Source: Halolamina litorea
GTDB taxonomy: Archaea > Halobacteriota > Halobacteria > Halobacteriales > Haloferacaceae
Direction of reading: 5' to 3'
Assembly (NCBI RefSeq): GCF_026616205.1
Contig: NZ_JANHGR010000001.1
Coordinates: 806,001-870,000 of the forward strand
DNA: 64,000 nucleotides
Shown: positions 1-64,000 of the stretch, piece by piece
Layout of the letters: each line of letters begins with the position of its first letter
Position numbering within the stretch: position 1 is the first letter of the stretch
Made by a program: the position numbers and the translations under genes
Notes under the pieces: generated by a model
Database searches by the model: none
The model's input: the letters and a program-made list of their open reading frames with translations, nothing else
What the model was told of the DNA's origin: nothing

Positions 1-1
1 C

Positions 2-382
2 ACGACGCTCTCGCCGCTCCTCGATGCGCTCCGGGAGGCCGGCAACGACCTCTTTGAGACCACCCCCGAGGAACACGACGACGCCATGACCACGGTCCAA
101 GCAAAGAGCCACGCCGCCGTGCTCGCGTGGGCGCTGGCCGGCGACGACGTGCGCGAGGAGTTCCACACGCCAGTCTCGGCGGGCCTCTCGGACCTCGCAG
201 GGACCGTTACCGAGGGCGAAGCGCGGGTCTACGCCGACGTGCAGGAGGCCTTCGGCGGCGCCGACGCCGTCGCCGAGGCGGCCCGGGAACTCGCCGACGC
301 CGACCACGAGGCGTTCGCCGCCCTGTACGAACGGGCCGCCGAGCGCGCCGGGTCGACGCCGACGACGGAGGGTGAGCGATGA
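2..382 (+). CDS. tyrA: Prephenate dehydrogenase, C-terminal part (5' end outside window)
   Basis: The reading frame is open from base 2, so only the last 126 residues are present. The segment with TTPEEHD followed by VQAKSHAAVLAWALA matches the helical dimerisation region of TyrA, where a TPEEHD motif precedes helices carrying a conserved His. Family knowledge: TyrA oxidatively decarboxylates prephenate to 4-hydroxyphenylpyruvate for tyrosine synthesis. The Rossmann domain lies upstream of the window, so the call rests on the C-terminal part only. An ATG at 86 falls inside this domain and is unlikely to be the true start. The stop overlaps the next start by four bases (ATGA), which suggests translational coupling. 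Confidence 0.68.
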   Translation, partial: TTLSPLLDALREAGNDLFETTPEEHDDAMTTVQAKSHAAVLAWALAGDDVREEFHTPVSAGLSDLAGTVTEGEARVYADVQEAFGGADAVAEAARELADADHEAFAALYERAAERAGSTPTTEGER

Positions 383-1863
383 GCGTCGACCGCTCGCGGC
401 TCCGGGACACCGTCAACTACCTCCGGGAGGTCAGACCGATCGACCCCGCCGAGATACAGGAGTACTTCGACGAGGCACCCCACCCCGCGGTCGTCAAGCA
501 GGCGCTCCGGGACGAGGCGTTCGACCTCGACCTGATCGAGCGCGAGGACGGGACCTTCGTCCCCGCGAGCGACGCCCCCGTCTCACCGCCGGGCTGGGAG
601 CCCGAGGGACTGCCGAGCGAGTACGAGCGCGTCGTCGTCGACCGACTCGTCGACCGTTTCGGCCTTGACTGGGCGGACGGCCAGTCCGGCGACGACCTCC
701 GCGAGGCGGTGCGTCGGCTGAAGGCGGACTACTTCCACGGCAACCCCGTCGAGTACGACGAGACCGCGGCGCTGGGGTACGCGGTCTACCACCTGCCGGA
801 CTACTACGCCGCGATGGGCTACGTCCTCGACGACCTCGCGGAGAACAGCGACCTCCCGCGGAAACTTCGCGTGCTCGACGTGGGTGCCGGGACCGGTGGC
901 CCCGCGCTGGCGCTCTGTGACTACCTCGCCCGCGGCGCCGAGGGCGACGATGAGGGGCCGCCGCTGGTGGAGTACCACGCGATCGAACCCTCGCCCGCGG
1001 CGGATCTCTTGGAAGACCTCCTCGACGAGACCCCGCGAAACGTCCACACGACGATCCACCGGGAGACCGCGGAGGCGTTCGACCCCGAATCGCTCGGCGA
1101 GATCGACCTCCTCTCGTTTTGTAACGTCCTCTCCGAACTCAACGACCCCGAAGCGACCGCCGAGCGCTACCTCGACGCCGTCGCCGACGACGGCACGCTG
1201 CTCGGGATCGCGCCGGCGGACTTGGAGACGGCGACTGGCCTGCGCGGGGTCGAACGCGCGCTCGCCAAACCGGACTCCGGGCCGTCGGTCTACTCGCCGA
1301 CGCTCCGACTGTGGCCCGGCGAGGCGCCGTCGGACCGTGGCTGGTCCTTCGACGTGCGCCCCGAGGTCGAGGCGCCGCGGATGCAGCGGCAGTTGGACGA
1401 GGGCGAGCGTGGCGAGCGCGGCAGCGAACGGGACGACCCGGGGACGTTCACCAAGACGACGGTGCAGTTCGCCTACACCCTCCTGCGGCCCGACGGGAAG
1501 CGCCGAACCCCCGTGGTCGCCTCGGCGGAGCGCCACGCGAAGGCCGCCGAGAGCGAGCGCCACGTCAGCAACCGGATCGACCTGCTGACGGTGAAGCTCA
1601 GTCCCGACCTGAGCCGGCAGGGCGAACGCCAACGCGAGTACGGCGCCGACCCGAACCCGCTGTTCAAGATCGGCGACGGGAGCGAGCAGGTCGAACACTA
1701 CGCCGTGCTCACCCAGCACACCGAACTGAACCGCGCGCTCGGTGAGGCGGCGTACGGCGCGGTGCTCTCCATCGAGAACGCGCTGGCGCTGTGGAACGAC
1801 GACGAGGAAGCGTACAACCTCGTCGTCGACGGCGAGACGGTCGTGGACCTCGTTGTTCCCTGA
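379..1863 (+). CDS. Rsm22/METTL17-like SAM-dependent methyltransferase
   Basis: This 494-residue protein has an acidic N-terminal helical region of about 160 residues, then a Rossmann methyltransferase core. Motif I reads VLDVGAGTGGPALAL near residue 160, followed by an acidic strand end (HAIEPS) and the motif LLSFCNVLSEL. The overall plan resembles the small-ribosomal-subunit Rsm22/METTL17 family, which acts in ribosome assembly. Methylation activity is not certain for that family, so the substrate is unknown. The start overlaps the tyrA stop (ATGA), so the two are probably co-transcribed. A general methyltransferase is the alternative reading. Confidence 0.72.
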   Translation: MSVDRSRLRDTVNYLREVRPIDPAEIQEYFDEAPHPAVVKQALRDEAFDLDLIEREDGTFVPASDAPVSPPGWEPEGLPSEYERVVVDRLVDRFGLDWADGQSGDDLREAVRRLKADYFHGNPVEYDETAALGYAVYHLPDYYAAMGYVLDDLAENSDLPRKLRVLDVGAGTGGPALALCDYLARGAEGDDEGPPLVEYHAIEPSPAADLLEDLLDETPRNVHTTIHRETAEAFDPESLGEIDLLSFCNVLSELNDPEATAERYLDAVADDGTLLGIAPADLETATGLRGVERALAKPDSGPSVYSPTLRLWPGEAPSDRGWSFDVRPEVEAPRMQRQLDEGERGERGSERDDPGTFTKTTVQFAYTLLRPDGKRRTPVVASAERHAKAAESERHVSNRIDLLTVKLSPDLSRQGERQREYGADPNPLFKIGDGSEQVEHYAVLTQHTELNRALGEAAYGAVLSIENALALWNDDEEAYNLVVDGETVVDLVVP

Positions 1864-1936
1864 GACCGGTGGATGGGCCGCCATCCGAGAACGGCGGCCC
1901 ACACGCTGGGCTCGTGTGAACCCTGATTCACAGAAC

Positions 1937-1945
1937 GGTTAATGA
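1937..1945 (+). promoter_or_regulatory. TATA-like element for purA
   Basis: The sequence GGTTAATGA is centred about 27 bases before the purA GTG. That is the spacing expected for a leaderless haloarchaeal transcript. It stands out as AT-rich in a GC-rich spacer. Confidence 0.5.
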
Positions 1946-1967
1946 ACAGCCTGCCCACCGCTCTCCC

Positions 1968-3305
1968 GTGAACACGACGCTCGTCGGGTCGCAGTTCGGT
2001 GACGAAGGCAAAGGACGGATGACCGACGTATTCAGCGCGGCGGCGGACGCCGTCGTCCGCTTCCAAGGCGGCGACAACGCCGGCCACACGATCGATGTCG
2101 ACGGCGAGGAGTACTCGCTCCGACTCGTCCCCAGCGGCGTGGTACGGGGGAAGACGGGCGTGCTCGGTAACGGCTGCGTGGTGAACTTCGAGACGCTGTT
2201 CGACGAACTCGACCGTCTGCGGGAGCGCGGGCTCACTCCCGAGGTGTACGTCTCGGGCCGGGCGACCGTCGTCCTGCCCTACCACCGCGTGCTCGACGGG
2301 GCGGAGGAGCAGGCCCGGGAGGTGTCGGCGACGGCCGTGGGAACCACCGGGAACGGCATCGGCCCGGCGTACGAGGACGCGACCGGCCGTCGAGCGATCC
2401 GCGTCGCCGAACTGCTCGCCCCCGAGACGCTCCGAGAGCGACTGGAGCACGTCGTCCCGCAGAAGCGCGTGATCGCGGAGTCGCTCTACGGCGTCGACAC
2501 CGGCGAGGCGTTCGACGTCGACGCGCTGTTCGAGCAGTTCCGGGCGTACGGCGACCGGCTTGACCGCGAAGGAATGGTCGTCGACACCGGATCGTTCCTC
2601 GCAGACCACGACGGCAACGTGGTGTTCGAGAGCGCACAAGGCACCCACCTCGACCTCGACCACGGGAGCTACCCGTTCGTGACGTCCTCGAACCCGACCG
2701 CCGGCGGCGCCGTCGTCGGGACGGGCGTTCCACCGGAGACGGTCGCGGACGGCGAGACTGTCGGCGTGGTCAAGGCGTACCTCTCCCGGGTCGGCGCCGG
2801 CCCGATGCCGACCGAGTTCGAAGGTGAGACGGCGACGACGCTCCGGGAGGCCGCCGGCGAGTTCGGCACCGTCACGGGCCGACCACGTCGCGTCGGCTGG
2901 CTTGACCTGCCGATGCTCCGGCACGCGACCCAAGTCAACGGCTACACCGGCATCACGCTGGGCCACCTCGACGCGCTGGCTACGCTCGACGAACTCGAGG
3001 TGTGTACTGCGTACGAACTCGACGGCGAACGGATCGAGACGCCGCCGCACTCGGCCGACCAGTGGGAGCGGTGTGTCCCACAGTACGAGCACTTCGACTC
3101 GTGGGACGAGCAGGACTGGCAGTCGGTGGCCGACCGCGGGTACGAGGCCCTCCCCGAGAACGCGAGAGCCTACGTCGAGTTCGTGAGCGAGGATCTCGGC
3201 GTCCCGGTCTACGCGCTCGGCGTCGGGCCGGGCCGGGCGGCGACCATCGTGCGGGAGAACCCGGTAATCGAGGCGGACACGGGGGCCCAGCGACCGAAAC
3301 GATGA
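1968..3305 (+). CDS. purA: Adenylosuccinate synthase
   Basis: PurA condenses IMP and aspartate using GTP, the first committed step from IMP to AMP. The N-terminus carries the P-loop variant GSQFGDEGKGR, followed by GGDNAGHT, the IMP/GTP-binding segment. Later motifs include GTTGNGIGPAYED, SAQGTHLDLDHGSYPFVTSSN and VTGRPRRVGWLDL. At 445 residues the length fits the family. I chose the GTG at 1968 because the catalytic GDEGKG motif begins about 11 residues in, and because a TATA-like box sits at the right distance. The gene stands alone, with 52 bases before the next gene on the same strand. Confidence 0.96.
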   Translation: MNTTLVGSQFGDEGKGRMTDVFSAAADAVVRFQGGDNAGHTIDVDGEEYSLRLVPSGVVRGKTGVLGNGCVVNFETLFDELDRLRERGLTPEVYVSGRATVVLPYHRVLDGAEEQAREVSATAVGTTGNGIGPAYEDATGRRAIRVAELLAPETLRERLEHVVPQKRVIAESLYGVDTGEAFDVDALFEQFRAYGDRLDREGMVVDTGSFLADHDGNVVFESAQGTHLDLDHGSYPFVTSSNPTAGGAVVGTGVPPETVADGETVGVVKAYLSRVGAGPMPTEFEGETATTLREAAGEFGTVTGRPRRVGWLDLPMLRHATQVNGYTGITLGHLDALATLDELEVCTAYELDGERIETPPHSADQWERCVPQYEHFDSWDEQDWQSVADRGYEALPENARAYVEFVSEDLGVPVYALGVGPGRAATIVRENPVIEADTGAQRPKR

Positions 3306-3357
3306 GCGTCGACGGCGTCGAAGGGCCGATCGGACGAACGACCATGGAGCCACGACG

Positions 3358-4266
3358 ATGAGCGACGAAGGGTTCGACCGCGGGACCGCGCTGTCGCTGC
3401 TGGCCGACGAGAGCCGTGTCCGGATCATCGAGGAACTCGGCGACGCGACCGTCTCCCCGGACACCGGCATCCCCTCCGTCCCCTACGCGGACCTGAAGTC
3501 CCGCGTGGGCATCCGTGACTCCGGCCGCTTCAACTACCACCTGACGAAGCTACTGGGCAACTACGTCGCGAAGGGCGAGGCGGGCTACCGGCTCCGGTGG
3601 CCCGGGATGGTCCTCTACCGTGCGCTCGTCGCCGGCCTGCTCACCGGCGAGGCCGACCGCTCCATCGACCCGGCCCCGGTCGGCGTCGACTGCTACCGCT
3701 GTGGCGAACCCGTCGAGGGGCACCTCTACGAGACGCTGTTCCGGGTGCGCTGTTCGGCCTGCGAGGCGAACTACGCGGACATCTACGTCCCGCCTCGCGG
3801 GCTCGTCGGGAAGGACCCCGAGGCGATGCTCGAGACGGTCCACCGCCGAAGCCGGACCGTCCTCGACGCCATGAGTTCGGGCCAGTGCCCGTGGTGTGCC
3901 GCCGAGGTAGCCGTCGAGATCCGGGATGGCGACGGGTCACTTCCATCGCTGCACGACACCCGGGATCTCGAAGCCTACGCCGTCTTCCGGTGTACGAACT
4001 GCACCGGGTTCAACTACACCCCTGTCTCACAGGTGCTGCTCTATCACCCGGCGGCCATCGCGTTCTACCACGAGCACGGCCGGGACCTGACGGCGGTGCC
4101 GAAGTGGGAGCTCCGGTGGGCGGTCACCGACGAGACGACCGAGGTGCTCGGCAGGGACCCGTGGCGGTTCCGGGTTCGCGTGCCGCTCCCAGGAGAGACA
4201 CTCGTCGCGGTGATCGACCAGCACCTCGACGTGGTCGAGAGTCGGATCGAAGAGGCCGAGGGGTAA
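3358..4266 (+). CDS. Winged-helix regulator with two zinc-ribbon-like modules (DUF7351-like)
   Basis: This 302-residue protein starts with an ArsR-like winged helix at about residues 8-80. The run LLADESRVRIIEELG and the segment SGRFNYHLTKL are typical of haloarchaeal HTH proteins. After it come two pairs of CxxC knuckles: CYRC with CSAC, and CPWC with CTNC. Each pair could bind one zinc. The architecture matches a haloarchaeal regulator family that I recall as DUF7347/DUF7351. DNA target and ligand are unknown. It follows purA by 52 bases on the same strand and may be co-transcribed. The C-terminal part has no motif I recognise. Confidence 0.78.
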   Translation: MSDEGFDRGTALSLLADESRVRIIEELGDATVSPDTGIPSVPYADLKSRVGIRDSGRFNYHLTKLLGNYVAKGEAGYRLRWPGMVLYRALVAGLLTGEADRSIDPAPVGVDCYRCGEPVEGHLYETLFRVRCSACEANYADIYVPPRGLVGKDPEAMLETVHRRSRTVLDAMSSGQCPWCAAEVAVEIRDGDGSLPSLHDTRDLEAYAVFRCTNCTGFNYTPVSQVLLYHPAAIAFYHEHGRDLTAVPKWELRWAVTDETTEVLGRDPWRFRVRVPLPGETLVAVIDQHLDVVESRIEEAEG

Positions 4267-4290
4267 TCAGGCGGCCGGGAGAACGAGCGA

Positions 4291-4845
4291 CTACTCCAGT
4301 TCCGGCGTTTTCTCCCCGGCCGGCACCACCACTTCGAGCCAGTTCTCCTCGGGCGGCAACGGACAGGAGAACGTCTCGCTGAACGCACAGAACGGCGAGT
4401 ACGCGAGGTTGAAGTCGAGCGTGACGGTGTCGCCCGTCTCGAGTTCACCCTCCGGTTCGAACTCCATGTAGCGCCCCCCGTGGTAGGTCTGCTGGCCCGT
4501 CGTCTTGTCCCGGAACGGCACGAACAGGGTGTCCTCCTCGCTGTTCTCCTGCCGGTAGGCGTGGAGCTCACAGTCCTCGCCGCGGAGTTCGAAGGCGAAC
4601 GTGGCGACGCGGAGGTACCGCACCGGCGGCCCGTTGGTCGTCTCCATCTCGACGGGTTCGGGTTCGTCGTGGACCTCGGCCACGGCGGCGACCCGGAAGT
4701 CCTCGTTCGGCTCGAAGTAGTCGAGCCCCTCGAACCCGTCGCGGTGTTCAGGCGGGACCGGCGACTGTGGGTGTTCGGCGAAGAAGCGGTCCTTCTCCTC
4801 GCGGTTGGCGCGGAGTTGCTGCTCCCAATCGGTGGTTTCGCTCAT
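4291..4845 (-). CDS. DUF1684 family protein
   Basis: This 184-residue soluble acidic protein has the hallmarks of the DUF1684 family. These are an N-terminal helix with WEQQLRANREEKDRFF, a beta-rich core with FVPFRDKTTGQQTYHGGRYM, and a C-terminal LDFNLAYSPFCAFSETFSCPLPP segment. The biochemical role of the family is not established to my knowledge. I chose the ATG at 4845 because upstream in-frame sequence is low-complexity and unlike the family. The gene converges with the regulator before it (24 bases between stops) and diverges from the amidohydrolase after it. Confidence 0.85.
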   Translation of the reverse strand: MSETTDWEQQLRANREEKDRFFAEHPQSPVPPEHRDGFEGLDYFEPNEDFRVAAVAEVHDEPEPVEMETTNGPPVRYLRVATFAFELRGEDCELHAYRQENSEEDTLFVPFRDKTTGQQTYHGGRYMEFEPEGELETGDTVTLDFNLAYSPFCAFSETFSCPLPPEENWLEVVVPAGEKTPELE

Positions 4846-4982
4846 GGGCGTGGTTGGGCCCGGGAAGCCATGAGTCCGGCGTTCCTCACGGTGACCCGTG
4901 ACCTGCGGCGCTCCCCAGCGTCGACGCCCGTGGGCTGCCGCGAAGCCAACCCCTAACACGTGGGGTTCGCTACCACGGATCG

Positions 4983-6197
4983 ATGAAGGTCATCGACTGC
5001 GGCACGCTGGTAGACGGCACCGGGAAGAAACCGCTCGAGGACGCACGTATTCTCGTGGAAGACGGCCGCGTCGTCGAAGTCGGCCCCGCCGAATCCGTCG
5101 ACGCGCCCGAGGACGCCGAGCACGTCGACCACTCCGGGGAGACGGTGATCCCGGGACTGATCGACGCCCACCTGCACCTCAAGGGAACGCGCTCGATGGA
5201 GCCGTTCGACTGGATCCGGGAGTCGAGCGAACTCAACACCGCGCGGGCCAGCGCCGACGCGCGGACGCTGCTGGAGGCGGGCTTCACCGCAATCCGTGAC
5301 GTCGGGAGCGAGGCCGGAATCCCGCTGCGCAACGCCATCGACGAGGGGACCCTCCCCGGGCCGCGCATCTTCACCAGCGGCCAGAGTTTCTCCCAGACCG
5401 CCGGCCACGGCGACGCCCACTACCTCCCCTACGAGTGGGCGACCAGCGAGGCCGCCGGCGGCGACGGCATCGTCGACGGCGCCGACGAGTGTCGGAAGGG
5501 CGTCCGCCGGCGCATCCGTGAGGGCGCGGACCTCATCAAGATCATGACGACCGGCGGCGTGCTCAGCGAGAAGGACGCCCCCGACCAGAGCCAGTTCACC
5601 GACGCCGAGATCCGGGCGTTCACCGAGGAGGCCCACCGCGTCGGCATCCCCGTGGCCTCCCACGCGCAGGGCGCGCCGGGGATCAAGTCCGCACTGGAGA
5701 ACGGCGTGGACACGATCGAACACGGCTTCTACATCGATCAGGAGTGTATCGATCTCTTCGAGGAGACCGGCGGGATATTCGTGCCGACGCTGGCCATCGT
5801 CTACCGGCTCGTCGAACACGGGGCGGAGCACGGCGTCCCCGACTACGGCCTGCGGAAGGCCCGCGAGGCCCACGAGGCCCACGTCGAGTCGACCAAGCGC
5901 GCCTACGAGGCCGGCGTTCCGGTCGCCCTCGGGACCGACTTCCTCGGGCCCGAACTCGTCCCGCACGGCAAGAACGCGATGGAGGCCGAACTGTTCGTCG
6001 AGGAGGTCGGCATGAGCGAACACGAGGCCATCGTCGCCGGCACGGGGACCGCCGCCGAAACGGTCGCTGCCGACGACATCGGCACGCTCACGGTCGGCAA
6101 CCACGCCGACATCGTCGCGTTCGAGGACTCGCCACTCGACGATATCTCGAACCTCTACGAGCCCGACGCGGTGTACAAGGGCGGCGAGACGGTCTGA
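4983..6197 (+). CDS. Metal-dependent amidohydrolase (Xaa-Pro dipeptidase/imidazolonepropionase-like)
   Basis: This 404-residue protein is an amidohydrolase-superfamily TIM barrel. Visible ligands are HLHLK after the first strand, the Lys in LIKIMTTGGV (a candidate carboxylated bridging residue), the His in ASHAQG, the His in TIEHGF and the Asp in LGTDFLG. The N- and C-terminal parts form the usual small beta domain, including GNHADIVAF near the end. Related enzymes hydrolyse Xaa-Pro or Xaa-Arg/Lys dipeptides or cyclic amides. Sequence alone does not fix the substrate. It is cytoplasmic, with no signal peptide, and convergent with the exporter gene that follows. Confidence 0.87.
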   Translation: MKVIDCGTLVDGTGKKPLEDARILVEDGRVVEVGPAESVDAPEDAEHVDHSGETVIPGLIDAHLHLKGTRSMEPFDWIRESSELNTARASADARTLLEAGFTAIRDVGSEAGIPLRNAIDEGTLPGPRIFTSGQSFSQTAGHGDAHYLPYEWATSEAAGGDGIVDGADECRKGVRRRIREGADLIKIMTTGGVLSEKDAPDQSQFTDAEIRAFTEEAHRVGIPVASHAQGAPGIKSALENGVDTIEHGFYIDQECIDLFEETGGIFVPTLAIVYRLVEHGAEHGVPDYGLRKAREAHEAHVESTKRAYEAGVPVALGTDFLGPELVPHGKNAMEAELFVEEVGMSEHEAIVAGTGTAAETVAADDIGTLTVGNHADIVAFEDSPLDDISNLYEPDAVYKGGETV

Positions 6198-6203
6198 GCG
6201 AGG

Positions 6204-7118
6204 CTATCGGAGCCGATCCACTTCTTTCGCGATCTCTCGACGCTTCAGCAGCGAGAACCCGGAGATGATGAGCAGGAAGCCGGCGACCGTCGCCAGCGTG
6301 ACCACCTCGTCGAGCACCAGCCAGCCCGACAGCGCCGCGAATATCGGCGCGACGTAGGAGACGAGGTTGATCTCGATGGGACCCAACCGGTCCAGCAGTT
6401 CGAAGTAGATCAGGAAGCCGAGCGCGCTCGCGAGGATCGAGAGGTAGAGCAGGCTGAGGACGATCCCGGGCGTGAGTTCGAGCGACGTCGGCGACTCACC
6501 GAGCCCGAGGCTGAGCGCGTGCATCAGCAGCGCGCCGAGCAGCATCGACCAGCCCTCCATCGACTCGATGGCGAGGTCGCTGTCGAGCCGGCGCGTGAGC
6601 ACGCTGCCGAGCGCGAACGACGCCGCGGCGGCGACGATGAGCAGCTTCGCACCCATCCCGCCCGACAGCAGCGCGTTCGGGTCAGGGTTCGTGAGGACAA
6701 CCGCGCCGACGAGACCGAGCAGCAGGCCGAACAGCCCGATCGCTTCGAGCCGTTCCTCGGGGACGAACACGCGAGCGAAGCCGGTCGTCAGCAGCGGGCT
6801 CAGACTCACCAACACGGCCGCCGAGCCGCTGGTGACGGCGTCGTCGGCCTCGCCGATGAACAGGAACGCGTGGTAGGCCGCGATCAACAGCACGGCGCCG
6901 ACGGCGACGGTCGCCCACTGGTCGCGCCCCCGCGGGAGCGGGTCGTCGAGTACCCACCAGGCGTAGCCGAGCATCAACACGCCGGCGATGTCGTAGCGAA
7001 CCGCCGCGAACAGCACCGGCGGGAAACCGGCGTCCAGCCCGGCCTTGATGGCCATGAACGCCGAGCCCCAGATCGCTGCAAGCAGCAGGAAGAGTCCGAG
7101 GTTCCGATAGCGAGACAC
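6204..7118 (-). CDS. EamA-family (DMT superfamily) transporter
   Basis: The protein has about ten hydrophobic segments in two homologous halves, as in EamA proteins. The first half begins LFLLLAAIWGSAFMAIKAGL and the second ends with LGFLIYFELLDRLGPIEINLVSYVAPIFAALSG split by loops. Such proteins export metabolites or amino acids by proton exchange, and the substrate is not predictable. I prefer the GTG at 7118, giving a start just before SRYRNLG and the first membrane segment (304 residues). An ATG at 7166 would add 16 polar residues and abut the stop of the CBS gene upstream. Co-transcription with that gene is likely. Confidence 0.85.
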   Translation of the reverse strand: MSRYRNLGLFLLLAAIWGSAFMAIKAGLDAGFPPVLFAAVRYDIAGVLMLGYAWWVLDDPLPRGRDQWATVAVGAVLLIAAYHAFLFIGEADDAVTSGSAAVLVSLSPLLTTGFARVFVPEERLEAIGLFGLLLGLVGAVVLTNPDPNALLSGGMGAKLLIVAAAASFALGSVLTRRLDSDLAIESMEGWSMLLGALLMHALSLGLGESPTSLELTPGIVLSLLYLSILASALGFLIYFELLDRLGPIEINLVSYVAPIFAALSGWLVLDEVVTLATVAGFLLIISGFSLLKRREIAKEVDRLR

Positions 7119-7166
7119 GAGACAACCGAGCGCGAGGGGGGGCTTAGGGGTACTGCTTTCGCCCAA

Positions 7167-7658
7167 TCAGGCCGCGCCCGCGGCGTCGCGTTCCGTCCGG
7201 AGACCGCGCAGCAGGTCCTGGCGGGTGATGATCCCCACCAGTTCCTCGCCGTCGAGCACGGGCAGGCGGTTGATGTCCCGTTCGGGGTCGGCGAGCAGGT
7301 CGAGCAACACGTCGATGCTCGCGTCCACGTCGACGGTCACGGGGTCGGGCGTCATCACCGAACTGATCGGGTCGTCGGCGTGGGCGGCGATATCCACGTC
7401 GTCGCCGGGCAGGTCGAACGCGTAGGTCAGCGTGTCGACGATGGGCGGGATACCGATCGGGATCCAGAGCACGCGGTCCTCGACCTCGAACAGGTCCACG
7501 AGGTCGCCCTCGGTGACGACGCCCGCGAGTCGGCCGTCCTCGTCGACGACCGGGAAGCCGCTGTAGGTCACGTCGGCCAGTTTGGCGAGCACTTCGCCGA
7601 CTTCGTCGTCGAGTGCGACGGTCTCCACGTCGGTCGTCATCACGTCTGCGGCGTTCAT
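7167..7658 (-). CDS. Two-CBS-domain protein
   Basis: This 163-residue protein consists of a tandem CBS pair. The first repeat starts AADVMTTDVETVALDDEV and includes SGFPVVDEDGRLAGVVTEGDL. The second starts ISSVMTPDPVTVDVDAS and ends LPVLDGEELVGIITRQDLL. CBS pairs bind adenine nucleotides and sense energy state. The protein has no fused effector, so its partner is unknown. I chose the ATG at 7658 because the alternative ATG ten residues upstream adds only polar sequence. The exporter gene follows directly on the same strand. Confidence 0.9.
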   Translation of the reverse strand: MNAADVMTTDVETVALDDEVGEVLAKLADVTYSGFPVVDEDGRLAGVVTEGDLVDLFEVEDRVLWIPIGIPPIVDTLTYAFDLPGDDVDIAAHADDPISSVMTPDPVTVDVDASIDVLLDLLADPERDINRLPVLDGEELVGIITRQDLLRGLRTERDAAGAA

Positions 7659-7756
7659 ACGTGAGCTATCGGGCGGGGGATACGTCAACGTTGCTGCCGG
7701 ACTGGGAGGCGGCGACGGCCAGCCGCCGATGTGTGCAAAAAGGACCGCGGGCGCCG

Positions 7757-9301
7757 CTACTCGTGCAGGTGGCAGGCGATCACGGTGTCGTCGCGGCCGG
7801 GCGTCGCGTCGGGTTCGGTCGTCTCACAGACCGTCTCGAAGCGCTCCCGGAGCGTCTCGGCGGCACCGTCGAGGTCCCCGCCAGCGGCCGCTTCGAGCGC
7901 CTCGTCGACGACCGCCGCGTTCTCGCCGTCGAGTCCCGGGACCTCCTGTTCGCGGTAGTCTGCCGGCCCGACCTCCCGCACGGCTTCCGGGTCGAGGTCG
8001 CCGCCTTCGACCGCCTCGCGGAGGTTCATCACCGCACGGAACGCCGCCTGCTCGATCTCGACGTCCTCGGGCGGGATCACCTTCGGACAGCGGGTTCGGA
8101 ACCGACAGCCCGAGGGGGGGTTCCGCGGCGACGGCACGTCGCCCGAAAGCGTCGCCACCCGGCGACCCTGCTCGCTCACCTCCGCACGCGGGACGCTCGC
8201 GAGCAGCGCCTCGGTGTAGGGGTGATCGGGGTTCTCGAATATCTCGTCGGTCGGCCCGAGTTCGGCGATCCGGCCGAGGTACATCACCGCCACCCGGTCA
8301 CAGATGTGCCGGACGACGCTGAGGTCGTGGGCGATGAACAGGTACGTCAGGCCGAACTCGTCCTGCAGGTCGTCGAGGAGGTTCAGCACCTGTGCCTGCA
8401 CGCTCACGTCGAGCGCCGAGACCGGTTCGTCGAGGACGATGAAGTCCGGATCGAGCGCGAGCGCCCGGGCGATGCCCACACGCTGGCGCTGGCCGCCGGA
8501 GAACTCGTGGGGGTAGCGGTCGATCTGGTCGGCCGAGAGCCCAACCCGTTCGAGCAGTTCGCCCGCCCGGGCCCGGCGGACCGCCCCCTCGCTCCCCGTC
8601 ACGGTCACCTCGACCCGGAGTTCGTTCTCACCTTCCTCGACGGTCGCGCCGAGGAGGTCCTCGTGGACCCCGACGGTCGCTTCGGGGCCGTCCTCGCCCT
8701 GCCGGACCGTCACCGGCACGCGGGCGACGCCGTTCTCAGGGTCGACGACGCGGTCGATGTCGTCGGCCACGTCGACCTCGACCATCCGGTCGATCCCCTC
8801 GCCGACGGTGATCTCGGCGTCGGTGCCGACCGTCGGGTCGGACTCGGGGAGCCCGTGGATCCGCATCCCCTCGGCGACGACGGCGCCGACGGTCATCCGC
8901 GGGTCGAGACTGGAGAACGGGTCCTGGAAGACGATCTGAGCGCGCCGGCGGAACGCGGCCATCGACGTGTCGTCGAGGTCGAACACCTCCTCGCCGTCGA
9001 AGGCGACGGTGCCGCCGGTGGCCTCGCGCAGTCGGAGCAGCGTCTCGCCGGTCGTCGACTTCCCGCAGCCCGACTCGCCGACGAGTCCCAGCGTCTCGCC
9101 CTCCCGTACGTCGAAACTGATGCCGTCGACGGCTTTCACGCTGGTCGCCTCGCGGCCGAGCACGCGGTCGAGCAGGCCGCCGCCGTCCTCGTAGTACTTC
9201 CGGAGGTTCCGGACTTCGAGCAGCGGTTCGGCGCCGTTGGAGCGTGTTCGATCACTCGACGGGTGCGAGCCGTCGGCGCCGTCGGGGGCGGTCTCAGTCA
9301 T
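7757..9301 (-). CDS. dppF: Oligopeptide/dipeptide ABC transporter ATPase (OppF/DppF type) with a central insertion
   Basis: This is the second ATPase of the importer, 514 residues. The Walker [10 protein letters not shown] lies near residue 75-83, the Q-loop [15 protein letters not shown] near 124-138, the signature [14 protein letters not shown] near 268-281 and the Walker [12 protein letters not shown] near 288-298. The C-terminal OppF tail includes [10 protein letters not shown], with cysteines seen in this family. Normal members are about 320-350 residues. Here about 90 extra acidic residues (about 152-241) sit between the Q-loop and the signature. The start overlaps the end of the upstream dppD-like gene by eight bases. 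Confidence 0.92.
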
Positions 9302-10484
9302 CGCTCACCTCCGGGGCCGCGGCGGGTGCAAGCGCCTCCGCGGGGTCGTACTCCCGGTCGGCGAGCACACAGCGCACCCGGTGGTCGACGCCCTCGACGC
9401 TCGCCGGGGCGTCGTGTTCGTCGATGCGGTGCAGGCAGGACTCCATCGCCTTCGGACAGCGGTCGGCGAAGTAGCACTTCTCGCCCATCTCGGAGTCGAG
9501 CAGGCTCGGCACGTTCCCCTCGATCGGCGAGAGCCGCGGCGCGGGGTCCTCCAAGTCCGGGATCGACCCCAGCAGCCCCTCGGTGTAGGGGTGGACCGGG
9601 TTCTCGAACACGTCCTCGAGGGAGCCGCGTTCGACCACCTCGCCGGCGTACATCACGCCGACGCGCTGGCACATCCGCGCGATCACGCCGAGGTTGTGGG
9701 TGATGAGCACGACGCTCATCCCCTCCTCGTCCTGCAGGTCCTTCAGCAGGTTCAGGATCTGGGCCTGAATGGTCACGTCCAGCGCCGTCGTCGGTTCGTC
9801 GGCGATCAGCACGTCGGGTTCGCCGGCGAGCGCTTGGGCGACCATCGCCCGCTGGAGCATCCCGCCGGAGAACTCGTGGGGGTACTCCTCGGCGCGCTGT
9901 TCGGGGTCGGGGATGCCGACCCTGTCGAGCAGTTCGACCGCGCGCTCGTGGCTCTCGTCGCTCACGTAGTCCCGGGAAGGGACAAGCGAGTCGACGAAGT
10001 AGCTCGCCAGCCCGTAGCCCTGCGTCCGCGAGCGGGTGCGACGCGGGTTCGCCCGGGCCCGGCGCTGGACCTCGACGGCCTCGGCGATCTGTTCGCCCAC
10101 CGGGATGGTGGGGTTGAGGCTGCTCATCGGGTCCTGGAAGATGGTGGCGAACGCCGGCCCGCGGAGCCACCGGCGGGTGGCTTCGGGGAGTTGGCGCACG
10201 TCCACGTAGTCGCCGTCGACGGCCGACGGGTGTGAGTCGCGGTGTTCGTCGGCCAGTTCGGCGTCGCGGTACCAGACCTCGCCCTCGACGATCCGGCCCG
10301 GCGACTCCACGAGGTCGATCAGCGAGAGCGCGGTCACGGACTTGCCCGATCCCGACTCGCCGACGATGCCGAACACTTCACCGTCACGGACGTCGAAGTC
10401 GACGCCCTCGACGGCGTTGACCTGCCCCTCCTCCGTGAAGAAGCGTGTCGTGAGGTTCCGTACTTTGAGTAGTTCCTGAGACAT
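9294..10484 (-). CDS. dppD: Oligopeptide/dipeptide ABC transporter ATPase (OppD/DppD type)
   Basis: This 396-residue protein is the first ATPase of the importer. It has Walker A GESGSGKS near residue 42, the Q-loop [19 protein letters not shown], the signature [14 protein letters not shown], and Walker [15 protein letters not shown] with switch His ITHNLGV. The C-terminal [14 protein letters not shown] segment is the typical Opp/Dpp cysteine-rich tail. It powers uptake through the two permeases encoded just upstream. Gene order and short spacing (three bases after the dppC-like stop, overlap with the second ATPase) show a single operon. Confidence 0.93.
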
Positions 10485-10486
10485 AT

Positions 10487-11530
10487 CTAGACACCACCTT
10501 CCCCTTCGATCCCGGGGTCGAGCGCGTCACGCAGCCAGTCCCCGACGAGGTTGACACCGATCACGGCGAAGACGATGGCGAGCCCCGGCACGGTGGCGAT
10601 CCACCACGCCGTCGAGAGGTACGCCCGCCCCTGCGAGATGTCGAAGCCCCACGAGAGGGTCGTCCCCGAGAAGCCGAGGAACGACAGCGAGGACTCCAAC
10701 AGGATGATCGCCGCGACCTGGATGGTCGCGAGTACGAGGATCGGCGTCGTCGCGTTTGGGAGCACGTGTCGCCCGATGATCCGGGCGTCGCTGGCGCCCA
10801 GCGCGCGGGCGGCCTTGACGTACTCCTCCTCACGGATCGAGAGCGCTTCACCCCGGGCGATCCGGGCGAACCATACCCAGTTCACGAGGCCGACGACGAC
10901 GATGACCGTCCCCGGCAACACGAACGAGTCGGGCATCCCCGTCGACAGCCCGAGCGCCGACCGGACGGGGTCGACCAACCCGAGCATCACGAACGGGTCC
11001 GGCACGTCGACGGCCGCCCGGCCCCAGAGGCCGATCAGCGATATCGCCAACACCAGCGAGGGGAACGCCAACGACACGTCCGCGAACCGCATCAGCGCGT
11101 CGTCGACCCGGCCGCGGTAGTAGCCCGCGACGAGGCCGACGCTCACGCCGAGTATCGCCGCGAGCGCCGTTCCCAATATCCCCACGAGCATCGACGTGCG
11201 GGCGCCGTAGACGGCCCGCGAGTAGACGTCCTGTCCGAGGGAGTTCGTCCCCAGCGGGTGGTCGGCGGTCGCGTTGATCGTCACCGTCTCGTTGACGATC
11301 TGGAGCGAGCCGTTGACCATCTCCGAACTGGTCTCCTGTGTGGTGCGGCTGAACCCCATCGGCGGGAGGTTCCCGTTCTCCAAGTTCTGGTCGGTGGGGT
11401 TGTGCAGCGCGATGAAGGGGGCGAACCCCGCGACCAGCACCATCGCGAGCACGAGCACGATCCCGATCTTCGCCAGCGCGCTCGACCGGAGCTCCTTGCG
11501 GAGGTTCCGGAGCGTCCGCGGCGAGATCAT
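10487..11530 (-). CDS. dppC: ABC transporter permease (OppC/DppC type)
   Basis: This 347-residue membrane protein belongs to the binding-protein-dependent permease family. It has an N-terminal cytoplasmic helix and first membrane segment (IGIVLVLAMVLVAGFAPFI), then an extracellular stretch of about 60 residues, and five further segments. The EAA loop reads YVKAARALGASDARIIGRHVLPN, which contacts the ATPases. HPLGTNSLGQDVYSRAVYG is characteristic of DppC. Its start overlaps the stop of the OppB-type permease upstream by four bases (ATGA). Confidence 0.93.
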   Translation of the reverse strand: MISPRTLRNLRKELRSSALAKIGIVLVLAMVLVAGFAPFIALHNPTDQNLENGNLPPMGFSRTTQETSSEMVNGSLQIVNETVTINATADHPLGTNSLGQDVYSRAVYGARTSMLVGILGTALAAILGVSVGLVAGYYRGRVDDALMRFADVSLAFPSLVLAISLIGLWGRAAVDVPDPFVMLGLVDPVRSALGLSTGMPDSFVLPGTVIVVVGLVNWVWFARIARGEALSIREEEYVKAARALGASDARIIGRHVLPNATTPILVLATIQVAAIILLESSLSFLGFSGTTLSWGFDISQGRAYLSTAWWIATVPGLAIVFAVIGVNLVGDWLRDALDPGIEGEGGV

Positions 11531-12525
11531 TCGGCGACCACCTGCGGGTCGAGCGACGCGTAGACGGCGTCGACGACGAGGTTCACGATCACGAAGCCGG
11601 CGCCGATCACGATCAGCGACGCCTGCAGGATCGGCCAGTCACGCGCGTTGATCGCGTTGATCAGCGTCGTGCCCAGCCCCGGCCACGAGAACACCGACTC
11701 GGTGATGACCGCGCCGCCGATCAGCGTCCCCAACTGCAGGCCGAGGACGGTGATGATCGGGATCAGCGTGTTCCGCAGCACGTGTTTGTAGCGGATCAGC
11801 GACTCGGGCAGGCCCTTCGCCCGGGTCGCCTGCACGTAGGACTGCCCCAACTCCTCGAGCATCCCCGAGCGGGTGAGCCGCGTGATGAGCGCGGTGAAGT
11901 ACGTGCCCAGCGTGATCGCCGGCAGCACGATGTGGCGGGCCCACTGGAACATCGCGTCGGCGCCCGCCGAGACCCCTTGGGCGGTCATGATCCGGAACGC
12001 CTCGACGAAGCCGAACGCGCGGCCGCTGGTCGGGAACAGCCCGAACTCGACGGACAGCAGCAGCACGAGCATGATCCCGAGCCAGAAGTTCGGCGTCGAG
12101 ATGCCGACCAGCGAGAACGTCGTCGCGCCGTAGTCCGCCGGCTGGTGGCGCCGCGTGGCGCTGATGACCCCCAGCGGGATCGAGAGCGTGATGGCGACGA
12201 GGCTGCTGACGACCGCGAGTTCGATGGTCGCGGGCAGCTTCGTCACGACGATCTGACTCGCCTCGATGCCGGAGATGTAGGAGTAGCCCATGTCCCCCTG
12301 CAACAGCTCCCAGAGGTAGTCGAGGTACTGGACGTACAGCGGCTGGTCCAGCCCCAACTCCTCGGCGATCCGCTGGCGAAGCTCGGGGCTGGCGTCCAGC
12401 GGCGCGACGGCGTCGACGGGGCTCCCGGGCGTGATAAACCGCAGGAGGAAGACGATGCTGATGACCCCCCACACGACGACGACCCCCTGGAGGCCGCGCT
12501 TGAGCAGGAACCGTCCGTACGACAT
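11527..12525 (-). CDS. dppB: ABC transporter permease (OppB/DppB type)
   Basis: This 332-residue inner-membrane permease starts MSYGRFLLKRGLQGVVVVWGVISIVFLL, a typical first membrane segment of OppB/DppB. The substrate-channel region includes LGLDQPLYVQYLDYLWELLQGDMGYSY, and the EAA loop contains YVQATRAKGLPESLIRYKHVLRN. Six membrane segments are visible. The gene starts one base after the stop of the binding-protein gene and overlaps the second permease by four bases. This is the order expected of peptide or nickel importers. Confidence 0.93.
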   Translation of the reverse strand: MSYGRFLLKRGLQGVVVVWGVISIVFLLRFITPGSPVDAVAPLDASPELRQRIAEELGLDQPLYVQYLDYLWELLQGDMGYSYISGIEASQIVVTKLPATIELAVVSSLVAITLSIPLGVISATRRHQPADYGATTFSLVGISTPNFWLGIMLVLLLSVEFGLFPTSGRAFGFVEAFRIMTAQGVSAGADAMFQWARHIVLPAITLGTYFTALITRLTRSGMLEELGQSYVQATRAKGLPESLIRYKHVLRNTLIPIITVLGLQLGTLIGGAVITESVFSWPGLGTTLINAINARDWPILQASLIVIGAGFVIVNLVVDAVYASLDPQVVAE

Positions 12526-14184
12526 CTATTGTTCGCTCGGCAGGCTCTGTGCCTCGCTGATCAGTCGGTCGAACTCCTCGTCCGACCAGCTCGTGAGGTT
12601 CCCGTCGCTGGTCAGCAGCGGGATGAGCGTCTGACTCGCGTCGAACGTCTCGTTCCCCCAGCCCAGCAGGTACCAGTGCGGGTTCGTCTCGAGGTTCCCG
12701 TCGGTGACCTCGCTGGCCAGCGCCGAGAAGTCACGCTGGTTCACGCTGGCGGTGACGTTGGGCAGGTCGTCGAGGTAGCCCGCGACCGCTTGTGCGATCT
12801 CCACGTCGTTGAGGTAGCGCCCGACGGGGGTGTGGAGTTCGACCTCCACGCCGGCGTAGCCCGACGCCTCGACCAGCGCCTCGGCCTCGTCGGGGTCGTA
12901 GGGGTACGGGTCGAGGTCGCCGTTGTAGCCGAAGAAGCCGTCCAGCGTCGGCTGGGCGGTCGGGTCGCCGAACGTGTCGAGGACGTTCTCGATGATGCTC
13001 TCTAAGTCGATGGCGTAGTTGACCGCCTGGCGGAACTCCGCGGAGTCGAACGGCTCGACGTCGTAGCGCATCGCGTTGAAGATGACGCGCGTCGACGGCA
13101 CCGCGGAGATGCTGGTCCCATCGTTGTTCTCGATCCGGCTCACTTCCTGTGGCGGCACGTTGACGATGATGTCGGACTCGTCGGAGAGCAGGGAGTTCAC
13201 CCGCGTGCTGGCCTCGCTGGAGGCGGTGACCGTGAGCGAACTGATCTCGGCGGCCTCCCGCCAGTAGTTGTCGTTGCGGTTGAACACGACCTGCACGTCC
13301 TGCTCGTAGGTCTCCAACACGAACGGCCCGGTGCCGTCGATGTTCTGGTTGACGTAGGAGTTCTCGTTGGCCTCGACCCACGACTTGTTCATGATCGGGC
13401 CGTAGCTGGCGAACAGCGAGAACACGATGGGGTTCAGCCCCTCGCTCATCACGTCGACCGCGCGCTCGCCGTCGACGACTTCGGCGCCGGTGACGCCCGC
13501 AAGCTGGTCCTGCTGGGGGCTGGCGATCCCGGTGTCGGGGTCGACGATGCGGTTGATCGAGTAGGCGACGTCCTCCGGCGTGAGGTTGTCGCCGGAGTGG
13601 AAGGAGACGTTCGAGCGGATCTGGAAGCGGATCAGGCCGTCTTCGATCCGGCTGTAGTCGGTCGCCAGCTTGTTGACGATCCCACCCTCGCGGTCGCGGT
13701 CGAGCAGCCCCTCGTAGGCCTGCAGGACGATGTTGTCAGTCGGCGTCTCACGGTGGTCCTGCGGGTCCAGCCCGCTGTCCATCGAGGACTGGTTGATCAC
13801 CACGTCGTCCCCGCTGTCGGTCGCGGGGCTGATCTCGTAGGCGTCGATGAACTCGTCGGCTCGCGCCTCCCACTCGATGTCGGCGCTCTTGCCGTACACC
13901 GAGTACTGTCGGTTCAGGAACACCCAGGGCGACTGATCGTGGGCGCGGCGGTTGGCCCGCTGGAGGTAGCCGTCGCGGGTCTCCGGCTCGGGACGCTCGG
14001 TCGGCGTGTCGTCGCCGCCATCGCCGCCGGAGTCCGTCGGCGTGTCGGTGTCGTCCATGTTCTGCTCGCCGTCGGTGTCGGTGCCACCGCCACCACCACA
14101 GCCCGCCATGGCGGTCGCCGCGGCCGTGCCGGCGAAGCCGAGGAACTTCCGTCGTCCCACGTTGGGTGTGTCTTTGTCAGACAT
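12526..14184 (-). CDS. dppA: Extracellular solute-binding protein, family 5 (Tat-exported lipoprotein)
   Basis: This 552-residue lipoprotein captures the ligand for the importer on the cell surface. The N-terminus has a twin-arginine motif (GRRKFLG), a short hydrophobic stretch and a lipobox (AMAGC). A Thr/Asp/Glu-rich linker of about 50 residues follows, typical of haloarchaeal lipoproteins. The family 5 core contains TPEDVAYSINRIVDPDTG and YAIDLESII. Ligands of the family include peptides, nickel and oligosaccharides, so the substrate is open. I chose the ATG at 14184 because the signal peptide starts there and a TATA element lies 28 bases upstream. Confidence 0.93.
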   Translation of the reverse strand: MSDKDTPNVGRRKFLGFAGTAAATAMAGCGGGGGTDTDGEQNMDDTDTPTDSGGDGGDDTPTERPEPETRDGYLQRANRRAHDQSPWVFLNRQYSVYGKSADIEWEARADEFIDAYEISPATDSGDDVVINQSSMDSGLDPQDHRETPTDNIVLQAYEGLLDRDREGGIVNKLATDYSRIEDGLIRFQIRSNVSFHSGDNLTPEDVAYSINRIVDPDTGIASPQQDQLAGVTGAEVVDGERAVDVMSEGLNPIVFSLFASYGPIMNKSWVEANENSYVNQNIDGTGPFVLETYEQDVQVVFNRNDNYWREAAEISSLTVTASSEASTRVNSLLSDESDIIVNVPPQEVSRIENNDGTSISAVPSTRVIFNAMRYDVEPFDSAEFRQAVNYAIDLESIIENVLDTFGDPTAQPTLDGFFGYNGDLDPYPYDPDEAEALVEASGYAGVEVELHTPVGRYLNDVEIAQAVAGYLDDLPNVTASVNQRDFSALASEVTDGNLETNPHWYLLGWGNETFDASQTLIPLLTSDGNLTSWSDEEFDRLISEAQSLPSEQ

Positions 14185-14208
14185 AGACTGTCGGTCGGGA
14201 CGGACCGA

Positions 14209-14216
14209 CTTATACC
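14209..14216 (-). promoter_or_regulatory. TATA element of the dppABCDF-like operon
   Basis: On the minus strand this reads GGTATAAG, centred about 28 bases before the ATG of the binding-protein gene. The spacing implies a leaderless transcript for the whole importer operon. Confidence 0.6.
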
Positions 14217-14223
14217 CTGCGCC

Positions 14224-14236
14224 GGTATGGCATACC
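14224..14236. promoter_or_regulatory. Inverted repeat upstream of the importer promoter (possible operator)
   Basis: The site is GGTATG-G-CATACC, a perfect six-base inverted repeat with a one-base spacer. It lies eight bases upstream of the TATA element as read on the minus strand, next to where TFB binds. A repressor or activator site is plausible, but no regulator is encoded nearby. Confidence 0.35.
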
Positions 14237-14339
14237 AATCAACTGCTCGCCGTCCGTCGAATTCGTGTCCGTTGATAACTACGAACGGCGCAGAACACGT
14301 CGATTCCGACCGATAAAAGTCGACGGAAAAGGGCCGTCG

Positions 14340-16595
14340 TTACTCCTGCTGGGCGTCAACGGCGGCGACGCCGGCGAGGTTGACGATGTCCTTGACTTCG
14401 TCGCCGCGCTGCATCACGTGGACGGGCTTGTCCATGCCGACGAGCATCGGCCCGATGGCCTCCGCGCCGCCGAGCCGCTGGAGCAGCTTGTAGGCGATGT
14501 TGCCGGCCTCGAGGTTCGGGAAGACGAGCACGTTCGCGGGCTCGTCGAGGTCCGAGAACTCGTAGGTGTCGGTGAGGATCTCCTCGACGACGGCAGTATC
14601 GGCTTGCATCTCGCCGTCGACCGGGAAGTCGACCCCGGGGTCGTCACGGAGGCTCGCGGCCGCGTCACGGGGCTTGCGGGTGCCCTCGTTCTCGACGGAG
14701 CCGAAGTTCGAGTACGACAGCAGCGCCGCGCGCGGCTCGACGTTGAACCGGCGTGCCAGTTCGGCGGTGTGTTTGGTGATCTCTTCGAGCACCGCCTCGC
14801 TGGGGTCCTGGTTCACCGTCGCGTCGGCGACGAACACGACGCGGTTCTTGAACGTCAGCATGTAGACGCCGGCGGCGTACTCGGCGTCCTCGGCGGTGCC
14901 GATCACTTCGAGCGGCGGACGCAGCGCCGAGGGGTAGTGGTGGGTCAGCCCCGTCAGGAGCGCGTCGGCGTCGCCCTGCTCGACCATCGCGCTGCCGAGG
15001 TAGTTGGTGTCCCGGCGGACCAGTTCGCCGGCCTCGCTCCGGGTGACGCCTTTGCGCTGGCGGAGTTCGTAGAGCCGTTCGGCGTAGGCCTCGGTGTCGT
15101 CGGCGCGCGGGTCGACGGTTTCGGGGGTGAAGTCCAGCCCCAACTGGCCGACGATGCGCTCGATCTCCTCGCGGTTGCCGAGCAGCACCGGCTCGGCGAT
15201 GCCCTGCTCCTGGATCTGGGCGGCCGCGCGCACCATCTTCTCGTCGGCGCCCTCCGCGAGCGCGACGCGCTGTTTGTTCGTCTTGGCCTTGTTGAGCACG
15301 ACCCGCATCATCTCGCGGGACTTGCCCAGCCGGGCCTCCAGCTCCTCGGCGTACTCGTCCACGTCGATCTCGGTGCGAGCGACGCCCTCCTCCATCGCCG
15401 CCTCGGCGACGGCCGGCGCGACCTGAAAGAGCACGCGTGGATCGACGGGCTTCGGGATGACGTACTCCGGACCGTACTGGAGGGGCTGGTCGCCGTAGGC
15501 CTTCACGACGGCGTCTGGCACGTCCTGCCGGGCCAGGTCCGCGAGCGCCTCGGCGGCGGCGCGCTTCATGTCCTCTGTGATGCCAGTCGCGCGAACGTCG
15601 AGGGCGCCGCGGAACAGGAACGGGAACCCGAGGACGTTGTTGACCTGGTTCGGGTAGTCAGAGCGCCCCGTCGCCATGATCACGGTGTCGTCGCGGGCCG
15701 CGCGGGCCTCCTCGTAACCGATCTCCGGTTCGGGGTTGGCCATCGCGAAGATGATGGGGTTGTCCGCCATCGACCGGACCATCTCGGGGGAGACGATGCC
15801 GCCGACCGAGAGGCCGACGAACATGTCGGCGCCGTCGATGGCGTCCGCGAGGTCGCCCTCGGGCAGGTCGCGGGCGAACTCCTTTTTGTACTCGTTCACG
15901 TCGCCGTTCTCGGCGCGCTCCTCGGTGATGATCCCCGAGGAGTCACACATCGTGATCCTGTCGGGGTCGGCGCCGAGTTCGACGTAGAACCGCGCGGTCG
16001 CCAGCGCGGAGGCGCCGGCGCCGGAGAACGTGATCTCCATCTCGGAGATGTCCTTCTCGAGCACGTCGACGGCGTTGAGCAGGCCGGCACCGCTGATGAT
16101 CGCGGTGCCGTGCTGGTCGTCGTGGAACACGGGGATGTCCATCGACTCCCGGAGTCGCTGCTCGATCTCGAAACACTCGGGCCCGGCGATGTCCTCGAGG
16201 TTGATCCCCCCGAACGTCGGCTCCATGGCCTCGACGCACTGGCAGAAGGCGTCCACGTCGGTCTCGTCGAGTTCGATGTCGAACACGTCGATGTCGGCGA
16301 AGCGCTTGAACAGTACGCCCTTCCCCTCCATCACGGGTTTCGAGGCCTGGGCGCCGATGTCGCCGAGGCCGAGCACGGCGGTCCCGTTCGAGACGACGCC
16401 GACCATGTTCCCCTTGGCGGTGTACTCGTAGGCGCGGTTCTCGTCCTCGGCGATGTCGAGACACGGCGCGGCGACGCCCGGCGAGTACGCCAGCGAGAGG
16501 TCACGCTGCGTGTTAGTCGGCTTCGTGGTGGATATCTCGATCTTGCCCGGCGGGTCGACCCGGTGATACTCCCGGGCGTCGTCGTCAAGTCCCAT
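14340..16595 (-). CDS. maeB: NADP-dependent malic enzyme with phosphotransacetylase-like C-terminal domain
   Basis: This 751-residue protein has two domains. Residues up to about 430 form the malic enzyme, with [43 protein letters not shown] and the nucleotide-binding [14 protein letters not shown]. Residues from about 430 form a phosphotransacetylase-like domain with [13 protein letters not shown] and [16 protein letters not shown], usually regulatory in this family. The enzyme converts malate to pyruvate and CO2 with reduction of NADP, feeding gluconeogenesis and lipid synthesis. Length matches bacterial MaeB. It is a single gene, 155 bases from the importer operon and on the same strand. 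Confidence 0.95.
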
Positions 16596-16666
16596 ACCCC
16601 CGGGTGTTCCGGGGCCGCCAAAAGTCTATCCACTCCCGTCGAAACTCGGTTAGACGATCGTCGAAC

Positions 16667-17833
16667 TCAGTTCTCGACGGTGTCGAACTGGAAGCCGCCC
16701 GTTTCGGGCTCCGACCCGTCGCCGTCCCCGGCTTCGTCTCGGGGCGCGGCGTCGCTATCGACCGGGGGTGCGCCGTCACCCGCCTCAGCGGGCGCGTCGG
16801 CGGCTGTCAGCCCACCGTCCGTCGCGCCGGCCGCCGGGTCGAGCCCCCCGGTTCCAGCCTCGGTTCCGTCCGGGAGTACCACCGAGACCGGATCGTCCGG
16901 CGGCTGTTCCGTGCCGGCCACGCCGATCACGTCGAGGTCCGCGTCGGTCGTCCCCAGCACCGTGAGGTCGTAGCTCGCGAGATACACGACCGTCGCCGCC
17001 CGAACTGGGAGCACCGCGAGGAAGCCAACGAGCGTGCAGGCAACGCCGAACCGGACGACCCCGACGGTCTCGACGCCGGCCGAGACGGTGCCGAACAGCG
17101 CGACGAGAGTGACGAAGCCGGCGAGGGCGAGCCCCGTGACGACGGTGCCCGCAGCCACCAGCGCCAGGGTGAGCACCGCCGCGGCCACCAGCCCGCGGGT
17201 GAGGAGGTAGCCGACGAAGCCGCCGCGCCGGCCCTCGAACGCCCGCCAGAGTCGGCGCCACGACGCCATCGCGCCGACGCCGGTGGCGAGCATCGTCGCG
17301 GGCAGCAGCGAGTGTGTCGCGTGGACGACGCCGAGGATACCGACGCAGACGCTGGCCACGACGAGCCCCGTGACGGCGGTGACGGCGATGTCGGCCGGCC
17401 CGGCCATCGTTCCGCCGGTGATCGCCAGCCAGCCGTCGTGGGCCGCCCGGAGCGTGACGCCGGCCGCGGCGCTCACCAGGACGAGCGCGGCGAACGCGAA
17501 ACAGAGCCAGCGGACCGAACGGCCGAGCCGCCAGCGAACGTCCTCGCTCAGTCGGAGGCGGTCCGACCGGAGTCCCGAGACGAGCGCGAACCGCCCGTAG
17601 CCGTCGGCGACGACGGCGCCGAGGACGAACAGTCCGGCCGCGAGCGCCATCGGCAGACCTCGGTCGCCGACGGCCGCCGGCACCGTAACCCGGGCGGCGG
17701 CTGGCGAGAGCCACCCGACGCCGACGACCAGCGAGAGCAGCGAGAGCCGGAGCCAGCGCCCCCGCTCCGGGAGCAGGAAGCCCCTCGCTGTCGCGGCCGC
17801 CCCGACGACAGCGCGCACGGCGTGCCACGACAT
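16667..17833 (-). CDS. Predicted multi-span membrane protein of unknown function
   Basis: I do not recognise this family. The 388-residue protein has six or more hydrophobic segments between about residues 25 and 305, among them LAAGLFVLGAVVADGYGRFALVSGLRSDRL and VLTLALVAAGTVVTGLALAGFVTLVALFG (both split by charged turns). The last 85 residues are a hydrophilic tail rich in Asp, Gly, Ala and Pro that is probably disordered. This resembles haloarchaeal membrane proteins often called DUF4013- or DUF7544-like, but I cannot assign one. I chose the ATG at 17833 because a TATTTT element lies about 31 bases upstream. An ATG six codons earlier is the alternative. Confidence 0.65.
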   Translation of the reverse strand: MSWHAVRAVVGAAATARGFLLPERGRWLRLSLLSLVVGVGWLSPAAARVTVPAAVGDRGLPMALAAGLFVLGAVVADGYGRFALVSGLRSDRLRLSEDVRWRLGRSVRWLCFAFAALVLVSAAAGVTLRAAHDGWLAITGGTMAGPADIAVTAVTGLVVASVCVGILGVVHATHSLLPATMLATGVGAMASWRRLWRAFEGRRGGFVGYLLTRGLVAAAVLTLALVAAGTVVTGLALAGFVTLVALFGTVSAGVETVGVVRFGVACTLVGFLAVLPVRAATVVYLASYDLTVLGTTDADLDVIGVAGTEQPPDDPVSVVLPDGTEAGTGGLDPAAGATDGGLTAADAPAEAGDGAPPVDSDAAPRDEAGDGDGSEPETGGFQFDTVEN

Positions 17834-17938
17834 TCGGGTATCCGAACCCACGACACGGCAAAATAGCTACGGGGCCGTCGGGGCCTGACCGTCCCGGCGC
17901 TGGCGAGCGATCAGGGCGCCGCGGCCATGGTGCCGCGG

Positions 17939-19042
17939 TCAGGGCGCGTACGGCGCGTGGCGTTCGAGCGTTCGGTCGTAGCCGACCGCCTCCACCTCGA
18001 ACGTCGGCCAGTTCGGCGTCGCCGTCAGACACTCGAAGGGGTTCTCGCCCGCCTCGACGAGGTAGGTGTCCTCGCTGCGCGCGCCGCCGACGACGGGGTT
18101 GTAAGCGTATCCCATCGGCGCCCGCACGGGGGCCTCGGCGCCGGGCGCGGCCAGCCACTCCCGACGGGCGAACCCCGCGGCGCCGCCCTGTTCGCCGGCG
18201 TCGAGCGCCTCGGAGGCACCGAGTTCGTCGTAGGCCTCGGCGACGGCGTCGAACACGTCGCCGGCGGTACCGTCCGACGCCACGGCCGCCTCCGTCGCCG
18301 CAAGCGCGGTCGCCTCGACCCGGGCCGCGGTGCGGAACTGCTCCTCAAACCGGGCCGGCGGATCGAACGCGATCGTCCGCGAGAGCGAGGCGTGGAGTCC
18401 ACCGCGCTCGGCGGTCACGCTCACGACCGCGTAGTCGCCGAGCTCCCCGGCACCGGCCGGCGGGGAGCGGTACGCCTCGGCGCGTTCGCTTCCGGCAACG
18501 CGAACCTCGGCGGCCGACATCGCGCCCGAGGAGAGGGCGATCCGCAGCGCCGAGGCGACCTCGTGTTCGGTGTCCTCGGGACCGAGTTCGCGGCAGACGC
18601 GCTCGACGGCCGCGGCAGTCTCCTCGGCCAGCGAGCGGTAGCGCTCTACGTCGGCCTCCGTGAGCGGCTGGCGCAGCCGGGCGGCGTCGATCCGCTCTAT
18701 CCCGGGGGCATCGAAGTCCGCGGCTGTCTCGGCGGGCGAGGCGTCGGCGACGGCTGCCGGCAGCGACTCGTGCCACGGGACGGTCTCGACGGCGAACCCG
18801 TCGGGCAGTTCCTCGGCGGCGATACGGGTGGCCTCCCCGGCCGGCGCCACCGCCCGGAGTGCCGGGTCCTCGCCGGGGACGTAGCCCGCGGCGGCGACGC
18901 CGAGTCCGTCGGCGTCGACGGGGCTGTTGTCGCCGCCGGTGAGCCACGCGAACGCGTCGGGGCGGGCGAACCAGACGGCGTCGAAGCCTGCCGCCGCGAG
19001 GTAGCTATCGAGACAGGCGGTACGTGCGTCGTGGTCGACCAT
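17939..19042 (-). CDS. M24-fold (creatinase/aminopeptidase P-like) protein lacking metal ligands
   Basis: This 367-residue protein follows the two-domain plan of Xaa-Pro peptidases: an N-terminal creatinase-like domain with VWFARPDAFAWLTGG, then a pita-bread domain with LRQPLTEADVERYRSLAEETAAAVER. The catalytic residues are missing. Where active members have a D-x-G strand and S/G-D-x-T-R-T, this protein reads VVSVTAERGGLHASLSRTIAF. No HGxGHGxG motif and no closing ExG/RxED pair is visible. It is probably a non-catalytic relative. The intact M24 peptidase near 44-45 kb in this window gives a contrast. It diverges from the heme A synthase gene. Confidence 0.75.
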   Translation of the reverse strand: MVDHDARTACLDSYLAAAGFDAVWFARPDAFAWLTGGDNSPVDADGLGVAAAGYVPGEDPALRAVAPAGEATRIAAEELPDGFAVETVPWHESLPAAVADASPAETAADFDAPGIERIDAARLRQPLTEADVERYRSLAEETAAAVERVCRELGPEDTEHEVASALRIALSSGAMSAAEVRVAGSERAEAYRSPPAGAGELGDYAVVSVTAERGGLHASLSRTIAFDPPARFEEQFRTAARVEATALAATEAAVASDGTAGDVFDAVAEAYDELGASEALDAGEQGGAAGFARREWLAAPGAEAPVRAPMGYAYNPVVGGARSEDTYLVEAGENPFECLTATPNWPTFEVEAVGYDRTLERHAPYAP

Positions 19043-19148
19043 ACGGCCGCTGGCGGCGGCGGCGACTTCAACGCGCCGACTCGGGGTCTCGCGCGCGAGC
19101 GCGCCTGCAACGGAACCCACAAGTGCGAGCGGTCCGGAGTCAACCCGA

Positions 19149-19991
19149 ATGAAGCGTCCCAGCTACCGGCAGTTCGCGCTGTTCACGACGGCCCTGACCG
19201 GGAGCCTGATCGCGCTGGGTATCTACACCTCCGCGACGGGTTCCGGGCTGGCCTGCGCACAGCAGTGGCCGCTCTGTAACGACGGGCTCCTGCCACAGAC
19301 GCTCCCTGGGTTCTTCGAGTGGTTCCACCGCCTCGTGGCGATGATCACCGGCTTCGTCATCATCGGCCTCGTCGCCGCCGCGTGGCGTGGCGGACAGGAA
19401 CGCCGGACCGCACTCTACGCGACGACGGCGCTCGTGTTGCTGCCGTTCCAGATCGCGATCGGCGCGATCACGGTGACGCTCGAAGGGGCGATCCCGTGGG
19501 GTTACTCCGTGCCGACCCACGCCGCCCACCTGCTGTTCGCGCTCTCGATCTTCACCGCGCTGGTGCTCTCGACGCTGTCGGCGATGCGCGGCCACTACGA
19601 GCGCTCGGCGCTCGACCGGAGCCGCCTCGCGCTCGGGGCCACGCTGGTGCTCCTCCCGGTGAACTTCGTCGCCAGCCGCGTGACGAAAGTGGTCGAGTAC
19701 GGCCCGCCCGGGCAGGCCCTGTTCATCCTGACGGCGCTGGCCACTTTCGCCACGCTCGTCGCCGCAATCGTCTGGCTCCCCGAGACGAACTTGGCGCAGT
19801 ACCGTCCCGGCGCCGCCGTCGCCGCCGGCGCGATGTTCCTCGTGATGCTGCTCGGCCGTGACCTGGTGATCTACACCGAGGGCGCCCGCCTCGTGAACGG
19901 GCTGCTCTACCTGATCGCCTTCGCCGCCGCTGCCGTCGTCGCCTACGCCGCCCGCGGCGAGGCCGAGGACGGTCGACCGTCGCTGGCGTAA
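19149..19991 (+). CDS. ctaA: Heme A synthase (CtaA/Cox15 family)
   Basis: This 280-residue membrane protein has about eight hydrophobic segments. The first reads FALFTTALTGSLIALGIYTS and is followed by SGLACAQQWPLCNDG, with the paired cysteines typical of CtaA. Heme-binding histidines appear in WFHRLVAMITG and in PTHAAHLLFA. The enzyme oxidises heme O to heme A for terminal oxidases. Haloarchaeal CtaA proteins can be this short. The second half has fewer of the expected histidines than bacterial CtaA, so ligand assignment there is uncertain. It starts 106 bases from the divergent M24-like gene. Confidence 0.87.
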   Translation: MKRPSYRQFALFTTALTGSLIALGIYTSATGSGLACAQQWPLCNDGLLPQTLPGFFEWFHRLVAMITGFVIIGLVAAAWRGGQERRTALYATTALVLLPFQIAIGAITVTLEGAIPWGYSVPTHAAHLLFALSIFTALVLSTLSAMRGHYERSALDRSRLALGATLVLLPVNFVASRVTKVVEYGPPGQALFILTALATFATLVAAIVWLPETNLAQYRPGAAVAAGAMFLVMLLGRDLVIYTEGARLVNGLLYLIAFAAAAVVAYAARGEAEDGRPSLA

Positions 19992-20117
19992 GCGACCGAG
20001 ACGGCGGCCGCTGCTTCTTTCGCCGTCCCCTCGGCGCTACTGTTCCGTCGCCGTCGCCGCCGGCTCTCGGGGTCGGGTGCCGCAACGCTCTTGGCTTCGC
20101 CCCCGCAGCTATCGCTC

Positions 20118-20597
20118 ATGCAGCGGTCACGCCGCGCGATTCTCGCCGCCGTCCCGGTTGCGCTCGCCGGCTGTGGCCAGTCGCTTCGGGAGAACACGGT
20201 CCCGGGCGGGCTCGACATCCGGAACCGCCGGTCGGGCTCGATCACCGTCGCCGTCAGAGCCGCGGTCCGCCCCGAACTCCGAACCGAGGGGGGAAACGGC
20301 GTCGGTCAGGACAGCGCCACCTCGACGCCGGTGACGCCGCGGGACGCCGATCTGGAGCCCCCCGACAAAAGCGGCGAGTACACCGTCGCTGCTGAGTCGG
20401 CACTCGCGGTACCGAACTTCTTCAGCCGGGCCGGCCGCTGGGGGGTCGAAGCGGTGCTGAACCCCGACGCCGAGGCCGCTGCCGACCGGACCCGAATCGA
20501 ACTCTTCGCCGCGCTGCCGGGACCGACTGGTGCGGACACGCTCGTCGTGGAGGCAACGGCCGACGGGCTGACCGCCCGAGCGACGACGGTCGACTGA
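20118..20597 (+). CDS. Putative lipoprotein, unknown function
   Basis: I do not recognise this 159-residue protein. The N-terminus MQRSRRAILAAVPVALAGCG has an arginine pair, a hydrophobic stretch and a lipobox (LAGC), so it is probably a Tat-exported lipoprotein. The rest is predicted mainly beta strand (IRNRRSGSITVAVRA, RIELFAALPG, LVVEATADGLTARATTV), with a Thr/Pro/Asp-rich loop in the middle. It follows heme A synthase by 126 bases on the same strand, but a functional link is not shown. It converges with rfcL, with only three bases between the stops. Confidence 0.65.
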   Translation: MQRSRRAILAAVPVALAGCGQSLRENTVPGGLDIRNRRSGSITVAVRAAVRPELRTEGGNGVGQDSATSTPVTPRDADLEPPDKSGEYTVAAESALAVPNFFSRAGRWGVEAVLNPDAEAAADRTRIELFAALPGPTGADTLVVEATADGLTARATTVD

Positions 20598-20600
20598 GGA

Positions 20601-22043
20601 TCAGACGAAGTCCGAGAGGCCAGACTGGGAGTCGTCCTCGGTCTCCTCAGGCTCCGGTTCGGGTTCCGGTTCGGGCTCCGGCTCCGCTTCGGACGCTTCT
20701 GTCGCCGTCTCCGCGCCGTCGTCACGCTCGGGGAGGTCGCCGGCGAAGGCGCCGCCGGCGTGTTCCTCCAGTCGGTCGTCGCGCAACTCCGCGGCGTCTT
20801 CGACGATCCCCTGTACCTTGTTCGTGGACTCGCCGCTGCCGGAGATGGCCGCGAGGTCGGCCTCGTCGAACTCGAAGTACGCCGTGACGGCGACGGTCAG
20901 CTCCCGGGGCTTACAGTGGTGGATCATCGCCGAGAGGAACGGCAGCACTTCCCGACGGGCGGTCTCGATGCTCAGGCCGCCCGAGACGGCGATCTTTCGG
21001 CAGATCTCGTCGACCGTGGCGTCCGAGGAGGGCCACATCTGGGGCCGGCCGCCGTACTGGGTCCAGCCGCCGGAGGTGCCGTCCCGAGAAGCGGCGACGC
21101 CAGCGGCGACGTTGTCGGTAACGTACCGCCAGTAGGAGTAGTTCTGTGTCGCCTGCACGCGGCCGAGCCACCGGTCGGCGTTGGCGAGGAACTCGTAGGC
21201 CCGAACCGTCTCCTGTGGGTCGTACACCTTCATCACCTTGTCCTCGACCCACGCCGTCAGGTCGTCGGGCGTCTCGTCGGCGTCGTAGGCGACGTGCAGC
21301 GCGTCCTGTGCGCTCTCCTCTTCTTTGAGGATCGCGTCGAGGACGGCGAAGATGCCGACGGTGGTGTCCCGGTCGCCCGTGACCACGTCGTCGACGGTGA
21401 GGTGATCTTTCCCCTCCGCGGTCGCTTGGAGGTCCTTCACGGCCCCGCGGAGGTCGCCGGAGTTGGCGTCGGCGATGCGCTGGAGGGCGTCGCTCTCGAA
21501 GCCGATGTCCTCCTTCCGGCAGATGTCCCGCAGGACGGGGACGATCGAGCGGGCCGACACGTCGCGGAACTCGATGTCCTGACAGGCGTTTCGGAGCCCG
21601 CGGCTCATGTCGTAGAACTCGTTGGCGATGAGGACGATCGGTTGGCTCGACTCCTTGACCAGTTTCGTGATCGCCTGTGCGCCGCCGCGGTCGTAGTTGC
21701 CGTGGATGTTGTCGGCCTCGTCGACGATGACGAGTTGGCGGCCGTCCTCGCCGCTGCTGCTGCCGCCGAGGGTCGCGTTTCGCGCCGCGCGGCCGGCGAA
21801 GCGCTCGATGGCGTCGGCGGTTCGCTGGTCGGAGGCGTTGAGTTCGACCGTCTCCCAGCCCATGTCCGCCGCGAGCGCGTGGGCCGCGGAGGTCTTGCCG
21901 ACGCCGGGGCTGCCGTAGAGGATCACCGCCTCCCGGTGGTCGTCCCACGTCCGCCCCCACTCCTCGAAGGCGTCGCGGGCTTTGTTGTTCCCCCGGACCG
22001 CCGAGAGCGTGTCGGGCCGGTAGGACTCGGTCCAGTCAGCCAT
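20601..22043 (-). CDS. rfcL: Replication factor C large subunit
   Basis: RfcL is the large subunit of the clamp loader that opens PCNA at primer ends. The 480-residue protein starts MADWTESYRP, then has Walker A GSPGVGKT at about residues 44-51, Walker B VIVDEADNI near 105, and the AAA+ lid with SGDLRGAVKDLQA. The C-terminal tail is acidic and contains several Glu-Pro dipeptides, then ends QSGLSDFV. That ending fits a PCNA-interacting (PIP-like) motif. I chose the ATG at 22043 because MADWTESYRP is the usual N-terminus of archaeal RfcL. Confidence 0.95.
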   Translation of the reverse strand: MADWTESYRPDTLSAVRGNNKARDAFEEWGRTWDDHREAVILYGSPGVGKTSAAHALAADMGWETVELNASDQRTADAIERFAGRAARNATLGGSSSGEDGRQLVIVDEADNIHGNYDRGGAQAITKLVKESSQPIVLIANEFYDMSRGLRNACQDIEFRDVSARSIVPVLRDICRKEDIGFESDALQRIADANSGDLRGAVKDLQATAEGKDHLTVDDVVTGDRDTTVGIFAVLDAILKEEESAQDALHVAYDADETPDDLTAWVEDKVMKVYDPQETVRAYEFLANADRWLGRVQATQNYSYWRYVTDNVAAGVAASRDGTSGGWTQYGGRPQMWPSSDATVDEICRKIAVSGGLSIETARREVLPFLSAMIHHCKPRELTVAVTAYFEFDEADLAAISGSGESTNKVQGIVEDAAELRDDRLEEHAGGAFAGDLPERDDGAETATEASEAEPEPEPEPEPEPEETEDDSQSGLSDFV

Positions 22044-22348
22044 TACCGGAGGGAGGTGGGTAGTGCGTTTAGTGGTTGCGGAGACGGGGTGTTCGAGAGG
22101 ATTCACGCGGGGGGTTCGGTTCTGCGACGACGGCCGCTACTGTGACCGCTCTCGAAGCTTGGCCACTTGTACCGCACTGCCCCGCACAGCCCTCGAACTT
22201 CCCCAACCGGCTCACTCCCGTATGGTCGTTCGCCCCTCGCGCTGCGGCGTTGACGAGAGCTTCGCTCTCGTCTGCCAGCCGGACGTAGTCCGGCGACGCC
22301 GCCGACGCGGCACCCGCTTTGCGCCACCCCCCCGTACGGTGTCAGGAC
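22044..22348. other. 305-base spacer without a gene
   Basis: No convincing coding sequence lies between rfcL and the DUF2891 gene. The spacer contains the Y-shaped palindromic element described separately at 22244-22302. The codon pattern around it is unlike that of neighbouring genes. Confidence 0.6.
22244..22302. repeat. Y-shaped palindromic element (outer stem plus two hairpins)
   Basis: Three nested inverted repeats are visible. The outer stem pairs GCGGCGT (22244-22250) with ACGCCGC (22296-22302). Inside it, GACGAGAGC and GCTCTCGTC (22252-22260, 22264-22272) form a nine-base hairpin with a TTC loop. Next, GCCGGAC and GTCCGGC (22278-22284, 22288-22294) form a seven-base hairpin with a GTA loop. 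Every stem is perfect. The element could be a REP/MITE-like repeat or a structured RNA 5' of rfcL. Confidence 0.6.
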
Positions 22349-23422
22349 CTACGCCGCGTCGGCGTTCCGCGTCAGCGCGTACAGCACGAACGAGGAGAGC
22401 CAGTGTGAGCCCGCGTAGTCGTCGGTGAAGGCGCCGCCGAGACCCGCCTCGAAGTGGCGCTCCGCGCTCTCGGCGAGTCGCCCCGCCGTCCCGCCGTCGA
22501 CGGCGTCGGCGACCTCCGCGAGACCCCACGCCTTCGCCAGATTGAGGCCGACGAGGTGCAGCGCCATCCCGCCCTCGCCGTCGGCGCTCGCATCGACGGG
22601 CTCGAAGAAGTCGCGGTTTCGGGACTCGGAAAGGTCCGGCAGGAAGCCGTCCAGCCAGTCGTCGTACTCCGCGTCGGGGAGGACGCGGCGCATCAGGTTC
22701 GCCTCGGTCAGCGTCGGCGAGACGAAGTCCCAGCCAAGCGGTTCGTAGGCGACGGGGGCGTCCTCGTCGTCGACGTAGAACCGTCGCGCCGTCTCGGCCG
22801 CGTCGGCCGCGAGGTCATCGTCGCCGACCACGTCGGCGTAGTCCAGCACCGCCGAGAGTGCGAACGCGCTGTTGCCGTGCGTGCCGACCCGGAACGGCCG
22901 GGACTGGGGGAGGAACTCGGTCCGGACGAGGTCGGCGATACGTTCCTCCAACGGCGCGAGCATGTCGGCCCAGCGGTCGGCGCGGGGGTCGTCCCAGCGG
23001 TGGAGTTCGGCGGCGAGCCGGAGCAGCCACGCCCAGCCGTAGGGGCGCTCGAAGCCGGGGTTCTCGACGAAGTACGTGACTTCGCCGTTGACGTTCTCGG
23101 GGGTAAGCCGGGCGTCGATGCTCTCGACGATCGCGGCCTCGTCGGGGTGGTCCTCGAAGAGGCGAAGCTGCCGGACCAGCGCCCAGTGGCTGTGGACCGC
23201 CGAGTGCCAGTCGTAGCAGCCGAAGAAGACCGGGTGGTCCTCGCGCGGGCGGACGGTGTCCTCGGGGCCGTCGACGGCGCCACCGTGATGGGGGTACTCC
23301 TGTCCGACAGCCGCCAGTGGGTGGTGGGCGAGCCGCCGCAGGGCGTCGTCGTCGAGGCTGGAAACGGTGCCGTCGAGCGCCGCCTCCGGATCGAGGTCCG
23401 CGAGTGCGTCGGGGGCGTTCAT
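22349..23422 (-). CDS. DUF2891 family protein
   Basis: This 357-residue protein has the features of DUF2891: the early motif HPVFFGCYDWHSAVHSHWAL, the segment ENPGFERPYGWAWLLRLAAEL, and a helical repeat pattern resembling an (alpha/alpha)6 barrel. A conserved Trp/His-rich cleft suggests a carbohydrate-processing or hydrolytic role, but the activity is not known to me. I chose the ATG at 23422 because the family match starts within 50 residues of it. The sequence upstream overlaps the promoter region of the divergent acetyltransferase gene. Confidence 0.85.
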   Translation of the reverse strand: MNAPDALADLDPEAALDGTVSSLDDDALRRLAHHPLAAVGQEYPHHGGAVDGPEDTVRPREDHPVFFGCYDWHSAVHSHWALVRQLRLFEDHPDEAAIVESIDARLTPENVNGEVTYFVENPGFERPYGWAWLLRLAAELHRWDDPRADRWADMLAPLEERIADLVRTEFLPQSRPFRVGTHGNSAFALSAVLDYADVVGDDDLAADAAETARRFYVDDEDAPVAYEPLGWDFVSPTLTEANLMRRVLPDAEYDDWLDGFLPDLSESRNRDFFEPVDASADGEGGMALHLVGLNLAKAWGLAEVADAVDGGTAGRLAESAERHFEAGLGGAFTDDYAGSHWLSSFVLYALTRNADAA

Positions 23423-23530
23423 CGTCCGCGACTCCGCCGCCGAGCGGATGAATCGTTCGGTGGCGCGTGGCGTGCGAGCCGTTGTCGGACCCTCGGGAGG
23501 CTTTTTCACTTCCCGTGTGTGCTTTCGAAC

Positions 23531-24166
23531 ATGTTCCCCACGACGATCGAGACCGACCGGCTCAGACTGGAGCCCCGGACGCCGGAGTACGTCGACGCGC
23601 TCGACGTGTACGAGCACTGCAAGCAGGGCGCCCCAGACATCGACGAGATCACCGAGTACCTGCCGTGGGACCCCCACGCGACGCCCAACGAGTCGGCGGA
23701 GTTCCTCGAACGCGGTGTGACGGCCCGCGAGGAGCGCGAGGGGGTCGATTACGTGATCCGGCCCAAGGAAGGCGAGGATGGGGCCGGCGAGATTGCCGGC
23801 TTCGGCGGCCTCACGCTCGACTGGGACACCGACAGCGCGGAGTTAGGGACGTGGCTCCGCAAGCCGTTCTGGGGGCGGGGCTACTCGGGCGAGCGCGCGC
23901 TGGCGCTGGCCGAACTCGCCTTCGAACACCTCGACCTCGAACTGGTGACGGTGACCCTCGATGCGGACAACGAGAAGTCCGAACGGGCGATCGAGAAGTA
24001 CGTCGAACGTATGGGCGGCCGCCGCGAGGGGACGCTGCGGAACTTCCATCCCGGTGATCCGCCCGTCGACGCCGTCCGGTTCAGCGTCAGCCAGTCGGAG
24101 TACCGCGACGCCGACCCCGACCACGAGGTGGCGTTCTACGACACGAACGGCGATCCGTGGCCGTGA
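23531..24166 (+). CDS. GNAT acetyltransferase (RimJ/RimL type)
   Basis: This 211-residue protein begins TIETDRLRLEPRTPEYVDAL, the usual opening of RimJ/RimL-like GNATs that acetylate protein N-termini or small amines. The acetyl-CoA site is recognisable in LGTWLRKPFWGRGYSGERALALAEL, followed by VTVTLDADNEKSERAIEKY, the conserved C-terminal half. The substrate is unknown. It is divergent from the DUF2891 gene (108 bases apart) and convergent with a second GNAT gene 12 bases away. The two GNATs are from different subfamilies, so tandem duplication is unlikely. Confidence 0.88.
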   Translation: MFPTTIETDRLRLEPRTPEYVDALDVYEHCKQGAPDIDEITEYLPWDPHATPNESAEFLERGVTAREEREGVDYVIRPKEGEDGAGEIAGFGGLTLDWDTDSAELGTWLRKPFWGRGYSGERALALAELAFEHLDLELVTVTLDADNEKSERAIEKYVERMGGRREGTLRNFHPGDPPVDAVRFSVSQSEYRDADPDHEVAFYDTNGDPWP

Positions 24167-24178
24167 GCGCGCCCCGAC

Positions 24179-24664
24179 TCAGAGCTCCCGGGCGACCATT
24201 TCGCCCCAGTGGCCGAAGCCGTGGCGGTCGTAGAACGCCTTCGCACGCTCGTTCGCGCCGTCCACGTCGAGCACGAGGCGGTCGAGCGGGAGGTCCTGGT
24301 CCCGCGCGAAGTCGACGGCGGCCTCCATCAGGTCGTCGGCGACGCCGGTGCCGCGGTGCTCGGGGGCGACGTAGAGTTCGTTCAACACCGCCGCGTCCCA
24401 GATGAACCGGTGGCTCTCGGGGAGGACGAAGGCGTAGCCGACGACCTCGGCGTCGTCGACGACGACGGTGACACAGCGCGGGTCCGAGTCCACACACCGT
24501 CCGACCCACTCGAACCACTCCGCGCGGTAGGTTTCGTCGAGTTTCCCCTCGTACTTGGCTTCCTTGTCGTCGCCGCCGGTCCCGGCGCCGAGGCCGAGTT
24601 CGAACGCACGCTTGCAGTCCCACAGTCCAGCCTCGTCGCCGGGTTCGTACGGACGGAGCTCCAT
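24179..24664 (-). CDS. GNAT family N-acetyltransferase
   Basis: This 161-residue protein shows the canonical GNAT core. The acetyl-CoA pyrophosphate loop appears as LNELYVAPEHRGTGVADDLM, and the final strand-helix as VLDVDGANERAKAFYDRHGF. The N-terminal third begins LRPYEPGDEAGLWDCKRAF, the helix region that shapes the substrate pocket. The substrate cannot be predicted. It lies tail to tail with the RimJ-like gene and 58 bases from the membrane protein gene upstream on the same strand. Confidence 0.87.
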   Translation of the reverse strand: MELRPYEPGDEAGLWDCKRAFELGLGAGTGGDDKEAKYEGKLDETYRAEWFEWVGRCVDSDPRCVTVVVDDAEVVGYAFVLPESHRFIWDAAVLNELYVAPEHRGTGVADDLMEAAVDFARDQDLPLDRLVLDVDGANERAKAFYDRHGFGHWGEMVAREL

Positions 24665-24722
24665 GGCTCGACTGCTCCCGGCTCGCTGTTGAGGCTGTCG
24701 CTCGCCCCCCTCGGTCGCCAGC

Positions 24723-25355
24723 TCAGGCGTCGCGGGTCTGCCACGAGCGGACGCCGACGGTCGCCGCCGAGAGGACCACGAGCATGAGCTGCCAGCCCCC
24801 GGTCACGACCGGGAACACGCGCTCGACTGGCCCGTCGTCCTCCTTCCACGGCGTCGGGTCCGCACCCGTGCTGTACCGGGTGTTCTCGGTCGTCGAGGGG
24901 CGCGAGGGCTCCGGCGAAAGGTCGACGAACGTCTGGACGAGCCCCTCTGTCGTGGAGAGGTGGAGTTTGCCGTTCACCGTGTAGAACTGGTCGTGGAGCG
25001 GCCAGACCGCGTTCACGCCGTTGGTCACGAGGTCGGGGATGATCCCACCCGCGAGGAGGGCGACGACGGCGACGCCGGCGACGTAGGGAGCGTCGGCTCC
25101 CCAGCGTTCCCGGAGCCGTGAGCGGTCGAACATGCGGGCGTCGACGTACACCGCGGCGCCGAGGAGCGCCGGGAGCAGCAGCGTGTGTAGCGCCGAGCGA
25201 TGGGCGCCGGCGACCAGCGGCGCGAGGAAGGAGTCGAGGTCCGGTACCGCCGCGGCGACGAGTACGACCGCGATGGCTTTGGGCGTGAAGCGGTCGCCCA
25301 GCAGGGCGGCGCCGACGAGGCCGCCGACGGCGACGTGGACCAGCGTCGATGGCAC
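24723..25355 (-). CDS. YdjM/DUF457-type membrane-bound metal-dependent hydrolase
   Basis: This 210-residue membrane protein opens PSTLVHVAVGGLVGAALLGDR and continues AVPDLDSFLAP and SALHTLLLPALLGA. The His and Asp residues in these segments (TLVH, PDLDS, ALHTLLLP) match the metal-site pattern of the YdjM/DUF457 family. About four membrane segments are visible, plus a hydrophilic loop of about 60 residues (FYTVNGKLHLSTTEGL onward). No substrate is established for the archaeal members. It is divergent from the TatD-like hydrolase gene, with 114 bases between the starts. Confidence 0.85.
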   Translation of the reverse strand: MPSTLVHVAVGGLVGAALLGDRFTPKAIAVVLVAAAVPDLDSFLAPLVAGAHRSALHTLLLPALLGAAVYVDARMFDRSRLRERWGADAPYVAGVAVVALLAGGIIPDLVTNGVNAVWPLHDQFYTVNGKLHLSTTEGLVQTFVDLSPEPSRPSTTENTRYSTGADPTPWKEDDGPVERVFPVVTGGWQLMLVVLSAATVGVRSWQTRDA

Positions 25356-25469
25356 GTCCGTGGGTGTGTCTCACAGCGCAATAGCGCTTGCGCCGACGGC
25401 GGCCGCCACGGCTTCACCCGACTCACGGCGGAGGGGAGCGTTGAAGGCCCGTTCGCCCCGCCTACGGGT

Positions 25470-26321
25470 ATGGACGAACTCGACACGCCGGTACTCGACA
25501 ACCACCTCCACCTCGACCCCGAGCACGGCCAGGGGATGGACGCCGTCCGGGACTTCGAGCACCTCGGCGGCACCCACCTGCTCGTGTTGAACAAGCCGTC
25601 GTGGCACCTCGGGCCGGTGCCGAGCGAGCGCGCGGACTTCCACACCGCGTTCGACGCGACCATCGACGCCGTCACCGACGCCAACGGGATCCTTCCCGGC
25701 GAGGCGTGGCCCGTGCTGGGCGTGCATCCGGGTCTGATCAGCCACCTCGTGGACGAGGGCTACGAGGCCGAGGAGGCCCGGGACCTGATGCAGGAAGGCC
25801 TCGACCTCGCCGCCGAGTACGTCGCCGACGGTCGCGCGCTGGCGCTCAAAACCGGCCGCCCCCACTACGACGTGGACGACGCCGTGTGGGAGGCCTCGAA
25901 CGACGTCCTCAAACACGGCCTCGCGCTCGGCGCCGAACACGACTGCGCGGTCCAACTCCACACCGAGGCCACCAACGATCTGACCGATGTCGCCGAGTGG
26001 GCCGAGGAACGCGGGCTCCCCGCCGAGAAGGTCGTCAAGCATTACGCCGGCGGCCGGCTCGCCGGGCCGACCCCGAGCGTGATGAGCGAGAAGGCGCGGC
26101 TCCGGACTGCCGTCGAGACCGGCGAGCCGTTCCTGATGGAGACGGACTTCGTCGACGACGCCGACCGGCCGGGGGCGGTGATGGGGCCCAAGACCGTCCC
26201 GCGGCGGGTTCGGTGGCTGCTGGAGCAGGGCCACGACGACGCCGTCGCCCGTGCACACGTCGAGACGCCCGAACTGGTGTACGGAATCGACACCGTCGGG
26301 ACGCTGGACCGCGAGGAGTAG
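25470..26321 (+). CDS. TatD-related metal-dependent hydrolase (archaeal COG1099 type)
   Basis: This 283-residue TIM-barrel protein has the expected metal-binding sites: DNHLHLDP after strand 1, GVHPGLISH, AVQLHTEA, VKHYAGG and METDFVDD. The family resembles TatD deoxyribonucleases, but the archaeal branch has an insert and its substrate is not known. I chose the ATG at 25470 because HLHLDP then sits about 11 residues from the N-terminus, as usual. No export signal is seen. The DUF2150 gene follows 82 bases downstream on the same strand. Confidence 0.87.
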   Translation: MDELDTPVLDNHLHLDPEHGQGMDAVRDFEHLGGTHLLVLNKPSWHLGPVPSERADFHTAFDATIDAVTDANGILPGEAWPVLGVHPGLISHLVDEGYEAEEARDLMQEGLDLAAEYVADGRALALKTGRPHYDVDDAVWEASNDVLKHGLALGAEHDCAVQLHTEATNDLTDVAEWAEERGLPAEKVVKHYAGGRLAGPTPSVMSEKARLRTAVETGEPFLMETDFVDDADRPGAVMGPKTVPRRVRWLLEQGHDDAVARAHVETPELVYGIDTVGTLDREE

Positions 26322-26403
26322 GTCGCTCGCTGCCGGAACCGGCCGGCTCCCGGGCGGCGACCGATAGGAAAACCCTTTGCGTCGCCGGGGAGCACATAGG
26401 GGC

Positions 26404-26991
26404 ATGACCGACGACGACGACGCGGTTGAGACGTTCTATACGCAGGAACGCTGGCAGAACTGGATCGACCGACTCCGCGAGGAGGACCTCGACCTCGAGA
26501 ACGAGGACTCGGCGCGCCTGCTGATGAACCTCCAGGAGGACACCGCCATCGCGGTGGCGAAGGTGATCGAGGCCTACGAGGACGACCTCATCGGCGAGGA
26601 GCGTGCCCACGAGGAGCTCTCGGAGATGCAGGAGATCGTGCTCTCGAAGGCGCCCCTCGAGGACGAGGAGAAGTCGATGCTGCTCGAGAGCGTCCAGATG
26701 AGTCTCGAAGTCGTCTTCTACGCCGCACAGGAGTTCGTCGCCGCCGGCGCCGCCGACGAGGCGAGCGTCGAGGAGTACATCGACGCCGCCGCCGACGCCG
26801 AGGCCGAGGAGGAGGTCGACACGGCCATCGGCTACCTCGTGCAGGCCGGTACGCTCGTCATCGACGGCGAGGAGATCGACCCGGCGCTGGTCGAGGAGAT
26901 GGAGTACGGGCTCGTCGCGGAGTGGGTCAACGGGCTGGAGTCGCTGCAGAACGCGATGGCCTCCCCCGAGACCGTCGAGGAAGAGGGCTGA
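26404..26991 (+). CDS. DUF2150 family protein
   Basis: This 195-residue, very acidic protein is all-helical by composition and matches archaeal DUF2150. It contains FYTQERWQNWIDRLREEDLDLENEDSARLLMNLQEDTAIAV (shown in the family as one block), then SVQMSLEVVFYAAQEF. The function is unknown. No enzyme motif or DNA-binding fold is apparent. The ATG at 26404 is preceded by an AT-rich stretch (GATAGGAAAA) about 30 bases upstream. It is followed 41 bases later by the pilin-like surface protein pair on the same strand. Confidence 0.85.
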   Translation: MTDDDDAVETFYTQERWQNWIDRLREEDLDLENEDSARLLMNLQEDTAIAVAKVIEAYEDDLIGEERAHEELSEMQEIVLSKAPLEDEEKSMLLESVQMSLEVVFYAAQEFVAAGAADEASVEEYIDAAADAEAEEEVDTAIGYLVQAGTLVIDGEEIDPALVEEMEYGLVAEWVNGLESLQNAMASPETVEEEG

Positions 26992-27032
26992 GTACGCGCA
27001 CCTTTTTCAGCGCCCGTACCGGATAGGCGTGT

Positions 27033-28688
27033 ATGCTACGGGGGGACGACCGCGCACAGTCGGTGCAGGTCGGCGCGATCCTGCTGTTCGGCATCCTGAT
27101 CGTCGCGCTGGCGACAGCCCAAGCGACCGTCATCCCCCAACAGAACGCCGCGATCGAGTTCGACCACAGCCGGGCGGTCCAGTCGGACATGCAGGACCTC
27201 CGGAACAGCCTCGTCCGGGCTGCCGACGGCGACGGCGCGCCGACGCGAGTCGATCTCGGCATCACCTACCCGACCCGACTCCTCTTCATCAACCCACCTC
27301 CAGCGACCGGCCGGCTACGGACCGTCGGCGCCGAGAACCCCGACCTGAACGTCACCGTCGGAAACGCGAGCGGGAGCGTGACCGTCGGCAGCGATTACGA
27401 GAACGCCAGAGCCTACTGGGCGACGGCCGGCGTCGGCACGTACAACACCAGCGCCGTGGTCTACCAGCCGAACTACCGCGAGTACGGCGGCTCGCCGACG
27501 ACGGTCTACGGGAACAGCGTCCTCTACAACACCTTCGACAACGGCGCGAACCGGACCCTAACTGGCCAACGGCTGATTCAGGGGAACACGATCGATCTCC
27601 TCGCGCTCCGCGGCGACCTCCGTGAGTCGGGAGCGACGACGAAGACCGTCGACGTGGAGACGCTGAGCGAGCGGCGCCGGACCGTGACCGTCGAGAGCGA
27701 GGCCGGCGACCCGCTGTTCGTCAACGTCACCTCGCGGCTCTCCGCCGACGTGTGGAACGACGACCTCCTCGGGAGCAACGCCGCGGCCAGCGACGCCGGG
27801 AGCGTGACTATCGACGGCGTCGAGTACCACCGGATCGCCATCGAACTCGATCCCGGCACGTACCGACTGCGAGGCGCTGCCGTCGGCGTCGGCGCGGTGA
27901 GCGACACCGAGCGCGAGCGGGCGACCGATCCGGCGTACATGGTCGTGACCGACGGCTACGACGTGATTTCGAACGAGAGCGGGGAGACCGGCACCATCAC
28001 CGTCGAAGTTCGTGACCGGTTCAACAACCCTGTGACCGGCGCGACCGTGAACGCCGATGCCGACGGGACGTATCTCGAACTGGTCGACGGGCCGACGTTC
28101 GAGACCAATGCCGAGGGGGAAGCGACGATCGAGTACCGCAGCGTCGGCACGACCGCAGGGGACGCGTCGATTAACGTGAGTATCGGCGCCGCGGACTACG
28201 AACAAGCGAACTTCACGGGCCTCGCCGTCCCGGCGTTCGACCTCGGCGGTGGAGACGGTGGCGGCGGGGAACTGAACCCCGGGACGACGGGGGACCTGAT
28301 CTACACCAGTGCGGCCCTCAACGCTGGCGGGAGCGGGAGTGAGACGGTTGACATGAGTTTCAACAACACTCTCTCTGAGGATGTCAACATCACGAGCATT
28401 CGAGTGAACTTCTTCTACGACGCTGCGTCCCCGCCCGGGTCACCTCCGAGCACGGCGGAGGTGAGAGTCACCGGTGGCTCGCCGGAACTCCGAGCGAGCT
28501 CTGTCGACGTCGGCGGCAACTATCGAAGCATTGACCCGAACATCGTTGTCTCACCGGGTGGCCCCAGCTACCAGTTCACGCTTGATTTCGACGTCGCCAT
28601 TCGGGAAGAGGACTTCTTCGTGTTCACGCTGGTGTTCGAATACGGTGGCGAGGTGTACCGAGAAACGTACTTCGCCAACCCGCAATGA
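27033..28688 (+). CDS. Secreted surface protein with pilin-like N-terminus (first of pair)
   Basis: This 551-residue protein has a class III signal-like N-terminus: a short charged start, then RAQSVQVGAILLFGILIVALATAQATVI, split at residue 10 by the likely processing region. This resembles archaeal pilin-like proteins (DUF7289 group). The ectodomain is Asn/Thr-rich with many N-glycosylation sequons. It includes an Ig-like module near residues 320-390 (GTITVEVRDRFNNPVTGATVNAD, a bacterial Ig-like invasin motif). A Gly-rich linker (GGGDGGGGE) precedes the last 140 residues. Its stop overlaps the next start (ATGA), so the two are translationally coupled. Confidence 0.75.
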   Translation: MLRGDDRAQSVQVGAILLFGILIVALATAQATVIPQQNAAIEFDHSRAVQSDMQDLRNSLVRAADGDGAPTRVDLGITYPTRLLFINPPPATGRLRTVGAENPDLNVTVGNASGSVTVGSDYENARAYWATAGVGTYNTSAVVYQPNYREYGGSPTTVYGNSVLYNTFDNGANRTLTGQRLIQGNTIDLLALRGDLRESGATTKTVDVETLSERRRTVTVESEAGDPLFVNVTSRLSADVWNDDLLGSNAAASDAGSVTIDGVEYHRIAIELDPGTYRLRGAAVGVGAVSDTERERATDPAYMVVTDGYDVISNESGETGTITVEVRDRFNNPVTGATVNADADGTYLELVDGPTFETNAEGEATIEYRSVGTTAGDASINVSIGAADYEQANFTGLAVPAFDLGGGDGGGGELNPGTTGDLIYTSAALNAGGSGSETVDMSFNNTLSEDVNITSIRVNFFYDAASPPGSPPSTAEVRVTGGSPELRASSVDVGGNYRSIDPNIVVSPGGPSYQFTLDFDVAIREEDFFVFTLVFEYGGEVYRETYFANPQ

Positions 28689-31105
28689 CCGCCCGCGCCC
28701 AGAGCGAGTCGGTCGGCGTCATCCTCCTCACGGCTGTCGTCGTTGTCACGGTGAGCGCGGCGGGAGCCGTCGTGCTCGCGGACGCCGGCGGCGACGAGAG
28801 CACGAGGGCGGACCTCTCGGTGAACGTCGCCGAGGAGGGCGTCGCCCTCACCCACAACGGCGGCGACTCGGTCGCGTTCGCCGACCTCCGGATCGTCGTG
28901 AGTCACGGGAACGAGACCTGGCGCCCGGCAGTGAACGCCAGCGGGATCGTTCGCGGGGACGCCGACGACCAGTTCGAGCGCGGCGAGCGGTGGGCGTGGC
29001 GGCAGTCCCTCGACATCTCCGAGGTGGCGACGGTCCGGGTCTTCGACGCGGCGACCGGGACGCTGCTGGCAGCGGACCGGCGCTACCCGAGCGGCGCGTC
29101 GTCGCTGACGCCGACCGCCACTCCCGAACCAGACACGGGAGCGCCGACAGTAGCCCTCAGTAGCCCCGACGGCGGCGAGACGCTTCTCGGCGGGAGCACG
29201 ACCACCATCGCGTGGACTGCGAGCGACGCCGAATCGGGCGTGAGCCGGGTCGAAATCTCGTACTCGATCGACGATGGGACGTCGTGGAACACGGTTACTG
29301 CGGACACCGCGAACGACGGGACCTACCGGTGGACCGTCCCATCTGTCGACACCACGAATGCGTTGGTCCGTGTGACCGCGGTCGACACCGAGGCCAACAC
29401 CGCCAGCGAGAGCAGCGAGAGCACCTTCAGCATCGACAGCACACCCCCGACTGTGACCCTCGACGCGCCGAACGGTGGCGAGAGCTTCGACGGTGGCGAG
29501 ACGGTGACCGTTGAGTGGACCGCGGACGACGCCATCGCCGGCGTCGATAGCGTCGACATCGATTACTCGACCAACGGCGGCGCGTCCTGGAGTGCGGTGA
29601 CGGAGGGGACCGTCAACGACGGGTCGTTCGCGTGGACGATACCGGACATCGACACCACCGATGCGCGGGTCCGCGTCACCGCGACTGACGCCCTCGGGCA
29701 GTTCGCGACCGACGAGAGCGACGCGGGCTTCACTATCGAGGGGAACGCCTCCGACACGCCGCCGAGTGTGACAGTTGAGGCGCCGAACGGCGGCGAGGTG
29801 TTCCGTGGCGGGAGCACGACCACGATCGAGTGGAACGCGAGCGACGCTGAGTCGAGCGTGGAACGGGTCGATATCGAGTACTCTGTCAACGGTGGCCCGT
29901 GGCAGCCGATCGCGGCCGGACTCAACGACACTGGTAGCTACGACTGGAGCACCGGAGAAATCAACAGCACCGACGTTCGCGTCCGGGTTAATGCGACTGA
30001 CGCCACGAACAACACCGAAAGCGCGACCAGTTCGCGGTTCGCCATCGACTCTGACGATCCGGAAGTGACGTTCGTCACACCGAACTCCAGCGCACCGACG
30101 TACACCCAGAGTGGGCAGGACCTGACCGTTCGGTGGAACGCGACGGACGCGACGGCCGGCGTCGAGAACGTCACAGTCAGAATCGGGAACGAGTCGACGA
30201 CGCTCGTCGATGAGACGGTGTCGGCGGCCAACGGGTCGGTGGCCCTGACGGTTCCGGAGTCGGCGACGGCCGAGGGCAACTACAGCGTGATCGTTGAGGC
30301 GGTCGACGAGGCCGGGAACAGCGGAGTCGAGAAGCAGTCCGACGCGGTTGTCGTGGACGATACGACGCCGGAGCTGACGCTGGAGGTCGAGGATCGCGGG
30401 TTCCCGTTCTTCTTCTGGGTCGAGCGCTATTCAGTCGGATGGACGACCACGGATGGAAGCCCCCACACTGCAGACGTGACAGTCTACCGTGAGGGAGTCG
30501 AAGTCGACTCGTTCAGCGGGAAGACCGGCCAAGAATCGCAGGTGTTCAGCGTATCCGGAGGGCAGGGAGCACAGTACCGGTTCGTCCTCAACGCCACGGA
30601 CCGCGCGGGGAACTCCCGGGAGATCGAGATCGACGACACGAGCGACGGAAGCGGTTCGTACTCGGAGCAAAAATCCGGCACGGGTGACGGTTCCGCCGGG
30701 AACGAGGAGAAGGGCCTCTCCAACCTCTCGGTGAGCGATCTCGACGCCGGTGAAACCGGACAGCAACAGAGTATCTCGTTCACCGTCGACGGCGGCTTGG
30801 CAGCCGGCGAGACGGTCACCATCGACCTGAGCGACCCACAGGCCGCGAAGGGCGGGGGCAATGGAAGGGCCGAGAAGGTGAACTACTACGGCGCGACGGT
30901 TAGCGGAAACGACGACGCCGAGTTCACGACCCAGAGTGGTGATAACGCCGTCATCACGTTTACCGCGGCACGTGACATCGACGACGGTGAGACGGTTTCG
31001 TTCGACATAACCGGGGTCGACACCCGAAACACAGGGCAGTACACGGTTACTTTCGACCGATCTGACACGAACGCCACCGAGACGGTGACGTTCGATGTCG
31101 GCTGA
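28685..31105 (+). CDS. Pilin-like N-terminus with repeated Ig-like domains (surface adhesin candidate)
   Basis: This 806-residue protein begins with a pilin-like hydrophobic segment (RAQSESVGVILLTAVVVVTV), then a beta-rich domain to about residue 135. From about residue 155 come three clear repeats of about 100 residues, each opening SPDGGE or APNGGE. Each continues with a GGSTTTIAWTASD-like strand and a DGGxSW-like strand, as in Kre9/KNH-type Ig domains. A fourth and fifth copy are degenerate. The last 130 residues form a separate beta domain. Such proteins project from the cell and may bind surfaces or partner cells, but that is inference. Confidence 0.78.
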   Translation: MTARAQSESVGVILLTAVVVVTVSAAGAVVLADAGGDESTRADLSVNVAEEGVALTHNGGDSVAFADLRIVVSHGNETWRPAVNASGIVRGDADDQFERGERWAWRQSLDISEVATVRVFDAATGTLLAADRRYPSGASSLTPTATPEPDTGAPTVALSSPDGGETLLGGSTTTIAWTASDAESGVSRVEISYSIDDGTSWNTVTADTANDGTYRWTVPSVDTTNALVRVTAVDTEANTASESSESTFSIDSTPPTVTLDAPNGGESFDGGETVTVEWTADDAIAGVDSVDIDYSTNGGASWSAVTEGTVNDGSFAWTIPDIDTTDARVRVTATDALGQFATDESDAGFTIEGNASDTPPSVTVEAPNGGEVFRGGSTTTIEWNASDAESSVERVDIEYSVNGGPWQPIAAGLNDTGSYDWSTGEINSTDVRVRVNATDATNNTESATSSRFAIDSDDPEVTFVTPNSSAPTYTQSGQDLTVRWNATDATAGVENVTVRIGNESTTLVDETVSAANGSVALTVPESATAEGNYSVIVEAVDEAGNSGVEKQSDAVVVDDTTPELTLEVEDRGFPFFFWVERYSVGWTTTDGSPHTADVTVYREGVEVDSFSGKTGQESQVFSVSGGQGAQYRFVLNATDRAGNSREIEIDDTSDGSGSYSEQKSGTGDGSAGNEEKGLSNLSVSDLDAGETGQQQSISFTVDGGLAAGETVTIDLSDPQAAKGGGNGRAEKVNYYGATVSGNDDAEFTTQSGDNAVITFTAARDIDDGETVSFDITGVDTRNTGQYTVTFDRSDTNATETVTFDVG

Positions 31106-31189
31106 TCCCTCCCACTCTCCCACCAGATTTCGACAACCGACGTAACCCTCATCGACACACCCAAATAGCGCACCGCCCTGTTCGGAGCC

Positions 31190-32527
31190 ATGACCACGGT
31201 CGGCATCGACGCCGTCGAGATCTGGGCGGGGAAGTGCAAACTCGACCTCCCGGGGACGTTCGCACCCGAGAAGGACGAGGACCCGGACAAGTACCGCAAG
31301 GGGCTGGGGCTGGTGAACTCCTCGTTCCCGGACGCCTACGAGGACATCGTCACGATGGGGGCCAACGCCGCCAAGCGCCTGATGGACCGCAAGGGGCTCG
31401 AACCCGACGACATCGGCCGCATCGACGTGGCGACCGAGTCCGCGTTCGACAACTCCAAGCCCGTCTCGACGTACATCGCTGGCTGTCTCGAGGACGTGTA
31501 CGAGGGCGACTTCCACCACGCGAACAAGGGCGAGCGGAAGTTCGCCTGCATCGCCGGCACGCAGTCCATCGACGACGCCTACAACTGGATCAAGGCCGGG
31601 CGGAACCGCGGCCGGTCGGCGCTCGTCATCGCGACCGACACCGCCCTCTACGCCCGCGGCTCCAGCGGCGAGGCGACGCAGGGCGCCGGCGCGGTGGCGA
31701 TGCTGATCACCGAGGACCCGAGCCTGGTCGAACTCTCGACCGAGCAGGGCTACGGCAGCGCCGACGAGACGGACTTCCTCAAGCCGAACCAGCAGTTCCC
31801 GAGCGTCGACGGGAAGCGCTCGATGCAGGTCTACCTCGCCCGGATGCGCGAGGCCGTGGAGGACTTCGAGTCCGTCGCGTGGGACATGCACCCCGAGGAC
31901 TTCGCGTACATCCCGTTCCACACCCCGTTCCCGGGGATGGTTCGGAAGGCCGGCCTGCTCGGCTACCGACACATGATCCGGGACACCGAGATCGAAGACG
32001 AACTCGCCGAGCAGATCGGCCGCCAGCCCCGCGAGGGCGAGTACGACGACCGTGAGGCCTACGAGGAGGCGATCCGCGACTACATGGACGACCTCAAAGG
32101 CACCGAGAAGTACCGCTCGTGGTACGCCGACACCATCGAGCCGACGCTCTCGATCTCGCGTGAGGTCGGGAACTGGTACACCGGCTCGGTCCACATCGCC
32201 CGCGCCAGCGCCCTGAAACAGGCCGCCGAGGAGGACCGCGACCTGGCCGGCCAGAAGCTGCTGGTCGGCTCCTACGGCTCGGGCGCACAGGCCGAGATCC
32301 ACGCCGAGACCGTCGCCGACGGCTGGGAGGCGGAGATCGAACAGCTCACCATCGACGAACAGATCGAGGACCGCTACGACCTCGGCTTCGAGGAGTACGA
32401 GCAGATCCACGACGCCCACAACCACGACATGACGGTGGACGTGGAGGAGTTCACCACGCCCGAGGAGGAGTTCGTCTTCGTCGGCCGCGGTCGGATGAAC
32501 GAACGCCTCTACGAGTACGTCGATTGA
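31190..32527 (+). CDS. mvaS: Hydroxymethylglutaryl-CoA synthase
   Basis: HMG-CoA synthase condenses acetyl-CoA with acetoacetyl-CoA, entering the mevalonate pathway to archaeal isoprenoid lipids. The 445-residue protein carries all three catalytic residues: Glu in ATESAFDNSKP, the nucleophile Cys in KFACIAGTQSIDDAYNW, and His in YIPFHTPFPGMVRKA. The C-terminal sequence ends YEYVD. The TGA stop lies inside the TTGA at the edge of the adjacent insertion element, so the element abuts this gene exactly. A CAAATAG element about 26 bases upstream of the ATG may be the promoter. Confidence 0.96.
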   Translation: MTTVGIDAVEIWAGKCKLDLPGTFAPEKDEDPDKYRKGLGLVNSSFPDAYEDIVTMGANAAKRLMDRKGLEPDDIGRIDVATESAFDNSKPVSTYIAGCLEDVYEGDFHHANKGERKFACIAGTQSIDDAYNWIKAGRNRGRSALVIATDTALYARGSSGEATQGAGAVAMLITEDPSLVELSTEQGYGSADETDFLKPNQQFPSVDGKRSMQVYLARMREAVEDFESVAWDMHPEDFAYIPFHTPFPGMVRKAGLLGYRHMIRDTEIEDELAEQIGRQPREGEYDDREAYEEAIRDYMDDLKGTEKYRSWYADTIEPTLSISREVGNWYTGSVHIARASALKQAAEEDRDLAGQKLLVGSYGSGAQAEIHAETVADGWEAEIEQLTIDEQIEDRYDLGFEEYEQIHDAHNHDMTVDVEEFTTPEEEFVFVGRGRMNERLYEYVD

Positions 32528-33990
32528 CATCCTCTCCGCCCTGAAGGGCGAGGATTCCCGACCGCCGTTGGGATATTGTGGTTTACGACGTGGCCTGTTC
32601 TCGCGGTGCGAAGCATCCGCTCTCTTTGTCGAACAGGTACGTTGATGGCTGTGCCAACCAGCCGTTACTCCTATCCTGTGACGGACTCGGAGATACTTTC
32701 TGCCGAATGTTCTCAGCACCGTTCACATCCGCGTTCGCCACCGTACCGCAGTCGTCGCACACGTACAACCCACGCTCAACACGGTTCGCCTTGCGGTTGC
32801 GACCACAGCGCGAACACGACTTCGACGTGTCACGCTCTGAAATTAGTTCGACTGTGATCCCTTCCATCTCGGCCTTGTAGTCGAGCATCGAAGTGAAGCG
32901 GTCGAACGCCCACGAGTGCAGGTCGAGATTGCCGTGCTTGCCCCAATTCTTCGACTCGCCGTGTTCCTCGTCTTCACGGATGCCGGAAAGGTCACCCACC
33001 ACAATCGTCCCAACGCCATCATCAACACACCGTTCAACGATGTGTTTCGAGAGGGTGTGGAAGTAATGGGTGCGACGAGCAGACTTCTTCCGGTTCAACC
33101 GTTCCGCTTGGTCAGAGCTTGAGTCGTCACAGCGAGCAATCTTCTTGCTGAAGTAGTAGTCATCCTGCTTCAAGCAATTGAGCGGGTACAGTTCGCTGTG
33201 GCCGTCTTCGTAGGCGAGTGCGGCGAAGTTGTTGATACCGAGATCAACACCCACGGTCTTCTCACTGGGGGATTCACTCACTTCGATTTCGACCTTGCAA
33301 ACGAAGTGAAGCTCCCACTCCTCACCCGTCCATACCGCCCGAACCTGTTGGACACTCTCCACGGCCAAGAGGTCAACATCAGGTCCGGTCTGATATTCGC
33401 AGAGGATGAAATCTGACCAATACTCCTTGAGGTTCGAGCCTTTCGAGAGTCGGACTCGGTTGTATTTGGTGTCGACTTTGAAGCCAGCAGCTTTGAACGT
33501 GACCGTGCTTCGAGGGTGTTCGTCGCCGTGTTTGCGGTACTTCGGGGGGTTGGCTCTCGTGTCTCCGTTGCGTCGTTTGCCGTACCAGCCGTTGAACGCT
33601 TCAGCGAGTTCTTGAAGGACGCGCTGACTTGACTGAGAATGTAGGTCATCATAGCGTTCGTGGGTTTTCAGGTAGGTAGTGAGTTCGTTGTGGCCGGGAA
33701 TATGGCCGTTTTCCGTCCACACTCGGTCGCAGACCCACCGTCCGACGTTCCAGAGTTTCGAAGCTGAGAACCCAAGCGAATCGAGGTCGTCGGACACCTG
33801 TTGCTGGTTCCGTATGGACGCAGTGTAGGTGCGGGTGACGACCTGTTGCGCCATACGTAACCTATGTCGAGATAGTTGCTTGAAGATATGGATTCGAGCG
33901 TGGAATATCCTACCGAGCGTTTGAACGGTGGGTTGTGAAGGGTAGTGTCGGATTCATCCCCGGCCTAAAGGGCGGGGCTTTCTCCTTGAC
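32524..33990. mobile_element. IS1341-type (IS200/IS605 superfamily, tnpB-only) element
   Basis: The element encodes TnpB on the minus strand and no TnpA. TTGAC is present at both edges (32524-32528 and 33986-33990). The low-coordinate side has a hairpin at 32529-32555 (ATCCTC/GAGGAT outer, GCCC/GGGC inner). The high-coordinate side has an imperfect one at 33958-33977 (CCCC/GGGG with TAAA loop). Read on the minus strand, the right end finishes in TCAA, a cleavage tetranucleotide used by several IS200/IS605 elements. The exact left boundary is uncertain. Confidence 0.75.
32583..33854 (-). CDS. tnpB: TnpB (OrfB) RNA-guided nuclease family protein
   Basis: This 423-residue protein has the TnpB plan: an N-terminal helix-turn-helix region, then a RuvC-like nuclease split around a zinc finger. 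The first RuvC motif reads VGVDLGINNFAAL. The zinc knuckles are CSRCGR and CDDCG near residues 350-370, and the final Asp is in NADVNGAENI. The second RuvC motif reads VVGDLSGIRED, where characterised TnpBs have Glu before DL. This seems shared by haloarchaeal relatives as I recall them. The full frame is intact. The family cuts DNA guided by an RNA from the element's right end and helps retain the element after excision. Confidence 0.9.
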   Translation of the reverse strand: MAQQVVTRTYTASIRNQQQVSDDLDSLGFSASKLWNVGRWVCDRVWTENGHIPGHNELTTYLKTHERYDDLHSQSSQRVLQELAEAFNGWYGKRRNGDTRANPPKYRKHGDEHPRSTVTFKAAGFKVDTKYNRVRLSKGSNLKEYWSDFILCEYQTGPDVDLLAVESVQQVRAVWTGEEWELHFVCKVEIEVSESPSEKTVGVDLGINNFAALAYEDGHSELYPLNCLKQDDYYFSKKIARCDDSSSDQAERLNRKKSARRTHYFHTLSKHIVERCVDDGVGTIVVGDLSGIREDEEHGESKNWGKHGNLDLHSWAFDRFTSMLDYKAEMEGITVELISERDTSKSCSRCGRNRKANRVERGLYVCDDCGTVANADVNGAENIRQKVSPSPSQDRSNGWLAQPSTYLFDKESGCFAPREQATS

Positions 33991-34033
33991 TTTCCTTGTA
34001 ACTCGGCTCGCGGCGCGCGACTCCCTCCCGCTT

Positions 34034-34409
34034 CTACTCCGGTCGGTCTATCTCCTCGGCCGGTTCGGTTCCCGCTTTTTCGATACCCTCCGGCGACGGT
34101 GACGCCTCGTCGTCGCCGCCGGTGACCGCGTCGACGGTCAGTTCCCCGTCCTCGATCCGGACGGTCGCCTCGACCAGCGCGGCCGCGTAGGTCTTGTAGT
34201 GGTTCCCCTCGGCGTCGTACTGGGTGCGTTCGGTGAGCAGCCCCGCGGAGGTGAGGTCGTCGACGTGCCGATAGACCCGTGGGGAGCGAGGCGTCACACC
34301 GCTCAGCGACTTCTTCGACGGATCGCGGTTCCTCGTCGGTGAGTTCGAGGATGCGACGGTCGAGGTGGCCGCCGAGCAGGTCGAGGAACGTCGCCGCGGA
34401 GGGAGCCAT
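34034..34409 (-). pseudogene. Winged-helix transcriptional regulator broken by a one-base frameshift
   Basis: Reading leftward from the ATG at 34409, the frame encodes a small ArsR-like protein (FLDLLGGHLDRRILELTDEEP, then VEEVAERCDASLPT). It then runs into unrelated sequence. Shifting frame by one base at the CCC run (34276-34278 on the plus strand) continues it as VYRHVDDLTSAGLL and on to a stop at 34034. The joined product is about 124 residues. One extra base in this run explains everything. It is either a recent pseudogene or a sequencing error. It sits next to the TnpB element. Confidence 0.75.
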
Positions 34410-34454
34410 TGAGAACGATTAGCGAGCCGCCCGGTCTAAAACGTACCGTCGGCG

Positions 34455-35399
34455 CTATCGGGGCAGCGTGATCGACTCGCCGTCGGCGTACACCGTCGGC
34501 TCCCGGAGGATACCGTCGAGGTGGATCGGTGCCTCCGTCTCGCCGCCGATGGAGGCGTCGTCGCCGATGGCGATGTGGACGGTTCCGGCGGCCTTCTCGT
34601 CGAGCAACACCGAGCCGACGAGTTCGTTGACGCCGACGTTGGTGCCGATGCCGAGTTCGGCGAGGTTGGTCGCGGCCATCCCGACCTCGGTGCTCGCCTC
34701 CTCCACGTCGGCACGGATCGCGTCGTCGGAGATGTGGGTGACGTGGCCGTCCTCGACTTCGAAACTGAGCTCCTGCCCGTCGGCGAGGAGGCCGTGGGGC
34801 ATCATCGTGCCGTCGACGACGAACGTGCCGGTGGCGTCCGCCGGTGCGACGAACACCTCGCCCGCGGGGAGGTTCGAGAAGCTGCCGGCCTCTCGGACCA
34901 TCCCGGTGTCGTCGTGCCACTCGCGCTCGCCGATGTCGAAGGTGATGTCGGTGCCGGCGGGGCTGGTGACGCGGATCTCGTCGGCGCCCTCGACCTGTTC
35001 GAGGACGTCCCGGCAGTGGCCGGCGATGGCCTCGTAGTCGGCGTCGAGGCCGGCGACCATCACGCGCTCGGTGATCCCGGGGAGGGTCGCACCGCGGGCG
35101 CCCGCGGCGCAGGCGTCCGAGCGCGCCCGGGTGTGAGAGAGGCTCCGCGTCGTTGGCGCGAGGAAGGCGTCGGCGGCCTTCATCGCCGCGGCGACCGGCT
35201 CGGGCGGCTCCTGGCCGTGCTGGTCGCCCGGCGGGTACTGGAGGAACGTCGCGTCGTCGGTTATCTCGGCGGCGACCTCGTAGAGCGCCTCGGCGATCGG
35301 ACGGCGCTCGTCGTCGGTGACGATCGCGATCGACTCCTCGGCTCCGAGGTCGAGACACTGGTGGATGGCCGTCTCGGCGGCGTTTCGCAGGTCGTTCAC
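34455..35399 (-). CDS. Aminopeptidase of the M29/thermophilic type
   Basis: This 314-residue protein resembles the M29 aminopeptidase family used by haloarchaea. Segments include GADEIRVTSPAGTDITFDIG, LPAGEVFVAPADATGTFVVDGTMM and NLAELGIGTNVGVNELVGSVLLDEKAAGTVHIAIG, which hold the family's Glu, Asp and His metal-binding residues. It would release N-terminal amino acids from peptides in the cytoplasm. I chose the GTG at 35399 (N-terminus NDLRNAAETAIHQCL) because the longer frame reads into the region upstream of the rhodanese gene. Canonical M29 members are about 360-410 residues, so this is a short form. Confidence 0.82.
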   Translation of the reverse strand: MNDLRNAAETAIHQCLDLGAEESIAIVTDDERRPIAEALYEVAAEITDDATFLQYPPGDQHGQEPPEPVAAAMKAADAFLAPTTRSLSHTRARSDACAAGARGATLPGITERVMVAGLDADYEAIAGHCRDVLEQVEGADEIRVTSPAGTDITFDIGEREWHDDTGMVREAGSFSNLPAGEVFVAPADATGTFVVDGTMMPHGLLADGQELSFEVEDGHVTHISDDAIRADVEEASTEVGMAATNLAELGIGTNVGVNELVGSVLLDEKAAGTVHIAIGDDASIGGETEAPIHLDGILREPTVYADGESITLPR

Positions 35400-35541
35400 G
35401 CTCCCGGGTTCGCCGGAGGGCAGAATAGGTCTTGCGGGGAGCGGTCGGCGCCCCGTCCCGCCATCCTCTCCACGGCGGACGGTCCGTGGTACCGATTCTC
35501 GCGTGAAGTTCATACCGTCGGAGTGCGTGGATTTGCACGTA

Positions 35542-35880
35542 ATGTCCAATACCGTGGTCGCTCCCGAGACCGTTCGTGCCCGTGACGACGACCTCTACGT
35601 CCTCGACATCCGGCCGACGTACAGCTACGAGGAAGCCCACATCGAGGGGAGTCACAGCCTCCCGATCTACGACCAACTCAAAGGCGGGAACTTCATCGGA
35701 CTCGACGTATCGGCGTCTGAACTGCCGTCGGACGCCGAAATCGCGGTGGTCTGTTTCAGCGGTTCCACCGCCGCGGTCGCCGCACAGCGACTCCGTGAAC
35801 ACGGCTTCGACGCCAAAGCGATGCGCGGCGGGATCAACAACTGGGAGGCACCCACCGCGGGTACCGTTGCGTCGGCGTAG
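35542..35880 (+). CDS. Rhodanese-like domain protein
   Basis: This 112-residue single-domain protein fits the rhodanese fold. It has LYVLDIRPTYSYEEAHIEGSHSLPI at the start of the domain and the active-site loop VVCFSGSTAAVAAQRLREHGF, with Cys as the expected persulfide-forming nucleophile. It then reads MRGGINNWEAP. It probably carries sulfur for transfer to thiols or cyanide, but the acceptor is unknown. The thioredoxin gene follows 80 bases later on the same strand, a common pairing of sulfur and thiol chemistry. Confidence 0.9.
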   Translation: MSNTVVAPETVRARDDDLYVLDIRPTYSYEEAHIEGSHSLPIYDQLKGGNFIGLDVSASELPSDAEIAVVCFSGSTAAVAAQRLREHGFDAKAMRGGINNWEAPTAGTVASA

Positions 35881-35960
35881 ACCCCTCGGGGAGTGTCGCC
35901 CGTCCGGTATTGGTCGAACTGTGCAAAACAACTAAGTTCGAGCAGTCACAAAGGGTAGGT

Positions 35961-36365
35961 ATGGCAGAAGACCTCGACGAGATCCGCGAGAAGAAGCTCG
36001 AAGACCTGAAAGCGAAACAGTCCGGTGACGGCGCCGGTACCCCGACCTCGCCGATCCATATCGACGGGGCGGGCGACCTCCAGTCGACCGCCGACGAACA
36101 CGGCGTCGTGTTGGTGGACTTCTACGCCGACTGGTGTGGCCCGTGTCAGATGCTCGAACCGGTCGTCGAGACCATCGCCGAGGAGACCGACGCCGCGGTG
36201 GCGAAAGTCGACGTGGACGCGAACCAGCAGCTCGCTGCGGAGTACGGCGTCCGCGGGGTCCCGACCCTGATCCTGTTCGCCGACGGCGAGCCGGTCGAAC
36301 GACTCGTGGGCATGCAGAACGAGTCCCAGCTGCGGAGCCTGATCGCCTCCCACACCGGGGCCTGA
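35961..36365 (+). CDS. trxA: Thioredoxin
   Basis: This 134-residue protein has a classic thioredoxin fold. The active site WCGPC lies in VLVDFYADWCGPCQMLEPVVETIAEE, and the cis-Pro segment is GVRGVPTLILFADGEPVERLVG. An acidic N-terminal extension of about 40 residues (DLDEIREKKLEDLKAK) is typical of haloarchaeal thioredoxins. It reduces protein disulfides using NADPH-dependent thioredoxin reductase, which is not encoded here. The start at 35961 is chosen because the DLDEIRE helix opens the known haloarchaeal forms. An AT-rich CAACTAAG lies about 30 bases upstream. Confidence 0.95.
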   Translation: MAEDLDEIREKKLEDLKAKQSGDGAGTPTSPIHIDGAGDLQSTADEHGVVLVDFYADWCGPCQMLEPVVETIAEETDAAVAKVDVDANQQLAAEYGVRGVPTLILFADGEPVERLVGMQNESQLRSLIASHTGA

Positions 36366-36424
36366 TCGGACTCCGAACCACGCTGACTCGACCGCACGCG
36401 AACGACCGCGAGTGAACCGCCGCC

Positions 36425-36432
36425 TACTTATC
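36425..36432 (+). promoter_or_regulatory. TATA-like element for gap
   Basis: The element TACTTATC is centred about 28 bases before the gap ATG. Spacing and composition match leaderless haloarchaeal promoters. Confidence 0.55.
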
Positions 36433-36455
36433 AGGAAGCGCCCCGATGAGGAGGT

Positions 36456-37487
36456 ATGACCAAAGTCGGTGTGGTCGGCTACGGCACCATCGGGAAGCGC
36501 GTGGCTGACGCGGTTGTCGCACAGCGGGACATGGACGTGATCGGGGTCGCCAAGACCTCCCCCAACTTCGAGGCCGGGACCGCCGTCTCGAAGGGGTTCG
36601 ACCTCTACGCGGCCGTCGAGGAGCGCCGTGAACTGTTCGACGAGGCGGGCATCCCCGTCGCCGGCGACCTCGACGACCTCGTGAGCGCCGCCGACGCTAT
36701 CGTCGACGCCACGCCCAGCGGCATCGGCGCCCAGAACCGCGAGGTCTACGAAGCCCACGGCACCCCCGCGATCTATCAGGGCGGCGAGGACGCCGACGTG
36801 GCCGACACGTCGTTCAACGCCCGCGCGAACTACGACGACGCGGTCGGCGCCGACCACGTCCGCGTGGTCTCCTGCAACACGACCGGGCTGTCCCGACTGC
36901 TCGCGCCGCTGCGCGAGGAGTACGGCGTCGACAAGGCCCGCGTGACGCTGGTGCGCCGCGGCGGCGACCCCGGCCAGACCGGCCGCGGTCCCATCGACGA
37001 CATCCTCCCCGACCCCGTCTCGCTGCCGAGCCACCACGGCCCGGACGTGAAGACCATCTTCCCCGACATCGACATCGACACGCTCGGGCTGAAGGTGCCG
37101 GCGACGCTGATGCACATGCACTCGGTCAACGTCACCCTCGAGAGCGACGTGGACGCCGACGAGGTGCGTGACCTGCTCGCCGAGGAGTCCCGACTGTTCC
37201 TGATCCCCGAGGCCGCCGGCATCGACGGCTCGGGGAAGCTCAAGGAGTTCGCCCTCGACTCCGGGCGTTCCCGGGGCGACGTGTGGGAGAACTCGATCTG
37301 GAGCGAGTCCATCGCGGTCCGGGGCAACGACCTCTACCTGTTCCAGGCGATCCACCAGGAGTCCGACGTGGTCCCCGAGAACGTGGACGCGATCCGTGCG
37401 ATCACCGACTCCGCCGAACAGGCAGAGAGCATCGCTACCACCGACGAGACCCTCGGCATGGGCCTCGGTCGCGCGTTCGAGCGGTAA
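36456..37487 (+). CDS. gap: Glyceraldehyde-3-phosphate dehydrogenase, archaeal type II
   Basis: This 343-residue enzyme has the N-terminal Rossmann motif [14 protein letters not shown] and the catalytic Cys in [13 protein letters not shown]. It then reads [19 protein letters not shown] and the His-containing segment [11 protein letters not shown], all typical of type II (archaeal) GAPDH. It interconverts glyceraldehyde 3-phosphate and 1,3-bisphosphoglycerate. Archaea that run gluconeogenesis use it with PGK, which is encoded on the opposite strand 133 bases away. The two genes converge, so they are not in one operon. Confidence 0.96.
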
Positions 37488-37619
37488 TCAGCGCCCGTTT
37501 TCACCCTTTGGAGCCTGTACCCGAGCGAGCTATCGCGTCGCCGCCGGAACCGGGAACGGGGTCGAACGGCGCCTGAGGCAGGTCAGTTCACCCGAGCCGA
37601 CGACGATCAGGGTCGAACG

Positions 37620-38852
37620 CTAGGCGTCGGGGCGGTGTTCCCGCAGCGTCTCGACGGCGATCAGTGGCTCACCCGTGAGCGCGCGGATGTAGGCGCCCCC
37701 GGCGATGGAGACGTGTGAGAAGTCCGCTTCTGCCAGTCCGTACATCTCGATGGCCCGCGAGGTGTCGCCGCCGCCGACGACCGAGAAGCAGTCGGTGTCG
37801 GCGATGGCTTCGAGCACGCCGACGGTGCCGTCCGCGAAGCGTTCGTCCTCGAAGACGCCGAGTGCGCCCTTTACGAACACGGCCTCGCTGTCGGCGACGA
37901 TGTCGCGGTAGGCGTCGATGCTCTCGGACCCCACGTCGAGGAACGCGGTGCGCTTCTGGTCGACCTCCCAGAGTTCGACCTCCGCGCGCTCGCCGTAGGT
38001 GCCCTCGTAGGCTAAGTCGACCGGGAGGTGGATCTGATCGCCGCGGTCCTCGAGCACCGAGCGGATCAGCTCCTCGTTTCTGGCCCACTGCTCGTCGAAG
38101 CGGTCGCTGCCCCCGACGTCCTCGCCGACGGGGTGACCCGCCGCCCGGAGGAACAGTTCGCCGGCGATGCCCCCCAGACAGAACGAGTCGACCTTGTCGC
38201 CGATGGCGTCCATGACGTGGATCACGTCGGTGGCTTTGGTGCCGCCGACGGCCATCGTCACGTCCCCCTCGAACTCCCGGCTGGCGATGGCCGAGTTGGC
38301 TTCGTACTCCGTCTCCATGACGCGGCCGGCGTAGGACGGCAGGACGAACGGGAAGCCGACCAGCGAGGCGTGGCCACGGTGGGCCGCCGAGTAGGCGTCG
38401 TTGACGTACGCGTCGGCGGGTTCGGCAAGGCGTCGGACCAGCCGCGACGTGGCGTGCTCGGCGGGTTCGCAGTCGGCCAGTTCGTCCTCGGCCATCCGGA
38501 CGTTGTCGAGCAACAGCACCTCGCCGGCGTCGGCGTCCTCGATCGCCTCGATGGCGGCCGACCCGCAGACGTCCTCGACGTACCGGACGGGCCGGTCGAT
38601 GTGGTCGCCGAGGACGGCGGCGTGCTGGTCAAGGTGGGTGAAGTCGTCGCGGCCGGGGCGACCCTGGTGGGCCAGACAGATCACCCGGTGGCCGGCGTCG
38701 GCCAACTCCGAGACGGTGCGGGCGTGGCGCTCGAAGCGGCGGTTGTCCTGTACGGTTCCGTCCTCGATCGGGGAGTTGAGGTCGAGTCGGACGAGAACTC
38801 GGGCCTCCGAGAACCGTTCGGAGAACGCATCGAGCGTCGCGAAAGAAACCAT
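37620..38852 (-). CDS. pgk: Phosphoglycerate kinase
   Basis: This 410-residue protein interconverts 1,3-bisphosphoglycerate plus ADP and 3-phosphoglycerate plus ATP. The N-terminal domain shows VLVRLDLNSPIEDGTVQDNRRF (substrate-binding Asp, Asn and Arg) and HQGRPG. The hinge and nucleotide domain show MAVGGTKATDVIHVMDAIG, and the C-terminal glycine loop is VVGGGDTSRAIEMYGL. The motifs are diverged from bacterial PGK but fit haloarchaeal ones. It faces gap tail to tail, and the two catalyse adjacent steps. Confidence 0.93.
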   Translation of the reverse strand: MVSFATLDAFSERFSEARVLVRLDLNSPIEDGTVQDNRRFERHARTVSELADAGHRVICLAHQGRPGRDDFTHLDQHAAVLGDHIDRPVRYVEDVCGSAAIEAIEDADAGEVLLLDNVRMAEDELADCEPAEHATSRLVRRLAEPADAYVNDAYSAAHRGHASLVGFPFVLPSYAGRVMETEYEANSAIASREFEGDVTMAVGGTKATDVIHVMDAIGDKVDSFCLGGIAGELFLRAAGHPVGEDVGGSDRFDEQWARNEELIRSVLEDRGDQIHLPVDLAYEGTYGERAEVELWEVDQKRTAFLDVGSESIDAYRDIVADSEAVFVKGALGVFEDERFADGTVGVLEAIADTDCFSVVGGGDTSRAIEMYGLAEADFSHVSIAGGAYIRALTGEPLIAVETLREHRPDA

Positions 38853-38974
38853 CGTCGCGGCCTTGGACCGTAGCGCACTTCAAACTGACCGGTTCGCGCC
38901 CCGAAGCCGACCGGCTACGGCGGGTTCCCGCCACCGACAGAAGGCTTTTGACCTGCGCTAGTGTACCAGCACAC

Positions 38975-39322
38975 ATGCGTAGGGACGACCGCGAAGACCC
39001 GTTCGGGGACATCTTCGACGAAATCGAGCGGATGATGGGTGGCGGGGGCGACCCACAACAGGGCGGTACCGACAGCCACGTCGACGCCTTCGACGAGGGC
39101 GACGAACTCCGGCTTGTCGCGGACCTCCCGGGCGCGAGCAAGGACGACGTGTCCCTCCAGTGTGACGGCGAGACGCTCACCATCGAGGCCGGCGACTACC
39201 ACGAGCGGGTCCGGCTCCCCTCCCGCGTCGACGAACACTCCGCGGAGGCGACGTTCAACAACGGCGTGCTCGAAGTGACCTTCGACAAACTCGACGACGC
39301 CGCGGACATCGACCTCTCCTGA
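38975..39322 (+). CDS. Small heat shock protein, Hsp20/alpha-crystallin family
   Basis: This 115-residue protein has an acidic N-terminal segment with FGDIFDEIERMMGG, then a short alpha-crystallin domain: LRLVADLPGASKDDVSLQCDGETLTIEAG, RVRLPSRVDEHSAEATFNNGVLEVTFDKL. The final hydrophobic segment with the I-x-I/V-type anchor is weak here (DIDLS), so oligomer assembly may differ from typical sHSPs. It is an ATP-independent holdase. An AT-rich GCTTTTG stretch about 28 bases upstream may be the promoter. It converges with the RimK-like gene (six bases between stops). Confidence 0.88.
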   Translation: MRRDDREDPFGDIFDEIERMMGGGGDPQQGGTDSHVDAFDEGDELRLVADLPGASKDDVSLQCDGETLTIEAGDYHERVRLPSRVDEHSAEATFNNGVLEVTFDKLDDAADIDLS

Positions 39323-39328
39323 CGGCGC

Positions 39329-40207
39329 TCAGCGCTCCGCGGTTTTCTCGATCACCCCGGCCAGTCGGTCGTAAAACCCCGGCTCGTACTTCGTCGCATC
39401 GTCGACGGTCGGCCGGGCGTTGGTCTCGTTGACGACCAGTCGGTCGTCGGTCTCCAGTAGGTCGACGCCGAGGTAGTCGATGCCGAGCACGTCGGCCGCG
39501 CGCTCGGCCAGTTCGCGGGCCTCTGCGGGGAGGTCGACGCCCTCGGCGACGGCGCCGCGGTGGACGTTGTGTTTCCACTTCCCCGCCTCGGTCGCTTCTT
39601 CGGGGAGTCGGCGCTCGACGGCGCCGGCGTACTCGCCGTCGACGATCATCGCCCGGTAGTCTCGCGCGTCGGGGAGGTACTCCTGCAAGAGGTACGAGCG
39701 GTCACCGGTCGCCCGGAAGTCGTGGACCAGATCGAGGTAGTCAGTCACTCCGAGCAGCGAGTCGGGGTCGCCGACGCGGGCGACGCCGACGCCGCGGGTG
39801 GTGGAGTTGGGTTTGATCACGAGCGAGTCCGCCTCAGAGCCGCGCTGGAGCTCCTCGGCCGCGGCCGCGACGGCGTCGTCGTCGACGGGGTTGGAGACGA
39901 GCGTCGTTTCGGGGACGGGTACCCCTGCGGCCGCGAGTGCAGCGAGCACGCCGGCCTTGTTGCGCGAGGTGAGGATGGCTTCACGGTCGTTCACCCACGG
40001 GACCGAGAGCGCGGCCGAAACCGCCCCGCCCTCCATCAGCCGCGAGGGGAAGACGAGGCCGGCGTCGACGCTCGGGAGGTCCGGGTCGGTGAGCGAGAGC
40101 GTGCGTTCACTCGCCTGTAGCGCGACGACTTCGATCCCCCGCTCGGCGAGGGGTTCGCGGATCCGCTCGTAGGTCTCCTGCTGGGTGGCGACGGCGAGAC
40201 GGAGCAT
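39329..40207 (-). CDS. RimK-like ATP-grasp ligase
   Basis: This 292-residue protein has an N-terminal pre-ATP-grasp domain and an ATP-grasp core. The core includes VIKPNSTTRGVGVARVGD (phosphate loop), YLLQEYLPDARDYRAMIVDGEYAGAVER, and the metal-binding LGVDLLETDDRLVVNETNARPTVDD. RimK-type enzymes add amino acids, often glutamate, to a carboxylate. Targets include ribosomal protein S6, lysine-biosynthesis carriers, coenzyme F420 and cofactors. The sequence does not show which applies. The start at 40207 is the first ATG. The Rli1 gene lies 57 bases upstream on the same strand. Confidence 0.85.
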   Translation of the reverse strand: MLRLAVATQQETYERIREPLAERGIEVVALQASERTLSLTDPDLPSVDAGLVFPSRLMEGGAVSAALSVPWVNDREAILTSRNKAGVLAALAAAGVPVPETTLVSNPVDDDAVAAAAEELQRGSEADSLVIKPNSTTRGVGVARVGDPDSLLGVTDYLDLVHDFRATGDRSYLLQEYLPDARDYRAMIVDGEYAGAVERRLPEEATEAGKWKHNVHRGAVAEGVDLPAEARELAERAADVLGIDYLGVDLLETDDRLVVNETNARPTVDDATKYEPGFYDRLAGVIEKTAER

Positions 40208-40264
40208 GCCCGGTGCTACGGGCGGGTGGAGAAATAGTCGGGTGGTTCCGGAGCCGTGGACGGC

Positions 40265-42079
40265 TCAGCCCGAGTAGTAGTACTCGCCGGCGCGCTGCTG
40301 TTCGCGGTCCTTCTGGCTGCCGGGCTTGTTGATCCGCGGGCGGCCCGTACGCTCGTCGCGGCGGAACGTGATGTCCAGGTCCGCGAGGAAGTCGTTCATG
40401 CCGGCGCGCATCTCCTGTGGCGGCCGGGCGGTCCCGTGGTGGGCCGGTTCGCCGTCGAACACCATCAGGCGGTCCGACAGCAGGTCGATCATGTAGATGT
40501 CGTGGTCGATGACCATCGCCGTCGCGTCGTGGTTCTCGGTGTAGCGTCGGATCGCCGACGTGGCCTGCACGCGCTGTTCGACGTCGAGGTGCGCCGAGGG
40601 CTCGTCGAGGAGGTAGAGGTCGGCGTCCTCGGAGAGACACGCCGCGATGGCGACGCGCTGGCGCTCCCCGCCCGAGAGGTCATCGAGGTTCTGCTCCATG
40701 ATCCGCTCCAACTGGAGCGGCTGGGCGATCTCGGTGTTCCAGTACGAGGAGCCGAAGTCGTCGGTGATCGACGAGAGGAACGCGTCGACGCGCATCGGCT
40801 GGTCGATCTCGATGTACTGGGGCTTGTAGGCGATGTCCAGTTCCGTGTCGAGTTCGCCCTCGTCGGGCGAGAGCGCGCCGGTGAACAGCTTCGCCAGCGT
40901 CGACTTCCCGATCCCGTTCGGGCCGACGACGCCCAGCACTTCCGACTCGTAGATGGTGCCGCCCTCCACGTCGAGCGAGAACTCGCCCTCGCCGTAGGAC
41001 TTGTGGAGGTCGGGGTACTCGACGAGAGGCTGGCCCTTGCTCGACGTACGCGGGGCGTGCTCCTCGAAGGTGATCGACTCGGGACGGATCCGCATGTTCT
41101 CGTTGTCGAGGTAGCCGCCGAGGTACTCGTTGATCCCGTTGCGGACGGATTTGGGGTCGGTGACGACACCGTAGGCCCCCGGCTCCCCGTAGGTGATGTG
41201 GAGCGTGTCCGCCAGAAGGTCGAGAATGGCGAGGTCGTGTTCGACGACGAGCATCGAGCGGTCGCCCTCCTCGGCGAGTTCCTGGATCAGCCGTGCGGCG
41301 GTCATCCGCTGGCTGATGTCGAGGTAGGGCGTGATCTCGTCGAGGAAGTAGAAGTCGACGTCCCGAGCCAGCGTCGCCGCGAGCGCGACGCGCTGGAGCT
41401 CCCCGCCGGAGATGGAGTCGATCCGCTGATCCATGACGGGGCGGATCGAGAGTTCGTCGACGAGGTAGTCGAGTTCGCCGCGCTCGTCGGTCTGTTCGAG
41501 CAGCTCACGGACCTTCCCGTCGAACTGCTTGGGGATCTGGTCGACGTACTGGGGCTTCCGTGCGACGGCGATATCGCCGTCGATGAGCCCTTCGAGGTAG
41601 TTCTGGAGTTCGGTGCCGCGGTAGCGGTCGAGCACGGCCTCCCAGTCGGTCTCGCCCTCGTACTCGCCGAGGTTCGGGACCATCTCGCCGGCCAGCGCGT
41701 GGACGGCGGTGGACTTCCCGATCCCGTTCGGGCCAAGGATCCCGGTGACCTTCCCCGGCTCGGGGGTCGGCAGGCCGTAGAGCGCGAAGGCGTTGTCGCC
41801 GTAGCGGTGGGTCGGCTCCGCTTCGAGTTCGGCGGGGAGGTTGATGATCTCGATCGCGTCGAAGGGACACTTCTCGACGCAGATGCCGCAGGTCTCGCCC
41901 AGACAGATCTCCTCGGAGATGTGGATCTGGTCGGGGTCGCCCTCGGCGGCGTCGTCGCCCCGGAGCGTGATGCACTCCTTGCCCGTCCGGTTGGGCGGGC
42001 AGAAGTTCTGACACTCGTAGTTGCACCGGTCGGGCTGGCAGCGATCCAGGTCGACGACCGCGATACTGTCACTCGACAT
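40265..42079 (-). CDS. rli1: Ribosome-splitting ATPase ABCE1/Rli1
   Basis: This 604-residue protein starts with two iron-sulfur clusters' worth of cysteines (CQPDRCNYECQNFCPPNRTGKEC, shown as two groups, then CLGETCGICVEKCPF). Two ABC domains follow, each with Walker A GPNGIGKST and signature SGGELQRV or SGGERQRV. ABCE1 splits post-termination ribosomes into subunits and recycles them, and it is essential in archaea and eukaryotes. The gene starts at ATG 42079 and overlaps the stop of the small membrane protein gene in TGATG, showing translational coupling. Confidence 0.95.
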   Translation of the reverse strand: MSSDSIAVVDLDRCQPDRCNYECQNFCPPNRTGKECITLRGDDAAEGDPDQIHISEEICLGETCGICVEKCPFDAIEIINLPAELEAEPTHRYGDNAFALYGLPTPEPGKVTGILGPNGIGKSTAVHALAGEMVPNLGEYEGETDWEAVLDRYRGTELQNYLEGLIDGDIAVARKPQYVDQIPKQFDGKVRELLEQTDERGELDYLVDELSIRPVMDQRIDSISGGELQRVALAATLARDVDFYFLDEITPYLDISQRMTAARLIQELAEEGDRSMLVVEHDLAILDLLADTLHITYGEPGAYGVVTDPKSVRNGINEYLGGYLDNENMRIRPESITFEEHAPRTSSKGQPLVEYPDLHKSYGEGEFSLDVEGGTIYESEVLGVVGPNGIGKSTLAKLFTGALSPDEGELDTELDIAYKPQYIEIDQPMRVDAFLSSITDDFGSSYWNTEIAQPLQLERIMEQNLDDLSGGERQRVAIAACLSEDADLYLLDEPSAHLDVEQRVQATSAIRRYTENHDATAMVIDHDIYMIDLLSDRLMVFDGEPAHHGTARPPQEMRAGMNDFLADLDITFRRDERTGRPRINKPGSQKDREQQRAGEYYYSG

Positions 42080-42393
42080 CAGAAGGTCACTCCGGTCGAG
42101 AGGACGACGGTGTAGCTCAGGAACCAGAGTGCGAACGTCATGAACGCGACGTAGAGGTTGTCCTTCAGGCCGAACTCCGAGATGTCGACCCCGACCGCAT
42201 AGAGGATCGGATACTGGACGACGACGAACGCCGCGACCACCGCCAGCTGGTCCCGTGTCACCATCGACGCGGGGTCGATGCCGATCACCATCGCGCTCAC
42301 GACGGTGGCGGCGATGCCCGCCAGACAGGCGAGTGTCGTGACGGTTACCCCGCGGATGTGGTCCGAAAGCCCGCGAGAACTCTCCGTAGCCAT
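42079..42393 (-). CDS. EMC6-like small membrane protein
   Basis: This 104-residue protein has three hydrophobic segments: VTVTTLACLAGIAATVVSAMVIG, VVAAFVVVQYPILYAVG and YVAFMTFALWFLSYTVVLSTG. The segments and the DISEFGLKDNLYVAF loop match a haloarchaeal family that I recall as EMC6-like. EMC6 is a subunit of the eukaryotic ER membrane complex. The archaeal function is not known to me. Overlap with rli1 (TGATG) suggests they are made together, possibly linking ribosome recycling with membrane insertion, which is speculation. Confidence 0.7.
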   Translation of the reverse strand: MATESSRGLSDHIRGVTVTTLACLAGIAATVVSAMVIGIDPASMVTRDQLAVVAAFVVVQYPILYAVGVDISEFGLKDNLYVAFMTFALWFLSYTVVLSTGVTF

Positions 42394-42472
42394 GCCGAAG
42401 ACTCCGTGATCCGCCGACAAAAGGGGTTCGCTTGGGCCGCCGATGCTGGTCCGCGTCACCAGTCCACGAAGA

Positions 42473-42478
42473 CTTTAT
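42473..42478 (+). promoter_or_regulatory. TATA-like element for the winged-helix gene
   Basis: CTTTAT lies about 26 bases before the ATG of the winged-helix gene, on the opposite strand from the rli1/EMC6-like pair. The two transcription units diverge from one region of about 110 bases. Confidence 0.5.
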
Positions 42479-42501
42479 CACCGTGGAGGTTTCGATTCGT
42501 A

Positions 42502-42789
42502 ATGATGACCGATACTGATGGGGAGGGGCTCGACGACCTCCCGCCAAGTGCCAAGCTCGTGTTCAAAGTACTCGAGTACGACGGCCCGCTGACCCAGAAG
42601 GGGATCGTCGAGGAGTCGATGCTCTCCGCGCGAACCGTCCGCTACGCGCTCGAACGGCTGGAAGGGATCGGGGTCGTCGACGAGGACGTCTACTTCGCCG
42701 ACGCGCGCCAGAACCTCTACCAGCTGAACCCGCCCGAGCCAGTTCAGGCCGACGGCGGCGCCGAGGCCTGCTCCGGGCAGGCCGACTGA
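42502..42789 (+). CDS. Small winged-helix DNA-binding protein (MarR/TrmB-like)
   Basis: This 95-residue protein is a single winged helix. It reads LPPSAKLVFKVLEYDGPLTQKGIVEESMLSARTVRYALERLEGIG (in two segments), a pattern seen in MarR- and TrmB-like haloarchaeal regulators, followed by a wing (VYFADARQNLYQL). There is no ligand domain. A tandem ATG at 42505 is an alternative start. It is divergent from the EMC6-like/rli1 pair (108 bases apart) and may regulate those genes or itself, which is inference from position only. It converges with riboflavin synthase. Confidence 0.8.
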   Translation: MMTDTDGEGLDDLPPSAKLVFKVLEYDGPLTQKGIVEESMLSARTVRYALERLEGIGVVDEDVYFADARQNLYQLNPPEPVQADGGAEACSGQAD

Positions 42790-42799
42790 TCGCTTCGGC

Positions 42800-43393
42800 T
42801 CAGTACCCCTCGACCATCCGTTCGACGTACTTCGCCATCACGTCCACTTCCAAGTGGACTGGATCGCCGACGGTTTTCTCCGAGAGCGTCGTGATCTCGC
42901 GCGTCGCCGGGATGATGGCGACCTCGAAGCTCTCCGCCCCGCGCTCGGCGACGGTGAGGCTGATCCCGTCGACCGCGATCGACCCCTTCGAGACGACGTA
43001 CTGACTCATCGCCTCGGGCAGCGAGAACGTGTAGCGCCAGTCCTCCCCGACCTGCTCGATGGCTTCGACGGTCGCAGTCGTGTCGACGTGACCCTGGACG
43101 ACGTGGCCGTCGAAGCGGCCGTCCGCGGGGAGCGCGCGCTCGACGTTGACGGCGTCGCCGACGCCGAGTTCGCCGAGGTAGGTCTTCTCGACGGTCTCGG
43201 CGGCGAGGAACACCTCGAACCACTCCTCGTCGATATCGAACGATTCGACGGTGAGACAGACGCCGCTGACGCTGACCGACTGGCCGTGGTGGAGGTCGTC
43301 CAGCCCCGACGCCGCGACGGTGAGCCGTCGCCCGTCCTCGGTCTCGCTTACGTCCGTGATCTCGCCCGTCCGCTCGACGATGCCGGTGAACAC
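42800..43393 (-). CDS. ribE: Riboflavin synthase, alpha-type (two lumazine-binding domains)
   Basis: This 197-residue protein has two tandem lumazine-binding repeats. The first begins FTGIVERTGEITDV and ends LGVGDAVNVERALP. The second begins FDGHVVQGHVDTTATV and continues GSIAVDGISLTVAE. The enzyme dismutates two 6,7-dimethyl-8-ribityllumazine molecules to give riboflavin. Many archaea use an unrelated synthase (RibC), so this is the bacterial-type enzyme, which haloarchaea do have. I chose the GTG at 43393 because the FTGIVE motif is always N-terminal. It diverges from a small membrane protein gene. Confidence 0.92.
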   Translation of the reverse strand: MFTGIVERTGEITDVSETEDGRRLTVAASGLDDLHHGQSVSVSGVCLTVESFDIDEEWFEVFLAAETVEKTYLGELGVGDAVNVERALPADGRFDGHVVQGHVDTTATVEAIEQVGEDWRYTFSLPEAMSQYVVSKGSIAVDGISLTVAERGAESFEVAIIPATREITTLSEKTVGDPVHLEVDVMAKYVERMVEGY

Positions 43394-43487
43394 GCCCGCT
43401 CCTCCGCGGCGGCGTCTCAAGAGCGTTTCCACTCCCGAATCCGTGACGCCGGGAGGGTTTTGCCCCCCGACCGCCTACGGGGGAGCG

Positions 43488-43736
43488 ATGCGACTCGGTT
43501 TGCTGGAGACCGTCGGCATGGCGGCCAGCCTCGTGTTCGCGATTCCGTTGGGGATCTACGCCCTCGAGCGACTGCTCGGCGGCGAGACGCTGTTCGGTGC
43601 CGCCTTCCTCGCCGTCGCGGTGCTGATGGTGCTGCTCCCACGGTACCTGACGACCCCCGGCGACCTCCCCGGGAAGGTCGTCGAGCGCGCCGTCGGAGGC
43701 GTCGTCGCCGAGCCCGAGGAGGAAGAGGAGGAGTAG
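43488..43736 (+). CDS. Small two-segment membrane protein (DUF7533-like)
   Basis: This 82-residue protein has two hydrophobic segments, LLETVGMAASLVFAIPLGIYALERLLG and LFGAAFLAVAVLMVLLPRYL (each partly shown), and a strongly acidic C-terminus. It resembles a small haloarchaeal family that I recall as DUF7533, of unknown function. The ATG at 43488 lies 94 bases from the riboflavin synthase start on the opposite strand. No other motif is visible. Confidence 0.7.
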   Translation: MRLGLLETVGMAASLVFAIPLGIYALERLLGGETLFGAAFLAVAVLMVLLPRYLTTPGDLPGKVVERAVGGVVAEPEEEEEE

Positions 43737-43843
43737 GCCGGCGACCGGCCGGCCGTTCGTCAGCACCGACCGGCCCGACAGCCGGATCGACGACGACACG
43801 ACAGGCTCTCTGGGCGCGTTCTCCGTGAAAAGATCCAGTGGGG

Positions 43844-45061
43844 CTACTCGGCGTTGACCGGCGTGAACCGGACCGGATAGCTCGCCAGTCGCTCGTACCC
43901 GTCCTCGGTGACGGCGACGAGGTCCTCGATGCGAACGCCGCCGATGTCGGGGTCGTAGACGCCCGGCTCGATCGTGACGACGTTGCCGGCCTGAAGCGGA
44001 GTGTCCGCACGCAGCGACGGCCCCTCGTGGAGGCTCACCCCGACGCCGTGGCCGACGCCGTGGGTGAAACCCACCTCCGAGGAGTCGATCCGGAAGCCGT
44101 GAGCGGTGAGTTCGGCGGCCGCTTCCTCGTGGACCGTCCCGGCCGTGGCGCCCGCCTCGACGTTCGTGAGCGCCTCCTCGTGGGCGGCCTCGACGGCGAC
44201 GAACGCACGACGCTCCCAGCCGCCGTCGCTGCCGACGACGAACGTTCTGGTGAGGTCGCCGTAGTAGCCGTGTGGCCCACGGGGGGAGATGTCGAGGAGG
44301 ACCGTCTCGCCCGGCGCGATGTGGTCGATCCCGGTGTAGTGGAGGTCCGCCGCGGTCGATCCGGAACCGATGACGGTGTTGCCGGCACTCCGGATGCCGT
44401 GGCTGGCCATCTCGGCGTCGACCTCGCGGCGGAGGATCTCGGTGGTGAGCGGTTCGCCCTCGAACAGCAGGTCGTCGCCGTCAGGTTCGGCGGCCGCGAG
44501 GACGGCCTCGGCTCGGGCCATCCCGCGGCAGGTGACCGCCTGCACGCGGCTGAGACAGGCCAGTTCGGCCTCGGTTTTCGTCAGGCGCGCGTCGTCGACG
44601 GCCGTCGTCGAAGAGAGTTCGTAGCCGGCGTTTTCGAGGTAGAGCGCGGCGTCGTGGGGGATGTCCGCGGGTGTGAGCACGGTGTCCGAGTCGGCGTCGG
44701 CGAGGTCGTCGAGCACGTTCGCCGCGCGGCGGCCGGCGGGGCCGCGCTGGCCCTCCGTCCGGACCTCGCGGGCGACGCCGTCGTCCGGCGCGGCGTCGAC
44801 GAACTCCGTCTCGGCCTGTTCGTCGAACAGCCCCGGCGCGGTGAGGGCCGCACGGTCGGCGGTCACGACGACCGCGTAGTCACGGTCCGGCCCGCCGAAC
44901 CGCGAGAGGTACCGAACGTCGTCGGCGAAGCGGTCGCCGACGGCGACGAACCCCGCGGCGCCGGCGTCCTCGACTGCGTCGGCAATCGGCGAGAGGTCAG
45001 TCTGTGGGGGTTCCGGATGGTCCGCGGCGACCTCGGGTGCGCCCGGCGCCAGCCCGCTCAT
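43844..45061 (-). CDS. M24 metallopeptidase (Xaa-Pro peptidase type)
   Basis: This 405-residue enzyme is an intact member of the M24 family. The metal ligands are visible: Asp in VLLDISPRG, Asp in YYGDLTRTF, His in THGVGHGVGVSLHE, Glu in TIEPGVYDP and Glu in GGVRIEDLV. It cleaves the bond before proline in peptides or is a related aminopeptidase. The start at 45061 overlaps the stop of the helicase gene in ATGA, so they are translationally coupled in one leftward transcription unit. The protein is cytoplasmic. Confidence 0.92.
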   Translation of the reverse strand: MSGLAPGAPEVAADHPEPPQTDLSPIADAVEDAGAAGFVAVGDRFADDVRYLSRFGGPDRDYAVVVTADRAALTAPGLFDEQAETEFVDAAPDDGVAREVRTEGQRGPAGRRAANVLDDLADADSDTVLTPADIPHDAALYLENAGYELSSTTAVDDARLTKTEAELACLSRVQAVTCRGMARAEAVLAAAEPDGDDLLFEGEPLTTEILRREVDAEMASHGIRSAGNTVIGSGSTAADLHYTGIDHIAPGETVLLDISPRGPHGYYGDLTRTFVVGSDGGWERRAFVAVEAAHEEALTNVEAGATAGTVHEEAAAELTAHGFRIDSSEVGFTHGVGHGVGVSLHEGPSLRADTPLQAGNVVTIEPGVYDPDIGGVRIEDLVAVTEDGYERLASYPVRFTPVNAE

Positions 45062-46929
45062 GGCTCGGGTTCGGGGGTGTCGAGTTCCTCCTGTACCTCC
45101 GCGATCAGCTCCCCGGGCGGGTCCTCGCGAAGTTCGTCGAACAGGAGCACGCTGATCGGCAGCGTCGGCGCTCCCGTGACGAGGTTCTCCATGAGGACGA
45201 GGCGCTCGCGAGCACGGGACATCCCGACGTAGAACACACGGCGCTCGTTGTCGGTCAGGATCGGCACGGGGTCGGTGTTCTTGGTGAACTCCTCGTCGCC
45301 CGGCGTCTCCAGCCCCTGCTGGTCGGCCTGTGCGGCCATCTGCTCGACGACCTTCTCGGTCAGGTCGGTCGCCACGAACACGTGGTCGGCCTCACGACCC
45401 TTCGAGGAGTGGATGGTGCCGACGCGGACGCGGTCGGGATCCATCCCGCGGTAGTCGCCCTCGAAGTACGCCTTCATCGACTTGCGCTGGAAGGAGGTGA
45501 TCTTCCGGGCCATGTCGGCGGCGCTGCGGGGGCCGGGCATGAACGGCACGGCGTCCTCGACGGCGTCGGGGGCGACCGGGATCTCCGCGAGGTCGTCGGT
45601 CGCGGCCTGCTCCTCCAGATCGTCGATCAGGTCGTAGAGGTCGTCGCGCTCGCCGCTACCGAACGCCGAGTCCTGCAGGATGTCCGCCAGCCGTCGGGCC
45701 TGGAGCGCCGTGAGGCGCTCGCCCTGGGAGACGGACTCGATCGCTCGGACGTAGTCGGTCAGTCGGTCGGTCCAGAGCCGCTGGTCGGTGAGTGAGGAGA
45801 ACGGCATCCCCTCGCCGATGAACTCGTCGACGAAGTCGAACATCTGGTAGCGCGCCCGGAACAGCAGCATGACGCTGCCGTCGCCGTCCTCGCGGGCGTT
45901 CTCCTGTTCGATCGTGTGACGGACGTTCCGGACCAGTTCGAGCATCGACGGCGACTCGGCGGCCTCGACGGCGCCGCCCTCCTTGCGGGGCCGGAGGTCC
46001 TTCTCCTGTCGCTTGTCGATGTGGCGGATCTCCTTGTTGACGACGTTGAGCACGCGCGAGGGCAGTCGGTAGGAGTTGGGCAGCACCACGTCCTCGTCGA
46101 CGTCCTCGTCGAGCAGCAGGTCCGGGTCGGCGCCCTGCCACGCGTAGACGACCTGGTCGTCGTCGCCGGCGATGAGGGACTTCTTCAGGTGGGGTTTCCA
46201 CTCCTCGTAGACCCGGGACTGCAGCGTCGTGATGTCCTGGAACTCGTCAATGATGAGGTAGTCGACACCGGGCTGGAGCGAGCGCTGGGCGACCCGTTCG
46301 AGCATGTCCGCGAAGCCGATGATCCCCTGTTCGCCCTTGTAGTTGCGCCAGCCACGGATCGCCTCGGGCACGTCGAGGCGGTCGTCGTCGGAGGACCACG
46401 TCGGGGTGTACTTGTTCCCCTCCTGGGCGTTGGGGTCGATCTCCGGCGGGAGCCGCACCTCCTCCACGTCCCACTTGAACGGGACGTCGTACCAGTCGGC
46501 AACGTCGCGGTCGGTCCGCTGGAGCCACTGGGAGGTCGCGATCACCTTGTTCCCGAGCGTCGTCGACCGGGCGGTCCGCCGGCCGGCGCCGGACTTCTCG
46601 TCCTCGAACTCGATGCCGAAGTCCTCACAGAACTCCTCCTTGTCGCTCTCGCCGACGACGTCGCCCCGCGAGAGGTCGAGCAGTTCGTAGGCCTTCGCGT
46701 GCATCGTCGCGACGTTGCCCTGCAGCGCTCGGGGGGTCGTGTCGAGGCGCTCGGCGAGGCGTTCGCGGATCTCCGCGGCGGCCGCGCGAGTGTAGGAGAC
46801 GACGAGCACGTCGCGGACGGTCACGTCCGGTTCCTCGAGCAGTTCTTCGACTCGGTCGAGGAGCGCGGTCGTCTTCCCGCTCCCGGGCCCACCGAACAGG
46901 CGCGTCACGTGGGCGTCCGTTTCGGTCAT
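45058..46929 (-). CDS. UvrD/Rep-like superfamily 1 DNA helicase
   Basis: This 623-residue protein has the SF1A helicase motifs in order: Walker A FGGPGSGKTTALLDRV near residue 15, motif Ia VSYTRAAAAEIRERL, Walker B DYLIIDEFQDIT, motif III AGDDDQVVYAWQGA, motif V VRVGTIHSSKGREADHVFV and motif VI FYVGMSRARERL. Length is short for UvrD (about 720), so it may be a compact Rep- or PcrA-like form. It unwinds DNA 3'-5' in repair or replication restart. I chose the ATG at 46929 because an earlier ATG adds only four residues. Confidence 0.93.
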   Translation of the reverse strand: MTETDAHVTRLFGGPGSGKTTALLDRVEELLEEPDVTVRDVLVVSYTRAAAAEIRERLAERLDTTPRALQGNVATMHAKAYELLDLSRGDVVGESDKEEFCEDFGIEFEDEKSGAGRRTARSTTLGNKVIATSQWLQRTDRDVADWYDVPFKWDVEEVRLPPEIDPNAQEGNKYTPTWSSDDDRLDVPEAIRGWRNYKGEQGIIGFADMLERVAQRSLQPGVDYLIIDEFQDITTLQSRVYEEWKPHLKKSLIAGDDDQVVYAWQGADPDLLLDEDVDEDVVLPNSYRLPSRVLNVVNKEIRHIDKRQEKDLRPRKEGGAVEAAESPSMLELVRNVRHTIEQENAREDGDGSVMLLFRARYQMFDFVDEFIGEGMPFSSLTDQRLWTDRLTDYVRAIESVSQGERLTALQARRLADILQDSAFGSGERDDLYDLIDDLEEQAATDDLAEIPVAPDAVEDAVPFMPGPRSAADMARKITSFQRKSMKAYFEGDYRGMDPDRVRVGTIHSSKGREADHVFVATDLTEKVVEQMAAQADQQGLETPGDEEFTKNTDPVPILTDNERRVFYVGMSRARERLVLMENLVTGAPTLPISVLLFDELREDPPGELIAEVQEELDTPEPEP

Positions 46930-47030
46930 TACCGGTGACAAGGCCCGGTCGACAATAAGGAGGAGGGTTCAGCGGACGCTGGACGGACGGCTCAGTACGT
47001 CAGGAAGGGTAGGGGGACGACGCGGACGGG

Positions 47031-47210
47031 CTACGGCCGCCACCCGCAGACCGAACACTCCATCGCGGCGGACTCGTGAAGTCCGCCGCAGTCCGGACAC
47101 TGTTTCTTGTTATATGACTCCTCCCAGCCCGGCGCCTCCGTCTCGTGGCCCCGGTCTTCGAGGAACTCGTCGAACAGTTCGTCGGCGGAGTGCTGCTCTG
47201 ACGTCGCCAT
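47031..47210 (-). CDS. Small zinc-finger protein (HVO_0416-like)
   Basis: This 59-residue protein has a helical, acidic N-terminal half (ADELFDEFLEDRGHE) and a C-terminal zinc ribbon with paired cysteines, CPDCG and CSVCGWRP. The pattern matches a widespread haloarchaeal family that I recall as HVO_0416. Its role is unknown, and it may bind nucleic acid or protein. It is followed by the helicase gene 101 bases later on the same strand. Repeats of ATGCCACA lie directly upstream of its start (47213-47267). Confidence 0.8.
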   Translation of the reverse strand: MATSEQHSADELFDEFLEDRGHETEAPGWEESYNKKQCPDCGGLHESAAMECSVCGWRP

Positions 47211-47212
47211 GC

Positions 47213-47267
47213 ATGCCACAGTATGCCACACTACTAGGTAAATCTTGTGCCCCCATGCCACACTACT
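47213..47267. promoter_or_regulatory. Three ATGCCACA repeats at the zinc-finger promoter
   Basis: Copies of ATGCCACA begin at 47213, 47223 and 47255. The last two are longer, identical 13-mers (ATGCCACACTACT). Spacing is 10 and 32 bases, close to one and three helical turns, suggesting cooperative binding of one regulator. They lie just upstream of the zinc-finger gene's ATG and overlap its probable promoter, with AGATTTACC about 30 bases from the start. Confidence 0.55.
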
Positions 47268-47400
47268 TATCCACATGGCCGGACCCCCTCCGTGGGCGCC
47301 GACGAACGTCGACGCTGTCGGGTGGTTCTTCCCGAACGGCGCCGCCGCTCCGGGGTCGTTGCTCGTCCGAAAGAAAGCCGCGAACCGCGCCGATTACCGC

Positions 47401-48228
47401 TTAGTTCCCGCGTCGGTTCGCCACGAAGGCCGCGCCGATCAGGGCGAGGACCGTCAGGGCGAGGCCGAAGCCGGGGCCGCTGGTCTCGGTCTCGTCCGAG
47501 GAGTTGCTGCTGTCGGAGGAGTCACTGTCGTCGGACGAGTCGCTGTCGTCCGGCGCGTCAGTCTCGTCCATCGAGTTGCTGCCGTCGTCGGAGGAGGCGG
47601 TCTCGGTCGGCTCCTCGGTGGAGTCGTCCATCGGCTCCTCGGTGGCCGTGTCGGTCGGCGCCTCGGTCATCGTCTCGGTCGGCGTCGCCGTCTCGGTCTC
47701 GTCGGACGAGGACGTGCTCTCCTCGATGGTCAGGGTCGCGTCACCGTCGCCCCCGCTGCTCTGGGGGTTGATGTCGAGGTTGACCTGGTAGTCGCCCGCG
47801 GCGGGGTTCTCGACAGTCTCGATCTGGACGACGACCTCGTCGCCAGTGTTGAGGCTGTAGGAGCCGCCGAACTTGAGCGTCAGCGTGCCGCCGTTGTTGC
47901 TGTGCTGGACGGAGTCCATGTCGTCGGACACGTCCTGGTCGATGGCGGCGCCGGAGCTGTCGTCACCCTCGTCGATCCCGACGGCGACGACGTCCTCGAC
48001 GCCGACGTTGCTCACGTTCATCCCGGCGTTGGAGTAGTCGAGCGTGAAGCCGTTGAGCGAGCCCGTGGAGGTGTTACCCACCGTCAGCGTCGCGGTGTGA
48101 GTCGACGTTTCCTCGGGCGCCGCGGACGACGCGCTGATCGAGGGGTTCGATGCGGCGGCGACGGAACCGACGACGGCGCCGAGCGCGACGATCGCGACAA
48201 GCGCCAGTGTTCGGAGTTTCGTGTTCAT
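47401..48228 (-). CDS. Secreted PGF-CTERM surface protein
   Basis: This 275-residue protein has a Sec signal peptide (LRTLALVAIVALGAVVGSVAAAS), then a beta-rich domain with several N-x-S/T sequons at about residues 33-165. An acidic Ser/Thr/Asp/Glu stalk of about 80 residues follows, then the C-terminal tripartite signal SGPGFGLALTVLALIGAAF with RRGN at the end. That is the PGF-CTERM signal processed by archaeosortase, which replaces it with a lipid anchor at the cell surface. The ectodomain is cohesin-like in its strand pattern (VQIETVENPAAGDYQVNLDI), but I cannot assign it firmly. Confidence 0.85.
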   Translation of the reverse strand: MNTKLRTLALVAIVALGAVVGSVAAASNPSISASSAAPEETSTHTATLTVGNTSTGSLNGFTLDYSNAGMNVSNVGVEDVVAVGIDEGDDSSGAAIDQDVSDDMDSVQHSNNGGTLTLKFGGSYSLNTGDEVVVQIETVENPAAGDYQVNLDINPQSSGGDGDATLTIEESTSSSDETETATPTETMTEAPTDTATEEPMDDSTEEPTETASSDDGSNSMDETDAPDDSDSSDDSDSSDSSNSSDETETSGPGFGLALTVLALIGAAFVANRRGN

Positions 48229-48436
48229 AGTTACTGGACGGGCACCCCACATCCCGGACTGCCCGCTTATTGTGACCAGACTCGAGCCACACGGATAACG
48301 GCTGGGGCCACGGTTCAGGTACCTGTCGTGAAACCGGCGTCCTCGGGGGCTGAGTCGTGTGAATCGCTCACGCGAGTCGTGCGACGAATCGGCACGAGCC
48401 GGCAGGGTTTTGCGCCGACCGGCCGACCCGAGGGCT

Positions 48437-48916
48437 ATGGCCGGACGCTACTACGAGGAGTTCGAGGTCGGCGAGACCATCGAGCACGCGAAGCGCCGCA
48501 CCGTCTCCGAAGCGGACAACCAGTCGTTCTGCGACATGACGATGAACCAGCAGCCCCTCCACCTCGACGCCGAGTTCGCCGCCGACACCCAGTTCGGCGG
48601 CCGGTTGGTCAACGGCCTCTACACGATGTCGCTGGCGGTCGGGCTCTCGATCCCCGACACCACCGACGGCACCATCGTCGCCAACCTCAGCTACGACAAC
48701 GTCGAGCACCCCAACCCGGTCTACCACGGCGACACGCTCTACGCCCGGTCGACGGTCACCGACAAGCGCGAGACCAGCGACGGCGAGCGCGGCGTCGTCA
48801 CCATGCACGTCGAGGCCTACAAGGTGAGTGAGGACGGCGACGGCCCGGACGGCGACACGCTCGTCTGTGAGTTCGACCGCACCGCGCTGAGCCTGAAACG
48901 CGAGCACGCCGAGTGA
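48437..48916 (+). CDS. MaoC-like dehydratase (hotdog fold)
   Basis: This 159-residue protein opens RYYEEFEVGETIEHAKRRTVSEADNQSF and continues NQQPLHLDAEFAADTQFGGRLVNGLYTMSLAVGL (shown partly). This is the standard hotdog hydratase 2 segment with its Asp and His region. MaoC proteins hydrate enoyl-CoA or dehydrate hydroxyacyl-CoA. A closely related haloarchaeal use is the mesaconyl-CoA step. The precise substrate is unknown. It lies seven bases before a DoxX-like gene on the same strand. The carboxylase and 3-hydroxyacyl-CoA dehydrogenase genes a few kb away make an acyl-CoA role plausible. Confidence 0.87.
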   Translation: MAGRYYEEFEVGETIEHAKRRTVSEADNQSFCDMTMNQQPLHLDAEFAADTQFGGRLVNGLYTMSLAVGLSIPDTTDGTIVANLSYDNVEHPNPVYHGDTLYARSTVTDKRETSDGERGVVTMHVEAYKVSEDGDGPDGDTLVCEFDRTALSLKREHAE

Positions 48917-48923
48917 GGCGTCG

Positions 48924-49343
48924 ATGGACCCGGTAACCGCGACGCTCCGGCGCTGGCTCGCGCCCGTCGTCGAGCGTACCGACACCGCGGCCGTCGCCCG
49001 CCTTGGCCTCGGGTCGATGCTCGTGCTCGCGGGGGTCCACAAGCTGCTCGACCCGGGCGCGTGGGCGCTCTACGTCACGGACTGGCTGGCGCCGTGGCTG
49101 CTCGTGAGCCCGACGACGTTCATGCTCCTGAACGGTCCGCCGGAGGTTCTGGTCGGCGTCCTCCTGCTGGTCGACCGCTACGTCGCGCCCGCGACGGCCG
49201 TCGCGGCCGTCTCGCTCCCGGCGACGGTGGCCTACCTCGCGGTCGTCGCCGTCATCGACGGCGCGTTCGTCGACGTGCTGATCCGGGACGTGGGGCTGAC
49301 CGCGCTCGCGTGGGTCGTGTTGCTCGACACGCTGGCGGACTAG
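48924..49343 (+). CDS. DoxX-like membrane protein
   Basis: This 139-residue protein has four hydrophobic segments: VARLGLGSMLVLAGVHKLLDPGAWALYVT, LLNGPPEVLVGVLLLVDRYVAPA, VSLPATVAYLAVVAVIDG and LIRDVGLTALAWVVLLDTL. The pattern of a Lys/His in the first segment and a central Glu in the second resembles DoxX/DoxD-type membrane proteins. Related proteins take part in thiosulfate oxidation or in redox at the membrane. The archaeal role is not established. It follows the MaoC gene by seven bases and its stop overlaps the next gene's stop on the other strand. Confidence 0.8.
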   Translation: MDPVTATLRRWLAPVVERTDTAAVARLGLGSMLVLAGVHKLLDPGAWALYVTDWLAPWLLVSPTTFMLLNGPPEVLVGVLLLVDRYVAPATAVAAVSLPATVAYLAVVAVIDGAFVDVLIRDVGLTALAWVVLLDTLAD

Positions 49344-49726
49344 CTCACCGAGAGGATCGTCACCGCGTTGATCCCGACGGCCGCCCACGAGGGGAGCGCC
49401 AGCCCGAGCGGGACGAAGTAGCGGTGGCGGTGTGCGTTGCCGTCGAGGTGGGGAAGCAGCCGCCACGCGAGGTAGCCGACGGCGAGCGCGAACCCCTTGA
49501 GCAACAGCCCCGCACGGAGGAGGCCGAACTCGTCGATGAACACGCGGGCGACGTGGTTCCGTTCGGCGAGCCCGATCGAGAGCCCGACGCCCGTGAGGGC
49601 GATGTCGAGGACCATCGCGAGCGCGGCGAGCACCCACAGCGTCCGTGTACGCGCGTCCATCCAGCGGTGGTACGACGCGGTCGATCGCTCGGTGTCCGGC
49701 GGCGGGGGGAGGTGACCGTCGACCAT
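49340..49726 (-). CDS. DUF5658 family membrane protein
   Basis: This 128-residue protein has three to four hydrophobic segments. Examples are LWVLAALAMVLDIALTGVGLSIGLAERN, LLRAGLLLKGFALAVGYLAWRLLPH and FVPLGLALPSWAAVGINAVTILS. The order fits DUF5658, small haloarchaeal membrane proteins of unknown role. The ATG at 49726 is used. An ATG at 49660 (MDARTRTLW) would drop 22 polar residues. Its stop codon overlaps that of the DoxX-like gene in a shared CTAG. Confidence 0.78.
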   Translation of the reverse strand: MVDGHLPPPPDTERSTASYHRWMDARTRTLWVLAALAMVLDIALTGVGLSIGLAERNHVARVFIDEFGLLRAGLLLKGFALAVGYLAWRLLPHLDGNAHRHRYFVPLGLALPSWAAVGINAVTILSVS

Positions 49727-49807
49727 CGTTCGGTCGAGCGGTCGGCGTCCCCCGAGAAGAGTACCCGCCGGCTATCGCGGTTAGCCGGCGGGAAACGTCG
49801 GAACCGC

Positions 49808-51601
49808 TTACAGGACGGTGCCGTGTTTCTTGTCGGGCAGCTCCTTCTGTACGTCCTGGTAGAACGCGAAGCGGTTGACCAGCTCCTGTCGGAGCGTCGA
49901 GGGGGGCACCACGTCGTCGATGACGACCTCGCTGGCCATCCGGTGCACGTCGATGTCCTGTCGGTACTCCTCACGGAGTTCCTGCTCGCGCGCGGCGCGC
50001 TCCTCGGGGTCGTCGATCTCGTCGAGCTTCCGGGCGTAGACGGCGTTGATCGCCGCCTCGGGCCCCATGATCGCGATCTCGCCGGAGGGGAGCCCGATCA
50101 CGCTCTCGGGGTCGTAGGCCGGGCCGCCCATCGCGTAGATGCCGGCGCCGTAGGCCTTGCGCACGACGACGGTCTGTTTGGGCACCGTCGCCGAGGAGGT
50201 GGCGTAGATCATCTTCTTACCCTTCTCGAGGATGGCGTCCTTCTCGACGCCGGAGCCGGCCATGAAGCCGGGCGTGTCACAGAGGTAGAGCAGCGGGATC
50301 TCGTAGGCGTCGCAGGTCCAGATGAACTCCGCGGCCTTCTCGGCGGCGTCGGGGAAGATCGCGCCCGAGCGGTGGTTGGGCTGGTTGGCGACGATCCCGA
50401 CCGGTCGGCCGTCGATCTTTCCGAAGGCGGTGACGATCTCCTTCCCGTACTCGGGCTTGGTCTCGAACACGGACTCGGCGTCGCAGATCCGGTCGAGCAG
50501 GTCGTGAACGTCGTAGGCCTTGTTGGGGTTCTCCGGGACGACCTCGTCGATCCCCTCGGGGGAGAACTTGGGGTTCTCCGGCTCCGAGCGCGGCGGCTTC
50601 TCGCCGGCCTTGTCCGGGAGGTACTCCATCAGCTTCGCGGCGTACTCGCGGGCCTGCCGTTCGTCCTTCGCGACGAGGTCGGCGCTGCCGGAGTGTTTGG
50701 CGTGGACGGCGGGGCCGCCGAGGTCCTGCATCTCGATCTCCTCGCCGGTCACCATCTTCACCATCCGCGGGGAGGCGATGGCCATCGCGGACATCCCCTC
50801 GACCATGATCGTGAAGTCCGCGAAGACGGGCGTGTACGCCGCGCCGGCGATACAGGGCCCGTAGAGCACGCAGATCTGCGGGACGTAGCCCGAGAGCATC
50901 GAGTGGTTGTAGTAGTACTTCCCGATCCCCTCGCGGTTGGCGAAGAAGCCGCTCTGCTGGTCGATCCGGCCCCCGGAGGAGTCCATCAGGTAGAGCACCG
51001 GGTTCCCGGACTTGAGCGCGCGCTGCTGCATCCGGAGGAACTTCTCGACGCCGCGGCCGGCCATCGACCCCGCCTTGACGGTGAAGTCGTTGGCCATCCA
51101 GTGAACGTCGCGGTCCTGAAACGTCGCCGCGCCGGTGAGCAGGCCGTCGCCGGGCAGGCGCGTTCCCTCGTCGTACTCCTCGACCTCGGGGGAGTCCGGG
51201 TGCCACTCGTCGAAGGCGGCGAACTTCCCGTCCTCGAACTGGATCCCGTCGGCGGCGCCCTCGCGGTCGGCGTCGCCGGGGCCACCGTCGCCGTCCTCGC
51301 CGAACCAGAGGTCCAGCCGGTCGCGGACGAACAGTTTGCCCTGCTCGGGGAGCCGTTCCTTGTACTTCTCGGGGCCGCCGCCGAGGATCTCCTCGATCTC
51401 CTCGCGCAGGCGTTCCTCGCGCTCGGTGGGGCCGAGGTCGTCGTCGAGGGGGTACTCCGTCTCCGGGGCCGCGGCCGTCGCCGCGGGTTCGTCGGCGTCG
51501 CCGACCAGCACCTCGATGTCGACGCCGAGATGTTCGGCCAGCGCGGCGGCGACCGCCGACGCTTCGTCGTCGGTGGCGCCGTCGCCGATGCGGACGTGCA
51601 T
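49808..51601 (-). CDS. pccB: Acyl-CoA carboxylase, carboxyltransferase subunit with N-terminal epsilon-like segment
   Basis: This 597-residue protein has two crotonase-like carboxyltransferase halves. The first includes VHWMANDFTVKAGSMAGRGVEKFLRM and VLYLMDSSGGRIDQQ, the second GRPVGIVANQPNHRSGAIFPDAAEKAAEFI and LLYLCDTPGFMAGSGVEK. It transfers carboxyl from biotin to propionyl- or acetyl-CoA. The first 35 residues (MHVRIGDGATDDEASAVAAALAEHL) look like the small epsilon subunit of actinobacterial complexes, fused here, and about 90 acidic residues follow before the core. The biotin carboxylase subunit must lie elsewhere. The start at 51601 is the second ATG. Confidence 0.9.
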   Translation of the reverse strand: MHVRIGDGATDDEASAVAAALAEHLGVDIEVLVGDADEPAATAAAPETEYPLDDDLGPTEREERLREEIEEILGGGPEKYKERLPEQGKLFVRDRLDLWFGEDGDGGPGDADREGAADGIQFEDGKFAAFDEWHPDSPEVEEYDEGTRLPGDGLLTGAATFQDRDVHWMANDFTVKAGSMAGRGVEKFLRMQQRALKSGNPVLYLMDSSGGRIDQQSGFFANREGIGKYYYNHSMLSGYVPQICVLYGPCIAGAAYTPVFADFTIMVEGMSAMAIASPRMVKMVTGEEIEMQDLGGPAVHAKHSGSADLVAKDERQAREYAAKLMEYLPDKAGEKPPRSEPENPKFSPEGIDEVVPENPNKAYDVHDLLDRICDAESVFETKPEYGKEIVTAFGKIDGRPVGIVANQPNHRSGAIFPDAAEKAAEFIWTCDAYEIPLLYLCDTPGFMAGSGVEKDAILEKGKKMIYATSSATVPKQTVVVRKAYGAGIYAMGGPAYDPESVIGLPSGEIAIMGPEAAINAVYARKLDEIDDPEERAAREQELREEYRQDIDVHRMASEVVIDDVVPPSTLRQELVNRFAFYQDVQKELPDKKHGTVL

Positions 51602-51667
51602 GGGGGAGCCGTCGGCCGAACGGGGCAAAAAGGGTCCGAAAGTGCGGCCGGCGTCCTCGGGTCGGTC

Positions 51668-51967
51668 TCAGTAGCCGCTGTCGTTCCCCTCCGGTAGCAG
51701 GTCGTGGGCGGCCTCCAGCTTGAGCCGGAGCTCCGTGTGGGGGTCGTCGTCGCGCTCGAGCTTGCGTATGTACGTCTCGATCGCCTCCCTGAGCTCCCGG
51801 ACGTTCTCCTCCCACCACGAGCCGTCACGCTTCCCGTCTGGCTCCTCCAGCAGCGGCAGCGTCGACTCTTCGTCCTCGTCGTCGAACTCCGACGCGAGCG
51901 ACTGCCGGGCGTCGCGGACCTTCTCGTTGACCTTCTCGACCATCGAGCCGTCGTCGTTCCGAGTCAT
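51668..51967 (-). CDS. Hypothetical acidic helical protein
   Basis: I do not recognise this 99-residue protein. It starts with a charged helix (VEKVNEKVRDARQSLASEFDDEDEE), has a short acidic loop, and ends with a second helical pair (WWEENVRELREAIETYIRKLERDDDP, then LRLKLEAAHDLL). Two helices suggest a coiled-coil or adaptor protein. It lies 66 bases upstream of the carboxyltransferase gene on the same strand and 72 bases downstream of the dehydrogenase gene. It may be part of that unit. Confidence 0.6.
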   Translation of the reverse strand: MTRNDDGSMVEKVNEKVRDARQSLASEFDDEDEESTLPLLEEPDGKRDGSWWEENVRELREAIETYIRKLERDDDPHTELRLKLEAAHDLLPEGNDSGY

Positions 51968-52039
51968 CTCGGCTGTCCGTTCGACGGCTGCGGGAAAACC
52001 GGTTGTGGCCGGGACGCGTCGATCGCGTCGATCTGTCCG

Positions 52040-52906
52040 CTACTCCTCGCCGTAGTCGTAGAAGCCGCGGCCGGTCTTCTTCCCGAGGTCGCCGGCTTCG
52101 ACCTTCCGCTTGAGCAGGTAGGCGGGCGTGTAGCGGTCGCCGAGTTCCTCGTGGAGTGTCTCGCTGGCGTGGAGACACACGTCGAGGCCGATGTGGTCGG
52201 CCAGTTCGAGCGGGCCCATCGGGACGTTCGTGCCCAGCGTCATCCCGCGGTCGATGTCCTCCTTCTCGGCGACGCCCTCGTCGAAGGCCCGGACGCCCTC
52301 GTTGATCCACGGCATGAGGATGCGGTTCGTGACGAATCCGGGCTTGTCGTCGGACTCCCACGTCTCCTTCCCGAGGTCCTCGGCGAAAGCGTGAGCCAGT
52401 TCGGTGGACTCGTCGGCGGTGCGCTCGCCGGTGACGATCTCGACGCCGGCCATGATCGGGACGGGGTTCATGAAGTGCAGGCCGACGACGGCGTCGGCGC
52501 GCTCGGTCGCGCTCGCGATGGTCGTGATCGAGAGCGTCGAGGTGTTGGTCGCGAGCAGCGTCCCCTCGTCGAGGGCGTCGTCGAGGTCCGCGAAGATCGA
52601 CTGCTTGAGCTCCATGTCCTCCGGGGCGGCCTCGACGACGATCTCGGCGTCGGCGAGGTCCGCGAGGTCGGTCGTGCCCGTGATTCGGTCCTCGGCGGCG
52701 GCGGCCTCGTCCTCGGTGAGGTCGTCCCGGGCGACGAGCCGCGAGAGCGAGTCTTCGATGGTGTCGAAGCCGCGGTCGAGGAACGACTGTTCGATGTCCC
52801 GCATCACCACGTCGTAGCCCGCCGTGGCGGCGACCTGTGCGATACCCGCGCCCATCGTCCCGGCGCCGACGACGCCGACGGTCTCCACGTCTTCCAGTGC
52901 GTGCAT
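52040..52906 (-). CDS. hbd: 3-hydroxyacyl-CoA dehydrogenase (Hbd/FadB2 type)
   Basis: This 288-residue enzyme has an N-terminal NAD-binding domain with VGVVGAGTMGAGIAQVAATAGYDVV, the catalytic His in GLHFMNPVPIMAGVE, and NTSTLSITTIA before it. It then has the C-terminal helical domain with FVTNRILMPWINEGVRAF and GPLELADHIGLD. It oxidises L-3-hydroxyacyl-CoA to 3-ketoacyl-CoA in beta-oxidation or the reverse. Length and order match the monofunctional class. I chose the ATG at 52906. The upstream in-frame extension into the divergent region is not supported. Confidence 0.94.
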   Translation of the reverse strand: MHALEDVETVGVVGAGTMGAGIAQVAATAGYDVVMRDIEQSFLDRGFDTIEDSLSRLVARDDLTEDEAAAAEDRITGTTDLADLADAEIVVEAAPEDMELKQSIFADLDDALDEGTLLATNTSTLSITTIASATERADAVVGLHFMNPVPIMAGVEIVTGERTADESTELAHAFAEDLGKETWESDDKPGFVTNRILMPWINEGVRAFDEGVAEKEDIDRGMTLGTNVPMGPLELADHIGLDVCLHASETLHEELGDRYTPAYLLKRKVEAGDLGKKTGRGFYDYGEE

Positions 52907-52986
52907 GGTCGGCGCTCGGCCCGGGAGCACTGTAAGGATAGCGACAACCGCCCGACGGCGCGACCCTCGTTCGGGGGCAGGGATTC

Positions 52987-53011
52987 GGCAGTTAGGAGGC
53001 CTCTTACTGCC
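52987..53011. promoter_or_regulatory. Imperfect 25-base palindrome in the divergent hbd region
   Basis: GGCAGT (52987-52992) and ACTGCC (53006-53011) are inverted around an AGG-CCT-rich centre. The site lies in the 169-base spacer between hbd, read leftward, and the HhH-protein gene, read rightward. An operator is possible but not proven. Confidence 0.3.
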
Positions 53012-53075
53012 GTAAAGCGCCGTTAGGCACACACAAACCTTCAAGTGTCTTTGGCCACGAGACTAACGTAGATCC

Positions 53076-53891
53076 GTGACCCGTCTGCTAGAACACCTCA
53101 TGGCCGATGTCGACGGAACCGAGCGTCGAGCGGTCGCCGACCCGACCGACCTGAAGTACGTCGGGCCGGCGACGGCGACGGCGATCGAGGGGGCCGAGTT
53201 CTCCGGGCAGGCGGTCGCCGACAAGGAGGTCTCCTACCGGATGCTGCTCGAGGCCGGGATCAACCCCGGCGTCGCGGCGAAGATCCGCCGGCACCACTCG
53301 CTGGCGTGGTCGTTCAACAACGACGGGGATCTGGACCGGCGGTCCACGCAGGTCCGCGGCCTGCAGGACGAGGAGGCCGCGTGGGTGGCCTCGAGCGGGA
53401 TCGGCGAGACCGACGACCCCGACGAGAGCGCCGAAACCGCCGAACCCTCCCCAGCCTCTGCGGAAGACAGTTCCGACGACCGAACCGAGGACGAGGAGGC
53501 GGCGTGGATCGCCGACGCCACCGACCGTGAGGACCTCTCCATCGAGCGCATCTACGACGGCACGGCCGACGACGGCGCGGTCGACGAGGACGGGGAAGCG
53601 GCGTGGGTCGCCGACGCGACGGCCGAGGCCGACGACGCCCCCTCGGCGACTGCCGACGGGAGCGGCGACCCGCTGGCCGCCGAGGCCGCGTGGCGCGAGC
53701 GATCCAAGCCCACCCCGCTGACCGAACTCTCGGGGATCGGCGCGGAAGCCGCCGACCAGCTCGCCGAAGCCGGCGTCACGTCGGTTCGGTCGCTCGCGAC
53801 CGCCAGCCCGGAACTCCTCTCGGACGTGACCGGAATCGACGAGCAGCGACTCCGCCGCTGGCACCGCGAGGCCAGCGAGATGGCCGACTGA
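53076..53891 (+). CDS. Acidic protein with four AAW repeats and a C-terminal helix-hairpin-helix (DUF7409-like)
   Basis: This 271-residue protein has an N-terminal domain (residues about 20-80) with LKYVGPATATAIEGAEF and VAAKIRRHHSLAWSF. An acidic disordered region with four spaced copies of an EEAAWVA-like motif follows (near residues 98, 139, 172 and 201). The protein ends in a helix-hairpin-helix with LTELSGIGAEAADQLAEAGVTSVRSLATAS (partly shown). HhH domains bind DNA without sequence preference. I recall a haloarchaeal DUF7409 with a similar N-terminal domain. The GTG at 53076 is used, and the ATG at 53100 is a good alternative. Confidence 0.7.
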   Translation: MTRLLEHLMADVDGTERRAVADPTDLKYVGPATATAIEGAEFSGQAVADKEVSYRMLLEAGINPGVAAKIRRHHSLAWSFNNDGDLDRRSTQVRGLQDEEAAWVASSGIGETDDPDESAETAEPSPASAEDSSDDRTEDEEAAWIADATDREDLSIERIYDGTADDGAVDEDGEAAWVADATAEADDAPSATADGSGDPLAAEAAWRERSKPTPLTELSGIGAEAADQLAEAGVTSVRSLATASPELLSDVTGIDEQRLRRWHREASEMAD

Positions 53892-53915
53892 TACGGAAGT
53901 CCCCCGTCGCGAAGG

Positions 53916-53922
53916 CTTTATA
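53916..53922 (+). promoter_or_regulatory. TATA element of the small ORF/CHAT-like unit
   Basis: CTTTATA lies about 26-30 bases before the ATG at 53949. Transcription would begin within a few bases of the small ORF's start, making that ORF, not the large gene, the first to be read. Confidence 0.55.
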
Positions 53923-53948
53923 CTCGCAGAATCAGCATCGATAGATAG

Positions 53949-54008
53949 ATGCACAACGCCGAGGACGCGGTCCGGGGGCTCGGCAGCACGGGAGTGACCC
54001 GCCAATGA
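53949..54008 (+). CDS. 19-codon leaderless small ORF overlapping the CHAT-like gene
   Basis: The frame encodes MHNAEDAVRGLGSTGVTRQ and stops in TGA that overlaps the next ATG (ATGA, 54005-54008). It starts about 26-30 bases after a TATA box, so it should be at the very 5' end of the transcript. It has no hydrophobic segment. It may be a regulatory leader peptide or a real small protein, with ribosomes reinitiating on the large gene through the overlap. Translation is not proven. The short length means it could also be chance, but position and overlap argue for function. Confidence 0.5.
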   Translation: MHNAEDAVRGLGSTGVTRQ

Positions 54009-56095
54009 GGATCAGTATCGCGACCCGGGGAACGGAACTCCACGTCACGGACAGCATCGAGCAACGCCAGTGTGTCCTGCGAATGCCCGACGCCGCGAGC
54101 GCGGAGTCGGTCGATACCAACCGCTTCTACTTCCCCGTCGACGCCGCAGCCCGGATCAGTACCCAGAGCGTGACCCTCGCGAGCTACGTCGCCACGATCG
54201 TGCGCAACGGCGAGGGGAGCGTCGTCGGCCAGTTAGACCGCGTCGACGAACTCTCACTGCCCGCCGGCGAGTACCTCGTCGAACTCGAACAGCCCGTGAA
54301 GCTCTACGTCCGCGTCGAGGGCTCGCTCACCGTCGAGACCAACGGGATGGCGACGACCATCGGCACGGACGGCGACCTGTTCGTCGCCGCCCGGTCGCGG
54401 CACAACCACCCGGCGGGAACCATCACGACGACCGAGAAGCCCGAGGAGATGATGCGGGCGCTGTCGGCGCTCTCCTCGTCGTTGAAGACCACGTCCGTCG
54501 AGCGGTCCTACCCGACGCTCCGTGGCCACCCGCCGGAGATCGAGCTCGGTGAGGAACTCTCGATCCCGGACGGGATGAGCGCCGCCGACGCCGGCGTCCA
54601 CGTCGAGATCCCCCCGCAACTGCGCTTTCTCTACCCCGTCGCCCCGCTCGCGTTTTACCTCGGTGCCGAAATCGTGCCGGGGTCGGTCCCGAAGGTCGTC
54701 GGCGAAGCGGGGTTCAGCTATCGACTGGACGGGCCGGGCGGGTTCGAGCGTACCGTCGCGGAGACGCTGGAACAGACGCTCCTGTTCGACTGTGTCGCCC
54801 GGACCGAGGGGTTCTACGGGATCGAGTTGGCCGAGCGGGAGACCGTCGACGCCCGTGTCGACCTCGACTGGGCGGACCTGTACGATCGGTCGCTCTCGGA
54901 ACGTCTCGACGCGTACCTCTCGGTCCCCTACGAACAGGTCGCCGACTGTATCCCGGAGTGGAAGACGGCGGGCTACATCGCCCCGAACCCCGAGAACGTC
55001 GAACTGCTCCCGTACCTGCTCGACGACCTGGCCACCATCCGCACGCCGACGGGCGAGCCGACCACCGCACAGCAGGTCCAGACTGACTCCCTGTTCGACT
55101 TCGCCCGTGCCGGCGGTCGAGTCGACGCACGAACGCTGCAGGCGCCGACCCGCGCTGCGGGAACGAGCGACGCCCGTGCACAGGCCCCAGAGGGACCGCT
55201 TCCGGACCTCGTCGACCCCGAACCGACCGAGGCCTTCGAGACCGTCTGGGCCGACGACGGCGTCCCCGTCGGCGCCACGAAGGCGTCGATCGACGGCTAC
55301 CGGAACGGGCTCGAACACACCCCTTCCGAGGAGATCGGCGTCACCGTCGTCGTCAACGACGAGGGGATGACCGAGGAGGGCGACGTGGCCGCGGACGTGT
55401 ACGGCGACGACGCCGAGTTCCCGTTCGACCTCCGCGTGTACCGGAACCTCACGACAGACCGGCTGAAGGCCGTCATCGAGACCGAACGGGAGTTCCTCCA
55501 CTACGTCGGCCACGTCGAACCCGACGGCTTCGAGTGTTCGGACGGCAGGCTTGACGTTCGCGACGTCGACTTCGTCGGCGCCGACGCGTTCTTCCTCAAC
55601 GGCTGTGCGTCCTACGACCAGGGGATGGCGATGCTCGAACGCGGTGCCGTCGGCGGCATCGTCACCGTCACCGAGGTCGTCAACAGCGGGGCGACGCGGG
55701 TCGGGAAGGCGATGGTCAAGCTACTCAACCACGGCTTCCCCCTCAACGCGGCACTTTCTGTCGCCAGCGAACAGTCCTTCGTCGGCGGACAGTACTCCGT
55801 GGTCGGTGACGGTGACCTCGACATCGTACAGGGACAGGGGATCGGGGCGATGCTGACGGTGATCGAAGAATCGACTTCGGCGTACGACGTATCGGTGTAC
55901 GCCTACCCCGACAATGACCTCAGTGTCGGGTCGATGGCGTCGCTCTCTATCGGCGATGACTCCCGACAACATCTGGTCCCGGGGCTGATCGGGGAAGTCA
56001 GCTACTCGAACCGCGAAGAACTGCTACAGGCTGTCGACGGTGACCTCACGAAGTACGACGGCCAGATCCACTGGTCCAACTCACCGCCGCTGTAA
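54005..56095 (+). CDS. Large protein with a C-terminal CHAT/caspase-like His-Cys domain
   Basis: This 696-residue acidic protein has an N-terminal part of about 400 residues that I do not recognise, with alternating strands (ARISTQSVTLASYVATIVRNGEGSVVG). A disordered linker spans about residues 360-420. From about residue 430 the C-terminal domain looks CHAT/caspase-like: FLHYVGHVEPDGFE (His 503) and DAFFLNGCASYDQGMAML (Cys 534), with a hydrophobic strand before each. This His-Cys arrangement suggests a cysteine protease. A hydrophobic, Gly-rich segment follows (GAVGGIVTVTEVVNSGATRVGKAMVKLL). No membrane segment is obvious. It is the main unexplained gene in the window. Confidence 0.7.
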   Translation: MRISIATRGTELHVTDSIEQRQCVLRMPDAASAESVDTNRFYFPVDAAARISTQSVTLASYVATIVRNGEGSVVGQLDRVDELSLPAGEYLVELEQPVKLYVRVEGSLTVETNGMATTIGTDGDLFVAARSRHNHPAGTITTTEKPEEMMRALSALSSSLKTTSVERSYPTLRGHPPEIELGEELSIPDGMSAADAGVHVEIPPQLRFLYPVAPLAFYLGAEIVPGSVPKVVGEAGFSYRLDGPGGFERTVAETLEQTLLFDCVARTEGFYGIELAERETVDARVDLDWADLYDRSLSERLDAYLSVPYEQVADCIPEWKTAGYIAPNPENVELLPYLLDDLATIRTPTGEPTTAQQVQTDSLFDFARAGGRVDARTLQAPTRAAGTSDARAQAPEGPLPDLVDPEPTEAFETVWADDGVPVGATKASIDGYRNGLEHTPSEEIGVTVVVNDEGMTEEGDVAADVYGDDAEFPFDLRVYRNLTTDRLKAVIETEREFLHYVGHVEPDGFECSDGRLDVRDVDFVGADAFFLNGCASYDQGMAMLERGAVGGIVTVTEVVNSGATRVGKAMVKLLNHGFPLNAALSVASEQSFVGGQYSVVGDGDLDIVQGQGIGAMLTVIEESTSAYDVSVYAYPDNDLSVGSMASLSIGDDSRQHLVPGLIGEVSYSNREELLQAVDGDLTKYDGQIHWSNSPPL

Positions 56096-56118
56096 CTGAC
56101 AGGACCTCGTTCGACGGT

Positions 56119-56247
56119 TCAGGGGCCCGAGATCGCGTGGCCCGAGTCGGCGACGACGCTCCCGGCCTGGGAGAGGAACAGCATCATCGTGAACAGTACG
56201 CCCATCATCTTCGGGTTGTCGGCGAGGAACGACTTGAGTTCGCTCAT
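56119..56247 (-). CDS. 42-residue hydrophobic peptide (DUF7503-like)
   Basis: Reading leftward from the ATG at 56247, the frame encodes 42 residues. They start MSELKSFLADNPKMMG, continue with a membrane-like stretch VLFTMMLFLSQAGSVVA, and end SGHAISGP before a TGA. It resembles a family of very small haloarchaeal proteins that I recall as DUF7503, sometimes beside CHAT-like genes. It converges with the large gene, 23 bases from stop to stop. A TATA element 27 bases upstream of its ATG gives it its own leaderless transcript. Confidence 0.75.
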   Translation of the reverse strand: MSELKSFLADNPKMMGVLFTMMLFLSQAGSVVADSGHAISGP

Positions 56248-56270
56248 TACATTACACACAATCGGGTCGC

Positions 56271-56278
56271 TATACTTA
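56271..56278 (-). promoter_or_regulatory. TATA element of the 42-residue peptide gene
   Basis: On the minus strand this reads TAAGTATA, centred about 27 bases before the ATG at 56247, with a purine-rich stretch (AAGGG) just before it as in BRE elements. The match is the clearest promoter in this region and suggests strong expression. Confidence 0.6.
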
Positions 56279-56404
56279 CCCTTAGATATTATTCAGTTTG
56301 ATACCATGCGTTGATAAGTCCGCAATGCCGCCGACAGCCCGTGACGCCCCGTGGCGCCGGTCATCCCGTCGTGGCGTCGACGACGCCCGGTCCCGGCGGC
56401 CGAC

Positions 56405-56614
56405 CTACCCCAGGTAGCCGAGGTCCTCGAGCTGCTCGGCGATCTCGTCGAACTCCGCTTCGGTGAGTTCGCCGCGCTGTTGGTGCTTGATGACGATGCT
56501 GCGCAGCAGGAACCGAACGAGGTCGCTGGTGCTCGAGAAGCTGGTCCCCTCGATCGTCTCGTCGACTCGGTCGGCGAGTTCGGTCGGGATCGAGACGGTC
56601 GTGTAGTCGGTCAT
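56405..56614 (-). CDS. Ribbon-helix-helix (CopG-like) DNA-binding protein
   Basis: This 69-residue protein has an N-terminal ribbon strand (DYTTVSIPTELADRVDETIEG) and two helices (SSTSDLVRFLLRSIVIKHQQ), the RHH pattern. The C-terminal helix is acidic (LTEAEFDEIAEQLEDLGYLG). RHH proteins act as dimers, often as antitoxins or repressors. Its stop lies 157 bases upstream of the 42-residue peptide's start, on the same strand, so it could be transcribed into that gene. I chose the ATG at 56614 as the family start. Confidence 0.82.
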   Translation of the reverse strand: MTDYTTVSIPTELADRVDETIEGTSFSSTSDLVRFLLRSIVIKHQQRGELTEAEFDEIAEQLEDLGYLG

Positions 56615-56667
56615 GCCCGTGTCTCGGGTGCGAGCGCGGAAAAACGCGCCGGCCGTGGCCCACGGGC

Positions 56668-57591
56668 TCACGCCCCGTCCTCGTCGATGGCCTCGATCCG
56701 GTCGAGCTGTTCGCGGTGCAGCGTGAGGATCAGGTCCGAGAGCACGCCGAACATGAGCAGCTGCACCCCCAGCAGGATCCCCGCCGCGCCGGCGAGCGCC
56801 CAGATCTGGTGGGGAATCTCATAAATGAACCACTCGACGGCGACGTACGCGGCGATCAGCGTCCCCGCGAGCCCGGACACGACGCCGACGCTGCCGAAGT
56901 AGAACAGGGGGTTGTTCGTCTTCGCCCGCCGGAACAGTTCGAGGAAGATGATGCTCCCGTCCCTGATCGGGTGGAGGTTCGTGTTCGACCCCGCCGGCCG
57001 TTCGAGGTAGGTGATCGGCACGACGGTCGTCGGGATGTCGTGTTTGGCACACTCGACGGCCATCTCCGTCTCGATGCCGAAGCCGTCCGCCGAGAGCCGC
57101 AGGCGGCCGAAAGAGCTTCGGCTGAACGCCCGGTACCCGCTCAGGATGTCCTCGAACGCCTCCCCGTGGATCAGGCTGAACAGGCGGTTGGTGAGCTTGT
57201 TCCCGACCTGGTTCAGCCGGGTCATGGCCCCCTCCTCCATGTCGGCGAACCGATCGCCGATCACGTGTTCGTAGCCGTCGTCCAGCGGCGCGAGCATCCG
57301 GTCCGCCTCCTCCGCGAGGTAGGTCCCGTCGCCGTCGGCCATCAGCACGTACTCCCGGTCGATGTGCTCGCGGACCGCTTCGCGGACCGCTTGGCCCTTG
57401 CCGGCCCCCGACTGTATCTCGACGCGTGCGCCTGCCTCACGGGCGAGCTCGCGCGTGTCGTCGTCGGAGTCGCCGTCCATCACGAGCACGTCGTCGAACC
57501 CCTCCGCCCGGAAGTCGTCGACGCAGTCGCCGATGGTGGCGGCCTCGTCGTAGGTGGGCAGGAGGACGGTGACGGACTCGCGGTCGGGCAT
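56668..57591 (-). CDS. aglJ: Dolichyl-phosphate hexosyltransferase (AglJ-like, GT2)
   Basis: This 307-residue protein starts with a GT2 domain: VTVLLPTYDEAATIGDCVDDF, VLVMDGDSDDDTRELA, and the DxD-like VLMADGDGTYL. It ends in two hydrophobic segments (NPLFYFGSVGVVSGLAGTLIAAYVAVEW, partly shown, and IWALAGAAGILLGVQLLMFG). In Haloferax, AglJ adds the first hexose to dolichol phosphate for S-layer glycoprotein N-glycosylation. The match of domain order and location beside AglM- and AglF-like genes supports the call. The start at 57591 is the last possible ATG before the GT2 motif. Confidence 0.82.
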   Translation of the reverse strand: MPDRESVTVLLPTYDEAATIGDCVDDFRAEGFDDVLVMDGDSDDDTRELAREAGARVEIQSGAGKGQAVREAVREHIDREYVLMADGDGTYLAEEADRMLAPLDDGYEHVIGDRFADMEEGAMTRLNQVGNKLTNRLFSLIHGEAFEDILSGYRAFSRSSFGRLRLSADGFGIETEMAVECAKHDIPTTVVPITYLERPAGSNTNLHPIRDGSIIFLELFRRAKTNNPLFYFGSVGVVSGLAGTLIAAYVAVEWFIYEIPHQIWALAGAAGILLGVQLLMFGVLSDLILTLHREQLDRIEAIDEDGA

Positions 57592-58249
57592 CTCGTGTTC
57601 GTGTGGTTGGGGGCGGTGTGAAAAGGCTTCTACTTGGAGTGAGGGCTTCTCGGGAAGTGTTGGTGTCCCCAAATTAGGGGAAACCGCATGACGAGGGGCG
57701 ATTATGAAACCCGGATACCCGTGAAACGCCTGCTACGGACCGTCATAATCGGCCAGTATCCCCGCAAGAAGTGTATCAAACTTCGTGGAAACGCTAATCA
57801 GGATCGTCCCGTTCGAGACGGGAATCAAGCGAAAGATGCCTCTACGAGTGCGAAGGCAGGTAATTCCGCAAATATCGATGGCTGGCACACGGCGCGAAAT
57901 CAGGAGGCAAACGCTTCATAATCGGTTCCCCTTGTGCGGTTTTGGAATTCGGCGTGTCTCGACTGACTCGCGAAAACATCGCCGTAGAGTCTTGTACCCG
58001 CTGTATAGTCGACTATTGACAATCCGGCGTCGTGGGCGACGACGCCAGCGGCAGTATTCATCTGTAGATACCCACAGGGACAGCACTTGCGGGGCCGGAA
58101 TCCGATTATGAAGTTCCGGATCAAGGGACAAGGAGCGCTCAGTCAGCAGAATACTTCCTCTTGCTGACTATGACGCCTGCTCACCCACTAGACAGCAAGG
58201 TTGCTTGAGACTGCTGACGAACGTCAGGCCTCCAGATTGGCTACTCAAT
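57592..58249. other. 658-base low-GC gap with hairpins, no convincing gene
   Basis: GC content drops here and no frame has a recognisable product. Short frames on both strands (up to about 77 codons) have no matching family that I know. Three inverted repeats are visible: TCCCC/GGGGA (57666-57681), a tRNA T-arm-like hairpin TCCCG-TTCGAGA-CGGGA (57807-57823), and CCGGAA/TTCCGG (58095-58119). It looks like decayed mobile or horizontally acquired sequence. There is no intact tRNA. Confidence 0.5.
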
Positions 58250-59560
58250 TCACCACGTGAGGCCCTCGTACTCCAGCCCGCGCTCCTCTACGGGGAGATC
58301 GACGCGGCGGCCGTCGACGACGAGCTTTCGTGCCATCGCCTCGAACTCCTCGTCGAGTGCGGAGAACTCGTCCCACTCCGTGACGATCAGGGCCGCGCAG
58401 GCGCCGTCGAGAGCGTCGGCGGCACTGGCGGCGTACTCGATCTCGGGGAACCGCTCGCGCATCTCGTCGGCGGCGACGGGGTCATACGCGGCAACGGAGG
58501 CGTTCCGTTTCTGGAGGCCCTCGATCACGGGGATCGAGCGCGCGTTCCGGATGTCGTCGGTGCCGGGCTTGAACGCGAGTCCCAGCACGGCGACGCGCTT
58601 TCCGTCGACGTCGAGGTGTTCGTCGAGGAGGTCGAGTAGGCGTTCGGGCTGACCGTCGTTGACCTCGATCGCGGCGTGGAGCATCGGCGGCTCGTAGCCC
58701 GTCTCCTCGGCGGCGTGGATGATCGCGCGAGTGTCTTTGGGGAAGCAACTGCCGCCCCAGCCGAGCCCACTGCGGAGGAACTGTTCGCCGATTCGGTCGT
58801 CAAGCCCGATCGCGTCGGCGACCTCGTAGGCGTCGATGCCGAACTGCTTGCAGATGTTCCCGAGGTCGTTGATCAGGGAAATCTTCGACGCGAGGAAGGC
58901 GTTGTTCGCGTACTTCGTCATCTCGGCAGTTCGAGTGTCGGTCTCGACGACTGGCGCGTCGTGTTCGTCGAGTAGTGGCGCAAATACACGCTGCATGTCG
59001 GCCAATGTCCCGTCGTCGTCGGCGCCGAGGACAACCTTGTCGGGGTGACGGAAATCGTGGACTGCCGTGCCTTCTCGAAGGAACTCGGGGTTCATCCCGA
59101 CGCCGACATCGGCGCCATCCTCGTTCTCGCTCGGTTCTTGCAGGAGTGGAGCGATGCGCTCCTCGGTCGTGCCGGGAACGACGGTGCTCTTGACGACGAC
59201 GGTGTGGCGATCCTGCTTCTCGCGGAGGGTCTCGCCGAGCTGTTCGGCGCCGGCCTGCATGATCGAGAGGTCGATGCTCCCGTCCTCGGCCTGCGGCGTC
59301 GGGAGACAGAGGAACGTCACGTCGGTGTCGAGGACGGCGTCGTAGTCGGTGGTCGCGCGCAGGCGGCCGGTGCCGTCGGCGCCCGCGTGGGCGTCAACGA
59401 GTTCGGGGAGGCCCTCCTCGTGGATCGGCGCGTCGCCGGCGTTGATGGCGTCGACGATCGACTGGTCGATGTCGATGTTGACGACGCCGTGGCCGAGATC
59501 GGCGAAGCAGGCGGCGATGGTGGTGCCGACGTAGCCAGAGCCGACGATGGATACGTTCAT
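58250..59560 (-). CDS. aglM: UDP-glucose 6-dehydrogenase (AglM-like)
   Basis: This 436-residue enzyme has the N-terminal Rossmann motif [21 protein letters not shown], the catalytic Cys in [18 protein letters not shown], and the C-terminal [27 protein letters not shown] (both partly shown). It oxidises UDP-glucose to UDP-glucuronate, which supplies glucuronic acid to the N-linked glycan. Length and motif spacing match the family. The start at 59560 lies 95 bases from the divergent AglF-like gene, with TATA-like elements for both in between. It is read toward the gap. Confidence 0.93.
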
Positions 59561-59655
59561 ACGGTTGTGATGGTAGTCGAGGGTGATAATCGGTTTCGTC
59601 TGTGATCTCAAGGGTTTGCTAAAGGTATTTGAGTACGCCCCGGCAAGTCAGAACC
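59561..59655. promoter_or_regulatory. Bidirectional promoter between aglM and aglF
   Basis: The 95-base spacer holds two TATA-like elements with leaderless spacing. One is GATTATC on the minus strand near 59583-59589 for aglM. The other is GTATTTGA on the plus strand near 59625-59632 for aglF. Both sit 25-30 bases from their start codons. Confidence 0.5.
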
Positions 59656-60381
59656 ATGCAAGCAGTAGTTCTCGCGGCTGGCGAGGGAACGCGTCTCCGC
59701 CCGCTGACTGAGGATAAACCGAAGGGAATGGTCGAAGTGGCCGGTAAACCGATTCTTACGCACTGCTTTGAGCAGTTGGTAGAGCTCGGTACCGAGAAGC
59801 TCGTGGTCATCGTCGGCTACAAGAAACAGAACATCATCAGCCACTTCGGCGACGAGTTCGAGGGGGTGCCGATCACCTACGCCCACCAGCGCGAGCAGGA
59901 CGGACTGGCTCATGCGCTGTTGAAGGCGGAGGAGCACGTCGATCAGGACTTCATGCTGATGCTAGGCGACAACATTTTCCAAGCGAACTTGGAGGACGTG
60001 GTGAGCCGACAGCAGGAGGATCGCGCCGACGCGGCATTCCTCGTCGAAGAGGTGCCGTATGAGGAGGCGAGTCGCTACGGCGTCTGTGACACGAACGACT
60101 ACGGCGAGATCCAAGAAGTTGTGGAGAAGCCCGAGGATCCGCCGAGCAATCTGGTGATGACCGGCTTCTACACCTTCTCGCCGGCGATCTTCCACGCGTG
60201 TAAATTGGTCCAGCCATCCGATCGTGACGAGTACGAGCTCTCTGACGCAATCGATCTGCTGATCAAGAGTGGGCGAACTATCGACGCGATCCCGATGGAA
60301 GGGTGGCGGATCGACGTCGGGTATCCAGAGGACCGGGACGAGGCGGAGGAGCGGTTGCAGACTGAAGAGAGCGCCGCCTAA
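59656..60381 (+). CDS. aglF: Sugar-1-phosphate nucleotidyltransferase (AglF-like)
   Basis: This 241-residue enzyme has the nucleotidyltransferase motif VVLAAGEGTRLRPLTEDKPKGMVEVAGKP, then LMLGDNIFQANLEDVV, and EKPEDPPSNLVMTGFYTF. The family activates glucose 1-phosphate with UTP or dTTP. In Haloferax, AglF is a UTP:glucose-1-phosphate uridylyltransferase providing UDP-glucose for AglM, and this is divergent from the AglM-like gene. Length matches short-form enzymes (about 240). No C-terminal acetyltransferase or hexapeptide repeats are present. Confidence 0.92.
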   Translation: MQAVVLAAGEGTRLRPLTEDKPKGMVEVAGKPILTHCFEQLVELGTEKLVVIVGYKKQNIISHFGDEFEGVPITYAHQREQDGLAHALLKAEEHVDQDFMLMLGDNIFQANLEDVVSRQQEDRADAAFLVEEVPYEEASRYGVCDTNDYGEIQEVVEKPEDPPSNLVMTGFYTFSPAIFHACKLVQPSDRDEYELSDAIDLLIKSGRTIDAIPMEGWRIDVGYPEDRDEAEERLQTEESAA

Positions 60382-60395
60382 CCTTAGCTATTCGT

Positions 60396-61847
60396 CTACA
60401 CAGATATTTGTGAGAGTCGGGACGGAAGATTGTCAATAACCGTTTTCCTGAAACGGCCAGAGAGTGCGAATAGTGAGACGGAGTATACTCCTGCCCCGAG
60501 GATTACGAGTATCAGTACTGTCACGAACTCGTAGCTGAAGTCGATGTATGTGGTTTCGGCTCGTCGTCCTAACGCTACGACAACACCCATTACTGCTGCA
60601 GCACCCCACTGTCGTGCAATCTCTCCGAATGGGATAGAGTAGTCGATTAGCGACGAAAGCATGTAGTGGGCCGCAACCAGACTGATAGCAACGGCGGTTG
60701 CCGTTGCTGCTGCTGCACCAATAACCTGGAAGTATGGTATCAAACTGAGATTCAAAATCACGTTTGCTGCGATGAAGACCGCGTTTATTCGGAACGCAAT
60801 CTCCGGCTTGTCAAGTGCGTTTAAAGTCGTCGTGAACTGGCGCTGATACCCCTGAATCAGAGTAGCGACGATGAGCACCGAGAGGATAGTTCCACCCTGC
60901 GAGAACTCATCACCGTAGATACGGAGCAGCTGTTCTCCAAGGAGTGTTCCTCCGATCAGGCCGGGGATCAGGATCAGACCGCTGAAAGCGAGGGCTGTTT
61001 CAAAGAGATCAGCGACAGCTTCGGAGTCTTCGTCGGCCGACAACGAACTCATCTCCGGGAATAGTGTCTGGCTCAGTGACCCACCGAACAGTATCAGGAA
61101 AACCGAAATATTCCATGCCGCTGTGTAAATCCCTATAACAGATTGTGAAACAAAGAACCCAAGGATAGTTACGTCAACCCAGTTGAACGCCCGGGACCGA
61201 AGCGACCCGATCCACGAGAACTTGGCGTATGATATGAGTTCTCGATAGTGTTTCCGATTGGGGAGCCTCATGTTCTGGAAATTCTTGAGAGCAACCCAGA
61301 GACCGAAAAGAGCGACAAGCACATAGCCAGCAGTGTAGCCGATATATAGCGCTGTGAGTCCCAAGCCACTCAGTAAACCAATGATCTGAACGATGCTTCT
61401 GGAACCCGTTCGGATTGGTGTGAAGACGCCTGAAATGTGGACCAAGTGCTGTCCTCTGAGAACGGAATTGGTGATCGATTGTGCCAGGTTCACCCCTAGG
61501 AACAGGACGACGATCACTGCAGCCGGATGGCCGATGTACTCGTTTACTTGCTCACGGAACAAGAGGACGAGAGCCGAGACTACTACGAAGAGAAGGATAC
61601 TGATTGACGTTCCTGCGACCGCATATGCGGCGTCGTCCGTCCCTTCGCTAATCCGCTTCGTAATCGAACTGGGAACCCCCATCTTCACTGCGATGCCCAA
61701 CCACGCGACGAGGGAGAGGATCAGGTAGTACGTCCCGAGACCGCCTGACCCGAGTATCCGACCGATAAACACCGTTGCGGCGAACCCGGATGCGGACGCG
61801 ACAAAACGAGATGCGAAGTGGATAATGGAGGTCTGGCCCAGCCGCAT
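60396..61847 (-). CDS. Polysaccharide/oligosaccharide flippase (Wzx/AglR-like)
   Basis: This 483-residue protein has about 12-14 hydrophobic segments, opening IIHFASRFVASASGFAATVFIG and closing with VTVLILVILGAGVYSVSLFALSG. The order and the conserved charged loop (FQNMRLPNRKHYRELISYAKFSWIGSLRSRAFN, partly shown) fit the MATE/PST-type flippase superfamily. In Haloferax, AglR is such a flippase for dolichol-phosphate mannose. It probably moves lipid-linked sugars across the membrane here. It is AT-richer than the genes before the island. The stop lies 14 bases from the convergent aglF stop. Confidence 0.83.
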   Translation of the reverse strand: MRLGQTSIIHFASRFVASASGFAATVFIGRILGSGGLGTYYLILSLVAWLGIAVKMGVPSSITKRISEGTDDAAYAVAGTSISILLFVVVSALVLLFREQVNEYIGHPAAVIVVLFLGVNLAQSITNSVLRGQHLVHISGVFTPIRTGSRSIVQIIGLLSGLGLTALYIGYTAGYVLVALFGLWVALKNFQNMRLPNRKHYRELISYAKFSWIGSLRSRAFNWVDVTILGFFVSQSVIGIYTAAWNISVFLILFGGSLSQTLFPEMSSLSADEDSEAVADLFETALAFSGLILIPGLIGGTLLGEQLLRIYGDEFSQGGTILSVLIVATLIQGYQRQFTTTLNALDKPEIAFRINAVFIAANVILNLSLIPYFQVIGAAAATATAVAISLVAAHYMLSSLIDYSIPFGEIARQWGAAAVMGVVVALGRRAETTYIDFSYEFVTVLILVILGAGVYSVSLFALSGRFRKTVIDNLPSRLSQISV

Positions 61848-61915
61848 ACTCGCACACCGGGGTGAAAGCCCAATAAGGTCTCCTTTTCGGTTACCTCAGC
61901 CAGGCCCTCGGAGTA

Positions 61916-63337
61916 CTACTTGTATCCCAGTTCGTGAAGACGTTGTTCCACGTCTTGATTGATCTCTTTTTCACCTTCCATAATCCCGGCGTCAGATAGT
62001 TCCTGAATGGTCGTGTCTACAAAGTCCCGATCCACTGCTGTTTTGTCGTTTCGTTCGCTGTCCCGGTCTGTGCGGTACCGTGCCCGATCATCGTTTCGAA
62101 CTGCGTCCACGTAAACTGTCCCCCCTAGGTCACGACATACGGCGTGCCACGGACCGAAATACGGCTCTCGGTCTTCCTTCGAGACCGGAAGTTCGTCCCC
62201 TGGTTTCTCGATCCTGTAGGATGTCGTGAGCGTGTGGCCTTCTTGCGGGATGAACTTCGTTCTCTCTCCCGCTATTGCATCTTCGACGACAGTGGGGAAC
62301 TCCGTAAGCGAGGCAGGGGTCTCGATTATCTCGGCAGTATCTTCGCCTGGATGTTTAACGACTAGCGGTACGTGAGACACTTCGTCGCCGATACCCCAGC
62401 TGTGATCGATAAGTCGTACCGCGTCGTTTAGCACGCTGTACTCCCCGAAGCCCTCCCCATGATCACTAGTCACCACCACTAATGTATCATCGAGTTCACC
62501 GGCCGATTCCAGCCGATCCAACAGTTGCCCGAAATACGCGTCCGCCTGCTTAATACAGTCGTCGTACAGGCTCTCGGTCGCTTCGAGTTCCCAGAACGGC
62601 CTGTCTCCGAGATACTGTGTCGTGAGCGGCCCGCCCATCGCCTCGCGGTGGAGTTCTTCGAGTTTTCCCCCTCCACCCCACTCTGCGAACTGGTCTTGTG
62701 GGATGTACGGGTAATGTGCATCCATGAGGTTGATGCAAGCCGCCCACGGGTCTTCTTGGGACTCTCTCCAGGAGTCAAATTCGTCGACGTACTTACCACC
62801 GTGCTCCCGTTTGGGGTCATGAGCCCCTTGAGAACGGCCGAATTCACGGGACAGGCCGTTTAAAACCGCCTTGAGCGGGGAGTCACTATGCAGGCTTTCG
62901 AGCATGTACTTGACGTAGCTGGGGTCCCCATCTACTCCCTCGGGGCCGAGGGCTTCGGGAAACAACAGTTCCTGACGCTTCGGGCCGACGACTCTCTGAA
63001 AGAACGAAGAGAGGTTCGAGGATTCTGCGACGATCGAATTAGGTGTAAACAGTCCCGTTCGGTAGCCCTCATCCGCAAGTGTCTCCCATATTGTATGCCC
63101 CTGTGAAATCCTTGCACCATGTGATGTCGCACGGTGTTCTGCGACGTGATAACCGGTGAAGATGCTGACGTGACTGGAGATGCTGTGAATTCCGGGAGAT
63201 CGCGCGTTCGTGTAAGTCGTCACCTGTTCGGCGAAATCGTCCAAGTTCGGCGTCGTGTTCCGTGGATATCCGAGGTGGCCGACATTTTTGCCGCGTACGC
63301 TGTCGAGAACGACGAGAAGAACGTTCGGTCGACCCAT
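61916..63337 (-). CDS. Alkaline-phosphatase-superfamily protein (sulfatase-like)
   Basis: This 473-residue protein belongs to the sulfatase-like branch. Metal-site elements include NVLLVVLDSVRGKNVGHLGYPRNTTPNLD and, later, LVVVTSDHGEGFGEYS with GDEVSHVPLVVKHPG. The usual nucleophile motif C/S-x-P-S-R is replaced by HSISSHVSIFTGYH, where Ser aligns with the nucleophile. It may move phospho- or sulfo-groups on glycans. The C-terminal 60 residues are a charged helix ending HELGYK. Its start is close to the divergent gene at 63.36 kb (24 bases), if that start is right. Confidence 0.8.
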   Translation of the reverse strand: MGRPNVLLVVLDSVRGKNVGHLGYPRNTTPNLDDFAEQVTTYTNARSPGIHSISSHVSIFTGYHVAEHRATSHGARISQGHTIWETLADEGYRTGLFTPNSIVAESSNLSSFFQRVVGPKRQELLFPEALGPEGVDGDPSYVKYMLESLHSDSPLKAVLNGLSREFGRSQGAHDPKREHGGKYVDEFDSWRESQEDPWAACINLMDAHYPYIPQDQFAEWGGGGKLEELHREAMGGPLTTQYLGDRPFWELEATESLYDDCIKQADAYFGQLLDRLESAGELDDTLVVVTSDHGEGFGEYSVLNDAVRLIDHSWGIGDEVSHVPLVVKHPGEDTAEIIETPASLTEFPTVVEDAIAGERTKFIPQEGHTLTTSYRIEKPGDELPVSKEDREPYFGPWHAVCRDLGGTVYVDAVRNDDRARYRTDRDSERNDKTAVDRDFVDTTIQELSDAGIMEGEKEINQDVEQRLHELGYK

Positions 63338-63361
63338 GAATGTGAATCCGAGCGACTACAT

Positions 63362-64000
63362 TTGTATACTTCGGTAAGAACAGAAAAGCAACGTCTAGTC
63401 GTATCGGGACTTGACCGTCACATTCCAGATCTATGTGCACCGGCGACCTATCTATCCGTCAAGCATAAACAGGACACCACGGTACTCCGCTTAATAGCAG
63501 TCGATTTCACGGAGTGGCTCTCTCAAAGTGCGTCTAACATCAAGGACACGGACAAAACTTGGTCGTCACGCGTTTTCCGTCCGATATACTACCTCTACGT
63601 CGCTTGCTTTCTGAGCCTTACGAAGTGGTGGCCGTATGGAACGAACGTTTACGACCACGACTGGGACGCCCTGATCATCCTCGACGCCTGCCGAGTCGAC
63701 GCCCTGCGCGAAGTCTCCGAAGAGTATGATTTTGTCTCGGTTGACGAGACGATCAACTCCGTCGGGAGCACGTCGTTCGAGTGGATGAACCACACTTTCG
63801 ATACTGACTACCGAGAAGAGATCGAACGGACCGCCTACGTATCCGGGAACGGGTATACTGATCGGGTTTTGGGTCACGGTGGCGAGACGGGACATGCAGC
63901 TATGCCGTTCGGCCCGTCTGAGTACGACGTGGTCGACCCTGAGGACTTTGCCTATCTCGAGGAGCTCTGGCGGGCGGAGTTCGACAACTCATCAGAGTGG
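63362..64000 (+). CDS. Sulfatase-like protein, N-terminal part (3' end outside window, start uncertain)
   Basis: The plus-strand frame containing VYDHDWDALIILDACRVDALREV is open from before 63362 to the window end. The alkaline-phosphatase-superfamily motif with Asp in ILDACR and the segment INSVGSTSFEWMNHTF match haloarchaeal sulfatase-like proteins. There is no in-frame ATG or GTG upstream of that motif. The TTG at 63362 is the only candidate, and it would place about 95 residues before the domain. Either the start is TTG or it is mis-sequenced. It is probably part of the same glycan-modifying set as the neighbouring gene. Confidence 0.6.
   Translation, partial: MYTSVRTEKQRLVVSGLDRHIPDLCAPATYLSVKHKQDTTVLRLIAVDFTEWLSQSASNIKDTDKTWSSRVFRPIYYLYVACFLSLTKWWPYGTNVYDHDWDALIILDACRVDALREVSEEYDFVSVDETINSVGSTSFEWMNHTFDTDYREEIERTAYVSGNGYTDRVLGHGGETGHAAMPFGPSEYDVVDPEDFAYLEELWRAEFDNSSEW

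Follow-up and report, generated by a model that had tools for sequence, protein, structure and literature searches.

What might a predicted cysteine protease and a small hydrophobic peptide do together in a haloarchaeal genome that encodes them in convergent orientation, with only 23 nt between their stop codons? The pair lies in the window, by which we mean the whole 64,000-nucleotide stretch of Halolamina litorea DNA analysed here. A sequence-only reading of this stretch had described a 696-residue CHAT/caspase-like protease, an overlapping 19-codon ORF and a facing 42-residue peptide with a promoter of its own, and each of these elements was recovered at the locus, as listed below.

Layout of the locus and the predicted protease fold

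53917–53922 (+): TATA-like element TTTATA of the protease and leader-ORF promoter, from sequence, about 30 nt 5' of the leader ATG
53949–54008 (+): 19-codon leader ORF, MHNAEDAVRGLGSTGVTRQ, its TGA stop and the protease start sharing ATGA
54005–56095 (+): predicted CHAT-fold cysteine protease, 696 aa, from the ORF, homologue conservation and predicted fold
54005–54406 (+): N-terminal all-beta domain, residues 1–134, from weak beta-supersandwich similarity
54956–55834 (+): clan CD protease region, residues 318–610, from structural alignment
55511–55513 (+): CAC codon of His503, candidate catalytic His, after strand 497–501 and invariant in homologues
55604–55606 (+): TGT codon of Cys534, candidate catalytic Cys, after strand 528–532 and invariant in homologues
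56119–56247 (−): partner peptide DUF7503 (PF24335), 42 aa, from the ORF, Pfam match and pairing
56122–56151 (−): tail ADSGHAISGP, partner residues 33–42, the conserved module of the partner family
56270–56275 (−): TATA-like element GTATAG of the partner promoter, from sequence
56405–56614 (−): ribbon-helix-helix protein, possible regulator, matching PF01402 just above cut-off, 5' of the partner gene

The leader ORF was confirmed in the window and found at 4/4 loci checked in the window's own genus, where its amino-acid sequence varies, but a short ORF with its stop at the protease start occurred at only 28 of 78 loci checked, with an RTGA overlap in nearly all. With its sequence not kept and the ORF itself missing from most loci, we rejected it as a third component of the system and consider translational coupling with the protease its likely role. 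The ribbon-helix-helix gene, previously put forward as a possible regulator, kept its position at 22 of 79 named loci, above the adjacent glycosyltransferase (13 of 79), which hints weakly at a regulatory function, but it is missing from most loci. A TATA-type, AT-rich block ~25–40 nt 5' of the ATG was seen in most partner relatives, and Haloferax and Halobellus loci (e.g. L095 and L078) additionally conserve an element around TTAATTAAGTTAATTTCATATCAGA 5' of the partner start, possibly a regulator site. On the other side of the locus, 5' of the protease, the window encodes a DUF7409 + HHH_5 protein with internal EAAW.A repeats (53100–53891, + strand), a gene that adjoins the protease only in the window's own genus.

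The window protease matched no model in Pfam (at E up to 1) or NCBIfam, and the family profile found nothing significant among PDB sequences, while 19 of the 53 aligned family members matched Pfam CHAT (PF12770) with a best E of 7e-5. An AlphaFold2 model built from 53 sequences (mean pLDDT 86.5, pTM 0.87) aligned best with the gingipain RgpB (Z 19.1, 249 residues, 3.4 Å, the alignment running beyond the protease domain to residue 657), followed by separase (Z 18.6), SAVED-CHAT (Z 17.2, 167 residues, 2.6 Å), Csx29 (about Z 14) and caspase-7 (Z 11), and Foldseek agreed with the clan CD assignment. The model thus carries the clan CD alpha/beta fold at Z 17–19 over 167–249 aligned residues, and it places His503 after one core strand and Cys534 after the next. 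Both residues were invariant in 80/80 named-genome relatives, together with H499, G502, C511, N532 and Q539, and again in a second set of 60/60 relatives, in which S536 was also invariant. Fold search and conservation therefore bear out the candidate catalytic pair that had been read from the sequence alone, and the protein is predicted to be a cysteine protease of clan CD with a CHAT fold. Its N-terminal domain gave a weak match only (best Z 8.8, 119 residues aligned, 3.2 Å); searches with the whole protein and with residues 1–319 returned protease and beta-sandwich matches, with no TPR among the matches listed. No export signal is visible in the protease. Neither protease nor peptide matched a PADLOC model at E up to 1, and no relative was found among INPHARED phages, a collection that thus holds no hint of a viral origin. 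In public plasmid annotation the relatives are mostly hypothetical, apart from single entries named 'caspase family protein' and 'CHAT domain-containing protein'.

Convergent pairing and the state of the active site

DUF7503 matches the window peptide over its full length (E 2.7e-21; 75.3 bits against a cut-off of 27; positions 1–42 of 42). Of 243 genomes in the order, 220 matched the protease family and 206 matched DUF7503, the model H. volcanii being among the latter in a control search. The idea that protease and peptide form a system implied that their neighbourhood recurs in other genomes, and it did so strongly. Loci reached via the protease held a convergent peptide in 29/29 cases and those reached via DUF7503 a convergent protease in 30/30; in genomes with 6–13 DUF7503 copies, the protease family was found at 29/29 further loci, pairs taken from the coordinate table were convergent in 67/67, and a DUF7503 peptide was directly convergent at 72 of 79 named-genome loci. 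These counts come from related genomes, with gene starts set by script, and they identify the convergent pair as near-obligate across haloarchaea. At most named loci no more than a few tens of nt separate the two stop codons, and touching or overlapping stops are common; transcripts that overlap at their 3' ends would follow, and the two genes may control each other by antisense. One genome (G180, contig C1) carries DUF7503 peptides of identical score at 777423, 1801088, 1929186 and 2738757 and a near-copy at 2249148, which suggests that the pair there was spread by a repeated or mobile element.

Presence of the partner followed the state of the active site. Every family member in 14 genomes was scored as active if His503 and Cys534 were both present. 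Active loci had a partner in 29 of 35 cases by an automatic rule and in 33 of 35 on inspection, the four additions being one peptide that ends GI, one 1 kb away and two TM peptides with an internal GP, whereas none of the 17 loci that had lost His503 or Cys534 had one. The Fisher p of about 8e-12 (5e-9 under the strict rule) is an upper bound on significance, because the loci are related by descent and the value overstates their independence. His503 was lost in 17/17 inactive paralogues and Cys534 in nearly all; a 670-aa paralogue in the window genome keeps Cys534 and has lost His503. The two paralogues of the window genome were considered as further systems and rejected, since both lack a partner and His503 and one also lacks Cys534. 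Another genome carries three inactive paralogues in tandem (L251, G087:C1:873836-884449), in which Glu replaces His503 and Cys534 is missing.

Residues kept in active and lost in inactive members (N451, M455, E458, H503, F529, N532, C534, S536, G540, G551, T554, G567, Y597, W690 and C263) map mainly to the predicted active-site region, and much of the N-terminal region is retained in the inactive forms. In a second active subfamily, which has Glu as residue 539, the partner is often a TM peptide that shows no sequence relationship to DUF7503 and nevertheless follows its plan of HPR/K, helix, tail and GP. At five loci of this subfamily (L149, L150, L151, L154 and L155) a conserved gene with the product MSQNLLADG..LLR..LS.... 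lies downstream on the same strand as the protease and may encode a regulator; at most of these loci no tail-bearing partner was seen. Outside the order, homologues were found in only four genomes of one family of the same phylum (L280–L283), of which three clearly keep both catalytic residues. No convincing tail-bearing partner was found in these four genomes, where one unrelated 170-aa ORF ends GP; they may represent the ancestral state.

The C-terminal tail across partner formats

If the partner acts with the active site, which part of it is under constraint? The constant part is the C-terminal tail, not the membrane segment. Its consensus of about 11 residues is approximately A-[A/D]-G-N-x3-[I/V/T]-[S/A/Y]-G-P, and 76 of the 79 partner ORFs at named loci end GP, the remaining three ending GI, GI and GT. 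At these loci 0.9% of stop triplets have an in-frame GP before them, which places the GP ending of partners far beyond chance. Gly and Pro are each written with all four of their codons, which rules out a cause at the DNA level, such as a terminator or a shared motif, and locates the constraint in the protein. The seven named loci without a DUF7503 match (7/79) all show a convergent frame ending GP-stop, five with overlapping stops; one of them (L124) is partly N-masked so that only the tail is seen, and the other six ORFs are intact. In one many-copy clade the tails end TIR, TIS or TVG instead of GP. The tail-bearing partner family is therefore wider than DUF7503 and takes in tandem forms without a TM segment and other TM peptides in the same slot.

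DUF7503 forms carry a hydrophobic stretch of 17–20 residues, probably a membrane anchor, and in anchored partners the charge placement ([N/H]P[R/K] ahead of the helix) suggests an N-in/C-out topology. This segment is absent from Halococcus partners, and in Haloplanus (12 genomes, the genus of G199, assigned via named loci L112 and L145) its replacement can be followed within a single genus. Three of the 12 Haloplanus genomes encode a membrane segment with one tail; the other nine lack the segment and encode 2, 4, at least 5 (masked), 6, 7, 7, 10, 13 and 14 tandem tails, built of units such as ADGNSGGISGP-YT. Both formats occupy the same gene slot with stops that always overlap, and both have related N-termini (MSE.DSGTV in several of each). 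Well-supported branches of the genus tree force at least two switches of format. Among the tandem units (62 scored, from eight genes), pairwise codon differences comprised 963 synonymous against 19 replacement differences, all 19 stemming from the first unit of two genes; 13 units at L145 encode one and the same protein sequence, with variation at 10 of 11 codon positions. The anchored single tail and the tandem soluble tails thus look like interchangeable formats, and this natural exchange of an anchor for further tails shows with unusual clarity which part of a 42-residue peptide is the functional one.

The peptide had earlier been suggested as a substrate or membrane effector, with bacterial gasdermins, which are activated by proteases, as a parallel. 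In a gasdermin-like scheme the protease would cleave the peptide and the freed helix would damage the membrane, and the 17–20 residue stretch of DUF7503 would suit such a role, but we regard this as very improbable, because the helix is dispensable, being missing from many same-slot partners that keep the tail, and because 42 aa fall far short of a gasdermin pore domain of about 250 aa.

Tail sequence is not equally stable everywhere. Tail replacements are very frequent within the window's genus (the window peptide, L067, L069, L070, L009 and L010), the rest of the peptide being nearly constant; there, tail dN over whole-gene dS has a median of 2.1 and the tail's own dN/dS is 0.61, against a dN/dS of 0.18 for the conserved tail of Haloferax. 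We do not claim positive selection on the tail, given that its own dS is also high in the window's genus and that the Haloferax tail is conserved. A search of five genomes for the tandem tail in other proteins matched the partner locus alone, and so found no substrates in trans.

Possible roles of the tail

We propose a two-gene unit of a CHAT-fold protease and a small tail-bearing partner, in which the tail is engaged by the active site, most likely as a substrate, and we put the probability of this reading at slightly under one half. A partner gone exactly where the active site decays, and a tail common to all formats, make engagement of the tail by the active site the simplest inference and our best reading of these sequences, with the tail most likely a substrate and possibly an inhibitor. 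The predicted cytosolic protease would recognise the tail in its active-site cleft and would most likely cut it, or cut between tails, and such cleavage may act in stress responses, regulation or cell fate; membrane anchoring and repetition would then be two ways to offer many tails. Repeated, separately constrained units read naturally as cut units, for which reason we weakly prefer a substrate over an inhibitor, by about two to one, although the contrast between active and inactive loci fits either. Several observations sit awkwardly with our proposal: an N-in/C-out topology would put anchored tails outside the cell, away from a protease without visible export signal; tails of the TIR/TIS/TVG clade and at the three loci with GI, GI and GT endings depart from GP; active homologues beyond haloarchaea show no evident partner; and the 670-aa paralogue of the window genome keeps Cys534 without His503.

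Like other CHAT proteases (PF12770), among them Csx29 of Craspase and SAVED-CHAT, the haloarchaeal protein has a predicted clan CD fold with a His–Cys dyad after two central strands, and Csx29 likewise acts with a dedicated neighbouring gene, Csx30 (PMC10028731). Unlike these proteins, it has a beta-rich N-terminus, with no CRISPR, cyclic-nucleotide or TPR module seen, and its partner is a tiny convergent tail-bearing peptide, outside PADLOC models.

Alternatively, the partner could be an inhibitor or antitoxin, a pseudosubstrate whose tail sits in the active site and holds back a dangerous protease, in the manner of securin with separase, with release once the partner has been degraded or titrated away; anchoring or repeats would raise the local inhibitor concentration. 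This is unlikely in our judgement, though it shares much of the evidence: the partner occurs with active enzymes and is missing with inactive ones, separase is among the best fold matches, unchanged tandem tails fit a multivalent inhibitor and the peptide has a separate promoter. As in separase–securin, a protease of this fold is matched with a small, probably disordered partner; unlike securin, to which no sequence homology was shown, the haloarchaeal partner has a repeatable tail of about 11 residues and is archaeal. Against it, two active loci show no partner and active homologues outside haloarchaea have no evident one. The genes are also convergent and not co-transcribed, unlike most toxin–antitoxin pairs, and in place of the co-directional operon of type II systems we found convergence in every coordinate-table pair and separate promoters. 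Gingipains (RgpB and Kgp) give the highest structural similarity, yet they are secreted bacterial enzymes, unlike this archaeal protein, and we know of no cognate tail peptide for them.

The interchange of anchoring and repetition is what one would expect of a multivalent ligand, and clustered tails might act as a scaffold or activator, recruiting several proteases that switch on by proximity and leave the tail uncut. We give this little credence, as most residues that disappear together with the partner fall in the predicted active site, not in a separate binding domain.

A comparably improbable reading treats the tail as a secreted, pheromone-like signal, with the hydrophobic part as a signal peptide and the tail released outside the cell, to be detected later by a receptor, either the cytosolic protease or a different protein. 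The precursor is indeed short and variable at its extreme C-terminus, with an AxA-like site ahead of the tail and rapid tail replacement in the window's genus (the median of 2.1 above), and tandem copies within one precursor are a feature of peptide-hormone precursors. Tandem-tail forms, however, lack a signal-like segment and keep A-[A/D]-G-N, the stretch that resembles a peptidase site, so these residues belong to the tail and the signal reading is weakened; conservation of the Haloferax tail, and a tail dN/dS of only 0.61 in the window's genus, also count against it. The pair does resemble RRNPP/Phr or Alo pairs (PMC7425212) in having a short ORF next door whose N-terminus is hydrophobic and whose C-terminus is functional, and in the many pairs possible per genome. 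In those systems the receptor is a TPR protein (PMC7425212), whereas the haloarchaeal pair has a protease, a convergent peptide gene and a dispensable membrane or signal part.

Extracts of Haloferax volcanii show very high, stress-linked caspase-type activity without a known gene (PMC3615174), and the protease family described here is a candidate for that activity in haloarchaea. Among the papers searched, none mentioned DUF7503, or CHAT domains together with haloarchaea. More speculatively, and somewhat unlikely when taken as a whole, the pair could be a type of proteolytic switch not previously described in archaea, in which a caspase-fold enzyme co-evolves with a dedicated short tail (pseudo)substrate shown on a membrane anchor or in arrays of 2–14 copies, the number and anchoring of tails set the dose, and haloarchaeal caspase-like activity has its source. 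Should the tail be a substrate or an inhibitor, the two genes would constitute a minimal, genetically tractable protease-switch pair. With a caspase-fold family in 220 of 243 genomes, accompanied by a dedicated partner family, the question of caspase activity in haloarchaea becomes open to simple deletions.

Follow-up and report, generated by a model that had tools for sequence, protein, structure and literature searches.

Coupling of overlapping genes by termination and reinitiation has been described in the haloarchaeon Haloferax volcanii, where strict coupling was reported for nine overlapping pairs (Huber et al. 2019, PMC6728339). At such pairs an internal Shine-Dalgarno (SD) motif gives no de novo initiation, and in most of the pairs tested it increases reinitiation without being essential (PMC6728339). 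In the same organism 72% of the transcripts are leaderless (PMC6728339) and the SD motifs of the 5'-UTRs are not used, as for sod, which has an SD-bearing 5'-UTR of 19 nt and is translated without need for the motif (PMC3986360). For two gene pairs of Escherichia coli, coupling needs no more of the upstream gene than its final 15 nt (Huber et al. 2023, PMC10666635).

Short ORFs ahead of longer genes have been described in three further settings. In E. coli, mRNAs with a 5'-terminal upstream AUG (uAUG) or uORF carry an SD motif before the real gene, and some uAUG mutations lower expression of the downstream gene (Beck et al. 2016, PMC4965119). The proposal that a short ORF delivers the ribosome to a coupled gene, its peptide being irrelevant, comes from a review of translational coupling (PMC12548453). 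ORFs of 15-31 aa have also been reported upstream of H. volcanii genes (Babski et al. 2016, PMC4983044).

The window, which is the whole 64,000-nt stretch of Halolamina litorea DNA that was analysed, contains a 19-codon mini-ORF that resembles each of these systems in part. It has in common with the H. volcanii pairs a 4-nt overlap, an SD-like motif in the upstream frame (weak in the window copy) and a haloarchaeal host, but the upstream partner in those pairs is a real gene (PMC6728339, PMC10666635), whereas here and in related loci it is an ORF of 6-25 codons with an unselected peptide, placed where the mRNA is predicted to begin. In the E. coli uAUG mRNAs the SD motif works de novo, the effects of the upstream element varied and ptrB is partly independent of uORF translation; the available text of that study, unlike the Halolamina loci, gives no instance of an exact overlap that is conserved (PMC4965119). 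The proposal in the coupling review is a general one, and the natural example in its available text is mycobacterial (MIRU repeats), haloarchaeal and leaderless examples being absent from that text (PMC12548453). The H. volcanii uORFs were taken from 5'-UTRs of 150-250 nt only, with no overlap criterion in the accessible description (PMC4983044), whereas the leaders considered here measure about 17 to 75 nt. Haloarchaea are known to use leaderless starts as well as termination-reinitiation, and what appears to be a new variation is that the two are joined, and conserved together, in a peptide-free mini-ORF. The titles and abstract beginnings of the literature matches listed contain no description of conserved leaderless NTGA mini-ORFs in haloarchaea, and the ribosome-profiling tables of H. 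volcanii may contain single cases.

The mini-ORF and its promoter in Halolamina

The mini-ORF lies on the + strand at 53949-54008, begins with ATG and reads MHNAEDAVRGLGSTGVTRQ followed by a stop codon. Its TGA (54006-54008) overlaps the ATG (54005-54007) of the ORF at 54005-56095 (+) in a 4-nt stop/start overlap, ATGA (54005-54008, +), and an SD-like motif within the mini-ORF, GGGAGTGA (53990-53997, +), lies 7 nt ahead of this next start codon. A TATA box, TTTATA (53917-53922, +), begins 32 nt above the ATG of the mini-ORF and is preceded by a BRE-like CGAAG (53910-53914, +), comparable to the haloarchaeal BRE CGAAA (PMC4983044). In most cases the best hexamer has its start at -30 to -34, both at mini-ORF loci and in homologues of the downstream gene where the leaderless start is in frame, and the -32 of the window copy lies inside the range of the in-frame homologues. 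From this spacing the mini-ORF is predicted to be leaderless. The upstream gene (53076-53891), which encodes DUF7409 and helix-hairpin-helix domains, ends 57 nt ahead of the mini-ORF, so the TATA box falls in the intergenic gap; transcriptional read-through from this gene into the mini-ORF may occur.

The large downstream gene was found in all seven Halolamina genomes searched, and each of them has the TATA box followed by an ATG that opens an ORF ending in a TGA in overlap with the main start. The hexamer is TTTATA or TTTATG at the same position in all seven, and the overlap is ATGA in four and GTGA in three. The mini-ORF is 19 codons long in five copies and 15 in the other two; in the alignment the two lengths differ by a single in-frame gap of 12 nt. 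Because it is conserved in the seven Halolamina genomes and at 24 other loci of the gene family, the layout reported in the earlier note (TATA box, ATG at 53949 and NTGA overlap) is confirmed as real, with the mini-ORF as the first coding sequence after the TATA box and its stop codon overlapping the next start. The large gene is unbroken in six of the genomes; in H. pelagica CDK2 (G002; L003/L020) it is interrupted close to its start and a second time further along, which may be a sequencing fault, the assembly being 79% complete. The stretch between the TATA box and the ATG (53928-53948) has 11 invariant columns of 21 in the Halolamina alignment, against 9 of 52 in the body of the mini-ORF, and is a possible regulator site.

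The peptide shows little sign of selection. For the 19-codon mini-ORFs of Halolamina the pooled pS is 0.379 and pN 0.364 (pN/pS 0.96; five copies, ten non-independent pairs), compared with a pS of 0.315 and a pN of 0.089 for codons 1-10 of the main gene in four of the same species. The two 15-codon copies, a single pair, give a pS of 0.134 and a pN of 0.234. In genus g18 the mini-ORF has a pS of 0.226 and a pN of 0.225 (pooled pN/pS 1.00), and the main-gene start is only mildly constrained as well (pS 0.278, pN 0.191), so the contrast between the two is small in that genus. These values suggest that the peptide evolves neutrally, the ATG, the frame and the overlap being kept but the amino acids not.

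SD-like pairing in the 15 nt ahead of the overlap reached P ≤ 0.1 against shuffled sequences in 21 of 32 copies. The duplex of the window copy is weak (-8.6 kcal/mol, P 0.12), and those of the six other Halolamina copies range from -9.8 to -13.8 kcal/mol. The P value of 0.1 was missed by five of the seven copies of 21-25 codons and by four of the five six-codon copies, a length at which the shuffle is a weak test. Ten leaders were overall no more stable in RNA folding than their shuffles (z from -1.76 to +1.66), so a hairpin opened by translation is not indicated, and no attenuator-type codon runs were seen in the mini-ORFs when judged by eye. A regulatory leader peptide or attenuator is very unlikely on these grounds, the pN/pS being about 1, the fold ordinary and such runs not apparent.

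Start arrangements in the gene family and at other genes

In the taxonomic family, 141 of the 170 genomes contain homologues of the large gene (E ≤ 1e-60), and the upstream regions of 147 loci, part of all matches, were read. An ATG was taken as TATA-spaced if an AT-rich hexamer (5 of 6) started 34 to 28 nt above it, and each locus received one label in the order mini-ORF, in frame, neither, with L020, where the gene is broken, set by hand. A TATA-spaced ATG is present at 84 of the 147 loci and missing at 63. The 84 consist of 31 mini-ORFs with an overlap of ATG, GTG or TTG plus A, one with CTGA, 48 loci at which the ATG is in frame and four that are neither. The mini-ORF loci are spread over seven genera, or eight if the CTG case is counted, and have lengths of 6 to 25 codons with a single case of 54. 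The earlier note had proposed an alignment of relatives as a check for conservation by frame and length; the frame is kept in the genus and at the family loci, contrary to the lack of a conserved frame that the note had named as a refutation, while the conservation of length is limited (19 or 15 codons for Halolamina, 6-25 for the family, one of 54). At the CTG locus (L132, genome G028) the mini-ORF overlaps a CTG at the site of the ATG or GTG of its relatives; no NTG start in the main frame lies above this CTG, back to the in-frame stop, and its use as a start by reinitiation is possible.

The mini-ORF state changes nine times at best fit on a tree of 117 of the 147 loci, and at least five of the changes are forced by well-supported branches. 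This is a rough count, since the tree, made after thinning, has 138 columns and long branches and carries state labels that were assigned manually ahead of the strict tally, from which a few in-frame rows differ. The clade that contains Halolamina has 13 rows from four genera (support 99/91).

Different arrangements occur within single paralogue groups of Halolamina. In group 3, compared in six species with the fragmentary copy of a seventh left out, five species have a six-codon mini-ORF and in the other (L025) the same TATA-spaced ATG is in frame. In group 2, an upstream partner of about 225 aa, to which the gene is coupled by GTGA, is present in four species, and two species without the partner (tblastn, E ≤ 1e-3, inside the 5-kb locus) have TATA-spaced ORFs of 23 and 54 codons, the latter judged by eye, that overlap the same start. 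In this group a short coupled ORF seems to have taken the place of an upstream partner gene that was lost. Towards the end of the group 2 partner (L013-L016), which overlaps the CHAT-like start by GTGA, the stretch EQRWHLPGRG is conserved; several other family members are likewise preceded by tails of the form RWH(L/V/I)P. Genus g18 has a five-codon ORF between an upstream gene and a paralogue, overlapping both, which may be a mere upstream stop plus SD motif. None of the 21 homologues read in genus g21 has a TATA-spaced ATG, and in two the ATG is just 22 nt from the hexamer. One locus of this genus (L115, genome G117) has a 29-codon ORF with an NTGA overlap and a TATA-like hexamer 22 nt away, the rest of the genus being without the layout.

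The layout was also sought in 1093 predicted genes on 1.264 Mb (1.2 Mb of genome G005 plus the window). Eighty-six ATGs open an ORF of 4-30 codons with an NTGA overlap, and eight of these have an AT-rich hexamer at the right distance, compared with two to seven at six wrong distances. Enrichment by the TATA-distance filter is not clear and the layout alone is weak evidence; the screen therefore served as a source of candidates and to compare family members with other genes, and conservation was examined for three of the five genes from outside the CHAT-like family. Three of the four sampled family members have the layout, as opposed to 5 of 1089 other genes.

One of these others is the gene for the pyruvate dehydrogenase E1-alpha subunit (Pfam E1_dh), which has an NTGA mini-ORF in all seven Halolamina genomes. 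Among 60 relatives from 17 families, 20 had no match at the cut-off (E ≤ 1e-150), and the mini-ORF is present in all 40 haloarchaeal genomes with a match, the seven Halolamina included, which represent nine families (L199-L205, L212-L234 and L265-L274). Counted from the nearest ATG, its length is 6 to 9 codons. It is predicted to be leaderless, and 34 of the 40 pass the hexamer test at the ATG picked by the script. A photolyase-related gene (Pfam DPRP) has the layout in each of the five Halolamina genomes, out of seven, that carry it, with 14 or 15 codons as judged by eye. The other screen matches are a 165-aa ORF, a G005 gene of 250 aa with no relative at E ≤ 1e-30 in the six other Halolamina genomes and one G005 copy of superoxide dismutase with a five-codon ORF. 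The layout of the last is absent from the two Halolamina relatives read (L254, L263), and superoxide dismutase was rejected as a conserved case, the layout being found in 0 of 16 genes (15 of 30 loci, those with a recognised N-terminus).

Proposed ribosome delivery by the mini-ORF and alternative readings

The observed TATA-to-ATG spacing, 4-nt overlap, frame-preserving change of length, neutral peptide and SD-like motif in most copies form the basis of the reading preferred here, that the mini-ORF is probably a leaderless, cis-acting ORF that delivers ribosomes to the large gene by termination-reinitiation. RNA polymerase would start at or beside the ATG at 53949, as the TATA spacing suggests, and a ribosome would bind the 5'-terminal AUG in the way common to all leaderless mRNAs of haloarchaea. 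The 19 codons would then be translated, their amino acids being irrelevant, and the ribosome would terminate at the TGA and reinitiate on the overlapping ATG, probably assisted by the SD-like motif in the last codons. Taken together, the published results on coupling, on SD motifs and on the final 15 nt imply that a leaderless mini-ORF would suffice for a ribosome to reach an SD-bearing start. It is likely, as the earlier note put forward, that the large gene depends on reinitiation. Strict dependence is not guaranteed, since the translation of sod without its SD motif and the missing layout at sod genes point to another start route on leadered mRNAs.

The earlier note had gone further and seen in this arrangement an unusual control that could keep the level of a protease low. 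The mini-ORF would in that case capture ribosomes of which only a fraction reinitiate. Reinitiation is perhaps incomplete, a protease-like product could need limiting, and the variable state of paralogue group 3 could make levels tunable, but the same layout at E1-alpha (40 of 40 genomes) and at the photolyase-related gene (5 of 5), the 48 of 147 family loci at which the TATA-spaced ATG is in frame and an SD-like motif that should favour reinitiation in most copies all speak against such a control, which we regard as unlikely. Initiation of the large gene de novo on its own 5'-UTR, with the upstream ATG and frame incidental or providing mere ribosome binding nearby, has a precedent in E. coli ptrB, where the 5'-uAUG aids the downstream start partly without uORF translation (a start-stop mutant retains 40% of the wild-type level, and a uAUG mutant less than 8%; PMC4965119), and in H. 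volcanii sod, which does not need its SD motif (PMC3986360). A binding site alone would need neither the frame nor the exact 4-nt overlap, both of which survive changes of length across the family, and initiation of this kind is considered quite improbable.

The short length and conserved position of the ORF could also be those of a functional microprotein or a sensing leader peptide. With pN/pS near 1 in two genera, a sequence and length that vary freely and no attenuator-type codon runs by eye, there is very little probability that the peptide itself acts. A chance ORF would agree with the screen, in which NTGA mini-ORFs with a hexamer at the right distance are hardly commoner than those with one at a wrong distance; its presence in every Halolamina genome and at 31 + 1 family loci in eight genera, together with the share of family members against other genes in the screen, leaves this reading with a probability that is close to negligible.

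A wider pattern can also be considered. We lean, with some reserve, towards the view that peptide-free leaderless mini-ORFs form a class that serves haloarchaea as portable loading sites for ribosomes, with the E1-alpha mini-ORF as the type case. Where a start codon works by reinitiation only, its gene would be supplied by a partner gene upstream or by a mini-ORF, or be fused in frame to the leaderless AUG, states that would be swapped in evolution. Some short SD-containing '5'-UTRs' of haloarchaea would in that event be coding, and such mini-ORFs would be overlooked by gene annotation and by 5'-UTR statistics. The class would provide a testable answer to the question of how a haloarchaeon translates SD-bearing internal starts when, as in H. 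volcanii, the SD motif gives no de novo initiation, and a rule by which to search for further cases (a TATA box, a 5'-terminal ATG, an NTGA overlap, a conserved frame and an unconserved peptide). Because the E1-alpha mini-ORF occurs in nine families, testing is probably feasible in a tractable haloarchaeon, for example Haloferax volcanii if its copy is confirmed.

The downstream CHAT-like gene

The gene at 54005-56095 encodes a predicted CHAT/caspase-like protein of 696 aa, an assignment based on the family alignment and on weak Pfam CHAT matches in relatives. Such matches were obtained for 4 of 24 family members (best E 0.0024), the member in the window not being among them. Searches of Pfam, NCBIfam and the anti-phage defence library PADLOC with the 696-aa protein gave no match, a PDB profile search gave nothing at E ≤ 1, and an AlphaFold2 model from four sequences (pLDDT 36.9) was too poor for fold comparison. 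His503 (codon 55511-55513, +) and Cys534 (codon 55604-55606, +) do not vary in any of the 24 relatives aligned and are putative catalytic residues, presumably the His-Cys pair of the clan. The label 'protease-like' is reasonable as a predicted activity.

Caspase-like activity has been measured in H. volcanii, no gene having been assigned to it in that work (PMC3615174). The CHAT-like family, with its invariant His and Cys and its presence in 141 of 170 genomes, is a speculative candidate for the source of that activity.

Tail to tail with the CHAT-like gene in the window lies a DUF7503 gene of 42 aa on the minus strand (56119-56247; Pfam E 2.7e-21), and DUF7503-like peptides are found beyond the gene end at four other Halolamina loci (L007, L009, L010 and L011).
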